Assembly: GCA_905236645.1 (NCBI GenBank)
Contig: CAJOMZ010000012.1
Coordinates: 1 to 64,000, forward strand
From: an uncultured Bacteroidales bacterium
Lineage (GTDB): Bacteria; Bacteroidota; Bacteroidia; Bacteroidales; P3
Length of the DNA: 64,000 nt
Direction: 5' to 3'
Shown: piece by piece, positions 1-64,000 of the stretch
Position numbering within the stretch: the first letter of the stretch is position 1
Layout: every line of letters begins with the position of its first letter
Position numbers and translations under genes: made by a program
Notes under the pieces: generated by a model
Database searches by the model: none
What the model saw: only the letters and a program-made list of their open reading frames with translations
What the model was told of the DNA's origin: nothing

Positions 1-9
1 GGTGGTGGC

Positions 10-1035
10 TTATTTATTCTTGCCGGCCAGCAGTCCGCAGGCGGCCATAATGTCTTCGCCTCGCGAGGCGCGAATGGTGCAGGTCACGCCGTGGGCGTTG
101 AGGTAGTCCTCGAAGGCGGTCATTGTCCGCTCGTCGCTGGTCTTGTAGGGCATTTCGGGCGAGGCGTGGAAGCGTATCAGGTTGACGCGGCAGCGCAGCC
201 CTTTGAGCAGTCGCACCAGCTCGGCGGCGTGGACGAGGTCGTCGTTGATGCCGCGGAACATCGTGTATTCGAATGAGATGCGTCGCTGGCCGAACCAGTT
301 GTATTGCTTGAGCAGGCTTATGATGTCGGCTATGGGGTAGGCCTTCTGCATCGGCATTATTGCGGCGCGCTCGTCGGCGAACGGGTTGTGCAGGCTCACG
401 GCCACGTGGACCTGCGTCTCGTCGAGCAGGCGGCGCAGCATCGGGGTGATGCCCACTGTCGACACGGTGATGCGGTGGGGGCTCCAGCCTAAGCCCCAGT
501 CGGCGGTGAGCACCTGGAGCGACTGGCAGAGGGCGTCGTAGTTGTCGAGCGGCTCGCCCATCCCCATAAAGACTATGTTGCTCAGCGTCTCGCTTTCGGG
601 GATGGAGAATATCTGGTTGAGTATCGCGGCGGCGTCGAGGCTGCCGTGGAAGCCTTGCTTGCCGGTTACGCAGAAGCGGCAGCCCATCTTGCATCCGCGC
701 TGGCAGCTTACGCATAGCGTGGCGCGGTCGCCGTCGGGGATGTAGACCGATTCAACGTGGTTGTGGCCGTCGGATTGCGGGTCCTGTATGGCGAAGAGGT
801 ACTTCTTGGTGCCGTCGGCCGATGTCTGGCAGTCGACAGGGGCGCTGCGGCCCACGGTGGCAATCTCGTTGAGCCGCGCGCGGATTTTGAGCGAGAGGTT
901 GGTCATCGAGTCGAAGTTGCCGACCCGCTTGCGGTACATCCAGTCGCACAGTTGCCTGGCGGTGAACTTCGGGAAGCCCTGCTCCAGGCAGAAGCTTTGC
1001 AGCTGTTCGAGCGATAGTCCTGAGAGTGCTTGCAT
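10..1035 (-). CDS. rlmN: 23S rRNA (adenine2503-C2)-methyltransferase, radical SAM
   Basis: 341-aa ORF with CxxxCxFC motif (CKMGCRFCVTGKQGF) and RlmN-like sequence (NIVFMGMGEPLDNYD). Confidence 0.95.
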   Translation of the reverse strand: MQALSGLSLEQLQSFCLEQGFPKFTARQLCDWMYRKRVGNFDSMTNLSLKIRARLNEIATVGRSAPVDCQTSADGTKKYLFAIQDPQSDGHNHVESVYIPDGDRATLCVSCQRGCKMGCRFCVTGKQGFHGSLDAAAILNQIFSIPESETLSNIVFMGMGEPLDNYDALCQSLQVLTADWGLGWSPHRITVSTVGITPMLRRLLDETQVHVAVSLHNPFADERAAIMPMQKAYPIADIISLLKQYNWFGQRRISFEYTMFRGINDDLVHAAELVRLLKGLRCRVNLIRFHASPEMPYKTSDERTMTAFEDYLNAHGVTCTIRASRGEDIMAACGLLAGKNK

Positions 1036-1036
1036 T

Positions 1037-3361
1037 TTACCAGGTTGTTGTAGTCTGGAAGGAGTTGTCGCCGGCCTCTTCCATCAGCTCCTGCTCATAT
1101 ACGCTCTCGTCCCAGATGAAGTCCTCGTCGGGCAGGTCGGGCTTGGTGAAGTCGCCCCGGTAGAAGTTGAGCACGTTGTCGTCGTAGACGCGGCGCATAT
1201 AGTGTCCGAAGATAGGCAGCGCCTGGCGTGCGCCCTGTCCGAACTCCATACTGCGGAAGTGTATGGAGCGCAGCTCGCCGCCGGTCCACACCACGGTGGT
1301 CATATTGGGCGTGATGCCCACAAACCAGCAGTCGCTGTTGTTCTGCGTCGTGCCCGTCTTGCCGGCCATCGGGTAGGAGAGCTTGAACTGCGAGCCGCGC
1401 AGCCGCGCGCCGGTGCCGCTGTCGACGACGCCTTTCATCATCTGTATCATCATCCAGGCTATGCGCGGGCTGATGGCTTCGCGGCGCTCGGGCGTGAAGG
1501 TCTCGAGCACCTTGCCCTTGTTGTCCTCAATGCGTGTGATGAAGATGGGCTGCACGTATTCGCCCTGGTTGGCGAAGGTGGCCATTGCCCCGGCCATCTC
1601 ATAGACGGTGATCTCGGCGGCTCCCACGCTGATGGCGGGCACGGCGTCGATGGGGCTCGTTACGCCCATCTTGCGGGCTATGTTGATGACCATATTGGGG
1701 CCGTTGGCTCCACCGGCCTTCATCAGGTAGGCCGACACCCAGTTGATGGAGTTGGCCAGCGCCCATTTCAGGGTGACCATCTCGCCCTCGCGCTGATGGC
1801 TCGAGTTGCGCGGGCACCAGTCGCCTATACACACCTCGGTGTTGGGCACCAGCGTGTAGGGGTTCATATCAAGGTCTTGCAGCGCCATCGTGTAGACAAA
1901 GGGCTTGAAGGTGGAGCCCACCTGACGGCGGCTCTGCAGCACGTTGTCATACTTGAAGTAGCGGTAGTTGATGCCGCCCACGTAGGCCTTGACGTAGCCG
2001 GTGCCCGTCTCGACCGACATCAGGCCGGCGTTGAGGAATTTCTTGACGTATACCAGCGAATCCCAGGGGGTCATCACTGTGTCGACAGGGCCGTTCCACG
2101 AGAAGACGCGCATCTTCACCTTCTCCTCCTTGAAGTATTTCTTGATCTCCGACTCGCTGGCCCCGTCCTGCTTCATCTGGTAGTAGCGGTCGGAGGCCTT
2201 CATCGCCAGCGTCAGGAAGTGGTCCTCCTGCTCCTTGGTCAGGTTGTTGAACGGGTTTCCGTTGCGGCGTGCCAGTTCCTTGAAGAAGGCGGGCTGGATG
2301 ACTTCCTTCATATGCTTCTCGACAGCCTTCTCCGCGTGGGCCTGCATACGCGAGTCGATGGTGGTGTAGATGCGCAGGCCGTCCTTGTGGACATCGTAGT
2401 ATGTGCCGTCGCTCTTCTTGTGGCTTCCGCACCAGTCCTTCATATAGCCGCGGATGTATTCGCGCAGATAGGGGGCCGCACCGTCGTTGTGGCTGATGGG
2501 GCGGTAGTGGCTCATATCTATCGCCTTCTCCTTGAGCTTATCATAGTCCTCGTCGCTCAGATACTTCTCGCCCGTGGCAGGGTCTTTGTAGCTGTTCATC
2601 TGGCTCATTACCACGTTGCGGCGCCGGGTGGCGTTGTCGGGGTGCAGCACAGGGCTGTAGGAGGTGGGAGCCTTCAGCAAGCCCACCAGTACGGCCGCCT
2701 CGTCGACCGTCAGCTCCGACGGACTCTTGTCGAAGAAGGTGTGTGCCGCCGTCTCTATGCCGTAGGCATTGCTGCCAAAGTCCACGGTGTTCAGGTACAT
2801 AGCCAGTATCTCCTCTTTCGAGTAGTTGTGCTCAAGCTTCACTGCCACTATCCACTCCTTGAACTTCGAGTGTATCAGGCCCAGCTTGCTCTTCCGCTCA
2901 CGAGGAAACAGGTTCTTGGCCAGCTGCTGGGTGATGGTGCTTCCGCCACCGCTGCTGCTGTGGCGGCCCACAAGGGTCTTGAAGAACACTCGCGCAAGGC
3001 TGCGCGCATCGATGCCGGCGTGGTCGTAGAAACGCACGTCCTCGGTGGCCACCAATGCGTGGATAAGGTTCAGGTTCTTGCCGCCATTGGTTATCTCACG
3101 GTAGGTCAGGCTGGAGCGGTTCTCGATGCCTATGTAGCCAAGCACTTCGCCGTCGGCGCTCCACACCTCCGATGCCAGGTTGCTACGAGGGTTCTCAAGC
3201 TCCTCGAACGACGGCATAAAGCCCAGCCATCCAAGCGAGAGCATCGTGAAGAACAGCACAAGCACAACCCAAAAGGCCGCGAAACTGATCCATACTATGC
3301 GTATGCCTCGGCGCGTGTCCTTCTTTGATGCTGCCTTTTTCTTTTTCTTATATTGGGCCAT
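1037..3361 (-). CDS. class A penicillin-binding protein (transglycosylase/transpeptidase)
   Basis: ATEDVRFYDHAGID and GGSTITQQLAKNLF transglycosylase motifs; STFKPF and KTGTTQNNSD transpeptidase motifs. Confidence 0.95.
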   Translation of the reverse strand: MAQYKKKKKAASKKDTRRGIRIVWISFAAFWVVLVLFFTMLSLGWLGFMPSFEELENPRSNLASEVWSADGEVLGYIGIENRSSLTYREITNGGKNLNLIHALVATEDVRFYDHAGIDARSLARVFFKTLVGRHSSSGGGSTITQQLAKNLFPRERKSKLGLIHSKFKEWIVAVKLEHNYSKEEILAMYLNTVDFGSNAYGIETAAHTFFDKSPSELTVDEAAVLVGLLKAPTSYSPVLHPDNATRRRNVVMSQMNSYKDPATGEKYLSDEDYDKLKEKAIDMSHYRPISHNDGAAPYLREYIRGYMKDWCGSHKKSDGTYYDVHKDGLRIYTTIDSRMQAHAEKAVEKHMKEVIQPAFFKELARRNGNPFNNLTKEQEDHFLTLAMKASDRYYQMKQDGASESEIKKYFKEEKVKMRVFSWNGPVDTVMTPWDSLVYVKKFLNAGLMSVETGTGYVKAYVGGINYRYFKYDNVLQSRRQVGSTFKPFVYTMALQDLDMNPYTLVPNTEVCIGDWCPRNSSHQREGEMVTLKWALANSINWVSAYLMKAGGANGPNMVINIARKMGVTSPIDAVPAISVGAAEITVYEMAGAMATFANQGEYVQPIFITRIEDNKGKVLETFTPERREAISPRIAWMMIQMMKGVVDSGTGARLRGSQFKLSYPMAGKTGTTQNNSDCWFVGITPNMTTVVWTGGELRSIHFRSMEFGQGARQALPIFGHYMRRVYDDNVLNFYRGDFTKPDLPDEDFIWDESVYEQELMEEAGDNSFQTTTTW

Positions 3362-3363
3362 AG

Positions 3364-3834
3364 CTATTTACTTGTGTTTTCGATGTGTAGTCCTATGTTC
3401 CTGATACCGGGCAGCAACGTGTCGCGCATAGCGTGACTAATGATGAATTGGTAGTTGCCCTGCTGCGGGAAGTGGAAGTAGCAGAACGGGTAGCGGCCGT
3501 CGACATAGTGTCCGTTCTCCTTGCCCAACCAGCGCCCGTCGCGCTCGGCCAGCAGGAACTCGATGTTGGTGTCGGCTGCAACGCTGCCGTCAGGATATAT
3601 GGTAGTGATGAAGAAGTAGATGTTGGAGTAGGGGTAGTCGTTGCGGTTGCGGATGTCAATGCAGCACAGATAGGTGCTGTTGGTGTCGTCAGCCTCAATG
3701 TTGAACACCAGTCTGTCGTCCATATTCCAGCCTTGTTCGTCGATATGGCGGTTCTCGTTGTACAGCTCGTTCCTGTTGCACGAGGCGGCAACCAGCGACA
3801 CTGTAATCAGTATCGGTAGCAGTCTTCTATTCAT
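3364..3834 (-). CDS. gldH: gliding motility lipoprotein GldH
   Basis: ORF MNRRLLPILITVSLVAASCNRNELYN (lipobox), ~156 aa, GldH-like composition and position; start trimmed from the 226-aa track ORF. Confidence 0.75.
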   Translation of the reverse strand: MNRRLLPILITVSLVAASCNRNELYNENRHIDEQGWNMDDRLVFNIEADDTNSTYLCCIDIRNRNDYPYSNIYFFITTIYPDGSVAADTNIEFLLAERDGRWLGKENGHYVDGRYPFCYFHFPQQGNYQFIISHAMRDTLLPGIRNIGLHIENTSK

Positions 3835-5428
3835 CTGTTCTCCTTTTGTTGCGGTTGTCGCGTCGGTCGCGTTGCTGGCGCGGCTCGTGTTGCGGTCTGG
3901 GTTCGCGGTTTTCCTTTTGTGGCCGCTGCTCGCGCGGCTGGCGGTTGTCGCGGTTGCCCTTATGCTGTCGGTTGTCTCGCTGGCCGTTGTTCTTCTGTGG
4001 CCTGTCGTGTCTGTCGTTCTGAGCCGGTGCTGCAGTGGCGGCATCGTCGGCCATAAGCTTCAGTTCGCGCTCGAATTCGGCCTCGCTCGATTCCTGTGCC
4101 AGTGCCGCCGTCGACATCAGCTCGACCTGATAGTCCTCGAGTTTCTCCGGATACTCCTGGTTCCTGTTCATCTCGATGACAGCCTTCACGTTCTCGGCGG
4201 TGACGGCATAGAGGTCGCTCTCGCCCTCGTAGGCATACCACATAATGCCGCGGAAGACATCGGTCTTCTTGTACAAAGCCAGTCCCTTCTTGAAACGCAG
4301 GGGCGTGTTGGCTGGCGGAAACTTCTTGAGGGCGTCGACATAGACTGCATACTCGAAGTTGAGACAGCATTTAAGCTTGCCGCACTGCCCGGCCAGCTTC
4401 TGCGGGTTGGGCAGTATCTGCTGCGTTTTCGCCACGCTTGTGGTCACCGACTTGAAGTTGGTGAGCCAGGTGCTGCAGCACAGTTCGCGGCCGCAGGTGC
4501 CGATGCCGCCCACCTTGCCCGCCTCTTGGCGCACGCCTATCTGCTTCATCTCGATGCGCACGTGGAACTGCTCGGCCAGCACCTTGATAAGGTTGCGGAA
4601 GTCCACGCGGTCGTCGGCGGTATAGTAGAATATGGCCTTCGAGTGGTCTCCCTGGTATTCCACGTCGTTAACCTTCATCACCAGGCCCAGGTCCTCGGCG
4701 ATGTGGCGGGTTTTTTTGAGTGTGGTCTCCTCCTCCTTTATGGCCGATGTCCAGCGTTCGATGTCGCTCACTTTGGCGCGACGGAACAGCTTCTTGACGG
4801 TGTCCGACTCGGGGTCCACCTTTTTCTTGAGCATCTGTATGCGGCACACCTCGCCGGTCAGACTGACGATGCCCACGTCGTGGCCCGGAATGCCTTCCAC
4901 GGCCACTATGTCGCCGTCGCTGACGTCGATGCCGTCGGGCAGGCGGTAGAACTCCTTGCGGTTGTTCTTGAAGCGCACTTCCACGCAGTCGAACGGCTTT
5001 TCCATCGGCTGGCGGATGCCCTTCATCCAGTTGCACGAGCCCACCTTGCAGCAGCTGCGCAGCTCCGTCTCCGACACAGGCGTGTAGGATTCGGGGCAGT
5101 GGTTGCAGCCGCGCGACAGGTAGACCGATTCCTTGTACTCCACCTTCGGCAGTGTCGGGTCGGGCTCCAGATAGGGGTCCATAGCGCTCTCGTTGGCCTC
5201 GTAGTCCATCGGCGGCTCTTCGTCGTCGCTGTCGATATAGCTCTTCTTCTTGCCGGCCTCGCGGCGTTCGCGCCGGCTGCGTATAAACTCCTCCAGGTCC
5301 TCGGGGGTCGCGATGTTGTCCTCCTCGTCGCCGGTCGGTTCAACCGCTGCGGGGGCCTCCTCGGGCAGGCGTTGCTCCTGCTCGCTGTCACTATATTTCG
5401 ATTGATTGTTTTTGGTTTCTTCGGTCAT
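3827..5428 (-). CDS. ricT: PSP1-domain protein RicT-like, with long basic/Q/N-rich C-terminal tail
   Basis: PSP1-type core (IGTCGRELCCSTWLTNFKSVTTSVAKTQQILPNPQKLAGQCGKLKCCLNFE); low-complexity R/Q/N/D tail. Confidence 0.88.
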   Translation of the reverse strand: MTEETKNNQSKYSDSEQEQRLPEEAPAAVEPTGDEEDNIATPEDLEEFIRSRRERREAGKKKSYIDSDDEEPPMDYEANESAMDPYLEPDPTLPKVEYKESVYLSRGCNHCPESYTPVSETELRSCCKVGSCNWMKGIRQPMEKPFDCVEVRFKNNRKEFYRLPDGIDVSDGDIVAVEGIPGHDVGIVSLTGEVCRIQMLKKKVDPESDTVKKLFRRAKVSDIERWTSAIKEEETTLKKTRHIAEDLGLVMKVNDVEYQGDHSKAIFYYTADDRVDFRNLIKVLAEQFHVRIEMKQIGVRQEAGKVGGIGTCGRELCCSTWLTNFKSVTTSVAKTQQILPNPQKLAGQCGKLKCCLNFEYAVYVDALKKFPPANTPLRFKKGLALYKKTDVFRGIMWYAYEGESDLYAVTAENVKAVIEMNRNQEYPEKLEDYQVELMSTAALAQESSEAEFERELKLMADDAATAAPAQNDRHDRPQKNNGQRDNRQHKGNRDNRQPREQRPQKENREPRPQHEPRQQRDRRDNRNKRRTDE

Positions 5429-5500
5429 TTAAGATTAAGTTGTTTATATGGTGAAATGATATTTGTTGCGATGTCGGATTGCATAGTCTTTGCGGCGGGC

Positions 5501-6553
5501 CTATCGTTTCTTCAGGGCCTTGCTGATTCTGAACGATAGTTCCATAAAGGCTATCTTGGCATAGGCGTTGCGCTCGATGGCATAGATGGCGTTGTTGAAC
5601 GCCTCGTTCAGCAGTTCGATGTTGCGTTCGGTAATCATTGCCGGGAAGGAGGCGTTGAACTTGGCGTCGCCGAAGTCCATCCTCGACGGCAGCCCCGCGT
5701 TGTTGCGCAGGAACGAGTCGCGTATGGCCTCCTGTGCATAGAGCAGAAAGCGCTTCTGCTGCTCGCGCCCCTTGGCGTGGAGCGTGTCGACCCAGCTCGA
5801 CAGCGATGCCATATTGAGCTTGAACAGCTGTCGCATCCAGGTGACATACAGCGTGTTGAACTCCTCGTTCGGCTCGGGGGCCCCGGCCTTGATGCGCGGC
5901 ACTCTCACCGTCTGCGCACGCGACACGATGGTGCTCAGCATCTTCTCGCTGCTCTCGGCCACAAGTATTATCAGCGTGTCGGGTGTCGGCTCCTCAAGGG
6001 TTTTCAGTATCTTGTTGGCGGCCGTGGTGTTGACCTTCTCGGCCATCCAGACAATCACCACCTTGTAGCCCCCCTCGTAGGCCTTGAGGCCCAGCGCCCT
6101 CGTCATCTCGTCGGCGTCGCGCTCGCGGACGATGCCCTGGCTCTTCTCCACGCCCACAAAGTCGTACCACTCGTCGAGCGTGCCCACCTGCCTGCGGGCG
6201 TTCAGAAACTCGCGGAACTCTCCCTGGAAGTCGGCCGACGATATGCCGGTGCCCTTCACCTGTGCCGTCGCCGCGTTGGGGAAGAAGAAGTGCAGGTCGC
6301 TGTGCGTCAGCTGCCTGTACTTCTTGCACGACGGGCATTCGCCGCACGAATCGGCGCGCAGGCCGCCCTCGGCGCTGTCGTAGTGCACGCGGTGCTCGCA
6401 GTTAAGATATTGCGCATACGCAATGGCCAGCGCCAGACTGCCCGAAGCGGTCTCGCCGAGGAACATTTGGGTGTGGCTGACACGCCCGGAATCGATAATT
6501 TCGGTCAGGTGATTGGCCGTAACTGACTGTCCAACAATATCTTTAAACTGCAT
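5501..6553 (-). CDS. holB: DNA polymerase III subunit delta'-like ATPase
   Basis: FKDIVGQSVTANHLTEII start, zinc-finger CxECPSCKKY, SSEKMLSTIVSRAQTVRVPRI. Confidence 0.85.
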   Translation of the reverse strand: MQFKDIVGQSVTANHLTEIIDSGRVSHTQMFLGETASGSLALAIAYAQYLNCEHRVHYDSAEGGLRADSCGECPSCKKYRQLTHSDLHFFFPNAATAQVKGTGISSADFQGEFREFLNARRQVGTLDEWYDFVGVEKSQGIVRERDADEMTRALGLKAYEGGYKVVIVWMAEKVNTTAANKILKTLEEPTPDTLIILVAESSEKMLSTIVSRAQTVRVPRIKAGAPEPNEEFNTLYVTWMRQLFKLNMASLSSWVDTLHAKGREQQKRFLLYAQEAIRDSFLRNNAGLPSRMDFGDAKFNASFPAMITERNIELLNEAFNNAIYAIERNAYAKIAFMELSFRISKALKKR

Positions 6554-6656
6554 AATACGCGTAAATCAATCTACAAAAATACTAATAATATCAGATATGG
6601 CAAAAAAAAGTTGATTTTCTTGCTGCGATGTCGCCGAAACCGCTGGGGGCTTCATC

Positions 6657-6683
6657 GGCGTTTTTTGCGTCAAAAAAACGCCT
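6657..6683. terminator. stem-loop GGCGTTTTTT-n-AAAAAACGCC
   Basis: 10-bp inverted repeat with short loop in the holB-mrdA divergent intergenic region. Confidence 0.4.
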
Positions 6684-6781
6684 GTTGACAATAAAACACT
6701 GGATATCAGCACGGTATGAGAAAACACCAAGACCGCACATAACTCGCTGTATGTCAGGTGCTTTGATGGGTCATCTTCGGT

Positions 6782-6874
6782 CGTTGTCCAGTCGTTGTCC
6801 AGTTGTTGTCCAGTTGTTGTCCAGTCATTGACTGGACAACAACTGGACAACGAGCGGACAACGACTGGACAACG
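6782..6874. repeat. Family A inverted tandem-array element, copy 1 (A1)
   Basis: Four 11-bp units (CGTTGTCCAGT x2, TGTTGTCCAGT x2), centre CATTG, then four inverted units (ACTGGACAACA/G, one AGCGGACAACG); 93-bp near-perfect palindrome centred at 6828. Confidence 0.97.
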
Positions 6875-7177
6875 AACGGTGTCGGTGCGGCGTTGGAGCG
6901 AAGAGGGGGCCTTGCTTCTCGGGCTGTGGCACGGGCGGTTTCGGGGACTGTCTGCGCGAGGCTGCGTTTTACGGGCTGCCGGATGTGGCATCAGGGGGGT
7001 CGGAACGGCGGTCGGTTTTTTTTCTTTGCACAATGGCTTCAGTATCGCGATATTTTTCGTAAATTTGCAGCAGCCTTTTTACGGGCTCTGCCCACTCAAC
7101 GCATTGATTGCTATGCTGTAATGCTCGATGCGGGGTGTTGGGGACTGTCCGTTTTGTGCAAAGTCTGTCGAATAGCA

Positions 7178-9065
7178 ATGAGAAACCAGTATCAAGAGCG
7201 CAGCACGGTTATCCGTATCATTTTCCTCACGGTGGGGCTTGTCTTCATCGTCAGGCTGGCCTTTATGCAGGTGTTCGACAGCGAGTACCGCCGCCAGGCC
7301 GACCGCCAGGCGCTGCGCCCCATAACGCAGTATCCGGCGCGCGGCTTGATATACGACCGCAACGGCGAGTTGCTGGTCTACAACGAGGCAGTGTACGACC
7401 TTATGGTCATTCCGCGAATGACGAAGGGGCTGGACACCAATATGTTCTGCCGCGTGATGGGCATCAGCCGCGACGAGTTCGACGCCCGTATGCGCAAGGC
7501 GTGCAAGTATTCCACCTATTCGGCGTCGCCCTTTATGAAGCAGGTGTCGAAAGAGGAGTACGGCTCGTGGGAGAACAGTCTCTACAAGTTCCGCGGCTTC
7601 TACGTGCAGCAACGCACGCTGAGGGTTTACGACAAGCCCATTGCGGCGCACGTGCTGGGGTATGTGGGCGAGGTGGACCAGAGCGAGTTAGACGCCGACA
7701 GGTTCTACAGGCAGGGCGACTATATAGGCAAGAGCGGCCTGGAGAAGTCGTATGAGGAGGTGCTGCGCGGCGTCAAGGGCAAGCGCATAATGCAGGTCGA
7801 CGTCCACAACCGCGAGATAGGCTCGTATATGAACGGCGCCTTCGACACGATGGCCGTGGAGGGAGGCAACCTCTACACGACGCTCGATGCCACGCTGCAG
7901 GAGTATGCCGAGGGGCTGATGGCCAACAAGCGCGGAAGCATCGTGGCCATAGAGCCGTCGACGGGCGAGGTGCTGGCAATGGTCAGCGCGCCGGGCTACG
8001 ACCCCAACCTGCTGGTGGGGCGCGTGCGCGGCGAGAACTACAGCAATCTGCTGCAGGACATCTCGCGCCCCCTGCTCAACAGGGCCCTGATAGAGCACTA
8101 TCCGCCCGGATCGATATTCAAGGTGGCCCAGGCCGTGACAGCGCTGCAACTGGGGGTCATCTCGCCAGGGTCGGGCTTTGTGTGCGACAAGTCGCTGGTG
8201 GGTTGCCACAACCATCCCAGCGCCCGCTCGGTGCAGGAGGCCATCAAGATGAGCTGCAACCCCTACTTCTACCAGGTGTACCGCCGTGTGATACAGCAGG
8301 GCCGGTACAAGAGCATCTATAAGGACAGCCCCTACGGGCTGACGGTGTGGCGCGACTATATGCTGCGCTTCGGCTTCGGGCAGAGGATGGGCATCGACCT
8401 GCCCGCCTCGGGCATCACGCCGGGCTTCATTCCCGACACGGCGTTCTACAACAAGAGGTACGGCCGCGAGCGCTGGGCGTTCTCGACCATCTACTCCAAC
8501 AGTATAGGCCAGGGCGAGGTGACGGTGGTGCCCATCCAGATGGCTAACCTGGCCTGCATCGTGGCCAACCGAGGCTATTACATTACGCCCCACTTGGTGC
8601 GAAGGCTATTACATTACGCCCCACTTGGTGCGATACTACGGGCCCGACTCGGTGCGCAACGAAGAGTTCTACACAAAGCACGAGACGGGCATCGGCAAGG
8701 CCTACTTCGACATTGCCGCCAACGGTATGTACGATGTGGTGCACACGGCCGGCGGCACGGCGCGCAGGGCCAACATACCCGACATCGACATCTGCGGCAA
8801 GACGGGTACGGCGCAGAACATCGGCGAGGACCACTCGGTGTTCATCTGCTTCGCCCCCAAGGACAAGCCGAAGATAGCCGTTTCGGTCTATGTGGAGAAC
8901 GCCCGCGGCGGTGGCGGATACTGGGCGGCGCCGATTGCGAGCCTGGTGGTGGAGAAGTACATACGCGGCGAGGTGACGCGCAAGGATGTGGAAAAGATGT
9001 ACCGCGAGGCGGCGCCTTGCCAGAAACTGCCGCTGACCAAAGTGGCCAAAAAGAAAAAGAAATAA
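7178..9065 (+). pseudogene. mrdA: penicillin-binding protein 2 with frameshift from a 31-bp tandem duplication (pseudogene, phase-variable allele or assembly artefact)
   Basis: Frame 1 (7178-~8633) has the PBP2 dimerisation domain, SIFK and SCN motifs; frame 2 (~8603-9065) has KTGTAQN (~8799) and the C-terminus; the two join in frame if one 31-bp copy is removed. Confidence 0.9.
8572..8633 (+). repeat. exact 31-bp tandem duplication inside mrdA
   Basis: AGGCTATTACATTACGCCCCACTTGGTGCGA at 8572-8602 and again at 8603-8633. Confidence 0.98.
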
Positions 9066-9068
9066 GCG

Positions 9069-10328
9069 ATGGAAACAAAGATAGACTGGGTAACACTGCT
9101 GCTTTATGCCGCCATCCTCGTTTTCGGATGGATGAATATCTACGCCGCCGGCTATGACGAAGCGCATACAGCCATACTGGACCTGCACACGCTGCACGGC
9201 AAGCAGCTGCTGTGGATCGGCATATCGGTGGTCATAGCCCTGGTCATCACGCATATCGACCCGCACATTTTCTCGTCGATGTCTTACATTATATACTTGG
9301 TTGTCTTGGGCCTGCTTGTGACGGTGCTCTTCGTGGGCACGGTGACCAAGGGCGGCTTGTCGTGGATCAACTTCGGCTCGTTCAAGTTCCAGCCGTCCGA
9401 GTTCGCCAAGTTCGCCACGGCCTTGGCGCTGGCCAAATATATGAGCTCGCTCGACCTCGACTACAGGCAGCTGCGCACCAAGCTGATTGCCTGGGGCTTG
9501 ATACTGCTGCCTGCGGGCATCATCATACTGCAGCACGACACCGGCTCGGCACTGGTCTTTGCCAGCTTCCTGCTGCCGCTCTACCGCGAGGGTATGTCGC
9601 CGCGCATCCTTATTATAGGGCTTGTGGCGGTGGTGCTGTTTGTGGTGACGCTGCTGCTCGGCAAGTACAAGCTGATACTGGTCGGCGTGCTGGCGGCGAT
9701 AGCGCTGTTCTACCTGTTCGTGTGGCTCAACAAGCGCACGCGCAGGCACTACATCTGGGTGACGGCCGTTTTCGCTGCCTGCACGCTGTTCATCTTCTCG
9801 GTCGACTTTGCCTTCGAGAAGGTTCTGCAGCCCCATCAGCGCGACCGCATCTATGTGCTGCTGGGCAAGACCGACGAGAAGACCAACAGCACCACGGGCT
9901 ACAACGTGAACCAGTCGAAGATTGCCATCGGCTCGGGCGGCGTGTTCGGCAAAGGCTTCCTGAAAGGGACCATCACCAAGGCCAACTTTGTGCCTGAGCA
10001 GGAGACCGACTTCATCTTCTGCACGGTGGGAGAGGAGTGGGGCTTTGTGGGCTCGACGCTGTTGATACTGGCCTATATCGGACTGCTGTTCAGGCTGGTA
10101 ACCCTTGCCGAACGGCAATACTCGAAGTTCTCGCGCATCTATGGCTACTCGGTGGCGAGCATCCTGTTCCTGCACCTGTTTATCAATATAGGTATGGCGC
10201 TGGGCCTGCTGCCTGTCATCGGCATACCACTGCCGTTCTTCAGCTATGGCGGCTCGTCGCTGATGGCCTTTACCATACTGCTGTTCATCTTTCTGCGTCA
10301 GGACCAGGAGCGCACCAACCCTATTTAA
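9069..10328 (+). CDS. rodA: rod shape-determining protein RodA (SEDS glycosyltransferase)
   Basis: SEDS family: GGLSWINFGSFKFQPSEFAK, QSKIAIGSGGVFGKGFLKGT, PLPFFSYGGSSL. Confidence 0.95.
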   Translation: METKIDWVTLLLYAAILVFGWMNIYAAGYDEAHTAILDLHTLHGKQLLWIGISVVIALVITHIDPHIFSSMSYIIYLVVLGLLVTVLFVGTVTKGGLSWINFGSFKFQPSEFAKFATALALAKYMSSLDLDYRQLRTKLIAWGLILLPAGIIILQHDTGSALVFASFLLPLYREGMSPRILIIGLVAVVLFVVTLLLGKYKLILVGVLAAIALFYLFVWLNKRTRRHYIWVTAVFAACTLFIFSVDFAFEKVLQPHQRDRIYVLLGKTDEKTNSTTGYNVNQSKIAIGSGGVFGKGFLKGTITKANFVPEQETDFIFCTVGEEWGFVGSTLLILAYIGLLFRLVTLAERQYSKFSRIYGYSVASILFLHLFINIGMALGLLPVIGIPLPFFSYGGSSLMAFTILLFIFLRQDQERTNPI

Positions 10329-10366
10329 CGATAACATTTTCAAGATAATATAGATATTCCACAATA

Positions 10367-11599
10367 ATGGCTAACAAGAAAAACAACGAAGACCACTGCT
10401 CGTTCTGCGGCCGCCCGGCCTCGCAGTGCACTATGCTGCTGACCGGAATCGAGGGCTGCATCTGCTCGGACTGCGTCACTCAGGCCGGCTTGATTGTCAA
10501 CCAACAGAATGAATCCAAACCGCACAGGGACAGTGGCAAACCCATACCGACACCCGAAGAGATAAAGGCCCTGATGGACCAGTTTGTCATCGGCCAGGAG
10601 GACGCCAAGAGGGTGCTTGCCGTGGCCGTCTACAACCACTACAAGAGGCTGCGCTACAACGAGCAGACCGGCGGCGGCAACGGTGTCGAGATTGAGAAGT
10701 CCAATATCATTCTGGTCGGCGAGACGGGTACGGGCAAGACGCTGATGGCAAGGACTATAGCCCGTATGCTCGACGTCCCGTTCTGCATTGCCGACGCTAC
10801 CACGCTGACGGAGGCGGGCTATGTGGGCGACGACGTGGAGAATGTGCTGGTGCGACTGCTGCAGGCCGCCGACTATGACGTGGCTGCCGCCGAGCGGGGC
10901 ATTGTCTTTATCGACGAGATAGACAAGATTGCACGCAAGAGCGACAACCCGTCCATCACGCGCGACGTGTCGGGCGAGGGCGTGCAGCAGGCTATGCTCA
11001 AACTGCTTGAGGGTGCCGTGGTCAACGTGCCACCGCAGGGTGGCCGCAAGCACCCCGAGCAGCAGATGATCCAGATCGACACACGCAACATCCTGTTCAT
11101 TTCGGGTGGCGCCTTCGACGGCATTGAGCGTGACATCGCGTCGCGTATGAAATCGAACGTGATAGGCTTCAACGGCACCAAGACCCGCGAGGAGATAGAC
11201 CGCCATAACCTGCTGCAATACATTCAGCCTATGGACCTTAAGAAGTTTGGTCTGATTCCGGAACTGGTGGGCCGCTTCCCTGTCCTGACGCATCTCGAGC
11301 CTCTGGACCGCGCTGCACTGAAGCGTATACTGACCGAGCCCAAGAACGCCCTTGTGAAGCAGTATAAGGAGCTGTTCAAGATGGACAACGTGCAGCTGGA
11401 TTTTGACAAAGGCGCTCTGGATGTGATAGTTGACACCGCCGTCGAGTACAAGTTGGGAGCACGAGGCCTGCGCTCTATTGTTGAGTCGATAATGAATGAC
11501 CTTATGTTTGAGCTGCCGAACCATCGCGGTGAAAGCATCAAGATTACCCGCAAGATGGCCGCCGACAAGCTCAACCGGTCTAAGCTTTTGGTCGGTTAA
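10367..11599 (+). CDS. clpX: ATP-dependent Clp protease ATP-binding subunit ClpX
   Basis: N-terminal zinc finger [15 protein letters not shown], Walker [20 protein letters not shown]. Confidence 0.97.
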
Positions 11600-11653
11600 C
11601 AGCCTGCGCCTCTACGAGACCGACAGCTCCTGCGCCAGGTTGATTCTATGATT

Positions 11654-12085
11654 TCAATACACCCACAGCTCGCCGTTGCTGTAGCTTGTGCTGTACTGGA
11701 ACAGGGGGCAGGTGGTGGCGCCGCCTTCCATAGGGTAGCCGTCGGAGGCGGCCACGAAAAGGGTGTGGCATTCAGGGCATTCGAGCAGGGCACTGCCCCA
11801 GTCGGAAGTGACCTCTACCGCCGTCGTGCTGTCGGCAGGGCAGGTGCGCTCGTATGCCACAAACTGGTCGTAGGCGGTCCGGATAACAATCACACCGCGG
11901 TGGCCGCCGGTAAGATACATATATCCACCCACGTTGTTCAAACCTGAATAGTAGGCTGCGTTGGGTTCGATTTTGAAGTTGGTGATGCCTATGGGCACAT
12001 AGCAGTGCTCCTCTCTTCGGCAAGAAACGAAGAGAAGGCTGACAATTAGCAATATAGCACCTGCTTTTGCCCTCATCTGCATCAT
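11654..12085 (-). CDS. Rieske-like lipoprotein
   Basis: Lipobox (LLFVSC); TCPADS...LECPECHTLF...GGATTCPLFQY resembles a degenerate Rieske [2Fe-2S] fold. Confidence 0.55.
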   Translation of the reverse strand: MMQMRAKAGAILLIVSLLFVSCRREEHCYVPIGITNFKIEPNAAYYSGLNNVGGYMYLTGGHRGVIVIRTAYDQFVAYERTCPADSTTAVEVTSDWGSALLECPECHTLFVAASDGYPMEGGATTCPLFQYSTSYSNGELWVY

Positions 12086-13143
12086 TGCGCTGCTGCCGGC
12101 GGATAGTCGCCGTAAATGACCTTCATACTCACCGTGGCCACAATCTTCAGCGTCTCTTTGTCCACTGCGTCGAGGTCGTCCTTCATCGTGTGCCAGTGCT
12201 GGTAGAAGCTGCAGTTGGGGCTGTTCTGGACAATGTCGATCATCGGCACGCGAAGTATCTGGTTCACATACAGATGGTCGTCGAGGATGGCTCCGCTCAG
12301 TTCGTTGACAAATATGTTGCCGTAGCCCAAATAGGCGGCACAGTTCCACAGCTTGTTCGTCAAGCCCTGCGCGAAGTTCATCGATATCTCCTCTTTCGTG
12401 AAGCGTGGCGCGGCGGTGCCCACCATATCGTAGAGTATGCCGTAGTCGGCCTGGTAGAACATCCGGTGCGGGTTCTTGGCCCAATGCTGCGAGCCCTTGC
12501 ACCAGGTGTTGTCCTCATAGCGATTGGCCCATTCTGGAATGCCTTGGTCCTCAACGTCAAAGAAGACGAAATCCACTCCCACATCGGGCGGCATTGCCGA
12601 CATAGCGCGCGCCATCTCCATCAGCACGGCCACGCCGCTGGCACCGTCGTTGGCACCCGGCAGGGGCGAACGCCACTTGGTCGTGTCCAGGTCGTGGTCG
12701 GCCCATTGGCGCGAATCCCAGTGAGCGGCCAGCAGGATGCGGCGGTCGCGCTCGGGGTTGAGCGAGGCGATAATATTCTTGCCTTCAACGGTTTGGCCGT
12801 CCCACAGCGTGGTGGTGAAAGGCTGTACGATGACCGTGTCGCACCAGCGTCCCATCATCGAGGCCAGATAGCGTGCGCACTGCTCGTGGCCCTTGGCACC
12901 GGGATGGCGGAAGCCGAAAGCCAGCTGCTCGGCGGTGTAGCGATAGGCCGAGTCAGCGCTGAAGTCGGGGGTTGCCACTTGGTTGTAATCGATGGACGGC
13001 GCCTCAACAGGCTGTGGTTTAACACCGCCTTTGTGAGTGCATCGCACTGTCAGAAATGTGAACGCCGTGATGACAGCCACTGTCCCCAGCGTCATCAGTG
13101 AGAAACGGGTGTGGTTCCAGTACAGTCTTTTAAGGTTGCTCAT
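12082..13143 (-). CDS. M28 family metallopeptidase / glutaminyl-peptide cyclotransferase-like
   Basis: LLAAHWDSRQWADHD, GANDGASGVAVLMEMARAM, DFVFFDVEDQG. Confidence 0.85.
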   Translation of the reverse strand: MSNLKRLYWNHTRFSLMTLGTVAVITAFTFLTVRCTHKGGVKPQPVEAPSIDYNQVATPDFSADSAYRYTAEQLAFGFRHPGAKGHEQCARYLASMMGRWCDTVIVQPFTTTLWDGQTVEGKNIIASLNPERDRRILLAAHWDSRQWADHDLDTTKWRSPLPGANDGASGVAVLMEMARAMSAMPPDVGVDFVFFDVEDQGIPEWANRYEDNTWCKGSQHWAKNPHRMFYQADYGILYDMVGTAAPRFTKEEISMNFAQGLTNKLWNCAAYLGYGNIFVNELSGAILDDHLYVNQILRVPMIDIVQNSPNCSFYQHWHTMKDDLDAVDKETLKIVATVSMKVIYGDYPPAAAQ

Positions 13144-13223
13144 ATAAGTTCTTGATATAAAACGTATAGAGGCATAGCCCTTTGCAGAACTATCCCTCTA
13201 TATCACTTGGATGAATTGATTTC

Positions 13224-13787
13224 TTACTTGAGACGCTCGGCATACTCGCAGGTGCGGGTGTCGACCTTGATGCGCTCGCCTTCCTTGATGAACAGAGGCA
13301 CGCGGATCTGCACGCCGGGTTCGACCGTGGCGTCCTTCATAGCGTTGGTGGCCGTGTTGCCGGCAAAGCCAGGCTCGGTGTAGGTGACAACCGTCTCGAT
13401 GAACGGAGGCAGCTCGCACATCAGCGGGGTCTCGGTGTCGGCGTCGACGGTAATCTCAACATACTGGCCGTCCTTGAGGAACTGCGGAGCGTTGATGATG
13501 CCCTCGGGAATATAGATCTGCTCGTAAGTCTCGGTATGCATAAATACGTGCATATCACCCTCTTTGTACAGGTAGGTGTAGGGACGGCGCTCGACGCGGA
13601 CGATGTCGATTTTGGCACCCGAAGGGAAAGTGTTTTCGAGCATACGGCCCGTTTTCACGTTACGCATCTTGGTACGCACGAAAGCGGCGCCCTTGCCAGG
13701 CTTGACGTGGAGGAATTCTACGATGGTGTAAATGTCGTTGTTGAAATTGATGCACAACCCATTTTTAATATCAGTTGTTGTTGCCAT
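13224..13787 (-). CDS. efp: translation elongation factor P
   Basis: 187 aa, EFLHVKPGKGAAFVRTKMRN, C-terminal GAxIRVPLFIKEGERIKVDTRTCEYAERLK. Confidence 0.96.
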   Translation of the reverse strand: MATTTDIKNGLCINFNNDIYTIVEFLHVKPGKGAAFVRTKMRNVKTGRMLENTFPSGAKIDIVRVERRPYTYLYKEGDMHVFMHTETYEQIYIPEGIINAPQFLKDGQYVEITVDADTETPLMCELPPFIETVVTYTEPGFAGNTATNAMKDATVEPGVQIRVPLFIKEGERIKVDTRTCEYAERLK

Positions 13788-13805
13788 AAAAACAAAAAAA
13801 ATTAG

Positions 13806-14075
13806 TTATTGATTATTTGAATTGTCGTTTTTCTTCTTTTTCTCTACCTCAAGCAGGTTGGTCAAGCGCCTCAAATCCACCTTCAATTCCTCGTTTTCCT
13901 CCTCGAACATACGGCAGCGTGTGCGGCTTACCATAGTGCGGCAGAACAACGCCAGGATGATACCCATCATTGTAATTGTCAGCTCTTTACCCGATACGAA
14001 GAAGTACACCGTCGCACCGATGATAAGCAGATACGAGGCCCATTCATAGATCTTTGCCTGTGTCGATTTTTCCAT
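13806..14075 (-). CDS. small two-TM protein with C-terminal coiled coil, unknown function
   Basis: 89-aa ORF MEKSTQAKIYEWASYLLIIGATVYFF...; start trimmed to the ATG at 14075. Confidence 0.6.
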   Translation of the reverse strand: MEKSTQAKIYEWASYLLIIGATVYFFVSGKELTITMMGIILALFCRTMVSRTRCRMFEEENEELKVDLRRLTNLLEVEKKKKNDNSNNQ

Positions 14076-14312
14076 TTTCTGATGTCGCTTTTTGAAAATG
14101 CAAAAATACAAATATTTCGCGAATTGATAAAAAAAAATTCTGTCGGCCACCCTCACAGTCGCCCGACTGCACAAAAAAACGCCTTTGGAACAGGCGGCCG
14201 GCAGCCTGGAAAACTTTTCGCATATTTTTGTGTTAAAAAAATGCCGTAAAACGTTCCTCAAGGCATCGGAAAGACCCCTGAAATGCCCCGTGCTAACTCC
14301 GTGATTTCTATA

Positions 14313-14411
14313 TACCAAATTCCTACCAAAGTTTACTCAAAGTCCTATCAAAGTTTTACCAAAGACTACTTTCTTGAACTTTAATAAGTGTTTAATCAGA
14401 GTTTTATAAGA
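14313..14411. repeat. degenerate 11-bp-period array, possible Family C
   Basis: TACCAAATTCC/TACCAAAGTTT/ACTCAAAGTCC/TATCAAAGTTT/TACCAAAGACT, then a loosely inverted ACTTTAATAAG/TGTTTAATCAG/AGTTTTATAAG. Confidence 0.5.
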
Positions 14412-14612
14412 GTATTTTCCAGCCCAGATACGGTGCTGTTACAGAGCGCTTCAAAAACAGACTCTGACAATCAATTAGTTGCAAATGTTAAAATTTTTAG
14501 CGTTTTTCGTGCAGAAATGCAGAAAACTTTTATGCAAATACTGTTTCGTTTTTGCCCCTTTAAAAGGTGCTTGAAACGCCGTTGAAACGGCGGTCGGAAA
14601 AAGTGCGGAACA

Positions 14613-14652
14613 AAAAAAATTTGTGTGTTCAGAAATTTTTTCGTTATTTTGC
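14613..14652 (+). promoter_or_regulatory. promoter of the 14690 gene (duplicated promoter, copy 1)
   Basis: TTTG-N20-TTATTTTG Bacteroidetes-like promoter; differs at 3 of 40 positions from 16098-16137. Confidence 0.65.
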
Positions 14653-14689
14653 ATCTTGAAAAGGTAAGACATTGTAATATAGCTGTTAT

Positions 14690-16057
14690 ATGAAAAAGAT
14701 TTTATCCATTATCGCTTTTGTTGGAACACTTTGTGCTTTGCAGGCACAGACGGTTGTTCCCTTTGGGCATCGTGTGCCTGAATATTATTACTGGGATACA
14801 AACTGGTATGATAAGTTTGTGATTATGAACCCCGACTCGGTTTTTGACGTCTATCCCTATCAGAGATATTACAACTTTCCAGGAGATAATCAGTCTGCGT
14901 TTCTGTTTGCCCGTTATTTCTGGACTGACGCTCCTCTGAAAATCATAGGGGTGGCCGCGCCGGTGTTTTGCAATGACTCAACACATTCTCTGCAAGGAAC
15001 AAATGACAGGACAGACGAATATTTCAGTGTCTACAAGGCGGTCGACACAGGATATGTCTTGCTGGAAGAGGCTGTATGGGAGGACACTGTACGTTATTCA
15101 ATGTGTCTGCGTCACAAGGACGGCACCGATACAATTGAAGTACGCGAGGCTTATTTTAAAAGAGACATCATTGTAACAGACTCCTTTTATGTGGGCGGGA
15201 CATCGTGGAATTCAAGTATGAGGTGGAGCTATTTTGATGTTGAAATGCCTGGCCAGTATTATTACACCACTCCCCCTACAAACTATCTGTCTTTTATGCC
15301 TTATCCCAATTATCTGCCGGATAACTATTGGGCATATTCTACTCCGGTAATGATGAGATATTTGCGTTCCTGCCTATACACTAATATGCCGGAAAGTTTC
15401 GGCACGTATGACACGGTTTCGTGGATTCATATAAATCACAATCCCTTTTTTCTCGCAATATTCCCGATTTTTGACACATCGTATGTTTATGAACCACCTC
15501 TCGACACTTGCCCCCGGCCTACAGGTTTACACATCTTAAACCAAGACAGTACCAGCATAACACTGTCGTGGGACGATAACGGGACCGGTAGTTGGGAGTT
15601 CTCGTATGGCACCGATGCGGATGCCGAAAGCGGGACCATAGTGCCCAGCAACGTCAACTTCGTAACGCTAAGCGGCCTTGACACAGCAACTCAATATGTC
15701 GCTTATGTCCGTTCTGTCTGCAGCGACACCTTGTCAAGTCTGTGGAGTGACAGTCTGCACATCTTCATCCCCGGCGACACTGCCGGCGGTGGACACGGCG
15801 ACCCTGAGAGAATAGTCAGCAACATTGACCTTTTTACATATCTTATGCCCAATCCAGCACATTCCCAGGTTCTTGTGTCTTCCTCTTACGGATTGCAATC
15901 TGTCCAGGTTTTCACTGTCGGCGGCGTTTTGTTAGAACAACACAGTGCAAATGGCATCAGCGCAACGTTGGATGTTGCAGATTTGCCAAAGGGTGTTTAT
16001 ATTGTCAGGATTGTAACTCCTTCTGGATCGGCTGTAAAACGGCTGATAGTGAATTAG
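14690..16057 (+). CDS. secreted protein with fibronectin-III-like domain and T9SS type A C-terminal sorting domain
   Basis: Signal peptide; PRPTGLHILNQDSTSITLSWDDNGTGSWEFSYG; C-terminal MPNPAHSQVLVSS...GVYIVRIVTPSGSAVKRLIVN. Confidence 0.85.
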   Translation: MKKILSIIAFVGTLCALQAQTVVPFGHRVPEYYYWDTNWYDKFVIMNPDSVFDVYPYQRYYNFPGDNQSAFLFARYFWTDAPLKIIGVAAPVFCNDSTHSLQGTNDRTDEYFSVYKAVDTGYVLLEEAVWEDTVRYSMCLRHKDGTDTIEVREAYFKRDIIVTDSFYVGGTSWNSSMRWSYFDVEMPGQYYYTTPPTNYLSFMPYPNYLPDNYWAYSTPVMMRYLRSCLYTNMPESFGTYDTVSWIHINHNPFFLAIFPIFDTSYVYEPPLDTCPRPTGLHILNQDSTSITLSWDDNGTGSWEFSYGTDADAESGTIVPSNVNFVTLSGLDTATQYVAYVRSVCSDTLSSLWSDSLHIFIPGDTAGGGHGDPERIVSNIDLFTYLMPNPAHSQVLVSSSYGLQSVQVFTVGGVLLEQHSANGISATLDVADLPKGVYIVRIVTPSGSAVKRLIVN

Positions 16058-16078
16058 TGAAACAGTGTATTTATTCCT

Positions 16079-16126
16079 TTCGGGACATACTTTTTTCAAA
16101 AAAATTTGTGTGTCCCGAATTTTTTT
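16079..16126 (+). terminator. terminator hairpin of the 14690 gene, overlapping the next promoter
   Basis: TTCGGGACA (16079-16087) pairs with TGTCCCGAA (16111-16119), followed by a T run. Confidence 0.6.
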
Positions 16127-16137
16127 CGTTATTTTGC
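16098..16137 (+). promoter_or_regulatory. promoter of the 16219 gene (duplicated promoter, copy 2)
   Basis: AAAAAAATTTGTGTGTCCCGAATTTTTTTCGTTATTTTGC, 37/40 identical to 14613-14652. Confidence 0.65.
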
Positions 16138-16218
16138 TTTTTGTGATGTGGCATACATTTTTGCGAAAAACACAAATATCAGACTAATAATTAATAGATT
16201 ACAATAAAACTCGAGATT

Positions 16219-16416
16219 ATGAAAAAGGCTTTGCGTATACTGATGGCGATGGTTATGGTGGTTGGTTTGACGGGTGTTTGCGGCACGGTGAGTTCCTGCA
16301 AATCTTCATCCGAAACGATGTACTCGTCGAAGAAGAAGACGGCCAAGACGATTAACCGCAACTACAAGGTCCGCGGCAACAACCAGCGCAACAGTTCGAC
16401 TTATCATTCATATTGA
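16219..16416 (+). CDS. small lipoprotein
   Basis: 65 aa, signal peptide with lipobox VSSC, basic/Ser-rich tail. Confidence 0.6.
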   Translation: MKKALRILMAMVMVVGLTGVCGTVSSCKSSSETMYSSKKKTAKTINRNYKVRGNNQRNSSTYHSY

Positions 16417-16435
16417 TTGCCCGAGCGGTGACGCT

Positions 16436-17371
16436 ATGGCTAAGCGGTCTGTTGTATTCGCGCTCGTGCTGCTGATGGCGTGGACGGCTGGTGCACAGTC
16501 GTTTCGCGTCAGCGTTGATGCGTCGAAAAATCTGGGGCGTAGCTTTACGTTGCTTGTCTACGACACTGATTCGAAGCCGCGTGCCATAAATCCTAAGGGG
16601 AAGAATGGGCCGCTGGTGTTCGAGGGCGATGTGAAAGGCGCTGTCTATGCCGAACTGCGGCACCGGAAGATTAAGGCTCCGCTGCCTTTCTTTTTGGAGG
16701 GCGCGGACATTTCGATAAAGTACAATCCTGCCAGCCCTGAGGCGTCGGCCATCAACGGGTCGCGCTCCAACAGCCAGCTGCGCTACCAGCTGGAGCAGTG
16801 CGACGGCGACATCGGTTGCCTGGCGCAGTATGTGCAGGATAACCCGACATCGCCGGTGGCGCCTTATATTCTGGAGCGATATGTTTCGGCATCAGCCGAT
16901 TATGAGACTGTTGCGGCCTTGTTCAGACGGTTGGGCGGCGAGGCCGCCAAGAGCCACCACTACCGTCGGCTGCAGCAGAGGCTGCACCAACTCGAGGCCC
17001 TGGCCGAAGGCAGTCCGATACCGTCGTTCTCCTATACCGGCGGCGACGGCCGGCCGGTCAATATCGATTCCGCGCTGAGCGGCGGCAGCTACAATCTCCT
17101 CATCGTCGGCGCCACCTATTGCGGTCAGTGCCAAAAGATTGAGGAGGAGGTGCAACGGTCGTTCAAGAATGTGCATCCTGTCGTGATAGACGTTGACCGT
17201 CAGAAGGATGGCTGGGACGCACCGCTGCTGAAACTGCTCGACATTGACCACGTGCCCTATCTCATTCTGGTCGACAAGGAGCGGCGCATCGTGGCCCGCG
17301 ACCTGAGAATCTGGCAGTTGGAACGGACACTGGAGCAGCAGCAGGCCACTGCAAACAATAACAAACAATAA
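16436..17371 (+). CDS. secreted thioredoxin-fold protein with DUF4369-like N-terminal region
   Basis: Signal peptide; VGATYCGQCQKIEEEV CxxC site; HVPYLILVDKERRIVARDL. Confidence 0.7.
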   Translation: MAKRSVVFALVLLMAWTAGAQSFRVSVDASKNLGRSFTLLVYDTDSKPRAINPKGKNGPLVFEGDVKGAVYAELRHRKIKAPLPFFLEGADISIKYNPASPEASAINGSRSNSQLRYQLEQCDGDIGCLAQYVQDNPTSPVAPYILERYVSASADYETVAALFRRLGGEAAKSHHYRRLQQRLHQLEALAEGSPIPSFSYTGGDGRPVNIDSALSGGSYNLLIVGATYCGQCQKIEEEVQRSFKNVHPVVIDVDRQKDGWDAPLLKLLDIDHVPYLILVDKERRIVARDLRIWQLERTLEQQQATANNNKQ

Positions 17372-17378
17372 CACGACT

Positions 17379-18488
17379 ATGGAAACTACATTATATCCTA
17401 TGAAGTTTATGCCGCTGTACAAGAACAAGGTGTGGGGCGGCAACAAGATAAAAACGCTTGGCTTCGACTACGCTCCGCTGCCGAACTGCGGCGAGCTGTG
17501 GGCGCTGTCGGCAGTGAAGGGCAACGAGTCGGTCATCGCCAACGGCTTCCTTGAGGGCAACACCCTCAACGACGCCCTTGAAATATATATGGGCGAACTG
17601 ATTGGAGAAAAGAACTATCAGCATTTCGGCAACGATTTCCCGCTGCTGGTCAAGATTATCGACTCGAACGACCGCCTGTCGATACAGGTGCATCCCGACA
17701 ACGCGCTGGCACGCAAACGCGGAATGGAAAACGGCAAGACCGAGATGTGGTATATCATCGAGGCAGAGGACGGCGCCGAGATAGTCGACGGCTTCGGGCA
17801 GCAGGTGACGCGCGAGGAGTATCAGAAGTTCCTTGAGCTGGGGCACGTTGAGGACATTCTCCACATCGAGCACCCGCAGGCCGGCGACGTGTTCTTTATC
17901 CCTGCCGGGCGGGTCCACGCCTTGGGCAAAGGCCTGCTGCTGGCCGAGATCCAGCAGTCGTCGGACACCACCTACCGCATCTACGACTACAACCGGCCCG
18001 ATGTCGACGGCAAACTGCGCCAGCTGCATACCGCCGAGGCGCTCGACGCCATCGACTTCAGCCCCACAACGGACGGCAAGACCCACTACAGATACTATCC
18101 AAACGACACTGTGCGCCTGGCCGAATGCCCCTATTTCACGACCAACCTCATTGCACTCGACAAGCCGATGCGCAAGAACTTCGCACAGCTCGACTCGTTC
18201 ATCATCTACCTTTGCACCGAGGGCATCGCCGCGGTCAAGACCCTCGACACCATCTGCCCAATCCACGCTGGCGAATGCGTCCTTGTGCCGGCAGCTGCCG
18301 ACACGGTGGAACTCTACAGCGAAGGGGCCGCAAAGCTGCTTGAAGTCTATGTCGACCCAGGGCAATGGAACGAGGAAGGCGTAAACCATACGCTCGATTT
18401 CGACTGGGTGGCGCAGTTCATCGGTAGCGGCAACCCCGACGACTATTTATACGACAAAGGTTTGGAAGAGCTCGACAACGAAGCCTGA
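17379..18488 (+). CDS. manA: mannose-6-phosphate isomerase, class I
   Basis: LVKIIDSNDRLSIQVHPDN, GKTEMWYII, FIPAGRVHALGKG. Confidence 0.92.
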   Translation: METTLYPMKFMPLYKNKVWGGNKIKTLGFDYAPLPNCGELWALSAVKGNESVIANGFLEGNTLNDALEIYMGELIGEKNYQHFGNDFPLLVKIIDSNDRLSIQVHPDNALARKRGMENGKTEMWYIIEAEDGAEIVDGFGQQVTREEYQKFLELGHVEDILHIEHPQAGDVFFIPAGRVHALGKGLLLAEIQQSSDTTYRIYDYNRPDVDGKLRQLHTAEALDAIDFSPTTDGKTHYRYYPNDTVRLAECPYFTTNLIALDKPMRKNFAQLDSFIIYLCTEGIAAVKTLDTICPIHAGECVLVPAAADTVELYSEGAAKLLEVYVDPGQWNEEGVNHTLDFDWVAQFIGSGNPDDYLYDKGLEELDNEA

Positions 18489-18613
18489 ACGGTTTTGTTC
18501 CCGAGCCGTTGCACTCTTCAGGCAGAGCTTGCATAAACGGCTTGCAAACAGCAGTCTTAGGCCTGTATTTTAACATTTCCGAAAAGCATTTGGACATTTA
18601 AGACAAAAGCTTT

Positions 18614-18643
18614 TTGTCACATAATTCATTATTAGTACTTTTG
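18614..18643 (+). promoter_or_regulatory. promoter of the efflux operon
   Basis: TTG (18614-18616)-N19-TACTTTTG (18636-18643). Confidence 0.65.
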
Positions 18644-18681
18644 CATCTTTGAATTTGTGTTGTTACCTAAAGGATAAAGCA

Positions 18682-20142
18682 ATGAAAACCAGAATTATAC
18701 TTGCATTGTTGATGCTTCTCTGCACCTCGGGTTTGAGTGCGCAGCAGGTGCTTACGCTTGAGCAGTGCCGCGAAAAGGCGCTGCAGGCCAACAAGGGCCT
18801 TAAGATGTCGGAAGAGAAGAGGATTGAGACCGAGAATCTGCAGAAAGCGGCCCTGTGGCAGATGCTGCCCAAGGTGGGCGCCACTGGCGGCTACACCTGG
18901 ATGGACAAGAGCGTAAACCTGCTCAGCGACGAGCAGAGAGACCGCATAAACAACCTGGGGAACAACGTGCAGAACAGCATAGACCAGGCCATCCGCGAGG
19001 AGGCGGGCAACCTGCCCATCGGAGGCCAGCTGATAGGCGACCTGCTGTCAAATGTCGTAAATAATTCAAACCTAAGCTCTTCGCTCAACAATGTCGGTCA
19101 GGAAATCACTCAGGCCCTCGAAACCGACACTCGCAACACGACTTTTGGTGTAGTAACGCTCACGCAGCCTATCTATCTGGGAGGCAAGCTGATGGCGTTA
19201 TATAAGACGGCTTCGCTGATGAACAGATTGTCAGGCATAGAGTACGACAAGAAGAAGGAGGAGACGCTCATCGCCGTCGACGAGGCCTACTGGCAGGTGG
19301 TCAGCGTGAAGCACAAGAAAGAATTGGCCGAGCAATACGCAGCGCTGCTCGACACCCTCAACCACAACGTCGAGGAACTTGTGGCTGCAGAGATGGCCAC
19401 TAAAGGCGATCTGGCCAAAGTGCGCGTCAAACTCAATGAGGCGCAGATGTCGCTTACCAAAGCGACCAATGGCCTTGCACTGGCCAAGATGCTGCTTGCA
19501 CAGCGTTGCGGAATGCCCCTTGACGGCGACTTCGATGTGTCGGAGAGTAATCCGACCCTGGCGCTGACCCGGCGTCAGACAATAGATATGGAGGATGTGT
19601 GGCAGAACCGGCGCGAGATGCAGATGCTTCGCATAAGCGACAGCATATCGCAGCAGGGGGTTCGCCTTGCGGCATCGTCGCTCAAGCCCAACGTTGCCTT
19701 TACGGGCGGCTACCTGTTCTCCAATCCCAACCTGTTCAATGGCTTCCAGAATGAGTGGGGCGGTACGCTGATGGCAGGTGTTGTGGTCAATGTACCCATA
19801 CTCCACATCGGCGGCATCTATTCCATCAAGGCGGCCAAAGCCAAGCGTCGCGAGGTGGCCTACCAGATTGAGGAAGCGCAGGAGATGATTGAGCTGCAGG
19901 TCAACAAGCTGAACTGTGAGTTGGAACTCGCCTACAAGAAACTGGACCAGGCCCAGAGCAACCTGACGCAAGCCGAGGAGAACCTGCGGCTGGCCGACGA
20001 GAGCTTCAAGGCAGGGATGTGCAGCAGCAGCGACCTTATGGCGGCCCAGACCGCCTGGATGTCGGCCAAAAGCGACATCCTTGACGCCGAGATAGAGATA
20101 GAGATGAACAGCATTTACCTTACACAAGCAATTGGAAAATAA
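18682..20142 (+). CDS. TolC family outer membrane efflux protein
   Basis: Signal peptide, LTLEQCREKALQANKGLKMSEEK, periodic helical repeats; start trimmed to ATG 18682. Confidence 0.92.
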   Translation: MKTRIILALLMLLCTSGLSAQQVLTLEQCREKALQANKGLKMSEEKRIETENLQKAALWQMLPKVGATGGYTWMDKSVNLLSDEQRDRINNLGNNVQNSIDQAIREEAGNLPIGGQLIGDLLSNVVNNSNLSSSLNNVGQEITQALETDTRNTTFGVVTLTQPIYLGGKLMALYKTASLMNRLSGIEYDKKKEETLIAVDEAYWQVVSVKHKKELAEQYAALLDTLNHNVEELVAAEMATKGDLAKVRVKLNEAQMSLTKATNGLALAKMLLAQRCGMPLDGDFDVSESNPTLALTRRQTIDMEDVWQNRREMQMLRISDSISQQGVRLAASSLKPNVAFTGGYLFSNPNLFNGFQNEWGGTLMAGVVVNVPILHIGGIYSIKAAKAKRREVAYQIEEAQEMIELQVNKLNCELELAYKKLDQAQSNLTQAEENLRLADESFKAGMCSSSDLMAAQTAWMSAKSDILDAEIEIEMNSIYLTQAIGK

Positions 20143-20156
20143 AACAGTAACAATAA

Positions 20157-21143
20157 ATGAAAGAGAACAACAAGACATTGATTGCAGGCCTTCTGGCCGT
20201 CATAGGCGCGGTGGCCATAGTAGCCCTCGTGGGCCTGTTCGCCATACATCCGCAGAAAGAGATGCTGCTTGGCGAGGCTGATGCCACCGAATACCGTGTG
20301 TCGAATATGGTGCCGGGGCATATCGACCGGCTTTTTGTGAGTGAAGGCGACGTAGTGCGTGCCGGCGACACTCTGGCTCACATAGGTAGCCGTCAGGTCA
20401 ACGCCAAGATGATTCAGGCCAAGGCTGCCCGCAGCGCTGCCAGTGCGCAGAGCCGCAAGGCCAAAGGCGGTGCTCGCGACCAGCAGGTACAGATGGCCTA
20501 CCAGGTGTGGCAGAAAGCACAGGCCGCCGAGTCGGTCTACAAGAAATCGTACGATCGCGTCAAAGGCCTGTATGAGAAAGGCGTTGTCTCGGCACAGCAG
20601 TTCGACGAGGTAGACGCAAAATACAAGGCTGCCCAAGCCGACTGTGCGGCTGCCGAGCAGCAATACCTGATGGCAAAAGAGGGCGCGCAGTCCGAGGACA
20701 TCGCTGCAGCCTCGGCGCTGGTCAACCAAGCCGGCGGTGCCGTGGCTGAGGTGCAGAGCTACCTCGACGACAGCTACATCATCGCTCCTTGCGACGGCGA
20801 GGTGGTTGAGCTCTATGTCAAACTTGGCGACCTTGTAGGCACCGGCGCACCGGTGGCCTCCATACTCGAATTGAGCGACAACTGGTTCAATTTCAGCATC
20901 AGGGAGGATCTGCTCAAGGACATCAAGACAGGCCAGTCGGTCAAGGTGCGCATTCCTGCCCTTGGCGACAATACTTACTCCTGCACGGTACGCAGCGTGA
21001 AGGTTATGGCGAGCTATGCCACCTGGCGTGCCACCAAAACCTTGGGCCAGTACGATGTCAAGAGCTTTGATGTGAAGGTAGTGCCTCAGGAAGACATTGA
21101 AGGCCTGCGGCCCGGAATGACGGCCATTCTGTCTGACAAATAA
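20157..21143 (+). CDS. HlyD family membrane fusion protein
   Basis: Single N-terminal TM, VPGHIDRLFVSEGDVVRAGDTLAHI, IIAPCDGEVVELYVKLGDLV. Confidence 0.92.
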   Translation: MKENNKTLIAGLLAVIGAVAIVALVGLFAIHPQKEMLLGEADATEYRVSNMVPGHIDRLFVSEGDVVRAGDTLAHIGSRQVNAKMIQAKAARSAASAQSRKAKGGARDQQVQMAYQVWQKAQAAESVYKKSYDRVKGLYEKGVVSAQQFDEVDAKYKAAQADCAAAEQQYLMAKEGAQSEDIAAASALVNQAGGAVAEVQSYLDDSYIIAPCDGEVVELYVKLGDLVGTGAPVASILELSDNWFNFSIREDLLKDIKTGQSVKVRIPALGDNTYSCTVRSVKVMASYATWRATKTLGQYDVKSFDVKVVPQEDIEGLRPGMTAILSDK

Positions 21144-21163
21144 GCCTTTGCCCGATATCGACT

Positions 21164-22357
21164 ATGAAGATGCAAGGTGTAAACAGGGTACTTGTCCGCG
21201 AACTGCGGCGCATCTGGCGCAACCCGCGTTATTTAGTCTTGATGACGCTGGGCGTTGTGTTCACCTTTGTCTTCTTTGCCACCATCACCAAAGAGGGACA
21301 GCCGCAGTGCCTGTCGGTAGCTGTGGTCGATATGGACGGCTCCTACCTGTCGCGGCGCATCTGCCACGAGATAGACGCCACGCCGGGTGTGAAAGTCGTT
21401 GCCGTCTACAACAACCACACCGAGGCGCGCAGGGCAATGCAGAGAGGCGACATCTTCGCCTTCTACGAGATTCCCAAAGGCACCTACAACGACCTGCTCC
21501 AGTTCCGCTCGCCCCACTTTGTGCTCTATGTCAATTCGGCCTATATGCTGGCCGGAACCCTGAGCTACAGGCAATTGGCCACGATGGGAATGCTGGCCAC
21601 CGGCGCCGTGCAGCGCGAGGTGTACCGCAAAAACGGCTATAGCGACGAGCAGGCTATGGGGCTTATACAGCCTGTGGAATACGACACGCGCACCATCGGC
21701 AACCCGTGGATAAACTACGGCAACTATCTGATGACCACGCTTATTCCGGCGGTGATAGCCTTCATCGTGCTGATGCACACGACCTACGTCATTGGCCGCG
21801 AGCGTCAGGAGCGCACGCTGAAAAGCTGGATGCGCCGTGCCGGAGGCAACGAACTCTATGCCCTGCTGGGCAAGATGCTGCCCTACACCGCCTGGTACAC
21901 GCTGCTCTGCCTGCTGGCCAACCTGATAATGTTCGGCCCTATGGGGTTCCCGCTCGAGGGCAGCTGGATGCTGATGGTGGTCAACAGCTTATTGCTCGTC
22001 TATGCCGCTCAGTGCGTTGGCTGCTTCATAGCCTGTGTCATCCCCGATCCGCCGCTTGCTATGAGCATCAGCGCCATCTACAGTGCTATGAGCTTCTCGC
22101 TCAGCGGCTTCTCCTTCCCTGTCGAGGGTATGCCAAGCTTCTTCTACAGCTTCGCCTGGCTCTACCCCATACGCCACTACTACCAGAACTTCAGCGACAT
22201 AGCCATCTTCGGCAATGGCTTTGCACACTGCTGGCCGCGCTTCTGTGCGCTTGTGGCTTTCAGCGTGTTGCCCATAGTCGGGGCCCTGTTCCTCCGCTGG
22301 CAAATGTCGTGCCAGGCACGGCAGTCCGTCCAACCCTCTAAAACCGATGTGCAATGA
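21164..22357 (+). CDS. ABC-2 type transporter permease
   Basis: 397 aa, N-terminal TM plus large periplasmic domain plus C-terminal TM bundle. Confidence 0.85.
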   Translation: MKMQGVNRVLVRELRRIWRNPRYLVLMTLGVVFTFVFFATITKEGQPQCLSVAVVDMDGSYLSRRICHEIDATPGVKVVAVYNNHTEARRAMQRGDIFAFYEIPKGTYNDLLQFRSPHFVLYVNSAYMLAGTLSYRQLATMGMLATGAVQREVYRKNGYSDEQAMGLIQPVEYDTRTIGNPWINYGNYLMTTLIPAVIAFIVLMHTTYVIGRERQERTLKSWMRRAGGNELYALLGKMLPYTAWYTLLCLLANLIMFGPMGFPLEGSWMLMVVNSLLLVYAAQCVGCFIACVIPDPPLAMSISAIYSAMSFSLSGFSFPVEGMPSFFYSFAWLYPIRHYYQNFSDIAIFGNGFAHCWPRFCALVAFSVLPIVGALFLRWQMSCQARQSVQPSKTDVQ

Positions 22358-23598
22358 TCAGTGCGCTCAAGGATATATGGACCATCTTCAGCATCGAGGT
22401 GCGCCGCGTGTTCGGCGACTGGACGGTGCTGCTCATCTTCTTTCTCGCCCCGATTCTCTACCCGTTCATCTTCTGCTTTATCTACCACAACGAGAATGTA
22501 GAGAATATGCCGATAGCGGTGGTCGACGAGGCGCGCAGCGCCGACAGTAAGCGCTTCATCCACAAGCTCGACGCCACGCCCGAGCTGACGGTGGCCTACC
22601 GCTGCAGCAACCTTGGCGAGGCGCGTCGGTTGATGGACGGCCACGAGGTGCGCTCCATCTTCTATTTCCCCGAAGACTTCTCGCAGCGCCTGGCCGAGAA
22701 GCGCACAGCCCGTGTCGTAGTCTTCAGCGATATGAGCTCCTTCTACTTCTACAAGGCGGCCCTCACCGGCGGCAACGCCGTGCTCATCGACGAGATGCAC
22801 ACCATAGAGCTGCAGCGCTACAAGCAGGCTGGCCTCAGCGACGAAGAGGCCCAGGTGCAGATGCAGCCCGTAGTGATGGAGAACACCACCCTCTTCAACC
22901 CCACCGGCGGCTACGGAAGCTTCTTCCTGCCCTGCCTTATGGTGCTGGTGATGCACCAGACCCTCTTCCTCGGCATCTGCATCCTTATCGGCGACGCCCG
23001 CGAGAACCGCAAGTCGCTGCGCCTCATACCCTCCCATCTGCGCCGCGCAAGCATACATCGCGTCACCTTTGGCCGCTCGCTGTGCTACCTGCTCATCTAT
23101 GTGCCCCTGTGCATCCTCGACCTCTGGTTCATACCGCGCTGGTTCAACCTGCCCCAGCTTGGCAACCTCTACACCATTCTCATCTTCTGCCTGCCGTTCC
23201 TGCTGGCCACCATCTTCTTCGCTATGACCGTTGGCAACCTACTGGTGCGGCAGAAGATATCGCCTATGCTATGCTTCGTCTTCTTCAGCCTTGTGCTCTT
23301 CATCCTGAGCGGAATGGTGTGGCCGCAGGAGAGTATGCCGCGCTTATGGTACCTCTTCAGCTACCTTTTCCCCTCCACGCCGGGCGTGCAGGGCTACATC
23401 AAGATTGCGTCGATGGGCGCGCAACTCTCCGAGGTGCGCCACGAATATATGACCCTCTGGATACAGGCCGCCGTCTACTTCTCGGCGTCTACGCTCATCC
23501 TCAGCGCCCGGCTTCTGTTGCGCCGCCGCCGCAACATCATAGTCCACAGCCTGCGCCGGCAACAGCAGGCTGTGGTACAGTGGCAGAAAAAACACTAA
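22354..23598 (+). CDS. ABC-2 type transporter permease
   Basis: Paralogous architecture to the upstream gene; ATGA overlap. Confidence 0.85.
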   Translation: MISALKDIWTIFSIEVRRVFGDWTVLLIFFLAPILYPFIFCFIYHNENVENMPIAVVDEARSADSKRFIHKLDATPELTVAYRCSNLGEARRLMDGHEVRSIFYFPEDFSQRLAEKRTARVVVFSDMSSFYFYKAALTGGNAVLIDEMHTIELQRYKQAGLSDEEAQVQMQPVVMENTTLFNPTGGYGSFFLPCLMVLVMHQTLFLGICILIGDARENRKSLRLIPSHLRRASIHRVTFGRSLCYLLIYVPLCILDLWFIPRWFNLPQLGNLYTILIFCLPFLLATIFFAMTVGNLLVRQKISPMLCFVFFSLVLFILSGMVWPQESMPRLWYLFSYLFPSTPGVQGYIKIASMGAQLSEVRHEYMTLWIQAAVYFSASTLILSARLLLRRRRNIIVHSLRRQQQAVVQWQKKH

Positions 23599-23610
23599 AA
23601 GACATCCACA

Positions 23611-24711
23611 ATGCAAAAACCATTAGTCAAAACCCCCAACCTGCTGCAATCCTTCAACGCCAAGAACGCACTGTGGATTGCCCTTGTCGGCAGCGTGCTG
23701 CTGACTGGAATAATGACCCTCGCGCACATCAACCGCGGATGGACCGTCGACGACAACTACCACATCGTCTACTCCTTCTCCGCCAACGCACTGCTGCTGT
23801 TCACCATACTCATCTTCAGCTTCACCGTCATCAAAAGCCGCCTTGCCCATAAATGGAAATACACACTCGGCATCGTCGGCTCGCTGCTCATAGCAATAGC
23901 GCTGTCCACCATCCTGGGATGGCTCTACAGGGCGATATACAGCGACCTCAACCTTGCCGACCCGAACACCGTCAACCTTACACGCGACGTCGTGGTTGCC
24001 GTGATCGCCATCCTTATATCGTTGATACTCTACAACTTCACTCGGCGGCAGCAGTCCAACATCGAAAAAGAACGGCTCCAGAACGAGAACCTGATTGTGC
24101 GCTACGAGGCCCTCGAAAACCAGCTCGACCCCCACTTCCTCTTCAACTCGCTCAACACCCTCAGCGGGCTTATCGGCACCGACGACGCCAAGGCGCAGCA
24201 ATACCTGCAGCAGCTCGCCTCGACCTATCGCTACATAATGCAGGGCAAGCGCCTCGTGACGCTTGAGGAGGAGCTGCAGTTCACCGACTCCTACTGCCAG
24301 ATGATGGCCATACGCTACGGCCAGAACCTGCGCTTCGAACAAGACATCGACCCCGACCTGACACACTACCGCATCATTCCCATCAGTATACAGCTTCTGA
24401 TAGAGAACGCACTGAAACACAACGTGGTCAGCAGCCGCTACCCGCTCACCATACACCTCGAAACGACAGCGGCCCACACCTTCCGCGTAAGCAACACCAT
24501 ACGCCCCAAGCAAGAGGACGATGCCGGCACCGGCCTGGGCCTGGCCAACCTTGCAAAGCGCTATCAACTGCTTTGCCACCAGGACGTTACAATAACCGAT
24601 GCCGACAATGTCTTTGTCGTCGAGGTGCCGCTGCTCGACCCAGCCGAGTCGGACAAATGGATAATACCCCTCGAGGACGGCACGGAGCACAGGCAAAATA
24701 AAATCCGTTAA
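23611..24711 (+). CDS. LytS-like sensor histidine kinase
   Basis: His_kinase motif ALENQLDPHFLFNSLNTLSGLI; HATPase GTGLGLANLAKRYQLL. Confidence 0.92.
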   Translation: MQKPLVKTPNLLQSFNAKNALWIALVGSVLLTGIMTLAHINRGWTVDDNYHIVYSFSANALLLFTILIFSFTVIKSRLAHKWKYTLGIVGSLLIAIALSTILGWLYRAIYSDLNLADPNTVNLTRDVVVAVIAILISLILYNFTRRQQSNIEKERLQNENLIVRYEALENQLDPHFLFNSLNTLSGLIGTDDAKAQQYLQQLASTYRYIMQGKRLVTLEEELQFTDSYCQMMAIRYGQNLRFEQDIDPDLTHYRIIPISIQLLIENALKHNVVSSRYPLTIHLETTAAHTFRVSNTIRPKQEDDAGTGLGLANLAKRYQLLCHQDVTITDADNVFVVEVPLLDPAESDKWIIPLEDGTEHRQNKIR

Positions 24712-24728
24712 AACAAAAATCCTGACTT

Positions 24729-25505
24729 ATGAACGCTATAATCATTGAAGACGAGCAAATTGCAGCCCAGAACCTGAAACGACTGCTTGCCGAGGCAGCC
24801 CCCGACATCCAGGTGACCGACACACTGCAGTCGGTCGAGGAATCGGTCGAATACTTCAGCCACATCCAAACGCCTCTTGATGTGGTCTTTATGGACATCC
24901 ACCTGGCCGACGGCCTTGCCTTCCGCATCTTTGACCAGACCACGGTCAACTGCCCCGTCGTCTTCACCACGGCCTACGACCAATATGCCCTCGACGCATT
25001 CAAAGTCAACGGCATAGACTACCTGCTGAAGCCGATAAACCGGAACGACCTGGCCCGCGCCATCCAGAAACTGCGCCTCCTCGCCAACGAAGGCCCCGAC
25101 CGGCGGCCGGCGCCGCTCAGCCCCGAAACCATAGCGTCGCTGATGGAGATGACCCAGCAGCACCGCTACAAATCGCACTTCCTCATCCCCGTCCGCGACA
25201 AGCTCGTCCCGCTGCCTGTCAAGAGCATAGCCTATATCTTCCTCGACGACAAGATATCGCGCGCCGTGACCTTCGACAACCAGACGCACATCATCGACAA
25301 GCCGCTCGACTACATCTTCGCACAGCTCAACCCCAACCTCTTCTTCCGCGCCAACCGACAGTATATCATCGCCCACAGCGCCGTCGCCGACATCTCGCTC
25401 TGGCCCATCGGCAAGCTGCACGTGAGCCTTACCGTGGCCACCCCCGACAAGATCATCATCCCACGCGCACGCGTCGCGGAATTCAAGGACTGGTACACCA
25501 ACTGA
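24729..25505 (+). CDS. LytTR family response regulator
   Basis: Receiver DVVFMDIHLADG and LytTR domain FFRANRQYIIAHSAV. Confidence 0.93.
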   Translation: MNAIIIEDEQIAAQNLKRLLAEAAPDIQVTDTLQSVEESVEYFSHIQTPLDVVFMDIHLADGLAFRIFDQTTVNCPVVFTTAYDQYALDAFKVNGIDYLLKPINRNDLARAIQKLRLLANEGPDRRPAPLSPETIASLMEMTQQHRYKSHFLIPVRDKLVPLPVKSIAYIFLDDKISRAVTFDNQTHIIDKPLDYIFAQLNPNLFFRANRQYIIAHSAVADISLWPIGKLHVSLTVATPDKIIIPRARVAEFKDWYTN

Positions 25506-25539
25506 CGCCGGCGGCGCCCCGTCCCGCAACCGTTCCCAC

Positions 25540-25560
25540 GGCGTAGCAACACGCCTTTTT
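25540..25560 (+). terminator. short terminator after the LytTR gene
   Basis: GGCGT-agcaac-ACGCC-TTTTT. Confidence 0.45.
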
Positions 25561-25561
25561 C

Positions 25562-25694
25562 ACCGTACCAACACCGCTCGTTGTCCAGTCGTTGTCCAGT
25601 TGTTGTCCAGTTGTTGTCCAGTTCCAGTCATTGACTGGACAACAACTGGACAACAACTGGACAACGACTGGACAACGAGCGGACTTGGTACGGT
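25562..25694. repeat. Family A inverted tandem-array element, copy 2 (A2)
   Basis: Core 25579-25677: four TTGTCCAGT units each way around CCAGTCATTGACTGG; outer arms ACCGTACCAACACCGCTCG / CGAGCGGACTTGGTACGGT pair with 2 mismatches. Confidence 0.97.
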
Positions 25695-25891
25695 CCGGAC
25701 ACGGCGTAAAACCGAAGCAGTCGCGCCTTTTCCGTGCCGAGGGACAGGCTTTCCGCCCTTGCCGGGGCGTCGGCCTGCCGGCGCCGCCGCCGGGCAGGAC
25801 AGGGGACGGGCGAAAAAAAATTCACTCTGTCGCTTTTTTGTTGTATCTTTGCACTTCCAAATACTGTGATTTTTATTTTATTTATTTTTAT

Positions 25892-27103
<1,212 letters not shown>

Positions 27104-27215
27104 CTGATTGGCTTGTAGTTAAAGCCAGTCATTTGAATCATACATAAAAATATTTTCCAGTTTACAAAAAAGTTCGTATCTTTGCACCCGCCAAAATGTA
27201 TAATAAAACGACAAA

Positions 27216-27509
27216 ATGTTTGACTTTGAGACTTCGCTGAGCGGAATAGAATACAAGGTGAGACAGCTGATTGAGGACAACAACCGGCTGAAGGACAGGG
27301 TCTTGGAGCTGACTGAGGCAAACGAAGAACTTAACGAACACATCAAAAACAAAGACAACAAGATAAAGGAATTAATTGAAGAAACCCAAATATTAAAACT
27401 CAGGAATACGCTTGTACAGAAAGGCGATTCAGCAGAAATAAAACTCAAAATCAATCAGTTGATTCGTAATATTGACAAAAGTCTAATGCTATTGACTAAA
27501 GTGGACTGA
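27216..27509 (+). CDS. small coiled-coil protein upstream of zapA
   Basis: 97 aa, almost entirely heptad-like coiled coil. Confidence 0.65.
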   Translation: MFDFETSLSGIEYKVRQLIEDNNRLKDRVLELTEANEELNEHIKNKDNKIKELIEETQILKLRNTLVQKGDSAEIKLKINQLIRNIDKSLMLLTKVD

Positions 27510-27513
27510 CCTG

Positions 27514-27819
27514 ATGGAAAACATATCGGTTACGGTAAACATATTGGAACGAAGTTATAAACTCTCTATTGCAGCGCAAGAAGAGAAGTACCTGCGCGAT
27601 GCCGCTGCGTTGATAGATGCACAGGCAAGATTGTTCAAAAAGCAGTATGGTCACCGTGACAATCAGGACTTGCTGGCGATGGTGTCGCTTATGCAAGTGA
27701 CAGAATTGATGAAGACACAGGACAGCCTTAAGTATAAGGACGAGGAACTGATAGCGAAGCTGGCAGAGATAGACTCTGTGTTGGAGAACAACCTGCATCC
27801 ATCCCAAAACAGTTTGTAA
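27514..27819 (+). CDS. zapA: cell division protein ZapA
   Basis: ISVTVNILERSYKLSIAAQEEKYLRDAAALIDAQ. Confidence 0.85.
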   Translation: MENISVTVNILERSYKLSIAAQEEKYLRDAAALIDAQARLFKKQYGHRDNQDLLAMVSLMQVTELMKTQDSLKYKDEELIAKLAEIDSVLENNLHPSQNSL

Positions 27820-27967
27820 ACTCAACACCATTTACAAACCGAGTCTGCTCAGGGGTGGGTAGGTTAGCCTCTCGCAAGGAGACTGAAGAACTGAGACACC
27901 CGGCGCTCAAATCCTAAAGTTTCAGAGTTTACCATAACTCTTGGAGGGAAGCGATGCAGGTTTTTTT
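27790..27967 (+). ncRNA. ssrS: candidate 6S RNA in the zapA-rny intergenic region
   Basis: CCTGCATC (27792-27799) pairs with GATGCAGG (27953-27960); CCC/GGG; GTAAACTC (27816-27823) pairs with GAGTTTAC (27925-27932); T7 tract at 27961-27967; zapA synteny. Confidence 0.6.
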
Positions 27968-28018
27968 GCCGAAGAGATTGACGAAGCGGGCGCATTCCAC
28001 CAAAATTATTTAAAAACT

Positions 28019-29560
28019 ATGTACATACTGATGATTATCATTGGACTGATTGTAGGCGCCGGCGCAGGAATCGCCGCTACAACGACAGTCCTGAGAAACA
28101 AGCTGCTCGGCAAGAGCCAGCAAGTGCTGAAAGATGCAGAAGAGAAAGGCGAAGTCATAAAGAGAGACAAGATTCTGCAGGCAAAGGAGAAGTATCTCCA
28201 GATGAAAAGCGAATATGACAAGCAGGCTGCCGAGCGCAACAACAAGATGCAAGTGGCCGAGCAGAAGCTGAAACAGCGCGAACAGGCCTTGGCACAGAAG
28301 GTCGAAGACCTGCAGAAAAAGAGCAATGAACTGAAGAGTGCCAGCGACAACCTGAACAGCCAGATAGAGGTGCTGAACAAGCGTAAGGCCGAGACAGAGA
28401 AGATCTACAAGCAGAGCGTAGAGAAGCTGGAGCACATTGCCGGCCTGACGGCTGACGAGGCCAAGCAGCAACTGGTAGAAATGATGACTGACGACGCCCG
28501 CGCCGAGGCTTCGAACACGATTATGGACATTGTGGAGGAGGCCAAGATGACGGCCAACGAACAGGCCAAGAAGATTGTCATTGAATCGATACAGCGCACC
28601 GCTACCGAGCACGCTGTGGAGAACACTGTGAGCGTATTCAACCTTGAAAACGAGGAGGTGAAAGGCCGCATCATCGGTCGCGAGGGCCGTAACATACGCA
28701 CCCTCGAGTCGCTTACCGGCGTGGAAGTCATTATCGACGACTCGCCCGATGCCATTATCCTGTCGAGTTTCGACCCTATCCGCCGCGAGATTGCGCGCCT
28801 GTCGCTGCATAAATTAGTGACGGACGGCCGTATCCACCCGGCACGTATCGAAGAGGTCGTCGCCAAGACGCGCAAGCAGATCGAGCAGGAAATCGCCGAG
28901 GTCGGCAAACGTACTTGCATAGACCTGGGCATCAACAATATGAACCACGAGTTGATGCGTATGGTGGGCCGTATGAAATACCGTTCGTCCTACGGGCAGA
29001 ACCTGCTGCAGCACAGCCGCGAGGTGGCCAACCTTGCCGCGACGATGGCTTCGGAGCTGGGCCTCAATCCCAAGCTTGCCAAGCGTGCAGGCCTGCTCCA
29101 CGACATCGGCAAGGTGCCGGAGAACGAACCCGACCTGCCGCACGCAATATTGGGTATGCGGCTGGCTGAGAAGTACAAAGAGCACCCCGACGTGTGCAAC
29201 GCCATCGGCGCCCACCACGACGAGGCCGAGATGACAAGCCTTCTGTCGCCCATCATCCAGGTGTGCGACGCCATCAGCGGTGCACGCCCGGGCGCTCGCC
29301 GCGAGGTCGTCGAGGCTTACATCAACCGCCTCAACAAGCTCGAGGAAATGGCTATGACCTATCCCGGCGTTGTCAAGACCTATGCTATTCAGGCAGGCCG
29401 CGAGCTCCGCGTCATTGTCGGTGCCGAGAAGGTCAGCGACGTCGAGGCCAACAAGCTGAGCTACGACCTCTCACGCCAGATACAAAGCGAAATGACCTAC
29501 CCGGGCCAGATCAAAGTAACCGTCATCCGCGAAACCCGTGCGGTGAACTACGCAAAGTAA
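28019..29560 (+). CDS. rny: ribonuclease Y
   Basis: N-terminal TM, coiled coil, KH domain [17 protein letters not shown] domain HDIGKVPE. Confidence 0.96.
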
Positions 29561-29573
29561 AACACGTCACACT

Positions 29574-30452
29574 ATGCTGAATTTCGTCTATTGGAATGTC
29601 GACCCTGTAATCTTTCACATAGGCTCGTTCGGAGTGCGCTGGTACTCGCTGGGCTTCCTGCTGGCATTCCTCTTGGGCTATTTCATAATAGCCCGGATGT
29701 TCAAGCGCGAGGGCGTCGACTCGAAATACCTCGAGTCGTTGCTCATCTATATGTTCGTCGCGGTCCTTGTCGGCGCGCGGTTGGGCCACTGCCTCTTCTA
29801 CCAGCCCGACTATTACCTGACCAAAGAGAACTGGATTGAAATCATACTGCCCTTTGGCCGCGATGCGGACGGATGGCATTTCACTGGCTATGAAGGCCTT
29901 GCCAGCCACGGTGCCGGCATAGGCATCCTGCTGGCCCTGTGGCTGTACTTCCGCAAATACCGTATGAACCCCGTCTGGATTGTAGACAGACTTGTCATAG
30001 TCATCGCCTTAGGCGGCTCCTTCATCCGACTGGGCAACCTGTTCAACAGCGAGATATACGGCGTTCCCACCGACCTGCCCTGGGGCTTCGTCTTCGAGCG
30101 CGCCACGCCGGTGCCCGAAACCGTCCCCAAGCATCCGACTCAACTCTATGAGTCGTTAAGCTACTTCCTCATCTTCCTCGTCAGCCTGCTCGTCTATCGC
30201 AAAAAGGACGGCAAACTGCGTCCGGGAGCGATGTTCGGATGGTGGCTCATAGCCCTGTTCGGAGTGCGCCTGCTGATCGAGTTCGTCAAGGAAGAGCAAG
30301 TGGCCTTCGAACAAGGGATGACGCTCGATATGGGCCAGTGGCTCAGCATACCTTTCATCCTGCTTGGCGTACTGATGTGCATACTTGCGTACAAGGACAA
30401 ATTCAACGAGCACATAATCCTCAAGAAAGACGAAAAAATCCTTAAGAAATGA
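29574..30452 (+). CDS. lgt: prolipoprotein diacylglyceryl transferase
   Basis: GLASHGAGIGILLAL, RLGNLFNSEIYG, HPTQLYESL. Confidence 0.95.
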   Translation: MLNFVYWNVDPVIFHIGSFGVRWYSLGFLLAFLLGYFIIARMFKREGVDSKYLESLLIYMFVAVLVGARLGHCLFYQPDYYLTKENWIEIILPFGRDADGWHFTGYEGLASHGAGIGILLALWLYFRKYRMNPVWIVDRLVIVIALGGSFIRLGNLFNSEIYGVPTDLPWGFVFERATPVPETVPKHPTQLYESLSYFLIFLVSLLVYRKKDGKLRPGAMFGWWLIALFGVRLLIEFVKEEQVAFEQGMTLDMGQWLSIPFILLGVLMCILAYKDKFNEHIILKKDEKILKK

Positions 30453-31195
30453 AACAACTGATACTTATCCGTCACGGCGAAAGTGAATGGAATAAACTCA
30501 ATCTTTTTACCGGCTGGACCGATGTCGACCTTACCGAATTTGGCCGCAAAGAGGCATTCGAAGCCGGCCTGCTGCTCAAGAAGGAAGGCTACAAGCCCCA
30601 GATGTGCTACACCTCTTATCTGAAGCGCGCCGTGCGCACCCTCAACCAGGTGCTCGAGGCTATGGATATGGACTGGCTGCCTGTCGAGAAAAGCTGGCGC
30701 CTCAACGAGAAGAGCTACGGTGCCATCCAGGGCCTCAACAAGGCCGATACCGCCCAGAAGTACGGCGACGACCAGGTGCTGCTGTGGCGACGCAGTTTCG
30801 ACACCCAGCCGCCGGCTTTGGATATGCACGACGAGCGCAGCCCGCGTATGGACCCGCGCTATGCCGAATTGAGCGACAGCGAGATTCCGCTGACCGAATC
30901 GCTCAAAGATACTATCGCACGACTGATGCCTTACTATAAAGAGGTGATTCTTAAATCCTTCAATCGCTACGACACCGTGATGGTAGTGGCCCACGGCAAC
31001 TCGCTGCGCGGCATCGTGAAGGAACTGCGCAATATGGGCAACGACGAGATTATAAAGTTCAACATCCCCACCGCCGTACCCTACATCTTCCAGTTCGATG
31101 ACCAGATGAGGCTGCAAAAGGAGTTCTTCCTTGGCGACCCCGATGTCATTGCCGCCAAGATGCAGAGCGTTGCCAACCAGGGCAAAAGCAAATAA
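30449..31195 (+). CDS. gpmA: 2,3-bisphosphoglycerate-dependent phosphoglycerate mutase
   Basis: LIRHGESEWNKLNLFTGWTDVDLTEFG; RLNEKSYGAIQGLNK; HGNSLRGIVK. Confidence 0.96.
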   Translation: MKQLILIRHGESEWNKLNLFTGWTDVDLTEFGRKEAFEAGLLLKKEGYKPQMCYTSYLKRAVRTLNQVLEAMDMDWLPVEKSWRLNEKSYGAIQGLNKADTAQKYGDDQVLLWRRSFDTQPPALDMHDERSPRMDPRYAELSDSEIPLTESLKDTIARLMPYYKEVILKSFNRYDTVMVVAHGNSLRGIVKELRNMGNDEIIKFNIPTAVPYIFQFDDQMRLQKEFFLGDPDVIAAKMQSVANQGKSK

Positions 31196-31217
31196 CCGGC
31201 TTTGCCGGTGGACTGAA

Positions 31218-31259
31218 AGCGTGTTCCCCGCGGCGAAGCCGCGGGGAACACGCTTTTTT
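31218..31259 (+). terminator. strong intrinsic terminator of gpmA
   Basis: 17-bp perfect stem AGCGTGTTCCCCGCGGC-gaa-GCCGCGGGGAACACGCT followed by T run. Confidence 0.93.
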
Positions 31260-31290
31260 ACCGTACCGGGCTTTGCCCATCCCTGCTTTT

Positions 31291-31413
31291 GCACCATACC
31301 AACACCGTTCGTTGTCCAGTCGTTGTCCAGTTGTTGTCCAGTTGTTGTCCAGTCATTGACTGGACAACAACTGGACAACAGGACAACGACTGGACAACGA
31401 ACGGTGTTGGTGC
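31291..31413. repeat. Family A inverted tandem-array element, copy 3 (A3)
   Basis: Outer arms GCACCatACCAACACCGTTCG / CGAACGGTGTTGGTGC; four TTGTCCAGT units each way; one right-arm unit lacks ACT. Confidence 0.96.
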
Positions 31414-31437
31414 CTCGGAAAACCGGTGATGAATTCA

Positions 31438-31601
31438 AGAAGCTGTTTTGATTTTATCAATGATAATTATTGGGCATAGAATCGAGGGCTTTTTCTACGG
31501 TGTTGAGGGCGCAATGGGGTTCCATTGTAACCGACAGATTGTAAAAAAGGCACCGATTATATGGCATAAGAATATCATTGGATAAAATCAAAACAGTTTC
31601 T
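31438..31601. mobile_element. candidate MITE / 164-bp imperfect palindrome
   Basis: AGAAGCTGTTTTGATTTTATC-AATGAT at the left end is inverted as ATCATTGGATAAAATCAAAACAGTTTCT at the right end; CAATGG-ggtt-CCATTG sits at the exact centre. Confidence 0.6.
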
Positions 31602-31671
31602 AAGTGTTCCATACAATAAATCAGTCGCGTCAGCGTTAGAAAAGCATCAGTGTTTTTAAAAATCCCATAGA

Positions 31672-31842
31672 ATGGACAATAATATCAAGATGAAGATTGA
31701 CGCGATAGTCAATGAGATAAGTGCCATCAACGACCTGAATATCAAGCACGCCGTGCTGACATATATGGAGCAGCAGGCGGGCTTTATGCTCTGGCAGATG
31801 GAGGATGAGAAGCATATCGACAACGATTCGTACAACGTATGA
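31672..31842 (+). CDS. 56-aa small protein upstream of lptE
   Basis: MDNNIKMKIDAIVNEISAINDLNIKHAVLTYMEQQAGFMLWQMEDEKHIDNDSYNV, ATGA overlap with the next gene. Confidence 0.6.
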   Translation: MDNNIKMKIDAIVNEISAINDLNIKHAVLTYMEQQAGFMLWQMEDEKHIDNDSYNV

Positions 31843-32351
31843 AACGGCGCAGGTTCGGTGTATGGCTTTTGGCCGTCGCGACGTTGGTCGCGGTTGCTTG
31901 CAAGGGAGGCTACAGCTTTACCGGAGCTTCGATTCCGCCCAATGCCAAGACTATATCGGTCGGCACGTTCCCCAATTACGCAACCACGGTCAACCCGCAG
32001 CTGAGCCAGAAACTGACCGACGATTTGCGCAACCTGTTCGCTTCGCAGACCAGCCTGAATGTGGTCAACGGCGATGCCGACCTGCAGATTACGGGCGAGA
32101 TAACCTCTTACACCACGCGTGCGGCGGCTCTGTCGGCCAACGACGATGTGTCGATGAACCGCCTGACAATCACTATCAAGGTGAAGTTTGTCAACAACTG
32201 CGACCCCGACGCCAATTTCGAGCAGTCTTTCTCGCGCTACAGGGACTATAACGCGCAGCTCAATTTCTCGTCGGTCGAGAGCACGCTGATGGGCGAGATA
32301 GTGTCTGAGCTGTGCGACGACGTGTTCAACAAGTCGGTGGTGAACTGGTAG
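31839..32351 (+). CDS. lptE: LptE family lipoprotein
   Basis: Signal peptide; CKGGYSFTGASIPPNAKTISVGTFPNYA typical of Bacteroidetes LptE. Confidence 0.8.
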   Translation: MKRRRFGVWLLAVATLVAVACKGGYSFTGASIPPNAKTISVGTFPNYATTVNPQLSQKLTDDLRNLFASQTSLNVVNGDADLQITGEITSYTTRAAALSANDDVSMNRLTITIKVKFVNNCDPDANFEQSFSRYRDYNAQLNFSSVESTLMGEIVSELCDDVFNKSVVNW

Positions 32352-32411
32352 GCTTATGCGGTGTTGTCGATTCGTTTAACTGTTTGGTTGCTTGTTTTTT
32401 GACGCGATTAT

Positions 32412-34805
32412 ATGAAGTGCAGGGTTGACAGACTTACGGGCTGGCTCACGTGGCTTGCGGCGACGGCGGTTTATCTGCTCGCGCTGGAGCCGTCGGCGAG
32501 TTTCTGGGACTGTGGCGAGTTTATAGCCACGTCCTATAGGCTTGAGGTGGGCCATCCGCCTGGAGCGCCTCTCTATCAGCTTCTGGCCCATTGCTTTATG
32601 CTGCTGGCCGGCGGTAATGCGATGCGGCTGGCGTGGTGGAGCAACGCACTGTCGGCCGTGGCGGGCGGCGCCACGGCTATGTTCTTGTTTTGGACGCTGT
32701 TGCACTTCCTTCAGAATGCAAGATTCAGGATACGTCATTCGCTCGTCGCCGCCTTGGTGGGCACGTGGTGCTATGTGCTGTGCGACACGGCCTGGTTCTC
32801 GGCTGTCGAGAGCGAGGTCTACAGCCTGTCGATGCTCTTTTCGGCTGCCATAGTGTGGGCTATGGTGCGCTGGAGCACCGACGAGGGGCGCGGCTGCGGC
32901 CGCTGGCTGCTGCTGGTGTCGCTGCTGCTGGGGCTTTCGGTGGGCGTGCATCAGTTGAGCCTGCTCACGGTGCCCGTTGTGGCTCTGATCTATATCTTCA
33001 AGCGGCGTCGGGTGGCCGTAGGCGGATGGCATAAGAGGCTGCTTCTGTGTTTGTTGTTCTTCGTTCTGGGCCTTACGCCCTACGCCATACTGCCTATACG
33101 CGCAGCGGCCGATCCTCCCATCAATCAGGGTAATCCGAGCACGCTTAAGGCACTGAAAGCCTATATAGGCCGCGACCAGTACGAGAAGGCGCCGCTGCTC
33201 TACGGCCGTTGTTTCAACTCGCCGATAGTGGCCTTCAGCGACGGCAAACCGATCTATGCCAAGCAGATGGATATGTTCTTTCCGCGAATGTGGAAGTCGC
33301 ATACCTTTGCCGAGGATTACTATACCGACTGGTGCGGGCGGCACGGAGAGATGGTGGAGGTTGACGGACGCGAGTACTATAAGCCTTCGTTTGGCGACAA
33401 TCTCGTGATTTTCAGCGGCTATCAGCTGGGCTATATGTATCTGCGCTATCTGATGTGGAACTTTTCGGGTCGCTACAACGACCGCCAGGGGTTCGGCAAC
33501 CTGCAGAAAGGGCAGTTTATTACCGGTATTCCGCCCATCGACAGGCTTTACGTGGGCACGGGCAGCCGTATGCCCGACGCGATGCCGTCGGCGGGCCAGA
33601 ACCGCTATTTTATGCTTCCGCTGCTGCTGGGGCTGGTGGGGCTGTTTGCTCAGCGCAAGCGCAACAAGCGCGATTATTGGCTCGTGATGACGCTTTTCTT
33701 GATGGGAGGCATCGTCCTGTCGGTCTACCTCAACCATCCGATGTATGAGCCGCGCGAGCGCGACTACGCCTACGTGCTTTCGTTCTATGCCTTTGCCATT
33801 TGGATCGGTGTCGGGGCGGCAGCGCTGCTTTCGCACGAGTTCCGCCGCAAGTGGGCGCGCCGTTCGCTGCAGCCTGTCGTGTGGCTGCTTGTCGTCGGCG
33901 TTCCGCTGCTTATGGGCTGCCAGAACTGGGACGACCACGACCGCTCGGGGCGCTATATAGCCCGCGACGCGGCAGCCAACCTGCTCAACTCGTGCGACGC
34001 ACACGGCATTCTGTTCACCATAGGCGACAACGATACGTTTCCGCTGTGGTATATGCAAGAGGTCGAGGGCTTTAGGCGCGATGTGCAGGTGGTCAACGTT
34101 TCGCTGCTGGGCGGCGAGGCCTACTGCGAGTCAATCAAGCGGCAGCTGTCGTGGCAAGGTCGCGACCTGCTGGCAGGCGACGAATGGCGCGGAATGGGCC
34201 CCTACGGGCGGATGAGGCTGATAGTGAATAATAACGCCGGCGAGCGACCCATATATTTCAGCCGCTATGCGGCAAGGGAGCGGGGCGGTGCCTTCAGCGG
34301 CAGGCTGCAGTTGTGCGGTATGGCCTACAGGCTGTGCAACACGGTGTCGGCCGACAGTGTTGACTGCGAACGCTCGTATAGCCTTATGACAGAGTGGCTT
34401 GAATGGCATCCGGTCACGGGAGTGTACATCGACGAGACGTCGCATAATTTCCTGATGCAATACTGGGATGCCGCTGTGCTGGTTGCCAGCAACTTGGCAT
34501 CGCGCGGCGAGCAGGGCAGGGGAGGCGAGGTGCTTGACTCGACGTGTGCGGCAATTCCGCCGCAGGCGATGAAGAGCCTGCAATTGCTGTACAACGTGGC
34601 GAAGGCTTATAGGCTGTGCGGCAACGACGCGAAGTCGCTCGCATTGCTGCAAGAGGCGCGCCGGTCGCTGGCGCAGCATTTGGAATACTATGGTTCGATG
34701 AGTCCCAGGATGCTTCAATATATCCCTTATACCTTGTCGCCGCTGCTGACGCTGCGCGACAGCATCTATGCCAGCTCTACCGGGGCGTCGCCGCTGACAA
34801 GATAG
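32412..34805 (+). CDS. DUF2723 membrane protein (O-mannosyltransferase-like)
   Basis: ASFWDCGEFIATSYRLEVGHPPGAPLYQLL, multi-TM, EPRERDYAYVLSFYAFAIWIGVGAA. Confidence 0.9.
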   Translation: MKCRVDRLTGWLTWLAATAVYLLALEPSASFWDCGEFIATSYRLEVGHPPGAPLYQLLAHCFMLLAGGNAMRLAWWSNALSAVAGGATAMFLFWTLLHFLQNARFRIRHSLVAALVGTWCYVLCDTAWFSAVESEVYSLSMLFSAAIVWAMVRWSTDEGRGCGRWLLLVSLLLGLSVGVHQLSLLTVPVVALIYIFKRRRVAVGGWHKRLLLCLLFFVLGLTPYAILPIRAAADPPINQGNPSTLKALKAYIGRDQYEKAPLLYGRCFNSPIVAFSDGKPIYAKQMDMFFPRMWKSHTFAEDYYTDWCGRHGEMVEVDGREYYKPSFGDNLVIFSGYQLGYMYLRYLMWNFSGRYNDRQGFGNLQKGQFITGIPPIDRLYVGTGSRMPDAMPSAGQNRYFMLPLLLGLVGLFAQRKRNKRDYWLVMTLFLMGGIVLSVYLNHPMYEPRERDYAYVLSFYAFAIWIGVGAAALLSHEFRRKWARRSLQPVVWLLVVGVPLLMGCQNWDDHDRSGRYIARDAAANLLNSCDAHGILFTIGDNDTFPLWYMQEVEGFRRDVQVVNVSLLGGEAYCESIKRQLSWQGRDLLAGDEWRGMGPYGRMRLIVNNNAGERPIYFSRYAARERGGAFSGRLQLCGMAYRLCNTVSADSVDCERSYSLMTEWLEWHPVTGVYIDETSHNFLMQYWDAAVLVASNLASRGEQGRGGEVLDSTCAAIPPQAMKSLQLLYNVAKAYRLCGNDAKSLALLQEARRSLAQHLEYYGSMSPRMLQYIPYTLSPLLTLRDSIYASSTGASPLTR

Positions 34806-35395
34806 GCACGGCCTGTGGCTTGGTCGCTGCAACGGAAGCGAGTGCGGCGTTTCTCGATAGAGAGGAATACCGTCTGCGGACGCGATTTTAGGCGGAAACG
34901 GCTGCCAAGGGGCAGGTCTTTCAGCAGCAGTTCTTTTTCTGTGCCGGGGTTGTCAATCTCTTTCAGTTTGCGTTCCAGTTCGTTGCCGGCAGCGCGGTTG
35001 AGCGGTATGCGGGCGGTGTATTTCTTGAGCAAAGGGTAAATCTGGTTCGGAAAGTGGCCGCCGTTGAAGTATGCCACAAGCAGGTCGCGGTACTGCCTCT
35101 GCCATTCGTGGCCGTGGGGCTGCACGGTGCGGCCGTGGGCCTTGAAGGTCTCAAGGTGAGCCATTTCGTGAAGCAGAACCAACAGGAACAGGTGTGGCGA
35201 GAGGTCGCTGTTGACGCTGATCTCGTTGTAGTTGTGGCGCGGCTGAGGCATACGGTAGTCGCCAAGCTTGGAGGTGCGCTGCCGCTTGATGTGGAAGCGG
35301 ACGCCATTGGCGACGATGTAATCATATATCGGGTCGACGGCCGAGAGAGGCAGGTAGCGCCGCAGGATGGACTTATACTCTTCCTCGCTGGACAT
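34766..35395 (-). CDS. SprT-like zinc metalloprotease domain protein
   Basis: LLHEMAHLETF...HGHEWQRQYRDLL. Confidence 0.8.
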   Translation of the reverse strand: MSSEEEYKSILRRYLPLSAVDPIYDYIVANGVRFHIKRQRTSKLGDYRMPQPRHNYNEISVNSDLSPHLFLLVLLHEMAHLETFKAHGRTVQPHGHEWQRQYRDLLVAYFNGGHFPNQIYPLLKKYTARIPLNRAAGNELERKLKEIDNPGTEKELLLKDLPLGSRFRLKSRPQTVFLSIEKRRTRFRCSDQATGRAYLVSGDAPVELA

Positions 35396-35582
35396 AGTTG
35401 ATTGTGGATGCGGTGTCTATGCTGTTGTCAGGATGTCTTTCGGTGAATGTGGGGCAGTTGCATTTGCGGCTCTTGCGGTGCTTGGACATATTGACGTTCC
35501 GGCGGCTGCAGGCAGTCAAGAGCAGTGCGGCGGCAAGCACTGCTGCCGCTGCGGTTCTCAGTATGTTAGCTCTATTTTTCAT
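35373..35582 (-). CDS. small lipoprotein
   Basis: Signal peptide with lipobox LLTAC, 69 aa. Confidence 0.5.
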   Translation of the reverse strand: MKNRANILRTAAAAVLAAALLLTACSRRNVNMSKHRKSRKCNCPTFTERHPDNSIDTASTINYVQRGRV

Positions 35583-35608
35583 ACAGTCATAACGCCGTAA
35601 AGGTGTTT

Positions 35609-36316
35609 TTATTGCGGGAAGTGGCTTATACGGTCGGCGTCGATACGCTCGCCGCTTTCGGGGGCACCCATATCGATTAATGGGGTGCGGAGTAGGCCGC
35701 TGCTACCGACAATCATTACAGGAATTCCTCCCAGTACCGTTGCGGTCTTTTGCAAAGCAGCTGCGCCGATGGTTAGGATGTCGGTGGTGAGGTTTAAGGT
35801 TGATTTTTGAGTGGCGTATCCAAGATATGCGAATTCTACTTCGTATTTCCCTTTGGGTGCGCGGATGGTGAAGTTGCCGTCGAAGTCGGTACTTCCACCA
35901 GTGATTACTGTGCCGTTTTTGTCTTTTAGAACAACATTTGCAAATATCAATGGTTCACCGTTCCCACTATCGATAATACTGCCTTTGAAGATGCAGGTGT
36001 CCGATTTCGAGGGGCTTGTATCGGAAATGGACTTGGTGTGGTTTTGACGGTCGGGTGCGACATCCTGAGCCGCAGCCGTAAGGGTGCCGCCTGAGATGCC
36101 CAGCGTAAGGCCGGCGACAACGGCAGCCTTGCCCATAACGGTGCGCAGGGTGAGTTCGCGCTCCAGATACTGCAGTTCGGCTTCGCAGCGCGGGCAGGTG
36201 CCTTCGCATTCGCCTTCGAATGTGCATTCGGGAATGTCGAGCTCGATGCCGTTGCCGCGTGCTATGTCGTGACGAATCTCTTTCAGTTGGTTGCAGATGT
36301 TTTTTCCTTGATTCAT
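35609..36316 (-). CDS. Cys-motif / TM / carboxypeptidase-regulatory-like domain protein
   Basis: IPECTFEGECEGTCPRCEAEL, one TM, then FKGSIIDSGNGEPLIFANVVLKDKNGTVITGGSTDFDGNFTI. Confidence 0.7.
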   Translation of the reverse strand: MNQGKNICNQLKEIRHDIARGNGIELDIPECTFEGECEGTCPRCEAELQYLERELTLRTVMGKAAVVAGLTLGISGGTLTAAAQDVAPDRQNHTKSISDTSPSKSDTCIFKGSIIDSGNGEPLIFANVVLKDKNGTVITGGSTDFDGNFTIRAPKGKYEVEFAYLGYATQKSTLNLTTDILTIGAAALQKTATVLGGIPVMIVGSSGLLRTPLIDMGAPESGERIDADRISHFPQ

Positions 36317-36327
36317 ATTATTTGTTT

Positions 36328-37554
36328 TTAGATTTTGGCACGCCGTACCGTGAAGGCTACGACAAGGGTTGAAAGCAGTGTCACAACGAGGAACGTGGCG
36401 CCGAAATCGATGATCCGCATTGCCACGGGGAAGGCGTCGACAATGGCGTTGGCGCCCAGCTTTACAATGCCGAAGTGCTGCTGTAGCAGGCAGGTGATGA
36501 ATCCAAGCAGCAGTCCTGCCACAACGCCCACCAGGGCTATGAGTATGCCTTCGGTGAAGAAGACGCGGCGTATCTGCTGCTGCTCCATACCGAGGGCGCG
36601 CAAAGTGCCGATGTCTTTGCGCTTGTTGATGATGAGCAGCGACAGCGATGCTATGAGATTCAGTGTGGAGATGAGCACGATGAGCGACAGGATAAGGAAT
36701 ACTCCTAAACGTTCGGAGCGGAAAATCTTGTAGTAGAGGGGCTTTTGGTCAAAGCGGTCCTTGACGGTATAGCCGTCGCCAAGCAGAGTGCGCAACTGCC
36801 GTTTGATGCTTGCCATCTGCTTTGAATCTTTTAGCGTCACGGCCAGGGCAGTCACCTCGTCGGGGGAGTATGACATCAGATGCCGCACGAGGTCGATGTC
36901 GGCCACTACATATAGGTTGTCGATCTCTTCTTGTATGCGGAAGGCTCCGGCAGGGAAGGCATAGCCGTTGTTGAAGGCCTCGTCTATCGAGAAGCCTATT
37001 GACGAGGTGCCGCGCTTGGGGATGTGGAGCGCCAGTGGGGTGTTGGTCATTGAGTTGACGCCCAAGCGCACCATTATGTTCCAGCCCATTAGCAGGAAGT
37101 CCTGGCGGATTGTGTCTGCGCCATCGTAATATATATCCTTTAGCAGGTATTCGCCTTCGGCGATCATTGTATCGAGTCCGCAGGCGGAGCCGTAGCTTTC
37201 GTCCACGCCTCGCAGCTGCACGATGGCTTCTGCCTGATGCATTGTTATCCAGGCATTCTCCTCTACAATCTGCGATACGTTATCCACTCCTGGCGTGTTC
37301 TGCAGGGCGTCGTAGTCGATGGCCGATGTGTGGAATGTCTTTCCCTGCGTAGGCTCAATAAGCAGCTCAGGGTCAAAGATGTTGAACAGCGACTGCGTCA
37401 GTTGCCCTATGCCGTTGTATACCGACATCACGACAATCAGAGCCAGCGTGCTTACAGTGATGCCGATAAGAGAAATCCAGGAGATGATGTTGATGACTGT
37501 CTTCTCCTTGCGCGAGAACAGGTAGCGGCGGGCTATGAAAGTGGAGACCTTCAT
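36328..37554 (-). CDS. LolC/E-type lipoprotein-releasing ABC permease (FtsX family)
   Basis: IARRYLFSRKEKTVINIISWISLIGITVSTLALIVVMSVYNG; MacB/FtsX topology. Confidence 0.88.
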   Translation of the reverse strand: MKVSTFIARRYLFSRKEKTVINIISWISLIGITVSTLALIVVMSVYNGIGQLTQSLFNIFDPELLIEPTQGKTFHTSAIDYDALQNTPGVDNVSQIVEENAWITMHQAEAIVQLRGVDESYGSACGLDTMIAEGEYLLKDIYYDGADTIRQDFLLMGWNIMVRLGVNSMTNTPLALHIPKRGTSSIGFSIDEAFNNGYAFPAGAFRIQEEIDNLYVVADIDLVRHLMSYSPDEVTALAVTLKDSKQMASIKRQLRTLLGDGYTVKDRFDQKPLYYKIFRSERLGVFLILSLIVLISTLNLIASLSLLIINKRKDIGTLRALGMEQQQIRRVFFTEGILIALVGVVAGLLLGFITCLLQQHFGIVKLGANAIVDAFPVAMRIIDFGATFLVVTLLSTLVVAFTVRRAKI

Positions 37555-37935
37555 TTACTGTTTAAGCAGGTTCTCGATATTCTCTATGTAGTCGAGCGAG
37601 TCGTCGAGATAGAATTCAAGAGCGGGGATTATGCGCAACTGCTTGCCTTCGCGCATTCCGAGCCGGCGGCGTATGTCGGCGCTGTTGTCAAGAATGGCGT
37701 TGATGACGAGTTGCTTTGTTGCCTTTGTGCCGGCTGGCGTATCAGCCGTTACAGGCATTTCGCCAATGGGATAGATGCTGATATGTGCACGTGCTATGGA
37801 AAGGTCGCTGGTAACGCGCACCCGCGTCACGGTGATGAGTGAGTTGCCGATAGCCGGCTTCATTTCCTTGAGGAATATGTCGCCCAGGTCTTGCTGGATA
37901 AGTCGTGCAATCTTGTTTTGGCGTGTCGAGTCCAT
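37555..37935 (-). CDS. rbfA: ribosome-binding factor A
   Basis: QNKIARLIQQDLGDIF...LITVTRVRVTSDLSIARAHISI. Confidence 0.92.
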   Translation of the reverse strand: MDSTRQNKIARLIQQDLGDIFLKEMKPAIGNSLITVTRVRVTSDLSIARAHISIYPIGEMPVTADTPAGTKATKQLVINAILDNSADIRRRLGMREGKQLRIIPALEFYLDDSLDYIENIENLLKQ

Positions 37936-37961
37936 TGATGCCGTGGTTTTATTTGGGATGC

Positions 37962-38558
37962 TTAGAATCTGAAGCCCAAACGTATGGGCAGGAAGCAGGT
38001 CTGCTGGGTGTAGGCGAAAGCCAGCTCAAGGTATAAACTCAGGTAGTTGCGCTCCATATTGCGGTATTCGTAGCGGAAAAACCAGTTGAGGCCGGTCGAA
38101 ATCTCTATGTAAGGCGTCAAGGTGTTGCCGTAGGGCGAGTCGGCCATCAAATAGCTGGCACCGGCCTTGGCACCGACCATAGGCGACCACTCGACATCCA
38201 ACGGCCTGTAGTCGAAGTCGATATATGCCATAGGGCAATGCCATCCGTTTGCGAAATTGAAGTCGGCAATGTCGCTTGGTGCGATGACCATATTGTAACC
38301 TAAGCCGAGGCCTACAAAGAAGTCTTGCTTTATGCAAACACCATTGATTATGTTCACGCTGGCTGCGTGTTGCAAGTCGTTGATGTAATAGCCGTTGACG
38401 CCCTTGTCGCCCAGGTTCATCACAAAGGGCATATAGCCAAGATCGGCCTTGAACATATACTCATAATCAGAGCGGTCTTGACGAAATTGAGCTGTTGCCG
38501 GCAGCGAAACTGCCACGGCGAGAAGCGCTAAAAGTATCTTTATCCTATTCATATACAT
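37962..38558 (-). CDS. outer-membrane beta-barrel-like hypothetical protein
   Basis: Signal peptide; alternating aromatic pattern; terminal F. Confidence 0.55.
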   Translation of the reverse strand: MYMNRIKILLALLAVAVSLPATAQFRQDRSDYEYMFKADLGYMPFVMNLGDKGVNGYYINDLQHAASVNIINGVCIKQDFFVGLGLGYNMVIAPSDIADFNFANGWHCPMAYIDFDYRPLDVEWSPMVGAKAGASYLMADSPYGNTLTPYIEISTGLNWFFRYEYRNMERNYLSLYLELAFAYTQQTCFLPIRLGFRF

Positions 38559-38708
38559 TTATTTATATTGCAATAACGAGCACATAAGGCAGTGCCCATA
38601 CAAGAGTGCAAAGTTACGCAAAAAAAATCGAAAACAGCAAAAAAAAGTGCAAGCTTCGGAATTTTAGCCTCAAATCAGAGGCTTTTCCAATCCGTAAGGC
38701 CAGGGCTG

Positions 38709-39869
38709 TTACCACGGTAAGTCGCGTGGAGCCAGATACTTGTACCACATCTCGCAGGCTCCGTCGGGGTTCTGTTCAAGGAATACACCTACGCCGCCAT
38801 TGGGAAGCAGTGTCAGTGACGAATAGACCGACGGCCCGTCGAAAAGCAGTATCGGGTCCTGCCAGCTGTCGCCCTCGTCGTAACTTAGGAAGAGGCTCAC
38901 GTCCTCGCGTTGCATCGAGTTCGGGAGGCTGTGCAGCAGCAGGTTGATGCTGTCGCCGCGGTCGGTGGCCATCACACGCAGCATATCGCCGTTGCAGGCG
39001 TTGGCGGTCATCTCCGTCCATCGGCCTTGTGTGCCCCAGGTTATGCCTCCGTCGCTGCTGTGGTTGAATCCGCGCGCCCCGCTTTGGCGTGTGCTGAGCA
39101 GTATGCGGCCGTCGGTGAGTTCCATCAGTTTGGCTTCGTCGCCGCTGCTGTAGGCGCAGTTTGAGACATTCCAAGAGTGTCCGTTGTCGTCGCTGTAGAC
39201 TATGAAATTGTCGGATACATTCTCGTTCTTGCGCAACATAGGAATGGCAAACATTATGCGTCCGGCGTGGTCTCCGCGCCTCAGTCTCAGGCCGTTGCCT
39301 GACGAGAAGAAGGCACCTCTGTAGTTGCGGCAGGCGGCGTTGGAGGCCCGACTGCCCCACAGCTGTGAGGTAAGGTCCTCAATCTCGCCCCACGTGCGGC
39401 CACCGTCGGTGCTGCGGCAGATATAGGTGCGGATAGGGTCGCTCTCGGTCGACTGGAAATAGCCGTTGGCACCGGCAAAGGCGCATATAATGTCGCCGTT
39501 GGAGCATTGCACCAGCGCCGCGTCGCCATAGCCCTGCTTGCGACCTGTGCCCTGCGCCAGGGTCACTGGCTCGCTCCAGGTGCGCCCGCCGTCGGTGCTG
39601 CGACGGCTCACAATGTCGATGTCCTCGGGCAGGTCGCTCTCGTTGGATTTGCGCTTGTCGCAGGCAATCAGCAGGCTGCCGTCGTCAAGGCACAGTATTG
39701 CCGGGATGCGCCAGTTGGCGCTGCCGTAATCGCCCGGGGCGAAAAGGCGAAGGTCAAACGAAGTGGTTGTGTCTTCAATGGCTGCCGGTTGGACAGGCTT
39801 CTCGCCGACCGGCTTGGTGCAGCATACAAACAGTGCCACTGCCACGATGGAGTATAGCAGTCGTTTCAT
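38709..39869 (-). CDS. exo-alpha-sialidase (lipoprotein)
   Basis: WRIPAI (RIP motif) and Asp boxes STDGGRTW x2, SDDNGHSW, SSDGGITW, YDEGDSW. Confidence 0.92.
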   Translation of the reverse strand: MKRLLYSIVAVALFVCCTKPVGEKPVQPAAIEDTTTSFDLRLFAPGDYGSANWRIPAILCLDDGSLLIACDKRKSNESDLPEDIDIVSRRSTDGGRTWSEPVTLAQGTGRKQGYGDAALVQCSNGDIICAFAGANGYFQSTESDPIRTYICRSTDGGRTWGEIEDLTSQLWGSRASNAACRNYRGAFFSSGNGLRLRRGDHAGRIMFAIPMLRKNENVSDNFIVYSDDNGHSWNVSNCAYSSGDEAKLMELTDGRILLSTRQSGARGFNHSSDGGITWGTQGRWTEMTANACNGDMLRVMATDRGDSINLLLHSLPNSMQREDVSLFLSYDEGDSWQDPILLFDGPSVYSSLTLLPNGGVGVFLEQNPDGACEMWYKYLAPRDLPW

Positions 39870-39872
39870 AAG

Positions 39873-40346
39873 TCAGAATATTTCCTTGATTGTGTGCGGT
39901 ATGCTGTTGATTATGAACGAATCGCCCACGGTCTTGCCTTTGAGCGCAAGGTAGATGGGCGTCTGGGCGCTGATGGCAAAGCAGTATTGCATACCGGTCG
40001 GCGACGAGGCGTCGTTGACAACGAATTTGCCTGCGCCGATGCTCAGAAAGAACTGCTGCTTGTCTGTGACCACAACGGCTCCGTGCTCGGCGCGGTCGAA
40101 GGGCGGCATACGTAGCGCCTCCTGCAGGTAGCGCAGGCTGGCGTTGGCGTTGCTAAGCTGCTTGGCGTACATATCGCGCGCCCGCATCATCTTGGTGCGG
40201 TAGCTGTCGTAGCGGTCCACATTGGCGCCATAGTCGTTGCTCTGCTGCTGCGCCGAGTCCATCTCCTGCTTGGCTACGCCGGCAATGTGCTGCTGATGGG
40301 CAATGCAGGCGTTGACCACTCTTATGCGTTTCTCTTCGCGTGTCAT
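39873..40346 (-). CDS. GreA/GreB-C-terminal-like protein
   Basis: N-terminal coiled coil and FVVNDASSPTGMQYCFAISAQTPIYLALKGKTVGDSF; start trimmed to 40346. Confidence 0.55.
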   Translation of the reverse strand: MTREEKRIRVVNACIAHQQHIAGVAKQEMDSAQQQSNDYGANVDRYDSYRTKMMRARDMYAKQLSNANASLRYLQEALRMPPFDRAEHGAVVVTDKQQFFLSIGAGKFVVNDASSPTGMQYCFAISAQTPIYLALKGKTVGDSFIINSIPHTIKEIF

Positions 40347-40361
40347 ATAGGCTGGTATTGA

Positions 40362-40394
40362 AAAAGGACAACCGCAGACTGTGGCTGTCCTTTT
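40362..40394. terminator. terminator hairpin after the aminotransferase
   Basis: AAAAGGACAaCCgcagactgtGGcTGTCCTTTT. Confidence 0.7.
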
Positions 40395-40415
40395 CAATGT
40401 TCTTATAATCAGGTA

Positions 40416-41633
40416 TTAGTGAGTGCGTCCCGGGTAGACTTTCAGGGCCTCCTCGAGGCACTTGACGGCGGCCTTCAGGTCCTCTTTGCAGAGGCAGTAG
40501 GTGATGCGTGCCTGATGGCGTCCGCGCTCGGGGTCGACATAGAAGCCCGTGGCCGGGGCCAGCATAACGGTGGCTCCGTTATAGCTGAAGTCGGTCAGCA
40601 GCCACTGGCAGAACTTGTCGCTGTCGTCGACCGGAAGGTCGATGACGGTGTAGAAGGCACCCTTCGGCATCGGGCAGAAGCAGCCGGGTATCTTGTTGAT
40701 TCCCTCAACGATGACGTTGCGGCGCGACACGTATTCGGCCTGCACTTTGTCGAAGTATTCCTGTGGGGTGTCGACAGCGGCCTCGGCGAAAATCTGGCCG
40801 AACGACGGCGGCGACAGACGGGCCTGGGCCAGACGCATTGCGATGGCGTAGACCTCGCTGTTGCGTGTCACCATACATCCCACGCGGGCACCGCAGGCGC
40901 TGTAGCGCTTCGAGACGGAGTCGAAAAGGATGACGTTGCGCTCGAGGCCTTCAAGCTGCATAACGCTGAAGTGCTTGTGGCCGTCGTAGCAGAACTCGCG
41001 ATACACCTCGTCGGCAAAGAGGAACAGGTCGTACTTCTTCACCAGTCCGGCAACCTTGAGCAGCTCCTCGTGGGTGTAGAGATAGCCCGTGGGGTTGTTG
41101 GGGTTGCAGATCATAATGGCCTTGGTGCGGGGCGTGATGACCTTCTCAAAGTCCTCGATCGGAGGCAGGGCGAAGCCGGTCTTGATGTCGCTCGGGATGG
41201 TGACGATCTTGGCGTCGCACAGCTTGGCGAAGGTGTTGTAGTTGGTATAATAAGGCTCGGGAATGATGATTTCGTCGCCCGGGTTGAGGCATACGGTGAA
41301 GGCCATCTGCAGGGCCTCGCTGCCGCCGGTGGTGACGAGCACCTGGTTGGGAGTCACGTCGATGCCGTGGCGGTGGTAGTAGTTGCACAGCGCGCGGCGG
41401 TAGCTTAAGATGCCTGCCGAGTGGCTGTATTCCAGAACGCCTTTGCTGTCAGGCAGCTCGCGTGCCTTTTCGGCCAAAGCGGCCAGGGCTCCTTTGGGGG
41501 TCTCGATGTCGGGCTGGCCGATGTTGAGGTGGTACACGTGGATGCCACGCTCTTTGGCGGCGTCGGAGAAGGGGACAAGCTTGCGGATTGCCGACTGCGG
41601 CAGATCCAGTCCTTTGTTCGAAATGCTTGGCAT
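40416..41633 (-). CDS. PLP-dependent aminotransferase class I/II
   Basis: HLNIGQPDIETPKGAL, NPNNPTGYLYT, FADEVYREFCYDG, SVSKRYSACGAR. Confidence 0.93.
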   Translation of the reverse strand: MPSISNKGLDLPQSAIRKLVPFSDAAKERGIHVYHLNIGQPDIETPKGALAALAEKARELPDSKGVLEYSHSAGILSYRRALCNYYHRHGIDVTPNQVLVTTGGSEALQMAFTVCLNPGDEIIIPEPYYTNYNTFAKLCDAKIVTIPSDIKTGFALPPIEDFEKVITPRTKAIMICNPNNPTGYLYTHEELLKVAGLVKKYDLFLFADEVYREFCYDGHKHFSVMQLEGLERNVILFDSVSKRYSACGARVGCMVTRNSEVYAIAMRLAQARLSPPSFGQIFAEAAVDTPQEYFDKVQAEYVSRRNVIVEGINKIPGCFCPMPKGAFYTVIDLPVDDSDKFCQWLLTDFSYNGATVMLAPATGFYVDPERGRHQARITYCLCKEDLKAAVKCLEEALKVYPGRTH

Positions 41634-41660
41634 AAGTTGTTGTTTGTTTTGCAGTGTGTT

Positions 41661-42098
41661 TTATTCAATGATGGTGCCTTTGATCTTCAGCGTCAGGCGG
41701 GGAGCGTTGATTGAGTTGCTCGAAACGGTGATGGTCTTGGTGAAGCTTTGCGGCGAGGTGTTGGTGTTGTAGCGCACCTTGATGGTGCCGGTCTTGCCGG
41801 GCATAATGGGCTCCTTGGTCCAGGTGGGCACGGTGCAGCCGCAGCTTGCCTTTACGTTGCTCAGAATCAGAGGCTCGTTGCCGGTGTTGGTGAAGACGAA
41901 CTCGCAGTTGCCGTCGCCACCTTTCTTGACCTTGCCGTAGTCGTGCACCTGCTCGGCAAACTCGATCTGGGGACCGTTGAGGGGCTTCTCTGCAACGGCG
42001 GCGTTGTCGTTAGTGTTCTTGTCTTGCTTTGCTTCTTGGGCATTCAGCGCTGTCAGCGACAGGCCCACAAATAAACTTAACAAAAAGAGTTTCTTCAT
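41661..42098 (-). CDS. DUF1573 domain protein
   Basis: FAEQVHDYGKVKKGGDGNCEFVFTNTGNEPLILSNVKASCGCTVPTWTKEPIMPGKTG. Confidence 0.9.
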   Translation of the reverse strand: MKKLFLLSLFVGLSLTALNAQEAKQDKNTNDNAAVAEKPLNGPQIEFAEQVHDYGKVKKGGDGNCEFVFTNTGNEPLILSNVKASCGCTVPTWTKEPIMPGKTGTIKVRYNTNTSPQSFTKTITVSSNSINAPRLTLKIKGTIIE

Positions 42099-42323
42099 TT
42101 TAAAACGATTTTTTGATTGTTCTTAATGCTTTTTTCTGATGCAAAAATACACTTTTTTTTAATCGTGTAACCTTTATTTGCTTTTTTTATTGTGATTTTA
42201 TGTTTTTTTATGTTTTGTTGTCCGGGGCTGTTTTTGATGTTTAGTACCGCCAAAGGGCTTTTTATTGCACCCTGCCGTCGAGGGACGTCCGAGGCACTTT
42301 CGAGGGACCAACTCCGTCCGTTG

Positions 42324-42406
42324 TACAATATATGTACAATACTTGTACAATACTTGTACAATTGGTAAACGTACAAATATTGTACAAGTATTGTACATAT
42401 ATTGTA
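42324..42406. repeat. Family B inverted tandem-array element, copy 1 (B1)
   Basis: 36-nt left arm TACAATATATGTACAATACTTGTACAATACTTGTAC; 11-nt loop AATTGGTAAAC; complementary right arm with one mismatch; left flank ACCAACTCCGTCCG. Confidence 0.97.
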
Positions 42407-42507
42407 GGGGCGGTGCGGCGGCGGGCGGAACAGGGCCGGAGGCGGCGCAAAACCTTGCAAATCGGGGCGTGGAGGCCGATTATTAAAAAATATTTCTATA
42501 AATAGGC

Positions 42508-42536
42508 TTGCAATTAAAAAATAATGTGTATCTTTG
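42508..42536 (+). promoter_or_regulatory. promoter of the oxidoreductase operon
   Basis: TTG-N18-TATCTTTG. Confidence 0.6.
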
Positions 42537-42593
42537 CAAACTTGATTGTGTAAATTTTTTTAACGCAAATATTAATCGTATAAAACTAACATT

Positions 42594-42812
42594 ATGGCAT
42601 TTAAAGGACAAATAGTTATCGACACCGAGCGCTGCAAAGGCTGCGGAGTGTGCCTTGAGGCCTGCCCTATGCACTGCATCGAGCTGTCGAAAAATGTAAA
42701 CGGCAAGGGTTACAACTTTACCCAGACCGTAAATGACAACTGCATCGGTTGCGCATCGTGCGCCATCGTGTGCCCGGATGGTGTTATCTCCGTCTACAAG
42801 GTTAAATGTTAA
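42594..42812 (+). CDS. 2-oxoacid:ferredoxin oxidoreductase, 4Fe-4S delta subunit
   Basis: CKGCGVCLEACPMHC and CIGCASCAIVCPDG. Confidence 0.93.
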   Translation: MAFKGQIVIDTERCKGCGVCLEACPMHCIELSKNVNGKGYNFTQTVNDNCIGCASCAIVCPDGVISVYKVKC

Positions 42813-42832
42813 ACAAGTAAAAGAATCATAAA

Positions 42833-43915
42833 ATGGCAAAAGAACTGAAATTAATGAAGGGCAATGAGGCTATTGCCCGCGCTATGATTGCCAGCGGTAC
42901 GGACGGCTATTTCGGCTATCCTATCACTCCGCAGTCGGAAGTTATGGAAACGCTTATGGCCGAAAAACCTTGGGAAACAACAGGTATGGTTGTCCTGCAG
43001 GCCGAATCGGAACTGGCTTCTATCAATATGGTCTACGGCGGTGCGGCCACAGGCAAGAAGGTTGCCACTTCCTCCTCGTCGCCGGGAATCTCGCTGATGG
43101 CCGAAGGCCTCACTTACCTTGCCGGCGCCGAAATCCCCTGTGTCGTTATGAACGCTATGCGCGGCGGCCCCGGCCTGGGCACCATCCAGCCCGCACAGAG
43201 CGACTATTTCCAGAGCACCAAGGGCGGCGGCCACGGCGACTATCAGCTCTACGTCCTCGCCCCCTCGTCGGTCCAGGAAATGTACGACTTCGTCTTCGAC
43301 GCCTGGGACATCGCCTTCAAGTATCGCAATCCGGTCCTGATTCTCACCGACGGCGCTATCGGCCAGTGTATGGAGAAATGCTACACCCGCGAATACGTCC
43401 CGCGCTGGACCGAGGAAGAACGCCGCGCCAAGGCCCCGTGGGGCACCTGGGGCAAGCCGGCAACGCGTCCGCACAACATCATCACTTCGCTTGAGCTCGA
43501 CTCGGCACGCCAGGAGGTTTTCAACCAGAAACTCCAGAAGAAATACGCCCGGATGAAGGAAGAAGACGTCCGCTATGAGGCCCTCAACTGCGACGACGCC
43601 GACTATATCTTCGTGGCCTACGGCACCTCGGCACGCATCTGTATGAAGTCGATGCAGCTGGCCCGCGAAAAAGGCCTCAAGGTCGGTCTGCTCCGTCCTA
43701 TCACTCTTTATCCTTTCCCGTCCAAGCAAATCGCAGAACTGGCCAGCCGAGTCAAAGGTATGCTCTGCGTAGAGATGAGCGCCGGCCAGATGATTGAGGA
43801 TGTCAAACTGGCTGCCGACTGCAAGATCCCCATCGAGCACTACGGCCGTTTCGGTGGCATCATCCCCACTCCGGAAGAGGTTCTTGAAGCAATGGAAAAC
43901 AAAATCATAAAATAA
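42833..43915 (+). CDS. 2-oxoacid:ferredoxin oxidoreductase alpha subunit (VorB-like)
   Basis: GNEAIARAMIASGTDGYFGYPITPQSEVMETL. Confidence 0.93.
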   Translation: MAKELKLMKGNEAIARAMIASGTDGYFGYPITPQSEVMETLMAEKPWETTGMVVLQAESELASINMVYGGAATGKKVATSSSSPGISLMAEGLTYLAGAEIPCVVMNAMRGGPGLGTIQPAQSDYFQSTKGGGHGDYQLYVLAPSSVQEMYDFVFDAWDIAFKYRNPVLILTDGAIGQCMEKCYTREYVPRWTEEERRAKAPWGTWGKPATRPHNIITSLELDSARQEVFNQKLQKKYARMKEEDVRYEALNCDDADYIFVAYGTSARICMKSMQLAREKGLKVGLLRPITLYPFPSKQIAELASRVKGMLCVEMSAGQMIEDVKLAADCKIPIEHYGRFGGIIPTPEEVLEAMENKIIK

Positions 43916-43922
43916 GACAACA

Positions 43923-44702
43923 ATGGCAAATTTAGATATAGTAAAACCTGAGAACCTGGTTTATCAGAAATCAAAAGTCCTGACGGACGCCGTTATGCAC
44001 TATTGCCCGGGCTGCGGCCACGGCACGGCTCACCGCATCATCGCCGAGGTCATTGAGGAACTCGGCATTCAAGACAAAACCATCGGCGTCTCCCCTGTGG
44101 GATGCTCCGTGATGGCTTACAATTATTTCGACGTCGACTTCCAGGAGGCAGCCCACGGCCGCGCCCCCGCTGTCGCCACCGCCATCAAGCGCCTCAACCC
44201 CGACTGCTATGTGTTCACATACCAGGGCGACGGCGACCTGGCAGCCATCGGCACCGCCGAGACCATCCACGCCTGCAACCGCGGCGAGAACATCACTATG
44301 GTGTTCATCAACAACGCTATCTACGGTATGACCGGCGGCCAGATGGCCCCGACCACGCTGCTTGGTATGAAGACCGCCACCACGCCTTACGGCCGCGACC
44401 AGAAGCTTAACGGCTGGCCCTTCCAGGTCACCGAACTGCTGGCTCAGCTGCCGGGCACCTATTATGTGACCCGCCAGAGCGTCCACACTCCCGCCAATGT
44501 CCGCAAGGCCAAGGCTGCCCTCAAGAAGGCTTTTGAGAACCAGAAGCTTGAGAAGGGTGTCAGCTTCGTGGAGATTGTCTCGAGCTGCAACTCGGGCTGG
44601 AAGATGACCCCCGTGCAGGCCAACAAGTGGATGGAGGAGAATATGTTCCCGCAGTATCCGCTCGGCGACATCAAGGTTGACGGCGAAATAGTTAAGAAAT
44701 AA
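43923..44702 (+). CDS. 2-oxoacid:ferredoxin oxidoreductase beta subunit (TPP-binding)
   Basis: HYCPGCGHGTAHRII; GDGDLAAIGTAETIHACNRGENITMVFINNAIYGMTGGQMAPTTLLG. Confidence 0.95.
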   Translation: MANLDIVKPENLVYQKSKVLTDAVMHYCPGCGHGTAHRIIAEVIEELGIQDKTIGVSPVGCSVMAYNYFDVDFQEAAHGRAPAVATAIKRLNPDCYVFTYQGDGDLAAIGTAETIHACNRGENITMVFINNAIYGMTGGQMAPTTLLGMKTATTPYGRDQKLNGWPFQVTELLAQLPGTYYVTRQSVHTPANVRKAKAALKKAFENQKLEKGVSFVEIVSSCNSGWKMTPVQANKWMEENMFPQYPLGDIKVDGEIVKK

Positions 44703-44783
44703 ATTATTTTTGAAGGAAAAGTGTGAAGAGGTCACAGCGCCTTCAAACTCTTAAACCTTTAAACTTTTTAAACCCTTAAAACA

Positions 44784-45335
44784 ATGACAGAAGAAATAAT
44801 CATCGCCGGTTTCGGTGGACAGGGCGTCCTCTCGATGGGTAAAATCCTTGCCTACTCTGGCGTTATGGAAGATAAAGAAGTGCTCTGGATGCCTTCCTAC
44901 GGCCCGGAGCAGCGCGGCGGTACGGCCAACGTCACCGTCATCGTCAGCGACGAGCGCATCAGCTCGCCCATCATCAGCAAGTTCGACACTGCTATCGTCC
45001 TCAACCAGCAGTCGCTCGACAAGTTTGAGAAGAGCGTAAAGCCTGGCGGAATGCTGATCTACGACCCGAACGGCATCACCCACGAGCCTACACGTCGCGA
45101 CATCAACATCTACAAGATCCCTGCAACGGAGAAGGCTACCGAGAAGGGCATCGCCAAGGTGTTCAATATGATTGTCCTCGGTGGTTTCCTGAAGCTGAAA
45201 CCCATCGTCGGCAGCGAGTTCATCCACAAGGGCCTCGAGAAATCTCTGCCCGCTCGTCACCACGCCCTCATTCCTCAGAACGAGGAGGCTATCGAGCTTG
45301 GCAAGACCCTCATCGAGCCTGTGTTCACACTCTAA
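44784..45335 (+). CDS. 2-oxoacid:ferredoxin oxidoreductase gamma subunit
   Basis: IIIAGFGGQGVLSMGKILAYSGVMEDKEVLWMPSYGPEQRGGTANVTVIVSDE. Confidence 0.94.
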   Translation: MTEEIIIAGFGGQGVLSMGKILAYSGVMEDKEVLWMPSYGPEQRGGTANVTVIVSDERISSPIISKFDTAIVLNQQSLDKFEKSVKPGGMLIYDPNGITHEPTRRDINIYKIPATEKATEKGIAKVFNMIVLGGFLKLKPIVGSEFIHKGLEKSLPARHHALIPQNEEAIELGKTLIEPVFTL

Positions 45336-45346
45336 TGGATTCGGAG

Positions 45347-45368
45347 GTCCGCGCCTTACGGCGCGGAC
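45347..45368 (+). terminator. hairpin after the gamma subunit gene
   Basis: GTCCGCGCC-ttac-GGCGCGGAC. Confidence 0.6.
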
Positions 45369-45379
45369 TCAGAAATAGT

Positions 45380-45410
45380 ATAGTGCCGCCCGCGCAGCGG
45401 GTGGCACTAT
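45380..45410 (+). terminator. second hairpin after the gamma subunit gene
   Basis: ATAGTGCCGCCCGC-gca-GCGGGTGGCACTAT (one G-U). Confidence 0.6.
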
Positions 45411-45466
45411 TTAATATGCCTAATCAGCCTAAAATGCCTAACTTGCCTAATCCTCCAACTAACACA

Positions 45467-45985
45467 ATGAAACAAACAACCCTGTGCTACCTTGAGCGCG
45501 GCAACCAGTACCTGATGCTGCACCGTGTCAAAAAGGCCAACGACGCCAGCCACGACAAGTGGATTGGGGTAGGAGGCAAGTGCGAGGCCGACGAAAGCCC
45601 TGATGAGTGTATGCTGCGCGAGGTGAAGGAGGAGACCGGCCTTACGGTCACCTCGTGGCGATATCGTGGCATAGTCACTTTTATCTCTGATATCTGGCCC
45701 TGTGAATATATGCATCTTTTCACTGCCGACCGCTGGCGTGCAGGCATCTTGCCACCCAATGAGGACGATGCAGCCTCTCTTGTCTCTGAATTGCCCGATT
45801 GTGACGAGGGAGACCTTGAATGGGTCGACAAAGAGCGTCTTTTCGGCCTTGCCCTATGGCCCGGCGACCGCATCTTCCTCCGTCTGATAATGAATCACGA
45901 CCAGCCTTTCTTCTCACTCAAACTGGTATACGAGGGCGACGACCTCGTGGCCGCTAAATTGGACGGTCGTCAATTGCCTTTGTAG
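45467..45985 (+). CDS. NUDIX hydrolase (8-oxo-dGTP diphosphatase-like)
   Basis: GVGGKCEADESPDECMLREVKEETGL NUDIX box; start trimmed to 45467. Confidence 0.88.
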   Translation: MKQTTLCYLERGNQYLMLHRVKKANDASHDKWIGVGGKCEADESPDECMLREVKEETGLTVTSWRYRGIVTFISDIWPCEYMHLFTADRWRAGILPPNEDDAASLVSELPDCDEGDLEWVDKERLFGLALWPGDRIFLRLIMNHDQPFFSLKLVYEGDDLVAAKLDGRQLPL

Positions 45986-46050
45986 CCTTTGCTTGAAGTG
46001 TGTGCACGCAGTTAAACTGTTAGTGTAACAGGTGCGTATGATTATGCAAA

Positions 46051-46078
46051 AAAAAGCATCGGTTTTCCGATGCTTTTT
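46051..46078. terminator. bidirectional terminator
   Basis: AAAAAGCATCGG-tttt-CCGATGCTTTTT. Confidence 0.85.
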
Positions 46079-46099
46079 CTTTCTGACAAAGGGTATCGC

Positions 46100-46234
46100 T
46101 TATTCAGCGTTGATGATGGCTTTGTGGACAGCGTTCCAGCCAGCAGCATTCAGACCCCAGTTGTTCGTGGAGTTCTTGTTGCCCTGAACTCTCACTTTTC
46201 TTCTCTTTACTTTTTTGTTTGCATTAATACCCAT
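46100..46234 (-). CDS. 44-aa basic small protein, absent from the supplied ORF track
   Basis: MGINANKKVKRRKVRVQGNKNSTNNWGLNAAGWNAVHKAIINAE*; own promoter upstream and terminator downstream. Confidence 0.7.
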   Translation of the reverse strand: MGINANKKVKRRKVRVQGNKNSTNNWGLNAAGWNAVHKAIINAE

Positions 46235-46276
46235 AATACACTATAATTTTATTGTTCAACTTCTTGGTTGTTAGTT

Positions 46277-46298
46277 AGAAAGAGCGGATGCTCTTTCT
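46277..46298 (-). promoter_or_regulatory. 5'-UTR hairpin of the 44-aa ORF
   Basis: AGAAAGAGC-ATCC-GCTCTTTCT perfect 9-bp stem. Confidence 0.7.
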
Positions 46299-46310
46299 GA
46301 AAAGGTTTTG

Positions 46311-46342
46311 CAAAGATACATCAATTATTTGGACTGCACAAA
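46311..46342 (-). promoter_or_regulatory. promoter of the 44-aa ORF
   Basis: Minus strand TTTG-N20-TATCTTTG. Confidence 0.7.
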
Positions 46343-46366
46343 TTATTTTCTATTTTTAACGAATAT

Positions 46367-47914
46367 TTATCCTTCAAGGTGCTCTTTGCGTAGCAGGTCA
46401 TTGACGGTCTTCACAGGGTTGAAAGTGGCCAGAGGCACCTCGACAAAGAGGGTTATCCATTCGGCCATTGCGCCGTTCCAGAGGCCTGGCAGTTCCTGTG
46501 ACTTCAGCGTCACGGCTCCTTTGGTCTTCTTGCTGATGAAGCCTGTAGCGGGGTCTACGTATTTACGTAGGTTGAAACGGCGTCCGCGGTAGTCCTTGGT
46601 GCCGCATACCAAATCAACGGGATTGAAGTGCGTGGAGGAGGTAAGGATTCTTTCCTGTTCGGGGTCTTTGCGGTTGATTTGCGCGGTCTCCACGACTTGC
46701 AAGCTTCTGATTCCTTGTGTGTTCTCGGTGAAGAAAGGCCCTCCTCCAGGCTCGCCTTGATTCTTAACCATTCCACATACGCGGATAGGGCGGTTCAACT
46801 TGTCGCGCAGGATAGCAGCCTTTTCACGGTCACTCTTCTTCGAGAAGTCGGCAGGCAAAGCTATTTGCAGTTTGTCTTTGGCAAACAGGGCTGCTTTTTG
46901 CAGGGTCTTCTTGTCGGGTTTCTGTCCGAGAAGTCTAATATACTCAAAGGTTTGTGCCTGGAGTTCAAGCAACAGTCCTGCCAACACTTGCTTATAGATA
47001 ATGGTGGTGTGCTTCATCCAGTCGGGCACCACGTTGTCTATATTCTTTATAAATATAATGTCGGCGTTGCAGTCGTTCAGGTTCTCGATCAGGGCGCCGT
47101 GGCCGCCGGGACGGAACACCAGTTTACCATCGTCGTCACGGACGGGGTTGTTGTACTCGTCAACGGCAATGATGTCGGTATAATGCCTTTGTTCCGAGAA
47201 GGTTATGTCAAGTTGAATGTTAAGGTTCGACTCGTAATACTTCTTTACTTCGGCTATTTTTTTGCGGAAAAGCGGCTTGTGCTCGGGTGATACGGTGAAA
47301 TGAAGATGCACTTTGCCGTCGCTGCATCGAGCATACGAAGCGCCCTCAACGATGTGTTCCTCGAGCGGAGTGCGGCTCACCTCGCCATATCTGTGGAATT
47401 TAAGCAGCGCTTTTGGCAGTGAACCATAGCCAAGGTATTGCTCTTTAAGCAGATAGTTGATAACGGTAGTGAAGTCGCCACGGTCCATATAGTCGCCGAA
47501 ATCAAGCGACGAACGCTCCATACAAGCCTTCAAGTCCTCAAAGAATGCAAAAGTGCGTATGTGCTGAAGGAACTCTTTTACGGTAGGAAACTCTTTCTCA
47601 AAGTTATAGGCCACGCCGAAATAAGTGGACGAGAAAGCATATAGATCCTTGAACATACGAGTCGCAGCTCCTGATGCCGGCACGAATTTAAGTATCTTCT
47701 TCCCGCTTGCAAGTTTCTTGTATGCAGTGGAATAACGTCTTATGTCGTCATCAGACATACGTATAATTCCGCCATTGTCGACAGTAGCAGCATCCAACAG
47801 CTTTGACTTAGGAAACCCTTTACGGAAGTTCTCAATCTGTTGCGACACTTCTTCGGGCGTAAGACCCATACTTGCAATCTGTTGCAAGTCTTTGTCGCTA
47901 AAGGGGCTGTTCAT
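46367..47914 (-). CDS. DUF4301 domain protein
   Basis: 515 aa; LKFVPASGAATRMFKDLY, FRPGGHGALIENLNDC, MVKNQGEPGGGPFF. Confidence 0.85.
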   Translation of the reverse strand: MNSPFSDKDLQQIASMGLTPEEVSQQIENFRKGFPKSKLLDAATVDNGGIIRMSDDDIRRYSTAYKKLASGKKILKFVPASGAATRMFKDLYAFSSTYFGVAYNFEKEFPTVKEFLQHIRTFAFFEDLKACMERSSLDFGDYMDRGDFTTVINYLLKEQYLGYGSLPKALLKFHRYGEVSRTPLEEHIVEGASYARCSDGKVHLHFTVSPEHKPLFRKKIAEVKKYYESNLNIQLDITFSEQRHYTDIIAVDEYNNPVRDDDGKLVFRPGGHGALIENLNDCNADIIFIKNIDNVVPDWMKHTTIIYKQVLAGLLLELQAQTFEYIRLLGQKPDKKTLQKAALFAKDKLQIALPADFSKKSDREKAAILRDKLNRPIRVCGMVKNQGEPGGGPFFTENTQGIRSLQVVETAQINRKDPEQERILTSSTHFNPVDLVCGTKDYRGRRFNLRKYVDPATGFISKKTKGAVTLKSQELPGLWNGAMAEWITLFVEVPLATFNPVKTVNDLLRKEHLEG

Positions 47915-47929
47915 AGTGCAAGAAAGGGA

Positions 47930-48340
47930 CTATTTGTTGCGGTAAATGCGCTGGATCTCTGTTTCGAGATTGATAGTCGAGTAGACGGTGTCGCCCTCTT
48001 TCAGACGTATCGTGTTGTTACCCTTGCGGTAGCAGTAGAAAAGTTCGCGGGTGTAGATCGAGTCGTAGCCGGTCTCATATTCTGCCGCGACGTTGAAAAG
48101 TGCGGGGGCCGAGAAGACAGTGTCGAAATTGCCGGCGACATCGGTGTAACCCTGTGCATTTACAAAGCTGTTGTCGATGTCAATTTTTACAAAAACGCCT
48201 TGAATCGGCAGGTGTGTCACCTCGTCAACAACAGTGACTCGCACATAACAATTCGTGTCTTTGTCGCAGGAGACAAAATAGAGAGTTGATAATCCGCCTA
48301 TTAAAAAAAGGCATACGAGGGCTAAAATTTTTTTCTTCAT
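47930..48340 (-). CDS. lipoprotein of unknown function
   Basis: MKKKILALVCLFLIGGLSTLYFVSC lipobox; Ig-like beta-rich body; start trimmed. Confidence 0.6.
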   Translation of the reverse strand: MKKKILALVCLFLIGGLSTLYFVSCDKDTNCYVRVTVVDEVTHLPIQGVFVKIDIDNSFVNAQGYTDVAGNFDTVFSAPALFNVAAEYETGYDSIYTRELFYCYRKGNNTIRLKEGDTVYSTINLETEIQRIYRNK

Positions 48341-48415
48341 AAATTGAGTTTTATTTTCTGCTATTACAAATTTTTTCACTATTTTTGCAATGCAAAATTA
48401 ATAATTTTATATGGT

Positions 48416-49105
48416 ATGAAAATAAAAAAATTGACTTTTTTGTTGCTTTTTTTCGCAACGCTTACTTCCTGTCACGCTCAAGTTGCTAATAACCAGATGA
48501 AAACTGCCGAGAAAAAATATTATGTTTTAATTGAAACTTCCTATGGAAATATGACGGTGGAGCTGTATAACGAGACGCCAAAACACCGAGACAATTTCCT
48601 AAAGTTGGTAAATGAGGGTTTTTATGACGGCCTTTTATTCCACAGAGTTATAAATAATTTTATGATACAGGGCGGCGATCCCAAGTCGAAGGACGCCCGG
48701 CCGGGCCAGATGCTCGGCGACGGCAACCTGGGCTATACCGTCCCCGCCGAGTTTGTGCCTGGCTTGATACACAAGAAAGGCGCCCTCGCCGCTGCACGCC
48801 AGGGCGATGTGGTCAATCCTACCAAGGCGTCGTCTTCTTGCCAGTTCTACATAGTCCAGGGCAATGTGTGGCCGCAGGAACGCCTGCAGATGATGGCACA
48901 GCAGATGGGCAAGACCTTTGACAAACAGCAAATTGAAACCTATACCACCGTGGGCGGCACCCCACATCTCGACTATGACTACACGGTCTTCGGCCAGGTT
49001 GTCGACGGCTTGGATGTCATCGACAAGATAGCGGCCGTGAAATGCGGCCCCGGCGACCGCCCGATCGAGGATGTCAAAATGAAAATCAAGATAATCGAGC
49101 GCTGA
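48416..49105 (+). CDS. peptidyl-prolyl cis-trans isomerase, cyclophilin type (lipoprotein)
   Basis: LTSC lipobox; FHRVINNFMIQGGDP; start trimmed to 48416. Confidence 0.93.
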   Translation: MKIKKLTFLLLFFATLTSCHAQVANNQMKTAEKKYYVLIETSYGNMTVELYNETPKHRDNFLKLVNEGFYDGLLFHRVINNFMIQGGDPKSKDARPGQMLGDGNLGYTVPAEFVPGLIHKKGALAAARQGDVVNPTKASSSCQFYIVQGNVWPQERLQMMAQQMGKTFDKQQIETYTTVGGTPHLDYDYTVFGQVVDGLDVIDKIAAVKCGPGDRPIEDVKMKIKIIER

Positions 49106-49138
49106 CAACGGCGTTGCAACCAGATATTTACAAGGTAT

Positions 49139-50182
49139 ATGAAGTTGAACAACATAGAGGATTTCATCCGCGAAATCCAGATGACCTCGCTGGAAAAGGC
49201 GATGGACCGGGCTGCATTTGTTGAGCAGTTCCGCATCAAATTCTTGGGTAAAAAAGGCATAATCAACGAGCTCTTTGAGGAATTCAAGACGGTGCCGAAC
49301 GAGCAGAAGAAAGAGATGGGGCAGGCACTGAACCGCCTCAAGGCCGCTGCACAGGCCAAGATTGAAGAGTTCAAGGCCAGTGTCGAGCAGATGGAACAGC
49401 AGTCGCAGACCAGCGACCTGACGCTGCCGACAGACTACTCCGAGGTGGGCAGCCGCCACGTCCTCTCGGTCGTGATGAATGAAATAACAGACATCTTCTC
49501 GCGCATCGGCTTCACCGTTGCCGAATCGGTCGAGATTGAGGACGACTGGCATCTGTTTTCGGCCCTCAACTTCCCGCACGACCATCCGGCCCGCGATATG
49601 CAGGACACCTTCTTCGTCGAGAAAGAGGAAGGCAGGCAGGAGGTGGCCTTGCGCACACACACGTCGTCTGTCCAGGTGCGCGTGATGGAAAACAACAAGC
49701 CCCCAATCCGTATAATCGCGCCGGGCCGCGTGTTCCGCAACGAGGCAATCTCGGCCCGCGCCCACTGCATCTTCCATCAGGTCGAGGCGCTCTATGTAGA
49801 CAAGAAAGTGACCTTTGCCGACCTCAAACAGACGCTGCTCTATTTCGCCAAGGAGATGTTCGGCGAGCAAACCCGGATACGTCTGCGTCCGTCCTACTTC
49901 CCGTTCACCGAGCCTTCGGCCGAAATGGATATCTCGTGCAATATCTGCGGCGGCAAGGGCTGCAACATCTGCAAAGGTACAGGCTGGCTCGAAATCCTTG
50001 GCTGCGGTATGGTCGACCCCAATGTCCTGGAGGCCTGCGGCATTGATAGCAAGGAATATAGCGGTTTCGCTCTGGGTATGGGCGTGGAACGTATGGCTAT
50101 GCTCAAATACCAGATACGCGACCTTCGTCTTTACTTCGAGAACGACCTGCGCTTCCTGCGTCAGTTCGACGCTCTGGTGTAG
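49139..50182 (+). CDS. pheS: phenylalanyl-tRNA synthetase alpha subunit
   Basis: RTHTSSVQVRVMENNKPPIRIIAPGRVFRNE; GFALGMGVERMAMLKY. Confidence 0.97.
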   Translation: MKLNNIEDFIREIQMTSLEKAMDRAAFVEQFRIKFLGKKGIINELFEEFKTVPNEQKKEMGQALNRLKAAAQAKIEEFKASVEQMEQQSQTSDLTLPTDYSEVGSRHVLSVVMNEITDIFSRIGFTVAESVEIEDDWHLFSALNFPHDHPARDMQDTFFVEKEEGRQEVALRTHTSSVQVRVMENNKPPIRIIAPGRVFRNEAISARAHCIFHQVEALYVDKKVTFADLKQTLLYFAKEMFGEQTRIRLRPSYFPFTEPSAEMDISCNICGGKGCNICKGTGWLEILGCGMVDPNVLEACGIDSKEYSGFALGMGVERMAMLKYQIRDLRLYFENDLRFLRQFDALV

Positions 50183-50212
50183 CCCTGTCGTGTCACTTAA
50201 CACTCTTGGAAT

Positions 50213-50587
50213 ATGTCGTTTATAGACATCGAGAATATGGAATTCTATGCCTATCACGGCTGTTTCGCCGAGGAGTCGAAGATAGGCACCCGTTTCCGCG
50301 TCAACTTGCGGATGGAGGTCGACACTTCTCGGGCGCAAGTGTCTGATAGCATAGATGATACCGTCAACTACCTGTCGGTGTACCAGGCTGTGAAAGGCGA
50401 GATGATGAAACCGTCGCATCTGCTTGAGAACGTCGCCGACAGGATAGCAAGCCGCGTGCTTGGCGACTTTGCCGGTGTGACGCACGTGTGGGTCAAGGTT
50501 ACAAAGCTCAACCCGCCTCTCGGCGGCAGGATGGAGGGCGTGAGCCTCACCGTCGACAAGCAGCGTCAGACCAATCCGTTGTCGTGA
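50213..50587 (+). CDS. folB: dihydroneopterin aldolase
   Basis: IDIENMEFYAYHGCFAEESKIGTRFRVNL. Confidence 0.92.
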   Translation: MSFIDIENMEFYAYHGCFAEESKIGTRFRVNLRMEVDTSRAQVSDSIDDTVNYLSVYQAVKGEMMKPSHLLENVADRIASRVLGDFAGVTHVWVKVTKLNPPLGGRMEGVSLTVDKQRQTNPLS

Positions 50588-51321
50588 AAGCTATAGTAGC
50601 CGGGGCGGTTGTTTTCGCCTATGCCCACTATTATGTGGTCGATGAGTTCGATATTAAGTATCTTTCCGGCTTCTAATATTCTGCAAGTAAGATTCTTATC
50701 CTCGCGGCTCGGGTTTAGGTGGCCCGTTGGGTGGTTGTGTGCCACTGCGATGTATACAGCGTTCTTTTCCAGTGCGGTAGCGAATATGCGGCGTATGTCC
50801 ACGGGTGTGTCGGTGATACCGCCCAGCGAGATGCGCTGTTTGAACAGTGCTTTTCTTTTGATATTAAGATAGATAGCCCAGAATTCTTCGACTGGAAGGT
50901 TGACTATCGAAGGACAAATGTAGTTGAACAGGTCGTTGCTGTCGGAGATGATGTATTCCTTCTGGGCGGCATTCTCGGCTAACATCCTGTAACCAAGCTC
51001 TAAAGCGGCAATGATGGACACTGCTTTAGCCTCGCCCATACCTTTGAAATCGTGTGTCAACTCCTTGATGCCCTGACGCGACAGCAGCGACAGGTTGTTG
51101 TCGTTGCTGTAGAGAATCTCTTTGGCCAGTTCCACGGCGCTTTGGCCCACCGAGCCGCTGCCTATCAGGATGGCCAGCAGCTCGGCATTGGTGAGTTCCT
51201 TCTTGCCTTTGGCGATGAGTTTCTCGCGAGGACGGTCCTCGGCATCCCATTCTTTGACGGTCAAATTCTGTTTTCTGTCATTGGAATCAGATAGTTGCGC
51301 GGTTTTATTCTCGTTTTCCAT
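50566..51321 (-). CDS. radC: DNA repair protein RadC (JAB/MPN domain)
   Basis: DRPREKLIAKGKKELTNAELLAILIGSG; VAHNHPTGHLNPSREDKNLT. Confidence 0.95.
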   Translation of the reverse strand: MENENKTAQLSDSNDRKQNLTVKEWDAEDRPREKLIAKGKKELTNAELLAILIGSGSVGQSAVELAKEILYSNDNNLSLLSRQGIKELTHDFKGMGEAKAVSIIAALELGYRMLAENAAQKEYIISDSNDLFNYICPSIVNLPVEEFWAIYLNIKRKALFKQRISLGGITDTPVDIRRIFATALEKNAVYIAVAHNHPTGHLNPSREDKNLTCRILEAGKILNIELIDHIIVGIGENNRPGYYSFHDNGLV

Positions 51322-51410
51322 AGCGGGATATTTTGTGCAAAGGTACGAAAAATAAATCATATCCTGCTCCCGTTTTCTTCGGAAAATGTCCGTACCAACT
51401 CCGTCCGTTG

Positions 51411-51492
51411 TACAATATATGTACAATAGTTGTACAATACTTGTACAATTGGTAAACGTACAAATATTGTACAAGTATTGTACATATGTATG
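51411..51492. repeat. Family B inverted tandem-array element, copy 2 (B2)
   Basis: TACAATATATGTACAATAGTTGTACAATACTTGTAC, loop AATTGGTAAAC identical to B1, complementary right arm; flank GTACCAACTCCGTCCG. Confidence 0.96.
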
Positions 51493-51691
51493 TTCAGGGT
51501 CTGGTTTTCAGGTGGTTTTGTTTGCGGCCTTTTCGGGGGTGTTCCGGCGGCGTTTACGAGTGCTTTCGGCGGGTTGTGGCAGGCGTCGTGGATTTGGGGC
51601 GGATGTAAATTTTTCTGTGTGTGGCAGAGGTTGATTTTAAGTATTTTAATAATGGTTATATTAGATATTAGCGTTTTTTTTGAAAAATATG

Positions 51692-51721
51692 TTGTGAAGT
51701 CAAGATTTTTTCTTATTTTTG
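51692..51721 (+). promoter_or_regulatory. promoter of secDF
   Basis: TTG-N19-TATTTTTG. Confidence 0.65.
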
Positions 51722-51768
51722 CATATTCAAAATGTAGATAAACCAAAAAAAACTTTAACACGTAAGAT

Positions 51769-54700
51769 ATGCAGAATAAAGGACTTATCAGATTTTTGGC
51801 GATTGCTTTTGTGCTTGTTTGTTTGTTCCAATTGTCGTTTTCTTTCGCGACGAGGAAGGTTGAGAACAAGGCTAAGGCTAACGCTGTGAAGTATGTAGAG
51901 AGTGCACAGGGAAAGAGTGACATCGATGCTTGCCTTAAAAGACAGGCTGGCAGCGATATGAGTGCTGCTGAGCTGAAAAACTTGACGGCGATAGTTACTG
52001 ACTCACTGCGTGCGACTAAAGAGACTTACTACCTTGATTCTATGGCCAATGAGAAGGTCTGGATGGGTTTCACCTACAGGAAATGCCAGGCACGCGAGAT
52101 CAATCTCGGCCTCGACCTGAAAGGTGGTATGAACGTGATGCTGGAGGTGTCGACGGTCGACGTCGTCAAGGCTCTGGCCAACTACACTAACGACGAGGTT
52201 TTCAACAAGGCTATCGATATGGCTTTGGAACAGCAGAAAAAGTCTGTCAACGAGAATTTTGTCAGTCTGTTCTACGACGCTATCGTTTCAATCAAGCCCG
52301 ATGTCCGTCTGGCCGGTTACTTCAGCGGTCAGCTGACGGGTACGACATTGAACGACGACAACAATACCATCCTTTCAAAACTTAAAGAAGAAACCAGCAG
52401 CGCATACGACAGGACCTATGAGATTCTGCGCAAGCGTATCGACAAGTTCGGTGTGGCCCAGCCCACTATCCAGCGCCTTCAGGCCTCGGAGCGTATCCTT
52501 GTCGAGCTGCCCGGCGTGAAGGACCCGCAGCGTGTGCGCAAGCTTTTGAAGGGTACCGCCCAGTTGGAGTTTTGGGCTACCTATAGCGGCGATATGGCCG
52601 ACTCCCGTCTCCTCAATGAGTACAACAGGGTTGCGGGCTATCTGACCGCCACCGATGAGTATATGGCCTCGAAAGGTAACCTGAATGCCGAAGTCGCTGA
52701 TAGCAACGCTGTTGTGGACAGCAGCGCCGTGGCTGAAGCGCCCGCGCCTGTATCAAATGAGGTTGACCAGCAGAGCGAGCAGTACAAGAAGGACCATCCT
52801 CTGATGTCGCTCTTCGCCCAGTGGCAGGGCTATCCGGTCTATCCTCCGGTTGTGTTCCGCGCAACCGAGGCCGACACCGCCGCCGTCAACCGTATGATTG
52901 CCGAGGGCGTGAAGGCCGGCAAGGTCAACGCTCGCGAAGTGAAATACCTGTGGTCGGTGAAGCCGATCGAGGAAGGCTCGAATGTGTTTGAACTCTATGC
53001 CATCAAGATTGAGGACTATGACCGCAACACCAATCTCCCGAAGGCCAAGCTCGACGGAAGTGTGATTACCGACGCCCGTCAGGACTTCAGCACTGCCGAG
53101 GGCAACGAGATTTCGATGACAATGAACTCGGAAGGAGCCCACGCTTGGAAGAACATCACCCACGACAACATAGGCAAGTGTGTGGCCATCGTTCTTGATG
53201 ACCAGGTCTACTCGGCACCGCGTGTCAACGGCGAGATTGCTGGCGGCCGCTCGTCGATTACCGGTAGTTTCACCCTTGACGAGGCCAAGGACCTTGCCAA
53301 TGTGCTGAAGTCTGGTAAGCTGCCTGCTCCCGCCCGCATCGTCCAGGAAGCTGTCGTCGGTCCTTCGCTGGGTCAGGAGTCAATCCACAAAGGTTTGGTT
53401 TCATTCATCCTTGCTTTTATTATTGTACTTATTTATATGGTCATCTTCTACAACCGCGCCGGTTGGGTGTCGGTGGTGGCACTGGTGACCAACGTGTTCT
53501 TGCTGATGGGCGTGCTTGCCTCGATCGGCGCCGTGTTGACTTTGCCTGGTATCGCAGGTATTGTGTTGACAATGGCAATGGCTGTCGACGGCAACGTGAT
53601 TATCTATGAGCGTATCAAAGAAGAGCTGCGTGCCGGCAAGAGCCTGGCCAATGCTGTCGACGAAGGTTTCAAGAACGCTATGTCGGCTATTATCGACGGT
53701 CAGGTGACAACCTTCCTGCTGGGTCTGGTGCTTATTATGTTCGGCTCGGGTACTGTCCAGGGCTTTGCCGTTACGCTGTGTATCGGTATCGTCACTTCGC
53801 TGTTCACCAGTATATTCATTACCCGTCTGGTTATCGACTGGATGCTGAACCATAAGAAGAAACTCAACTTCTCGTTCAGCTTCACGGAGAACTTTATGCG
53901 CAATTCTAAGATCGATTTTATGGGCAAGCGCAAAGTGTTCTATATTATCGGTATCAGCGCCATCGTTCTCTGCCTCGTCGGTATCTTCGGCCGTCATCTG
54001 AGTATGGGCATTGACTTTACCGGAGGCCGTACCTATGTGGTCCGTTTCGACCAGGATGTCAACGTGGTTGATGTCCGTTCAAGCCTGGCTGCACAGTTCG
54101 ATGAGGCTCCCGAGGTCAAGTCCTATGGCCCGAACAACCAGGTGAAGATTACCACCAACATTGTTGCCGAAGACTATTACGAAGCTTATCGTGAGGCTCA
54201 CAACCTTTCGGCCGGTGACACCATTACCGACGAGATGGTCATCAACGAGAAACTGTTTGCCGGTACGAAGCAGTACTTCAGCAAGACTGACGACGGCAAG
54301 GAAATCTCGTTGCTGCAGTTTGCCGATGCCGAGGTTTATCCCTACGGTATCATCCAGTCTGAGCAGGTTGAGGCTACAATGGCCACGGATATGAGGCGCA
54401 ATTCTATCCTCGCCGTGCTTGGCGGTCTGTTGGTTATCTTCGCCTACATCGGAATCCGTTTCCGCAGCTGGCGTTTCGGTGTCGGCAGTGTGGCTGCCTT
54501 GACACACGATACCCTCTTGATTATCGGTATATTCGCTCTGCTGCGCGGCCTTCTGCCGTTCAGTCTGGATGTCGACCAGTCGTTCATCGCCGCCGTGCTG
54601 ACAGTGATTGGCTATTCAATCAATGCCACGGTGGTTATTTTCGACCGCGTCCGCGAGAACCGGAATCTTTATCCGAAACGTGATCTGGTCCAGCATATGA

Positions 54701-54930
54701 ACGATGCCATCAACGCAACGTTGGCACGTACAATCAACACTTCGGGCACCACGTTCTTCACCCTGCTGATGATGTTCATCTTTGGCGGTGAGGTCATCCG
54801 TGGTTTCATCTTCGCTCTGTTGGTTGGTGTTGTATGCGGTGTGTTCTCGTCGGTCTGCCTTGCTTGCCCGATTGTCTACGAGGTGAGCAAGAAGCGCGAG
54901 GCCAAGAGACTCAATGCCGGCAATAAATAG
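51769..54930 (+). CDS. secDF: fused protein translocase SecDF
   Basis: 1053 aa; LGLDLKGGMNVMLEV, GVAQPTIQRLQASERILVELPGV, MGIDFTGGRTYVVRFD. Confidence 0.96.
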   Translation: MQNKGLIRFLAIAFVLVCLFQLSFSFATRKVENKAKANAVKYVESAQGKSDIDACLKRQAGSDMSAAELKNLTAIVTDSLRATKETYYLDSMANEKVWMGFTYRKCQAREINLGLDLKGGMNVMLEVSTVDVVKALANYTNDEVFNKAIDMALEQQKKSVNENFVSLFYDAIVSIKPDVRLAGYFSGQLTGTTLNDDNNTILSKLKEETSSAYDRTYEILRKRIDKFGVAQPTIQRLQASERILVELPGVKDPQRVRKLLKGTAQLEFWATYSGDMADSRLLNEYNRVAGYLTATDEYMASKGNLNAEVADSNAVVDSSAVAEAPAPVSNEVDQQSEQYKKDHPLMSLFAQWQGYPVYPPVVFRATEADTAAVNRMIAEGVKAGKVNAREVKYLWSVKPIEEGSNVFELYAIKIEDYDRNTNLPKAKLDGSVITDARQDFSTAEGNEISMTMNSEGAHAWKNITHDNIGKCVAIVLDDQVYSAPRVNGEIAGGRSSITGSFTLDEAKDLANVLKSGKLPAPARIVQEAVVGPSLGQESIHKGLVSFILAFIIVLIYMVIFYNRAGWVSVVALVTNVFLLMGVLASIGAVLTLPGIAGIVLTMAMAVDGNVIIYERIKEELRAGKSLANAVDEGFKNAMSAIIDGQVTTFLLGLVLIMFGSGTVQGFAVTLCIGIVTSLFTSIFITRLVIDWMLNHKKKLNFSFSFTENFMRNSKIDFMGKRKVFYIIGISAIVLCLVGIFGRHLSMGIDFTGGRTYVVRFDQDVNVVDVRSSLAAQFDEAPEVKSYGPNNQVKITTNIVAEDYYEAYREAHNLSAGDTITDEMVINEKLFAGTKQYFSKTDDGKEISLLQFADAEVYPYGIIQSEQVEATMATDMRRNSILAVLGGLLVIFAYIGIRFRSWRFGVGSVAALTHDTLLIIGIFALLRGLLPFSLDVDQSFIAAVLTVIGYSINATVVIFDRVRENRNLYPKRDLVQHMNDAINATLARTINTSGTTFFTLLMMFIFGGEVIRGFIFALLVGVVCGVFSSVCLACPIVYEVSKKREAKRLNAGNK

Positions 54931-54956
54931 GAATGTAATCAATACATAAAAGATAG

Positions 54957-55364
54957 ATGGACTTTTTAGACATCATCATAACAATAGCCATACTGGGTGT
55001 GGGCAGTCTTCTTACCGGCAGCAAAAAAGGTAGGAAGACTGTCCGGCAGCAGGCTGCGGCACCCCGTCCGGCAGCGGAGCCTCATCCGTTTCAGACTGTT
55101 TTTGAGTCGGATGAGGATTCGTCGTTTGATGATGCCGGGGATATTGAAGACTCGGAAGAGAAGTTTGGCGAGGAGCCTGCGGGCGATACTTATTTCACCT
55201 ATGAGGCCCCTGGCGCAAATTGGGACAGCGAGGTCCGCTGTGAGCAGGCCCAGCCTATCCAGGTGCAGAAGGAAACAGCAGTGCGCCCGCGTGTGATGGG
55301 AGAGGAGTTCGACCTGCGCAAGGCATTCATCTATCAGACGATTATGGAACGTGTTGAGTGCTGA
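54957..55364 (+). CDS. hypothetical protein with one N-terminal TM
   Basis: 135 aa, acidic C-terminal region. Confidence 0.55.
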   Translation: MDFLDIIITIAILGVGSLLTGSKKGRKTVRQQAAAPRPAAEPHPFQTVFESDEDSSFDDAGDIEDSEEKFGEEPAGDTYFTYEAPGANWDSEVRCEQAQPIQVQKETAVRPRVMGEEFDLRKAFIYQTIMERVEC

Positions 55365-55435
55365 AAGGCATTCAATGCGATGCTTGTAAATAATGAAATA
55401 AAATAAATAATTAACTCTCTACAAAAACAACAAGT

Positions 55436-58400
55436 ATGTTTAGAAAGGTACTATTAACGATCGGGCTGCTATTAGCTGCACAGGTGGTTGCTTTTGCACA
55501 AGGTACAATGAAGGGTACCATCACCGACGAGAAGACAGGTGAGCCTCTTATGGGTGCAAACGTCGTTGCCAAGCAGGGCGGCCAATTTATGGGTGGTGCC
55601 CGTACGGACCTTGACGGTAACTATACCATCAAGGGTCTGCAAGTAGGTAATTATGAGATTGAGGTCTCATATATGGGCTACACCACCGTGAAGACGGAAA
55701 TCAACGTTAAGGCTTCTGGTTTCACTGTCTACAACGAAAAGTTGACCAAGGCGGGTCAGCAGTTGAAAGATGTCATTGTGAGGGCCCAGAAGGTTCCTGT
55801 GATTGAGATTGGTACTCCAGAGTCGGGTGCTCGTATTACGGCAGACGATATTGCCAAGATGCCTACCAACTCGGTTGAAGGTATCGTCGCTGCTGTGGCC
55901 GGCGTCGGATATAACGACGGTGGTACGGGAACGGCTCGTGGTGAGGAAGGTATGGTTACCCAGGTGGGCAACGTTCGTACCCGTACTGGTGTCAATGTGC
56001 CTAAGGAGGCCATTGCCGAAATCCAGGTTGTGCTTGGCGGTACACCGGCCAACATCGGTGAGGCTATCGGTGGTACTCAGATTATCACACTGAAACCGCC
56101 TTCGTCAAAAATGATGGGTATGATTAAATATGAGACGCTGCTTGACTATCGTCTGTGGAACAGCCTTGTTGTATGGCTCACTGGTCCTGTCGCCAAGACT
56201 TCGCTCAAGGATGAGAATGGCGAAAAGACAGGTGAACGTACATTCTTGGGTTTCCGTTTCACGGGTTCCGGTAGCTATACGAAGTTCGGCTATTATCGCG
56301 CAAAGGACGGCCGCTACCAGGTTGTGAATGACGACAAGGTAATGGAAATCGAGAACCAGCCTCTCGTTTATGACCCGGTCGAGGGTACTGTCAATTATTC
56401 GGCAGAATATCTCCGTGCCAGCGATTTCGTCACAATCACCCGCCCCAATGCCAAGAATTACTATTCCAGTAAGGACCGTCAGGCTGACTTTGGCAGCTAC
56501 AGCATCAATCTGCAGGGTGCATTGGACTTCCGCTTCTCAGAACTGACATCGTTGGTACTCACCGGAGAGTATGACTACAGCTATGGCCCCAGTACAAGTT
56601 TGTACTATTTCCCGTTGAACTTGCATAATGCTGCCAATGGCGTCAGCAAGGTCCAGAACTTCTCGATTACCGCTGATTTCACCCAGCGCTTCAAGGATCC
56701 CGAGCCTGTTTCGGACCCGAGCAATCCGGATGTTAAAATAGAACCTGTGGTTTCGAAGGTTATGTACAACATCTCGGCTATGTACAACCGTTACAGCACT
56801 AAGTCTTACAACGAGAAGTTTGGTGACGATGTTTTCAAATATGGTCATATAGGTACATTCTACAGAACCCAGACTCCGTCGTATGAAATCCGTTCGGACT
56901 ACAACTACCACGGTACTACGCAGACTGCTCATATCCAGAACAGCTGGATTGAGAACTCTCAGTATGTGGCTCCGTCGGAGTACAACCCGATTCTGTCGAA
57001 TTATACGACCCAGCTCTTCAATACTCCTTCTCTGACACCGTATCTTACAACATTTGATGGTATCCGCAGTCTCAATGGTCTTGTGAATGGTACTTCTGTG
57101 CCCAGTGTTTACGGTCGTTTCTATAATGTCGGTGTCCAGAGCACTTCGTATTCGAAGAGTGAAAACAACTACTATTATGTGTCGGCAAAGGCTGCTGCAA
57201 CCGTTAAAGGTCACGACCTTGAAATCGGTTTCAACTACGACCAGTATACCGCTGCATCGTATGGTCTGTCTGCTTACCAGCTGTGGACATTGATGCGCCA
57301 GTCTGCCAATGCCCATATTTCGCAGTTGGATTTCGACCGTCCTATCGAGCATTTTGTCGATGGTGACCTTTATGTTGACTATAACCGTTTGAACGGTGGT
57401 GGCCAGACTTGTTTTGACGAGTCTTTGCGTAGAGCACTGGGACTTGATGTCAACGGCTCTGACTGGCTGGATATCGACCGCTATTCGCCGGAAGATTACA
57501 ACAACTTTGGCGGTATCAATATGTTCTCTGCCAACGAGTTGTTCAACAGCGGTAACCAGCTGGTCAGCTACTTTGGTTATGACCACACCGGTAAAAAATA
57601 CAATGATTGGACCGGGGACCTGGACGACTTCTTTGATCCCAAAGGCCGTGGTCATGAGAACTTCCAGTACCTGCCGGCTTTCTCGCCGATTTATGCAGCA
57701 GGTTATATTCAGGACAAGTTCTACTTCCAGGATCTTATCTTCAACGTCGGTGTGCGTGTTGACTATTACGACGGCAACCAGATGGTGTTGAAAGACCCCT
57801 ATCTGCTTTATGAATCGTACACTGTCGGCAATCTGACCGATGGTAAGGCTGCTTACAATACGGGTTTGGCAAACAATGCCTTCCCCGCTGGTGCCAAGGA
57901 CGACTGGGTCGTCTATGTCGACGACGCTAACTCAACCACTCCCACCATTCGCGGTTATCGTGAAGGGAGCATTTGGTACAATGCCGACGGTGTTCAGGTG
58001 TCATCTCACAGTGCTGTGGCCGGTGAGTCAGGCAGGCCTACACCATACCGTACCACCGGTGAGGGTGGCGGCCAGCAGACCGCTACAATCGGTAACGGCA
58101 GCGGCAACCGTATTTCGGCAAACGCCTTCAAGGATTATGAACCTCAAATTGTGGTTATGCCTCGTATCGCTTTCTCTTTCCCGGTTAACGATAAGTCGCA
58201 GTTCAAAGCCAACTATGATATTATTGCCCGTCGTCCTTCTTCGGGATGGCAGGCTGATTACTTTAGCTATCTCTATATGACTCAGGCAAACGGCTATATC
58301 AACAACCCGAACTTGAAACCTGAGCGTATCACCAACTATGAGTTGGGCTTCCAGCAGGCACTGAACAAGGATAAGACCGCCGCTCTCAGCATTTCGGCTT

Positions 58401-59227
58401 ACTATAAAGAGACTCGCGACCTTATTCAGATTGTACAGTATGCCGGTGCAGACCCGAACCCGAACTACTATTCTTTCGATAATGTCGACTTCAAAACCAT
58501 TAAGGGTGTCTCTCTGTCGTTCGATATGCGTCAGAGCAACAATGTCCGTATCAATGCCAACTATACCCTGCAGTATGCTGAAGGCACTGGTTTGACACCT
58601 ACCACGATGTCCGAGCTTATCAAAGAGGGTTACACAACCCTTAAGATGCTCAACCCCATCAGCGACGACCGTCGTCACGAGTTCAAAGCCAATGTCGACT
58701 ATCGCCTTGGCAAGGGCGAGGGCTTCTCGATCACTCGTACTGTAAAGGATAAGGATGGCAATCCTCGCAAGAAAGAGATCTACCCGCTCCAGGATTTCGG
58801 TATCAACTTCCTCGCTGTTGCCCAGTCGGGTCGTCCTTACACCAGACAGTTCAGCAACACGCAGAGCACCATCGTGGGTAGCTATCGTGGCGCTCGTATG
58901 CCTTGGGCTTTCTATTTCGATGTTGTTGTCGACAAGACTTGGCCTATCGAAATCAAGCGTGACGGTAAGAAAAATCTTCAGACAAGACTTAATGCCGCTG
59001 TTACGGTTAGGAACATTTTCGATATCAGAAATGTTACCGGTGTGTTCAATGTCACGGGTAACCCCTCGGACGACGGTTATCTGACTGACCCCGAGACACA
59101 GTCGGTGATCAATGCATATCTTGATCCTCAATCGTTCCGCGATTTATATAGTATAATGCTCAGCAACGGTACGTGGAATTGGTCCAGTCCTCGAACGATT
59201 CGTGTAGCGTTGACTTACCTATTCTAA
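55436..59227 (+). CDS. TonB-dependent receptor with carboxypeptidase-regulatory-like N-terminal domain
   Basis: GTMKGTITDEKTGEPLMGANVVAKQGGQFMGGARTDLDGNYTIKGLQVGNYEIEVSYMGY; plug domain; C-terminal beta strand with final F. Confidence 0.92.
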   Translation: MFRKVLLTIGLLLAAQVVAFAQGTMKGTITDEKTGEPLMGANVVAKQGGQFMGGARTDLDGNYTIKGLQVGNYEIEVSYMGYTTVKTEINVKASGFTVYNEKLTKAGQQLKDVIVRAQKVPVIEIGTPESGARITADDIAKMPTNSVEGIVAAVAGVGYNDGGTGTARGEEGMVTQVGNVRTRTGVNVPKEAIAEIQVVLGGTPANIGEAIGGTQIITLKPPSSKMMGMIKYETLLDYRLWNSLVVWLTGPVAKTSLKDENGEKTGERTFLGFRFTGSGSYTKFGYYRAKDGRYQVVNDDKVMEIENQPLVYDPVEGTVNYSAEYLRASDFVTITRPNAKNYYSSKDRQADFGSYSINLQGALDFRFSELTSLVLTGEYDYSYGPSTSLYYFPLNLHNAANGVSKVQNFSITADFTQRFKDPEPVSDPSNPDVKIEPVVSKVMYNISAMYNRYSTKSYNEKFGDDVFKYGHIGTFYRTQTPSYEIRSDYNYHGTTQTAHIQNSWIENSQYVAPSEYNPILSNYTTQLFNTPSLTPYLTTFDGIRSLNGLVNGTSVPSVYGRFYNVGVQSTSYSKSENNYYYVSAKAAATVKGHDLEIGFNYDQYTAASYGLSAYQLWTLMRQSANAHISQLDFDRPIEHFVDGDLYVDYNRLNGGGQTCFDESLRRALGLDVNGSDWLDIDRYSPEDYNNFGGINMFSANELFNSGNQLVSYFGYDHTGKKYNDWTGDLDDFFDPKGRGHENFQYLPAFSPIYAAGYIQDKFYFQDLIFNVGVRVDYYDGNQMVLKDPYLLYESYTVGNLTDGKAAYNTGLANNAFPAGAKDDWVVYVDDANSTTPTIRGYREGSIWYNADGVQVSSHSAVAGESGRPTPYRTTGEGGGQQTATIGNGSGNRISANAFKDYEPQIVVMPRIAFSFPVNDKSQFKANYDIIARRPSSGWQADYFSYLYMTQANGYINNPNLKPERITNYELGFQQALNKDKTAALSISAYYKETRDLIQIVQYAGADPNPNYYSFDNVDFKTIKGVSLSFDMRQSNNVRINANYTLQYAEGTGLTPTTMSELIKEGYTTLKMLNPISDDRRHEFKANVDYRLGKGEGFSITRTVKDKDGNPRKKEIYPLQDFGINFLAVAQSGRPYTRQFSNTQSTIVGSYRGARMPWAFYFDVVVDKTWPIEIKRDGKKNLQTRLNAAVTVRNIFDIRNVTGVFNVTGNPSDDGYLTDPETQSVINAYLDPQSFRDLYSIMLSNGTWNWSSPRTIRVALTYLF

Positions 59228-59256
59228 ACAATACTAACGCGAAAAATTATTAAGAG

Positions 59257-62200
59257 ATGAAAAATATATTTGTTAAAACAGTCTTATTGGCTTTCGTGTT
59301 CTCAGCTACAATGGGAACAGCCGTGGCTCGTGAATGCACCACCTGCAAGAAAAAGAGCTCGACAAAGACTGCTGTGCAGTCGAAGGCCGCTGTGTGTAAA
59401 AGAGCACAGAGTACCGCTGAGCTGAATATAAACAATGTCCGTGCTTTGATTAACGGATACGGCAATATGTGGTATGACGGTAGTATTACGCAGTACCACA
59501 TCCCGAAAGACGGCACTTCCACTCCTCTTTATTGCGCCGCTCTTTGGATTGGTGGTACCGATGTCAACGACCAGTTGCGCCTTGCTGCTCTCCGTTTCGG
59601 CTCGGAAGGTGACGACTATTGGCCTGGTCCGCTTACTAGAGACGGAACTGCCGATGTCACCATCGAGGTTTGCAACTACTATGACCGTCATTACAAGATT
59701 ACTCAGGCTGAGGTCCAGTCGTTTATGCAGATGTTTGATTACTCTGTCAATCCTCCTGTTCCCAACGAGAAATATGACGAGAGTGCAATTTCTCAGGTAA
59801 TTAAGGAATGGCCTGCCCACGGTAATTTCGCAAACCAGTCGTATTATCTGGCACCGTTCTTTGATGCTGATGGTGATGGCGATTACAATTATCAGAACGG
59901 TGACTATCCGTATTATGATTTCGGCAATGCTCTTTGTCCTCGTACTTTGAAAGCCAAACTTGCTCCTGGTGAGAGCTACAAGCCTTTCCCGACTATGGAG
60001 GATTCGCTTGGTATCGTCAAGGGTGGCATTCTTTCAGACCAGGTTCTGAAAGGCGACCAGACTATTTGGTGGGTGTTCAACGATATGGGTAACACGCATA
60101 CGGAGTCGGGTGGACAGCCTATCGGTCTTGAGATTCGTGCTCAGGCTTTTGCTTTCTCGACCAATGATGAGATTAACAATATGACATTCTATAGTTATGA
60201 AATCATCAACCGTTCAACCTATGAGTTGCGTAATACTTATTTCAGCCAGTGGGTTGACCCGGATTTGGGTTATGGTTATGATGACTTTATCGGATGCGAT
60301 GTCAAGCGTGGTCTTGGCTACTGCTACAACGGTAAGGACGTTGACGGTCCCGGAACGGGTTCTTACAGCGGCATTCCTCCTGCAGTAGGCATTGACTTCT
60401 TCCAGGGTCCCTATATGGATCCCGATGGAAAGGACAACCCCAAGATTGATATTGCCAAGATTAAGAGCAATCCAAGCCATCCTTTCTACAATAAACTGAA
60501 AGACTATTTACTGCCCAATGGTACTTATGATACAATCCGTTTGTCCGACGATGCTGACCTCTTCTATCCCGATGGTTGGTATTTCCAGCAGAATGACTCG
60601 GTTGGTAACTGTGCCATTAACGGTGTGAACTTTGGCAACAATATTATTGATGATGAGCGTTTCGGTATGCGTCGGTTCGTGTACTATGAAAACGGTACCA
60701 GTAGCATCAACGGTGAGCCGACTAAAGCTACCGACTATTACAACTACCTGCAAGGTTACTGGAAGAACGGCTCTCATATGAAATATGGCGGTAACGCTAT
60801 CTCTACAGGCGTTTCAGAGCTTAACTGCGACTTTATGTTCCCTGACGACAGCGACCCGTTGCACTGGGGTACTAACGGTGTGGTTCCCGGCGATGAGTTC
60901 CATCCGAATGACTGGACTGAGGTTACTTCGGGTGACAATGTGACCCCCGGTGACCGTCGTTTTATGCAGTCTGCCGGTCCCTTCACTCTAAAACCTGGTG
61001 CTGTTAATTATATTACAGTCGGTATTCCTTTCGCTCAGGCTTCTTCGGGTAATAGATGGTCGTCTGTTACTCTGCTCCGTGAGATCGACGATGTATGCCA
61101 GGCTCTGTTTGAGAACTGCTTCAAGGTTCTTGACGGTCCTGACGCTCCGACACTGGTTGTCCAAGAGATGAGCAATGAGGTTCTCCTGTACATCACCTAT
61201 GATAATCCTAATTCGAATAACTATGGTGAATCGTATAAGGACGAGGATCCTTCAATCTTAAGATCCTATCCTGATGAGTTGCGTCTTTACAAATTTGAAG
61301 GTTATCAGATTTATCAGCTTGTTAACTCTACTGCTTCGGTTACCGACATTGGAAATGAGACAAAAGCTCGTTTGGTCTTCCAGTGTGATATCGAAAACTA
61401 CTACGATGACACTTCAGCCAACCCGACTCTCCCCATTGCAAAACTGGTAAACTATACCTCCAACTCTTCCACTGGTCTTTTGACTGGTAGGATTATGGTG
61501 GATGGCGCCAATGCTGGTATCAAGCACGTTGTCCGTGTTACCACCGACCTCTTCGCCAATGGTACAAGTACCAACCTAGTGAACAATAAAGAATACTATT
61601 ATATTTGTATCGCTTATGCACACAACCGTTACAAAGAGTATTCGCAGACCGATCCTACCAAACTTGACGGTCAGAAAGAGCCTTACCTCGCCGGTCGTAA
61701 GAACGAGTGGGGTGGTACCATTACTCCTGTCACTGCCAAACCGCATAATCCCTCCTCGGAGAATGGCGGAACTATTGTTCAGGCGACCTATGGTATGTGC
61801 CCGAACATCACCCGTATAGAGGGCTATGGCAATGGTGGCAATATCCTTAAGCTTACTGAAGAGTCGATTACCGAGCTTATGGGTGCCCCCGGTGTCCCCG
61901 GTAAAGGTCCCGGTGTTATGAATGAATCCACTACCGGTGGTTCGTATTCTGCAACGATGAACAATCCCTGCATCATTGTTAATCCTCGTTATGAGCAGAA
62001 TGCCGGTCCTGTCAATGTCCGCGTTGTCGACCCGCTGAACGTCAAAGAAGGTCAGTTCTATATCAAGTTCACAGGCGTTAGCGACTCCTCTAAATGGATT
62101 ATTACCAGGGTTGACGAGACTATACCCCTCTACGACAATGTTTATGCTGATACGGCAGACTTTATCATCGGACGTTATAACGAACAACTGTTCCTTGACT

Positions 62201-64000
62201 TAGGTATTGCTGTGGCTATTACCAATCCTAAGCAGGTAGCCTCGCCTCTCGAGGTTCAGAATAATAGCGGTAACATTGCAGTGCTTGGCGGTATCATCAA
62301 CGATGGTACAATGCTCTCCGCTTCAATGACGTTTGCTGACAACAATCATCAATGGCTGTCTGCTATCCCCGACAACGATAACTATCCGATATACAACTGG
62401 ATTCGCAGTGGTTCGCAGTTTGCAGAGAACAATGTCTCGAGTTTTGTTACCACATCAGGTGCAATAACTGGCAATGAGCCCTTCTTGGACGAGGACTACT
62501 ACAAGATTCTGATTGATCCTAACACCCTTCGTTCAAATACTTTTGCCGTAGACAAGTTCCAGGCTTATGAGAAAATCCTCGCCGGTACTTGGGCTCCTTA
62601 CGGCCTGGCATCTACCCGCGAATACCATCCGGCATTCTCGTTCCGTTACTACCTTGCTGAACAATCTGTTCTTGATTCACTCCACAATCAGAACTCCTCG
62701 TTCAACAGAAACTACAACGAAAACCTGCGCTACACTTTGACAAACAGCCGCAACAAGTCGCTTATGTTCAACGACTTTGAGAAGCTGCCGAGTGTACGCA
62801 TTGTCTTCACTCCCGATACCAGCAAGTGGACTCGTTGCCCGGTTCTTGAAATGTGCGACGACTATACTCAGTCGGAGGGTAACGCACGTCGTTTCCAGAT
62901 ACGTAAACACGCTTCTATCGACAAGAACGGTGACACCGCTACCGTGGCTGGTGCATCTACCGATCCTGCAAGCCCCAACTACATCTCTGACCGTGGTATG
63001 GGCTGGTTCCCGGGCTACGCTATCAACCTGACTACCGGCGAGCGCCTCAATATTATGTATGGAGAGGATTCACGTTACGTCCAGTTCAACGGTCGTGATA
63101 TGATGTGGAACCCCGTCAGCACAGTGACTGTCGGTACTTCCAACTATATTATGGGCGGTCGTCACTACATCTATGTGATGAATGCTATGTCGCAAGACTT
63201 CCCGTATTACCACGTTTCACGTGAGGATTACTTCCCGTTCAACTACAAGGCACCCTCGTACGATGCCGGTGTATGGGCTATGCGAATGCTCAAATCTCTT
63301 GACCATATCTTTAAGTGCCCCTATCCTAATACTCCGGCCAATGCTCAAAAGATTACTGACTACTACAAAGAATTCAACCAGGGTCTTCTTAAATACGAAG
63401 GCGCAAAGTATGTCTTGCCAATTCGCGACTCTTCTGCCTTCCTGTTCTCAACCGTTGCTTGGGTCAATATGCCTATCGTGAACGAGAGCATTAACAACCC
63501 GAAAGACATTCCTTGCGATGTTACCATTGAACTTAATGTTAACAACCGTTATGGCAAGTTCTTGGGCGACAACGGTACAAGACCCGATAATGCCGGCCTC
63601 CCCACGGTCAACGGAAACAATCCTATGTATATGTTCGAGCTTACTCCCGACATCGTGACACTTACCAATGTCGCAACAGGAGACAACGCACGCCAGAGCT
63701 ACAAGGATTCCATTATGGATGCAATAAACGTTGTACCTAACCCCTATTACAGTTATTCTACTTATGAGACAGCAAGCCAGTTGGAGACAAAGGTCCGTTT
63801 CATCAATGTGCCGGGCAACACCACGATTACCATCTATACCATTGATGGTACTCTGGTCCGCACATTCCCGAACACTCCTTCTAACACTACCACTTACGAC
63901 TGGGATCTGCACAACCACAATGGTATCCCCATTGCCGGTGGTATGTATCTGATACATTTCAGCACTCCTGGTATTGGTGAGCGTGTTGTGAAATGGTTTG
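59257..64000 (+). CDS. giant secreted protein (>1580 aa, truncated by window end) with T9SS-like C-terminal region
   Basis: Open from MKNIFVKTVLLAFVFSATMGTAVA to the window end; VVPNPYYSYSTYETASQLETKVRFINVPGNTTITIYTIDGTLVRTF...NGIPIAGGMYLIHFSTPGIGERVVKWF. Confidence 0.85.
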   Translation, partial: MKNIFVKTVLLAFVFSATMGTAVARECTTCKKKSSTKTAVQSKAAVCKRAQSTAELNINNVRALINGYGNMWYDGSITQYHIPKDGTSTPLYCAALWIGGTDVNDQLRLAALRFGSEGDDYWPGPLTRDGTADVTIEVCNYYDRHYKITQAEVQSFMQMFDYSVNPPVPNEKYDESAISQVIKEWPAHGNFANQSYYLAPFFDADGDGDYNYQNGDYPYYDFGNALCPRTLKAKLAPGESYKPFPTMEDSLGIVKGGILSDQVLKGDQTIWWVFNDMGNTHTESGGQPIGLEIRAQAFAFSTNDEINNMTFYSYEIINRSTYELRNTYFSQWVDPDLGYGYDDFIGCDVKRGLGYCYNGKDVDGPGTGSYSGIPPAVGIDFFQGPYMDPDGKDNPKIDIAKIKSNPSHPFYNKLKDYLLPNGTYDTIRLSDDADLFYPDGWYFQQNDSVGNCAINGVNFGNNIIDDERFGMRRFVYYENGTSSINGEPTKATDYYNYLQGYWKNGSHMKYGGNAISTGVSELNCDFMFPDDSDPLHWGTNGVVPGDEFHPNDWTEVTSGDNVTPGDRRFMQSAGPFTLKPGAVNYITVGIPFAQASSGNRWSSVTLLREIDDVCQALFENCFKVLDGPDAPTLVVQEMSNEVLLYITYDNPNSNNYGESYKDEDPSILRSYPDELRLYKFEGYQIYQLVNSTASVTDIGNETKARLVFQCDIENYYDDTSANPTLPIAKLVNYTSNSSTGLLTGRIMVDGANAGIKHVVRVTTDLFANGTSTNLVNNKEYYYICIAYAHNRYKEYSQTDPTKLDGQKEPYLAGRKNEWGGTITPVTAKPHNPSSENGGTIVQATYGMCPNITRIEGYGNGGNILKLTEESITELMGAPGVPGKGPGVMNESTTGGSYSATMNNPCIIVNPRYEQNAGPVNVRVVDPLNVKEGQFYIKFTGVSDSSKWIITRVDETIPLYDNVYADTADFIIGRYNEQLFLDLGIAVAITNPKQVASPLEVQNNSGNIAVLGGIINDGTMLSASMTFADNNHQWLSAIPDNDNYPIYNWIRSGSQFAENNVSSFVTTSGAITGNEPFLDEDYYKILIDPNTLRSNTFAVDKFQAYEKILAGTWAPYGLASTREYHPAFSFRYYLAEQSVLDSLHNQNSSFNRNYNENLRYTLTNSRNKSLMFNDFEKLPSVRIVFTPDTSKWTRCPVLEMCDDYTQSEGNARRFQIRKHASIDKNGDTATVAGASTDPASPNYISDRGMGWFPGYAINLTTGERLNIMYGEDSRYVQFNGRDMMWNPVSTVTVGTSNYIMGGRHYIYVMNAMSQDFPYYHVSREDYFPFNYKAPSYDAGVWAMRMLKSLDHIFKCPYPNTPANAQKITDYYKEFNQGLLKYEGAKYVLPIRDSSAFLFSTVAWVNMPIVNESINNPKDIPCDVTIELNVNNRYGKFLGDNGTRPDNAGLPTVNGNNPMYMFELTPDIVTLTNVATGDNARQSYKDSIMDAINVVPNPYYSYSTYETASQLETKVRFINVPGNTTITIYTIDGTLVRTFPNTPSNTTTYDWDLHNHNGIPIAGGMYLIHFSTPGIGERVVKWF

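Follow-up and report, generated by a model that had tools for sequence, protein, structure and literature searches.

Reversible sequence duplications in pneumococcal capsule genes inactivate the gene in which they occur, according to the passage on them in PMC4243769 (citing Waite 2001, 2003). In draft genomes, scaffolding may insert Ns although the flanks overlap, leaving duplicate sequence, and other local assembly errors and wrong repeat numbers are also described (Chen et al. 2020, PMC7111523). The locus compared with these systems here is an mrdA gene with an exact 31-bp tandem doubling, located in a window of 64 kb (the whole stretch of DNA analysed). We consider it likely that the organism lacks the second 31-bp copy, which would be a local error of the assembly.

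The mrdA gene and its 31-bp doubling

By homology, nt 7178–9065 of the window is the mrdA gene for PBP2, and as written it would encode no intact PBP2. The 5′ part (nt 7178–8602, forward strand) starts at about nt 7178 (ATG, MRNQYQERSTV...) and matches residues 2–462 of the 593-residue profile TIGR03423 (pbp2_mrdA) with an E value of 6.9e-116. The 3′ part (nt 8604–9065, forward strand, stop at 9063–9065) lies in a different frame and matches profile residues 453–592 with an E value of 4.1e-25. Each part also matches MrdA chains in the PDB. The two halves follow the profile in order and together cover 2–592 of it; neither half alone (388.1 and 88.4 bits) reaches the profile cut-off of 455 bits. 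The gene call of the preliminary description was right. The SxxK motif (SIFK, nt 8111–8122) and the SxN motif (SCN, nt 8252–8260) are in the 5′ frame, the KTG motif (nt 8799–8807) is in the 3′ frame, and no single reading frame of mrdA as written holds all three. In the ORF list and translation, the 5′ frame continues out of frame through nt 8603–9157 of the forward strand, overlaps the start of rodA and meets its first stop at 9157, giving a product of about 659 residues without KTG. The rodA gene is intact (nt 9069–10328, forward strand; NF037961 RodA_shape, E value 8.9e-149, above the cut-off).

Sequence inspection and a repeat search place AGGCTATTACATTACGCCCCACTTGGTGCGA on the forward strand at nt 8572–8602, and an exact second copy directly adjoins it at 8603–8633. 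The array is exactly 2.0 copies, in agreement with the tandem duplication given for 8572–8633 in the preliminary description. Because 31 = 3n+1, the reading frame of mrdA changes, and the frameshift ahead of KTG noted in the same description is equally real in the sequence as written. The last ten residues of the 5′ part, GYYITPHLVR, are also the first ten of the 3′ part, since a 31-bp doubling must produce such a repeat.

No further match to the unit with three or fewer mismatches was found elsewhere in the window, and shuffled sequences gave 0. Among units of at least 12 bp, no other is perfectly doubled in tandem within the 64 kb. The genome-wide repeat and gap checks used a sample of about 1.63 Mb, in which no other non-periodic exact doubling of equal length was seen. 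The base preceding copy 1 is G, compared with A as the last base of the unit, and the base following copy 2 is T, compared with A as the first. Flanking microhomology is absent, because the bordering bases differ from the unit ends.

Programmed frameshifting or independent initiation of the 3′ part might in principle give a working PBP2 from the two-copy gene, and an ORF starting with TTG at 8625–9065 exists that would carry KTG. The upstream frame, however, runs to 9157 and has no stop near the junction, no known slippery motif is evident by eye at the junction, and the arrangement occurs in no relative. Such translational bypass is extremely improbable.

Palindromic arrays are found at nt 6780–6875, 25577–25684 and 31308–31400 of the window. 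In each, about four 11-bp copies of GTTGTCCAGTT are separated by a short loop from the same copies in inverted orientation; one array is upstream of mrdA, between mrdA and a divergent gene. The arm pattern is matched 82 times in about 1.6 Mb of genome sequence. Arrays of TTGTACAATA, also with an 11-bp step and of similar architecture but with another sequence, are at nt 42317–42406 and 51404–51449, and their arm has 51 matches in about 1.6 Mb. No Rfam family was found in the window.

The locus in related genomes

A DNA search covered 120 genomes of the genus, including the window's own, and the site was present in 107 of them. In named genomes, a protein search returned 80 loci, all from Bacteroidales or Bacteroidetes drafts, mostly of rumen and gut. 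The unit is single-copy in all 109 related loci (85 distinct sequences), with both parts of the gene in one open frame; none of the 109 shows either a second copy or a tract of repeats at the doubling site. The nearest relative in the DNA search, G096, aligns 269 bases of a 300-base query, which is 31 fewer. The nearest by protein is L095 (isolate RUG13410), with 96% identity and one copy in its DNA; it is evidently the same genome as G096. A search for the same DNA in another assembly among viral contigs found none.

Compared with L095, the 5′ part displays a dS of 0.26, a dN of 0.020 and a dN/dS of 0.076, and the 3′ part a dS of 0.33, a dN of 0.024 and a dN/dS of 0.075. Relaxed selection on the 3′ part is rejected by this comparison. 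Because dN/dS is equal on both sides of the break, the sequences indicate that mrdA is a gene under full constraint until now, and a real break would be too young to leave a trace.

The broken copy is the only mrdA found; no second intact mrdA was found elsewhere in the genome. MreB (contig C90) and MreC (contig C38) are present with open frames, and so is RodA, thereby rejecting the idea that PBP2 became dispensable through loss of the elongation machinery. If the duplication is real, it represents a recent or part-time loss of the only PBP2 with the rest of the elongation machinery kept, which would be testable.

The reading that ranks second after assembly error is that the 31-bp tandem duplication is real and very recent and inactivates PBP2, being either fixed in the strain or carried by part of the population. 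The duplication would arise by a replication template switch, and slippage could remove it again. Among bacterial mutations, short exact tandem duplications are nothing unusual. The copies of the unit are identical, as expected from a recent event, both halves are fully constrained, so only a recent loss fits, and nothing marks the site as a join, there being no Ns. Nevertheless, the event would have hit the sole mrdA of a genome with otherwise intact elongation machinery, without flanking microhomology; it is seen in no relative, and the draft has demonstrable errors. A real recent duplication is possible but rather unlikely. No paper was found in literature searches on mrdA and tandem duplication or on rates of repeat deletion.

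The preliminary description proposed three options, namely a reversible slippage switch, a recent mutation and an assembly error. The list is right, yet the switch is not supported, no duplicated relative having been found among the 109 loci. In such a switch the 1-copy and 2-copy forms would change into each other, switching PBP2 on and off. It is mechanically possible, as precise loss of a perfect adjacent repeat can occur, and the reversible sequence duplications of the pneumococcal capsule operon provide a precedent. Besides the single-copy relatives, it has to contend with a site that offers no microhomology, no repeat tract on which slippage might act and no special DNA structure, the junction being ordinary (fold z-score 0.52), and with a single-copy, constrained gene in a draft where join errors are visible and further conserved genes are broken. 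As a core cell-wall enzyme, PBP2 is a poor candidate for on/off variation; this general knowledge makes a switch surprising, yet it is no evidence by itself. We regard the switch as very unlikely. Population-level on/off variation of PBP2 through gain and loss of the 31-bp copy in an uncultured member of the Bacteroidales from gut or rumen is likewise hardly to be expected; if it were true, cell shape or beta-lactam response would vary too.

The draft assembly and the second copy

The draft genome, which is probably metagenome-derived, comprises 172 contigs and 2.375 Mb, with 91.3% completeness and 4.8% contamination. The sample of about 1.63 Mb contains eight N runs of odd lengths, 2–38. The run of 17 Ns at nt 3591–3607 of contig C4 (L040) has the same 17 bp on either side and marks a scaffold join where the overlap went unmerged. 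Outside repeats, contig ends dovetail in two pairs, by exactly 99 bp each, which suggests that the largest k-mer was about 99 or 100. As a simple cause of the mrdA doubling, a k-mer overlap left over from assembly is therefore rejected, because the contig ends overlap by 99 bp and not 31. A systematic 31-bp artefact is rejected as well, since about 1.63 Mb holds no other such doubling and no cluster. As for the same kind of error elsewhere in this sample, a single N gap is bordered by identical 17-bp stretches, and no second N-free doubling comparable in length and complexity to the 31-bp one was seen.

Tandem runs of 7 bp (CGGAAAG/GCGGAAA) were also observed in the draft at L065 1–136, L052 4389, L074 620–780 and other places. 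Some lie where contigs begin or end (start of C21, end of C17), and they probably break the assembly.

Compared with G096, nine of 351 conserved genes are broken in the draft: three at N gaps, mrdA, one by a 1-nt insertion, which hits a GDP-fucose-synthase-like gene, and four by indels, which the alignments show to be deletions of about 10–13 bp in conserved non-repetitive DNA. The breaks by insertion or deletion are at L067 14873, L056 ~7926, L091 ~9654, L207 ~10010 and L039 ~17040. In the reverse comparison (325 genes) six are broken; three of these correspond to breaks already counted in the draft, and the remaining three can be put down to G096 or to the ends of genes. The excess of N-free breaks in the draft is modest, five besides mrdA versus these three, and is not leaned on alone. 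Separately, a 1062-residue protein at L091 11673–14861 was compared with L230, where the relative's match occurs twice, and both copies change frame near residue 845.

An assembly error is favoured because the relatives are single-copy, both halves are constrained, and the draft contains other join errors. Two pieces overlapping by 31 bp would have been joined, or the gap between them filled, with the overlap unmerged, and the stretch would thus be written twice. A length of 31 bp could still result from filling a gap with reads or from joining two short overlaps; the exact assembly step is our inference. The organism would then carry a normal, intact mrdA in single copy, with rodA after it. 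In keeping with a duplicated overlap at a join, the relatives are without the second copy, and the gene is otherwise intact and constrained. The zero microhomology at the array ends also counts in favour of an artefact, whereas the lack of Ns at the doubling is a point against a join error.

The doubling is mainly a caution: a broken core gene in a draft needs a read check before any biological reading. Conserved genes are broken at the few-percent level in this draft.

Comparison with described systems

In simple-sequence contingency loci, which vary by slipped-strand mispairing in short repeat tracts, the frame follows the copy number, as it does in mrdA. In contrast to these loci, mrdA has two copies of a 31-bp non-repetitive unit that is doubled in none of the relatives, and it is a core cell-wall gene.

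The pneumococcal capsule duplication (Waite et al. 2001, 2003; PMC4243769) is closer in form, being a doubling inside an ORF that inactivates the gene and could be lost precisely. Reversible phase variation is reported for the capsule in that passage of the source, whereas at mrdA nothing indicates variation, and the gene encodes the only PBP2.

A local assembly error at a scaffold join (PMC7111523) differs from the mrdA doubling in two respects, as the mrdA site is without Ns and its 31 bp does not equal the 99-bp contig-end overlap. The likeness lies in the short exact duplication inside a conserved gene of a draft, and in another join of the same draft where identical 17-bp flanks surround Ns.

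Follow-up and report, generated by a model that had tools for sequence, protein, structure and literature searches.

The hairpins B1 and B2, found in a stretch of 64,000 nucleotides of DNA from an uncultured gut Bacteroidales bacterium (the whole stretch is called the window, and the source genome G000), are probably members of a dispersed family of non-coding, hairpin-forming repeats. The repeats are REPIN- or MITE-like in kind: outer terminal repeats enclose 11-bp units, which are paired round a short loop. They would descend from a non-autonomous element that spread through an ancestral genome, and would have been homogenised later. The copies are numerous, have an architecture in common with those of a second family (A), occupy old and fixed positions and change their sequences in step, with inversion of the loop.

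Architecture and copy number of the B elements

A sequence-only reading of the window had placed B1 at positions 42324-42406 and B2 at 51411-51492, and both hairpins are found there. These coordinates enclose the hairpin bodies, but they leave out the outer repeat ACCAACTCCGTCCG to the left of each (42307-42320 and 51394-51407). From left to right, B1 is composed of ACCAACTCCGTCCG TTGTACAATAT ATGTACAATAC TTGTACAATAC TTGTAC-AATTGGTAAAC-GTACAA ATATTGTACAAG TATTGTACAT..., and the sequence of B2 is almost the same. The parts of the two copies are:

42293-42306, minus strand: putative remnant of the one-sided tail, left of B1; the B1 loop appears inverted in relation to it, and the loop in the sister species has the opposite orientation
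42307-42320, plus strand: left outer (terminal) repeat of B1, ACCAACTCCGTCCG, common to nearly all B copies of the genome
42321-42359, plus strand: left arm of B1, 11-bp units TTGTACAATAY
42360-42370, plus strand: loop of B1, AATTGGTAAAC, the same in 37 of 37 extracted copies of its own genome
42371-42406, plus strand: right arm of B1, without right outer repeat
51394-51407, plus strand: left outer repeat of B2
51408-51446, plus strand: left arm of B2
51447-51457, plus strand: loop of B2, AATTGGTAAAC
51458-51490, plus strand: right arm of B2, truncated

In both window copies the right arm is truncated, with its outer part lost. The window contains 26 matches to the B unit when 11.0 are expected, a number reached in 0 of 100 shuffles, and the z-scores of DNA hairpin folding, taken against shuffles, are -9.5 for B1 and -5.5 for B2. 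Each copy lies between divergent genes: B1 has a DUF1573 gene on one side and a ferredoxin/2-oxoacid oxidoreductase operon on the other, and B2 is flanked by radC and secDF.

A full B copy forms a palindrome some 118 bp long, in which the outer repeat ACCAACTCCGKYCG is followed by three to five TTGTACAATAC units per arm, the loop, the return arm and CGGACGGAGTTGGT, often with a one-sided tail thereafter. The ends of aligned copies (ACCAAC...GTTGGT) are terminal inverted repeats, and the element is without coding capacity. An intact copy, L010, forms an almost unbroken stem of more than 50 bp, with an energy of -86.7 kcal/mol when folded as RNA.

A genome-wide search for arrays with the loop, which the sequence-only reading had proposed as a check, gives at least 41 B copies in G000, B1 and B2 included, of which 37 were extracted and four (L049, L050, L055, L060) came from a search with the tail; an exact search for the B unit gives 47 matches. 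The loop, with its GG, is invariant: every copy that was read carries AATTGGTAAAC, the four from the tail search included. Other copies of the hairpins thus exist, and in relatives the arrays change coordinately rather than at random. The earlier remark that the loop is itself one unit long is correct for B1 and B2 but does not extend to relatives, where the loop has 10 nt in the sister species and 2-9 nt in others. Ten contigs of the draft G000 assembly break off about 100 bp or less from a B array, and array counts in draft genomes, those of relatives included, are therefore lower bounds. When B1 was compared with phages and plasmids, no match was found.

Families with a common design

Family A, with 437 exact units in G000, had been described as matching B in period and design in spite of its different unit, and this likeness goes further than the hairpin: A and B, assigned here by regular expression, have in common the outer repeat ACCAAC-CCG and the one-sided tail CCTTGAAGGCCTGAGGATGAGGCGGTTATGAAAC, and hybrid copies (L130 and L128, from the sister species and another rumen MAG) have inner units of B type and outer units of A type. 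By these signs A and B are one superfamily. The window contains three A copies and an array of a further family, C:

6770-6885, no strand assigned: A1, family A copy (TTGTCCAGTYG units); the locus is occupied in the sister species
25566-25690, no strand assigned: A2, family A copy, with changed units in both arms in the sister species
31296-31412, no strand assigned: A3, family A copy with full outer repeats
14313-14413, no strand assigned: family C array (TACCAAAGTCC / TTTAATAAGAG, 11-bp period), decayed, in a divergent spacer

The C array of the window has a decayed hairpin and gives no significant fold; a similar GGTACCTTGAA junction is present in the sister species, where the family has many relatives. 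All 23 significant matches to the tail in G000 follow directly upon an array (20 B and 3 A), and none among them is without one. In a position-weight search, for which 94 control spacers supplied the threshold (their 99th percentile), the tail is on one side only in 22 of 30 G000 B arrays. That the tail is an insertion target older than the arrays was rejected as first choice, since no tail without an array was found.

When tandem arrays are collected with TRF from 855 kb, made up of stretches of the sister species and the window and with genes called by a simple script, the period is 11, 22 or 33 for 118 of 241 non-coding arrays and for 0 of 61 coding arrays. The units in this set include TTGTCCAGTTG, TTGTCCGCTTG, TTGTACAATAC, TACCAAATTCT, TCACTCCCCTC and ATGGTTAAACG. 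Elsewhere in the genus the arrays are built of different 11-mers, among them TAGATGACTCC, TTCAACCATCG and GATGCCTGGAT. A cruder ORF mask calls some arrays coding, and the gene model applied to the 855 kb is judged to be better. Arrays like A occur in Prevotellaceae/Bacteroidaceae MAGs, and the exact A/B pattern, with at most one mismatch, in 12 of 190 genomes of the family. The unit is close in length to one helical turn of underwound DNA; this is a plain fact of length, and any meaning attached to it stays conditional.

Several further repeats were observed. Examination of Y1_Tnp loci brought up further arrays of unrelated 11-mers in G025 (L257:2747-2835, a TCAACGATATT hairpin), G022 (L265:31-127, CCCTATCATCT/TGGTAGGTAGT) and G118 (L261:1030-1102, GATGCCTGGAT). 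G163, of the same family and another genus, has elements bounded by terminal inverted repeats, TTTGCC...GGCAAA (L243 and L300-L309, for example L306:10436-10519), which are exactly 111 or 133 bp long (45 + 22n) and contain three or four palindromic 22-bp units; the units are phased A/T tracts (AAAAAACATATGTTTTTT, AAAAAACCTGCTTTTTT), with the design of A and B in an unrelated sequence. The window also has a perfect 31-bp tandem duplication, AGGCTATTACATTACGCCCCACTTGGTGCGA, at 8572-8633.

Fixed sites and changing sequences in relatives

The sister species, uncultured Bacteroidetes RUG13410 (G109), belongs to the same genus and can be aligned over most of the window, with an identity of about 90%. 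The comparison covers this one sister genome, in MAG assemblies and over about 790 kb, or about a third of its length. All 14 loci for which both flanks can be located (10 B and 4 A, flank identity about 90%) are occupied in the sister species, including one B locus that the script marked 'partial' and that was counted as occupied, its left end being cut and the array present; no empty site was found among the 14. In the more distant G052, of the same genus, a TTGTACAGTAT array lies in the spacer that holds a TTGTACAATAC array in G000, with a flank identity of 80-88%.

To see how sequences change at such sites, consider A2, where 8 base pairs are changed on both sides between the two species and 1 pair is intact in only one of them. 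Among 30 copies in the sister species the loop is AATTGTAAAC in 20, AATTGTGAAC in 2 and AATTGGTAAAC in 8, with a single G in 22 of the 30. The loop, invariant within G000, is thus mostly AATTGTAAAC in the sister species, and it is inverted in relation to G000 at 4 of the 10 orthologous B loci, those of B1 and B2 included. Since copies are more alike within a genome than the same site is between two genomes, the array sequences are judged to evolve in concert, at positions that are old. At two orthologous spacers the array is B-like in one species and of C type in the other (L162 and L193, from G053 and G109; L080 and L190-L191, from G025 and G109), which could be due to chance or to replacement of units at a fixed site.

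The in-step change is compatible with conversion from copy to copy, with copying from one arm to the other and with selection, and the data do not separate these. The change could instead reflect selection by a co-evolving binding protein. The arrays would then offer a sequence-specific protein a site at every helical turn, all on the same face of the DNA, and the unit would shift throughout a species together with the specificity of the protein. Units that are uniform within a genome and different between species, and the palindrome TTGTACAA inside each B unit, agree with such a scheme; it is nevertheless improbable, because the unrelated unit families A, A', B, C and D of one genome would require several proteins, and because the loop, and not the unit alone, changes in step.

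If the copies are homogenised repeats, as is preferred here, a non-autonomous element would have given rise to them by spreading in an ancestor. They would sit in gene spacers, mostly between divergent promoters, where a hairpin is tolerated, and would now be homogenised between copies and between arms via hairpin or cruciform intermediates, with gene conversion, template switching and inversion as candidate routes of exchange. With SbcD present, extruded hairpins could be broken and repaired. An absence of SbcCD as the cause of long-palindrome survival was rejected, SbcD being present in both G000 and the sister species. We infer past mobility from dispersion alone, since neither an empty site nor a target duplication was found; at the ends of the copies no consistent duplication was seen by eye. 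A search of the Y1_Tnp family gave no transposase with matching ends.

It has also to be asked whether the copies are REPINs mobilised by the Y1 (RAYT) transposase of G000. The hairpin design would suit this, and G000 and the sister species have three Y1_Tnp genes each, but it is unlikely, in that such genes are also found in members of the genus which lack these units, and no array flanks the genes examined, the nearest A or B array being well over 1 kb away. A linked RAYT/Y1 transposase accordingly finds no support.

Gene placement and known systems

In the sister species, 28 of 50 A, B and C arrays are located in divergent spacers, which account for 23% of spacer length (p = 6e-7) and for 24-34% of spacers by count (p = 1e-6 to 1e-3). 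The share is 10 of 16 for B, 9 of 15 for C and 9 of 19 for A, where the effect is weakest (A alone, p 0.02-0.17). All 16 B arrays are at least 85 bp from a start codon, and none is between convergent genes. Family D 11-mers (TCACTCCCCTC; L141:3677-3903, L210:8258-8498 and the left flank of L035) were observed in tandem-gene spacers only, 0 of 7 being divergent, in contrast to A, B and C.

The divergent placement speaks against terminators; it agrees as well with hairpins being tolerated where they are not transcribed as with a function in the spacers of promoters. A transcription terminator or structured RNA, for which the strong fold as RNA speaks, is very improbable: beside the missing convergent arrays and the position of B1 and B2 between divergent genes, nothing in Rfam exceeds the gathering score, with only sub-threshold, mostly miRNA-type matches to the long AU-rich stem.

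A regulatory or topological role, on the other hand, is a serious rival to homogenised repeats. In the negatively supercoiled spacer of divergent promoters, the palindrome would extrude as a cruciform, or bend with its units in helical phase, and would buffer supercoiling or recruit an HU-like protein, so that selection on the host keeps it. The excess in divergent spacers, the distance of B arrays from start codons, the retention of period 11 while the sequence changes and the retention of sites in both species all point this way. A precedent is an inverted repeat of 77 bp that lies upstream of the Porphyromonas gingivalis capsule operon and has been investigated as a potential cruciform to which HU binds (PMC3969353), and the bacterial genome periodicity of about 11 bp is commonly linked with the pitch of DNA under negative supercoiling (PMC4132750). 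Such a role is possible, though it falls well short of probable: divergent spacers may merely tolerate insertions, the effect is weaker in A alone, and many copies are truncated. Homogenised repeats, too, are possibly of use to the host, as supercoil-absorbing or nucleoid-protein-binding, topological spacers.

Among known systems, REPINs and REP-BIMEs (PMC3116915, PMC3733652) are likewise short, extragenic, non-coding inverted hairpin doublets in high copy number, and many extragenic hairpin copies are present here. The present elements differ in lacking both a terminal tag (GTAG or CGTC) in the aligned copies and an adjoining RAYT (the examined Y1_Tnp genes are not flanked by repeats), in arms made of tandem 11-bp units, in their preference for divergent spacers and in the in-step replacement of units at fixed sites; because tag and RAYT are lacking, they are not filed as REPINs. 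As in MITEs, terminal inverted repeats go together with a lack of coding capacity. BrickBuilt of P. gingivalis, a MITE with an internal minisatellite, is also a non-coding Bacteroidales element with terminal inverted repeats and internal tandem repeats, but its repeats are direct and of 23 nt, whereas here two arrays of 11-mers form an inverted pair; it has 19 copies in one strain, its terminal repeats resemble known IS, and three of four testable copies have target duplications (PMC4596501). The 77-bp repeat is similarly a long palindrome and possible cruciform in a Bacteroidales 5' intergenic region, but at a single locus and not in a dispersed family, and the accessible part of its description does not mention 11-bp units (PMC3969353). 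In the literature on 11-bp or 11-mer repeats, palindromic repeats and REPINs, searched outside subscription papers, no description of these elements was found. In their working they are most like REPINs or MITEs and are assigned to neither; they are a variant of intergenic palindromic repeats, apparently undescribed.

One may speculate, with a good deal of doubt, that there is a class of intergenic palindromes bounded by terminal inverted repeats. Their hairpin and helical period (11n bp) would be conserved and their sequence free, and they would be stable in site, responsive to supercoiling and rewritten in their units genome-wide. The elements provide a natural data set for the concerted evolution of short bacterial palindromes, one that allows counts of orthologous sites, of units specific to a species, of inverted loops and of paired changes in the arms. 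Should it be the helical period that is preserved, the role of the periodicity of about 11 bp and of long palindromes would be directly testable in gut Bacteroidales.
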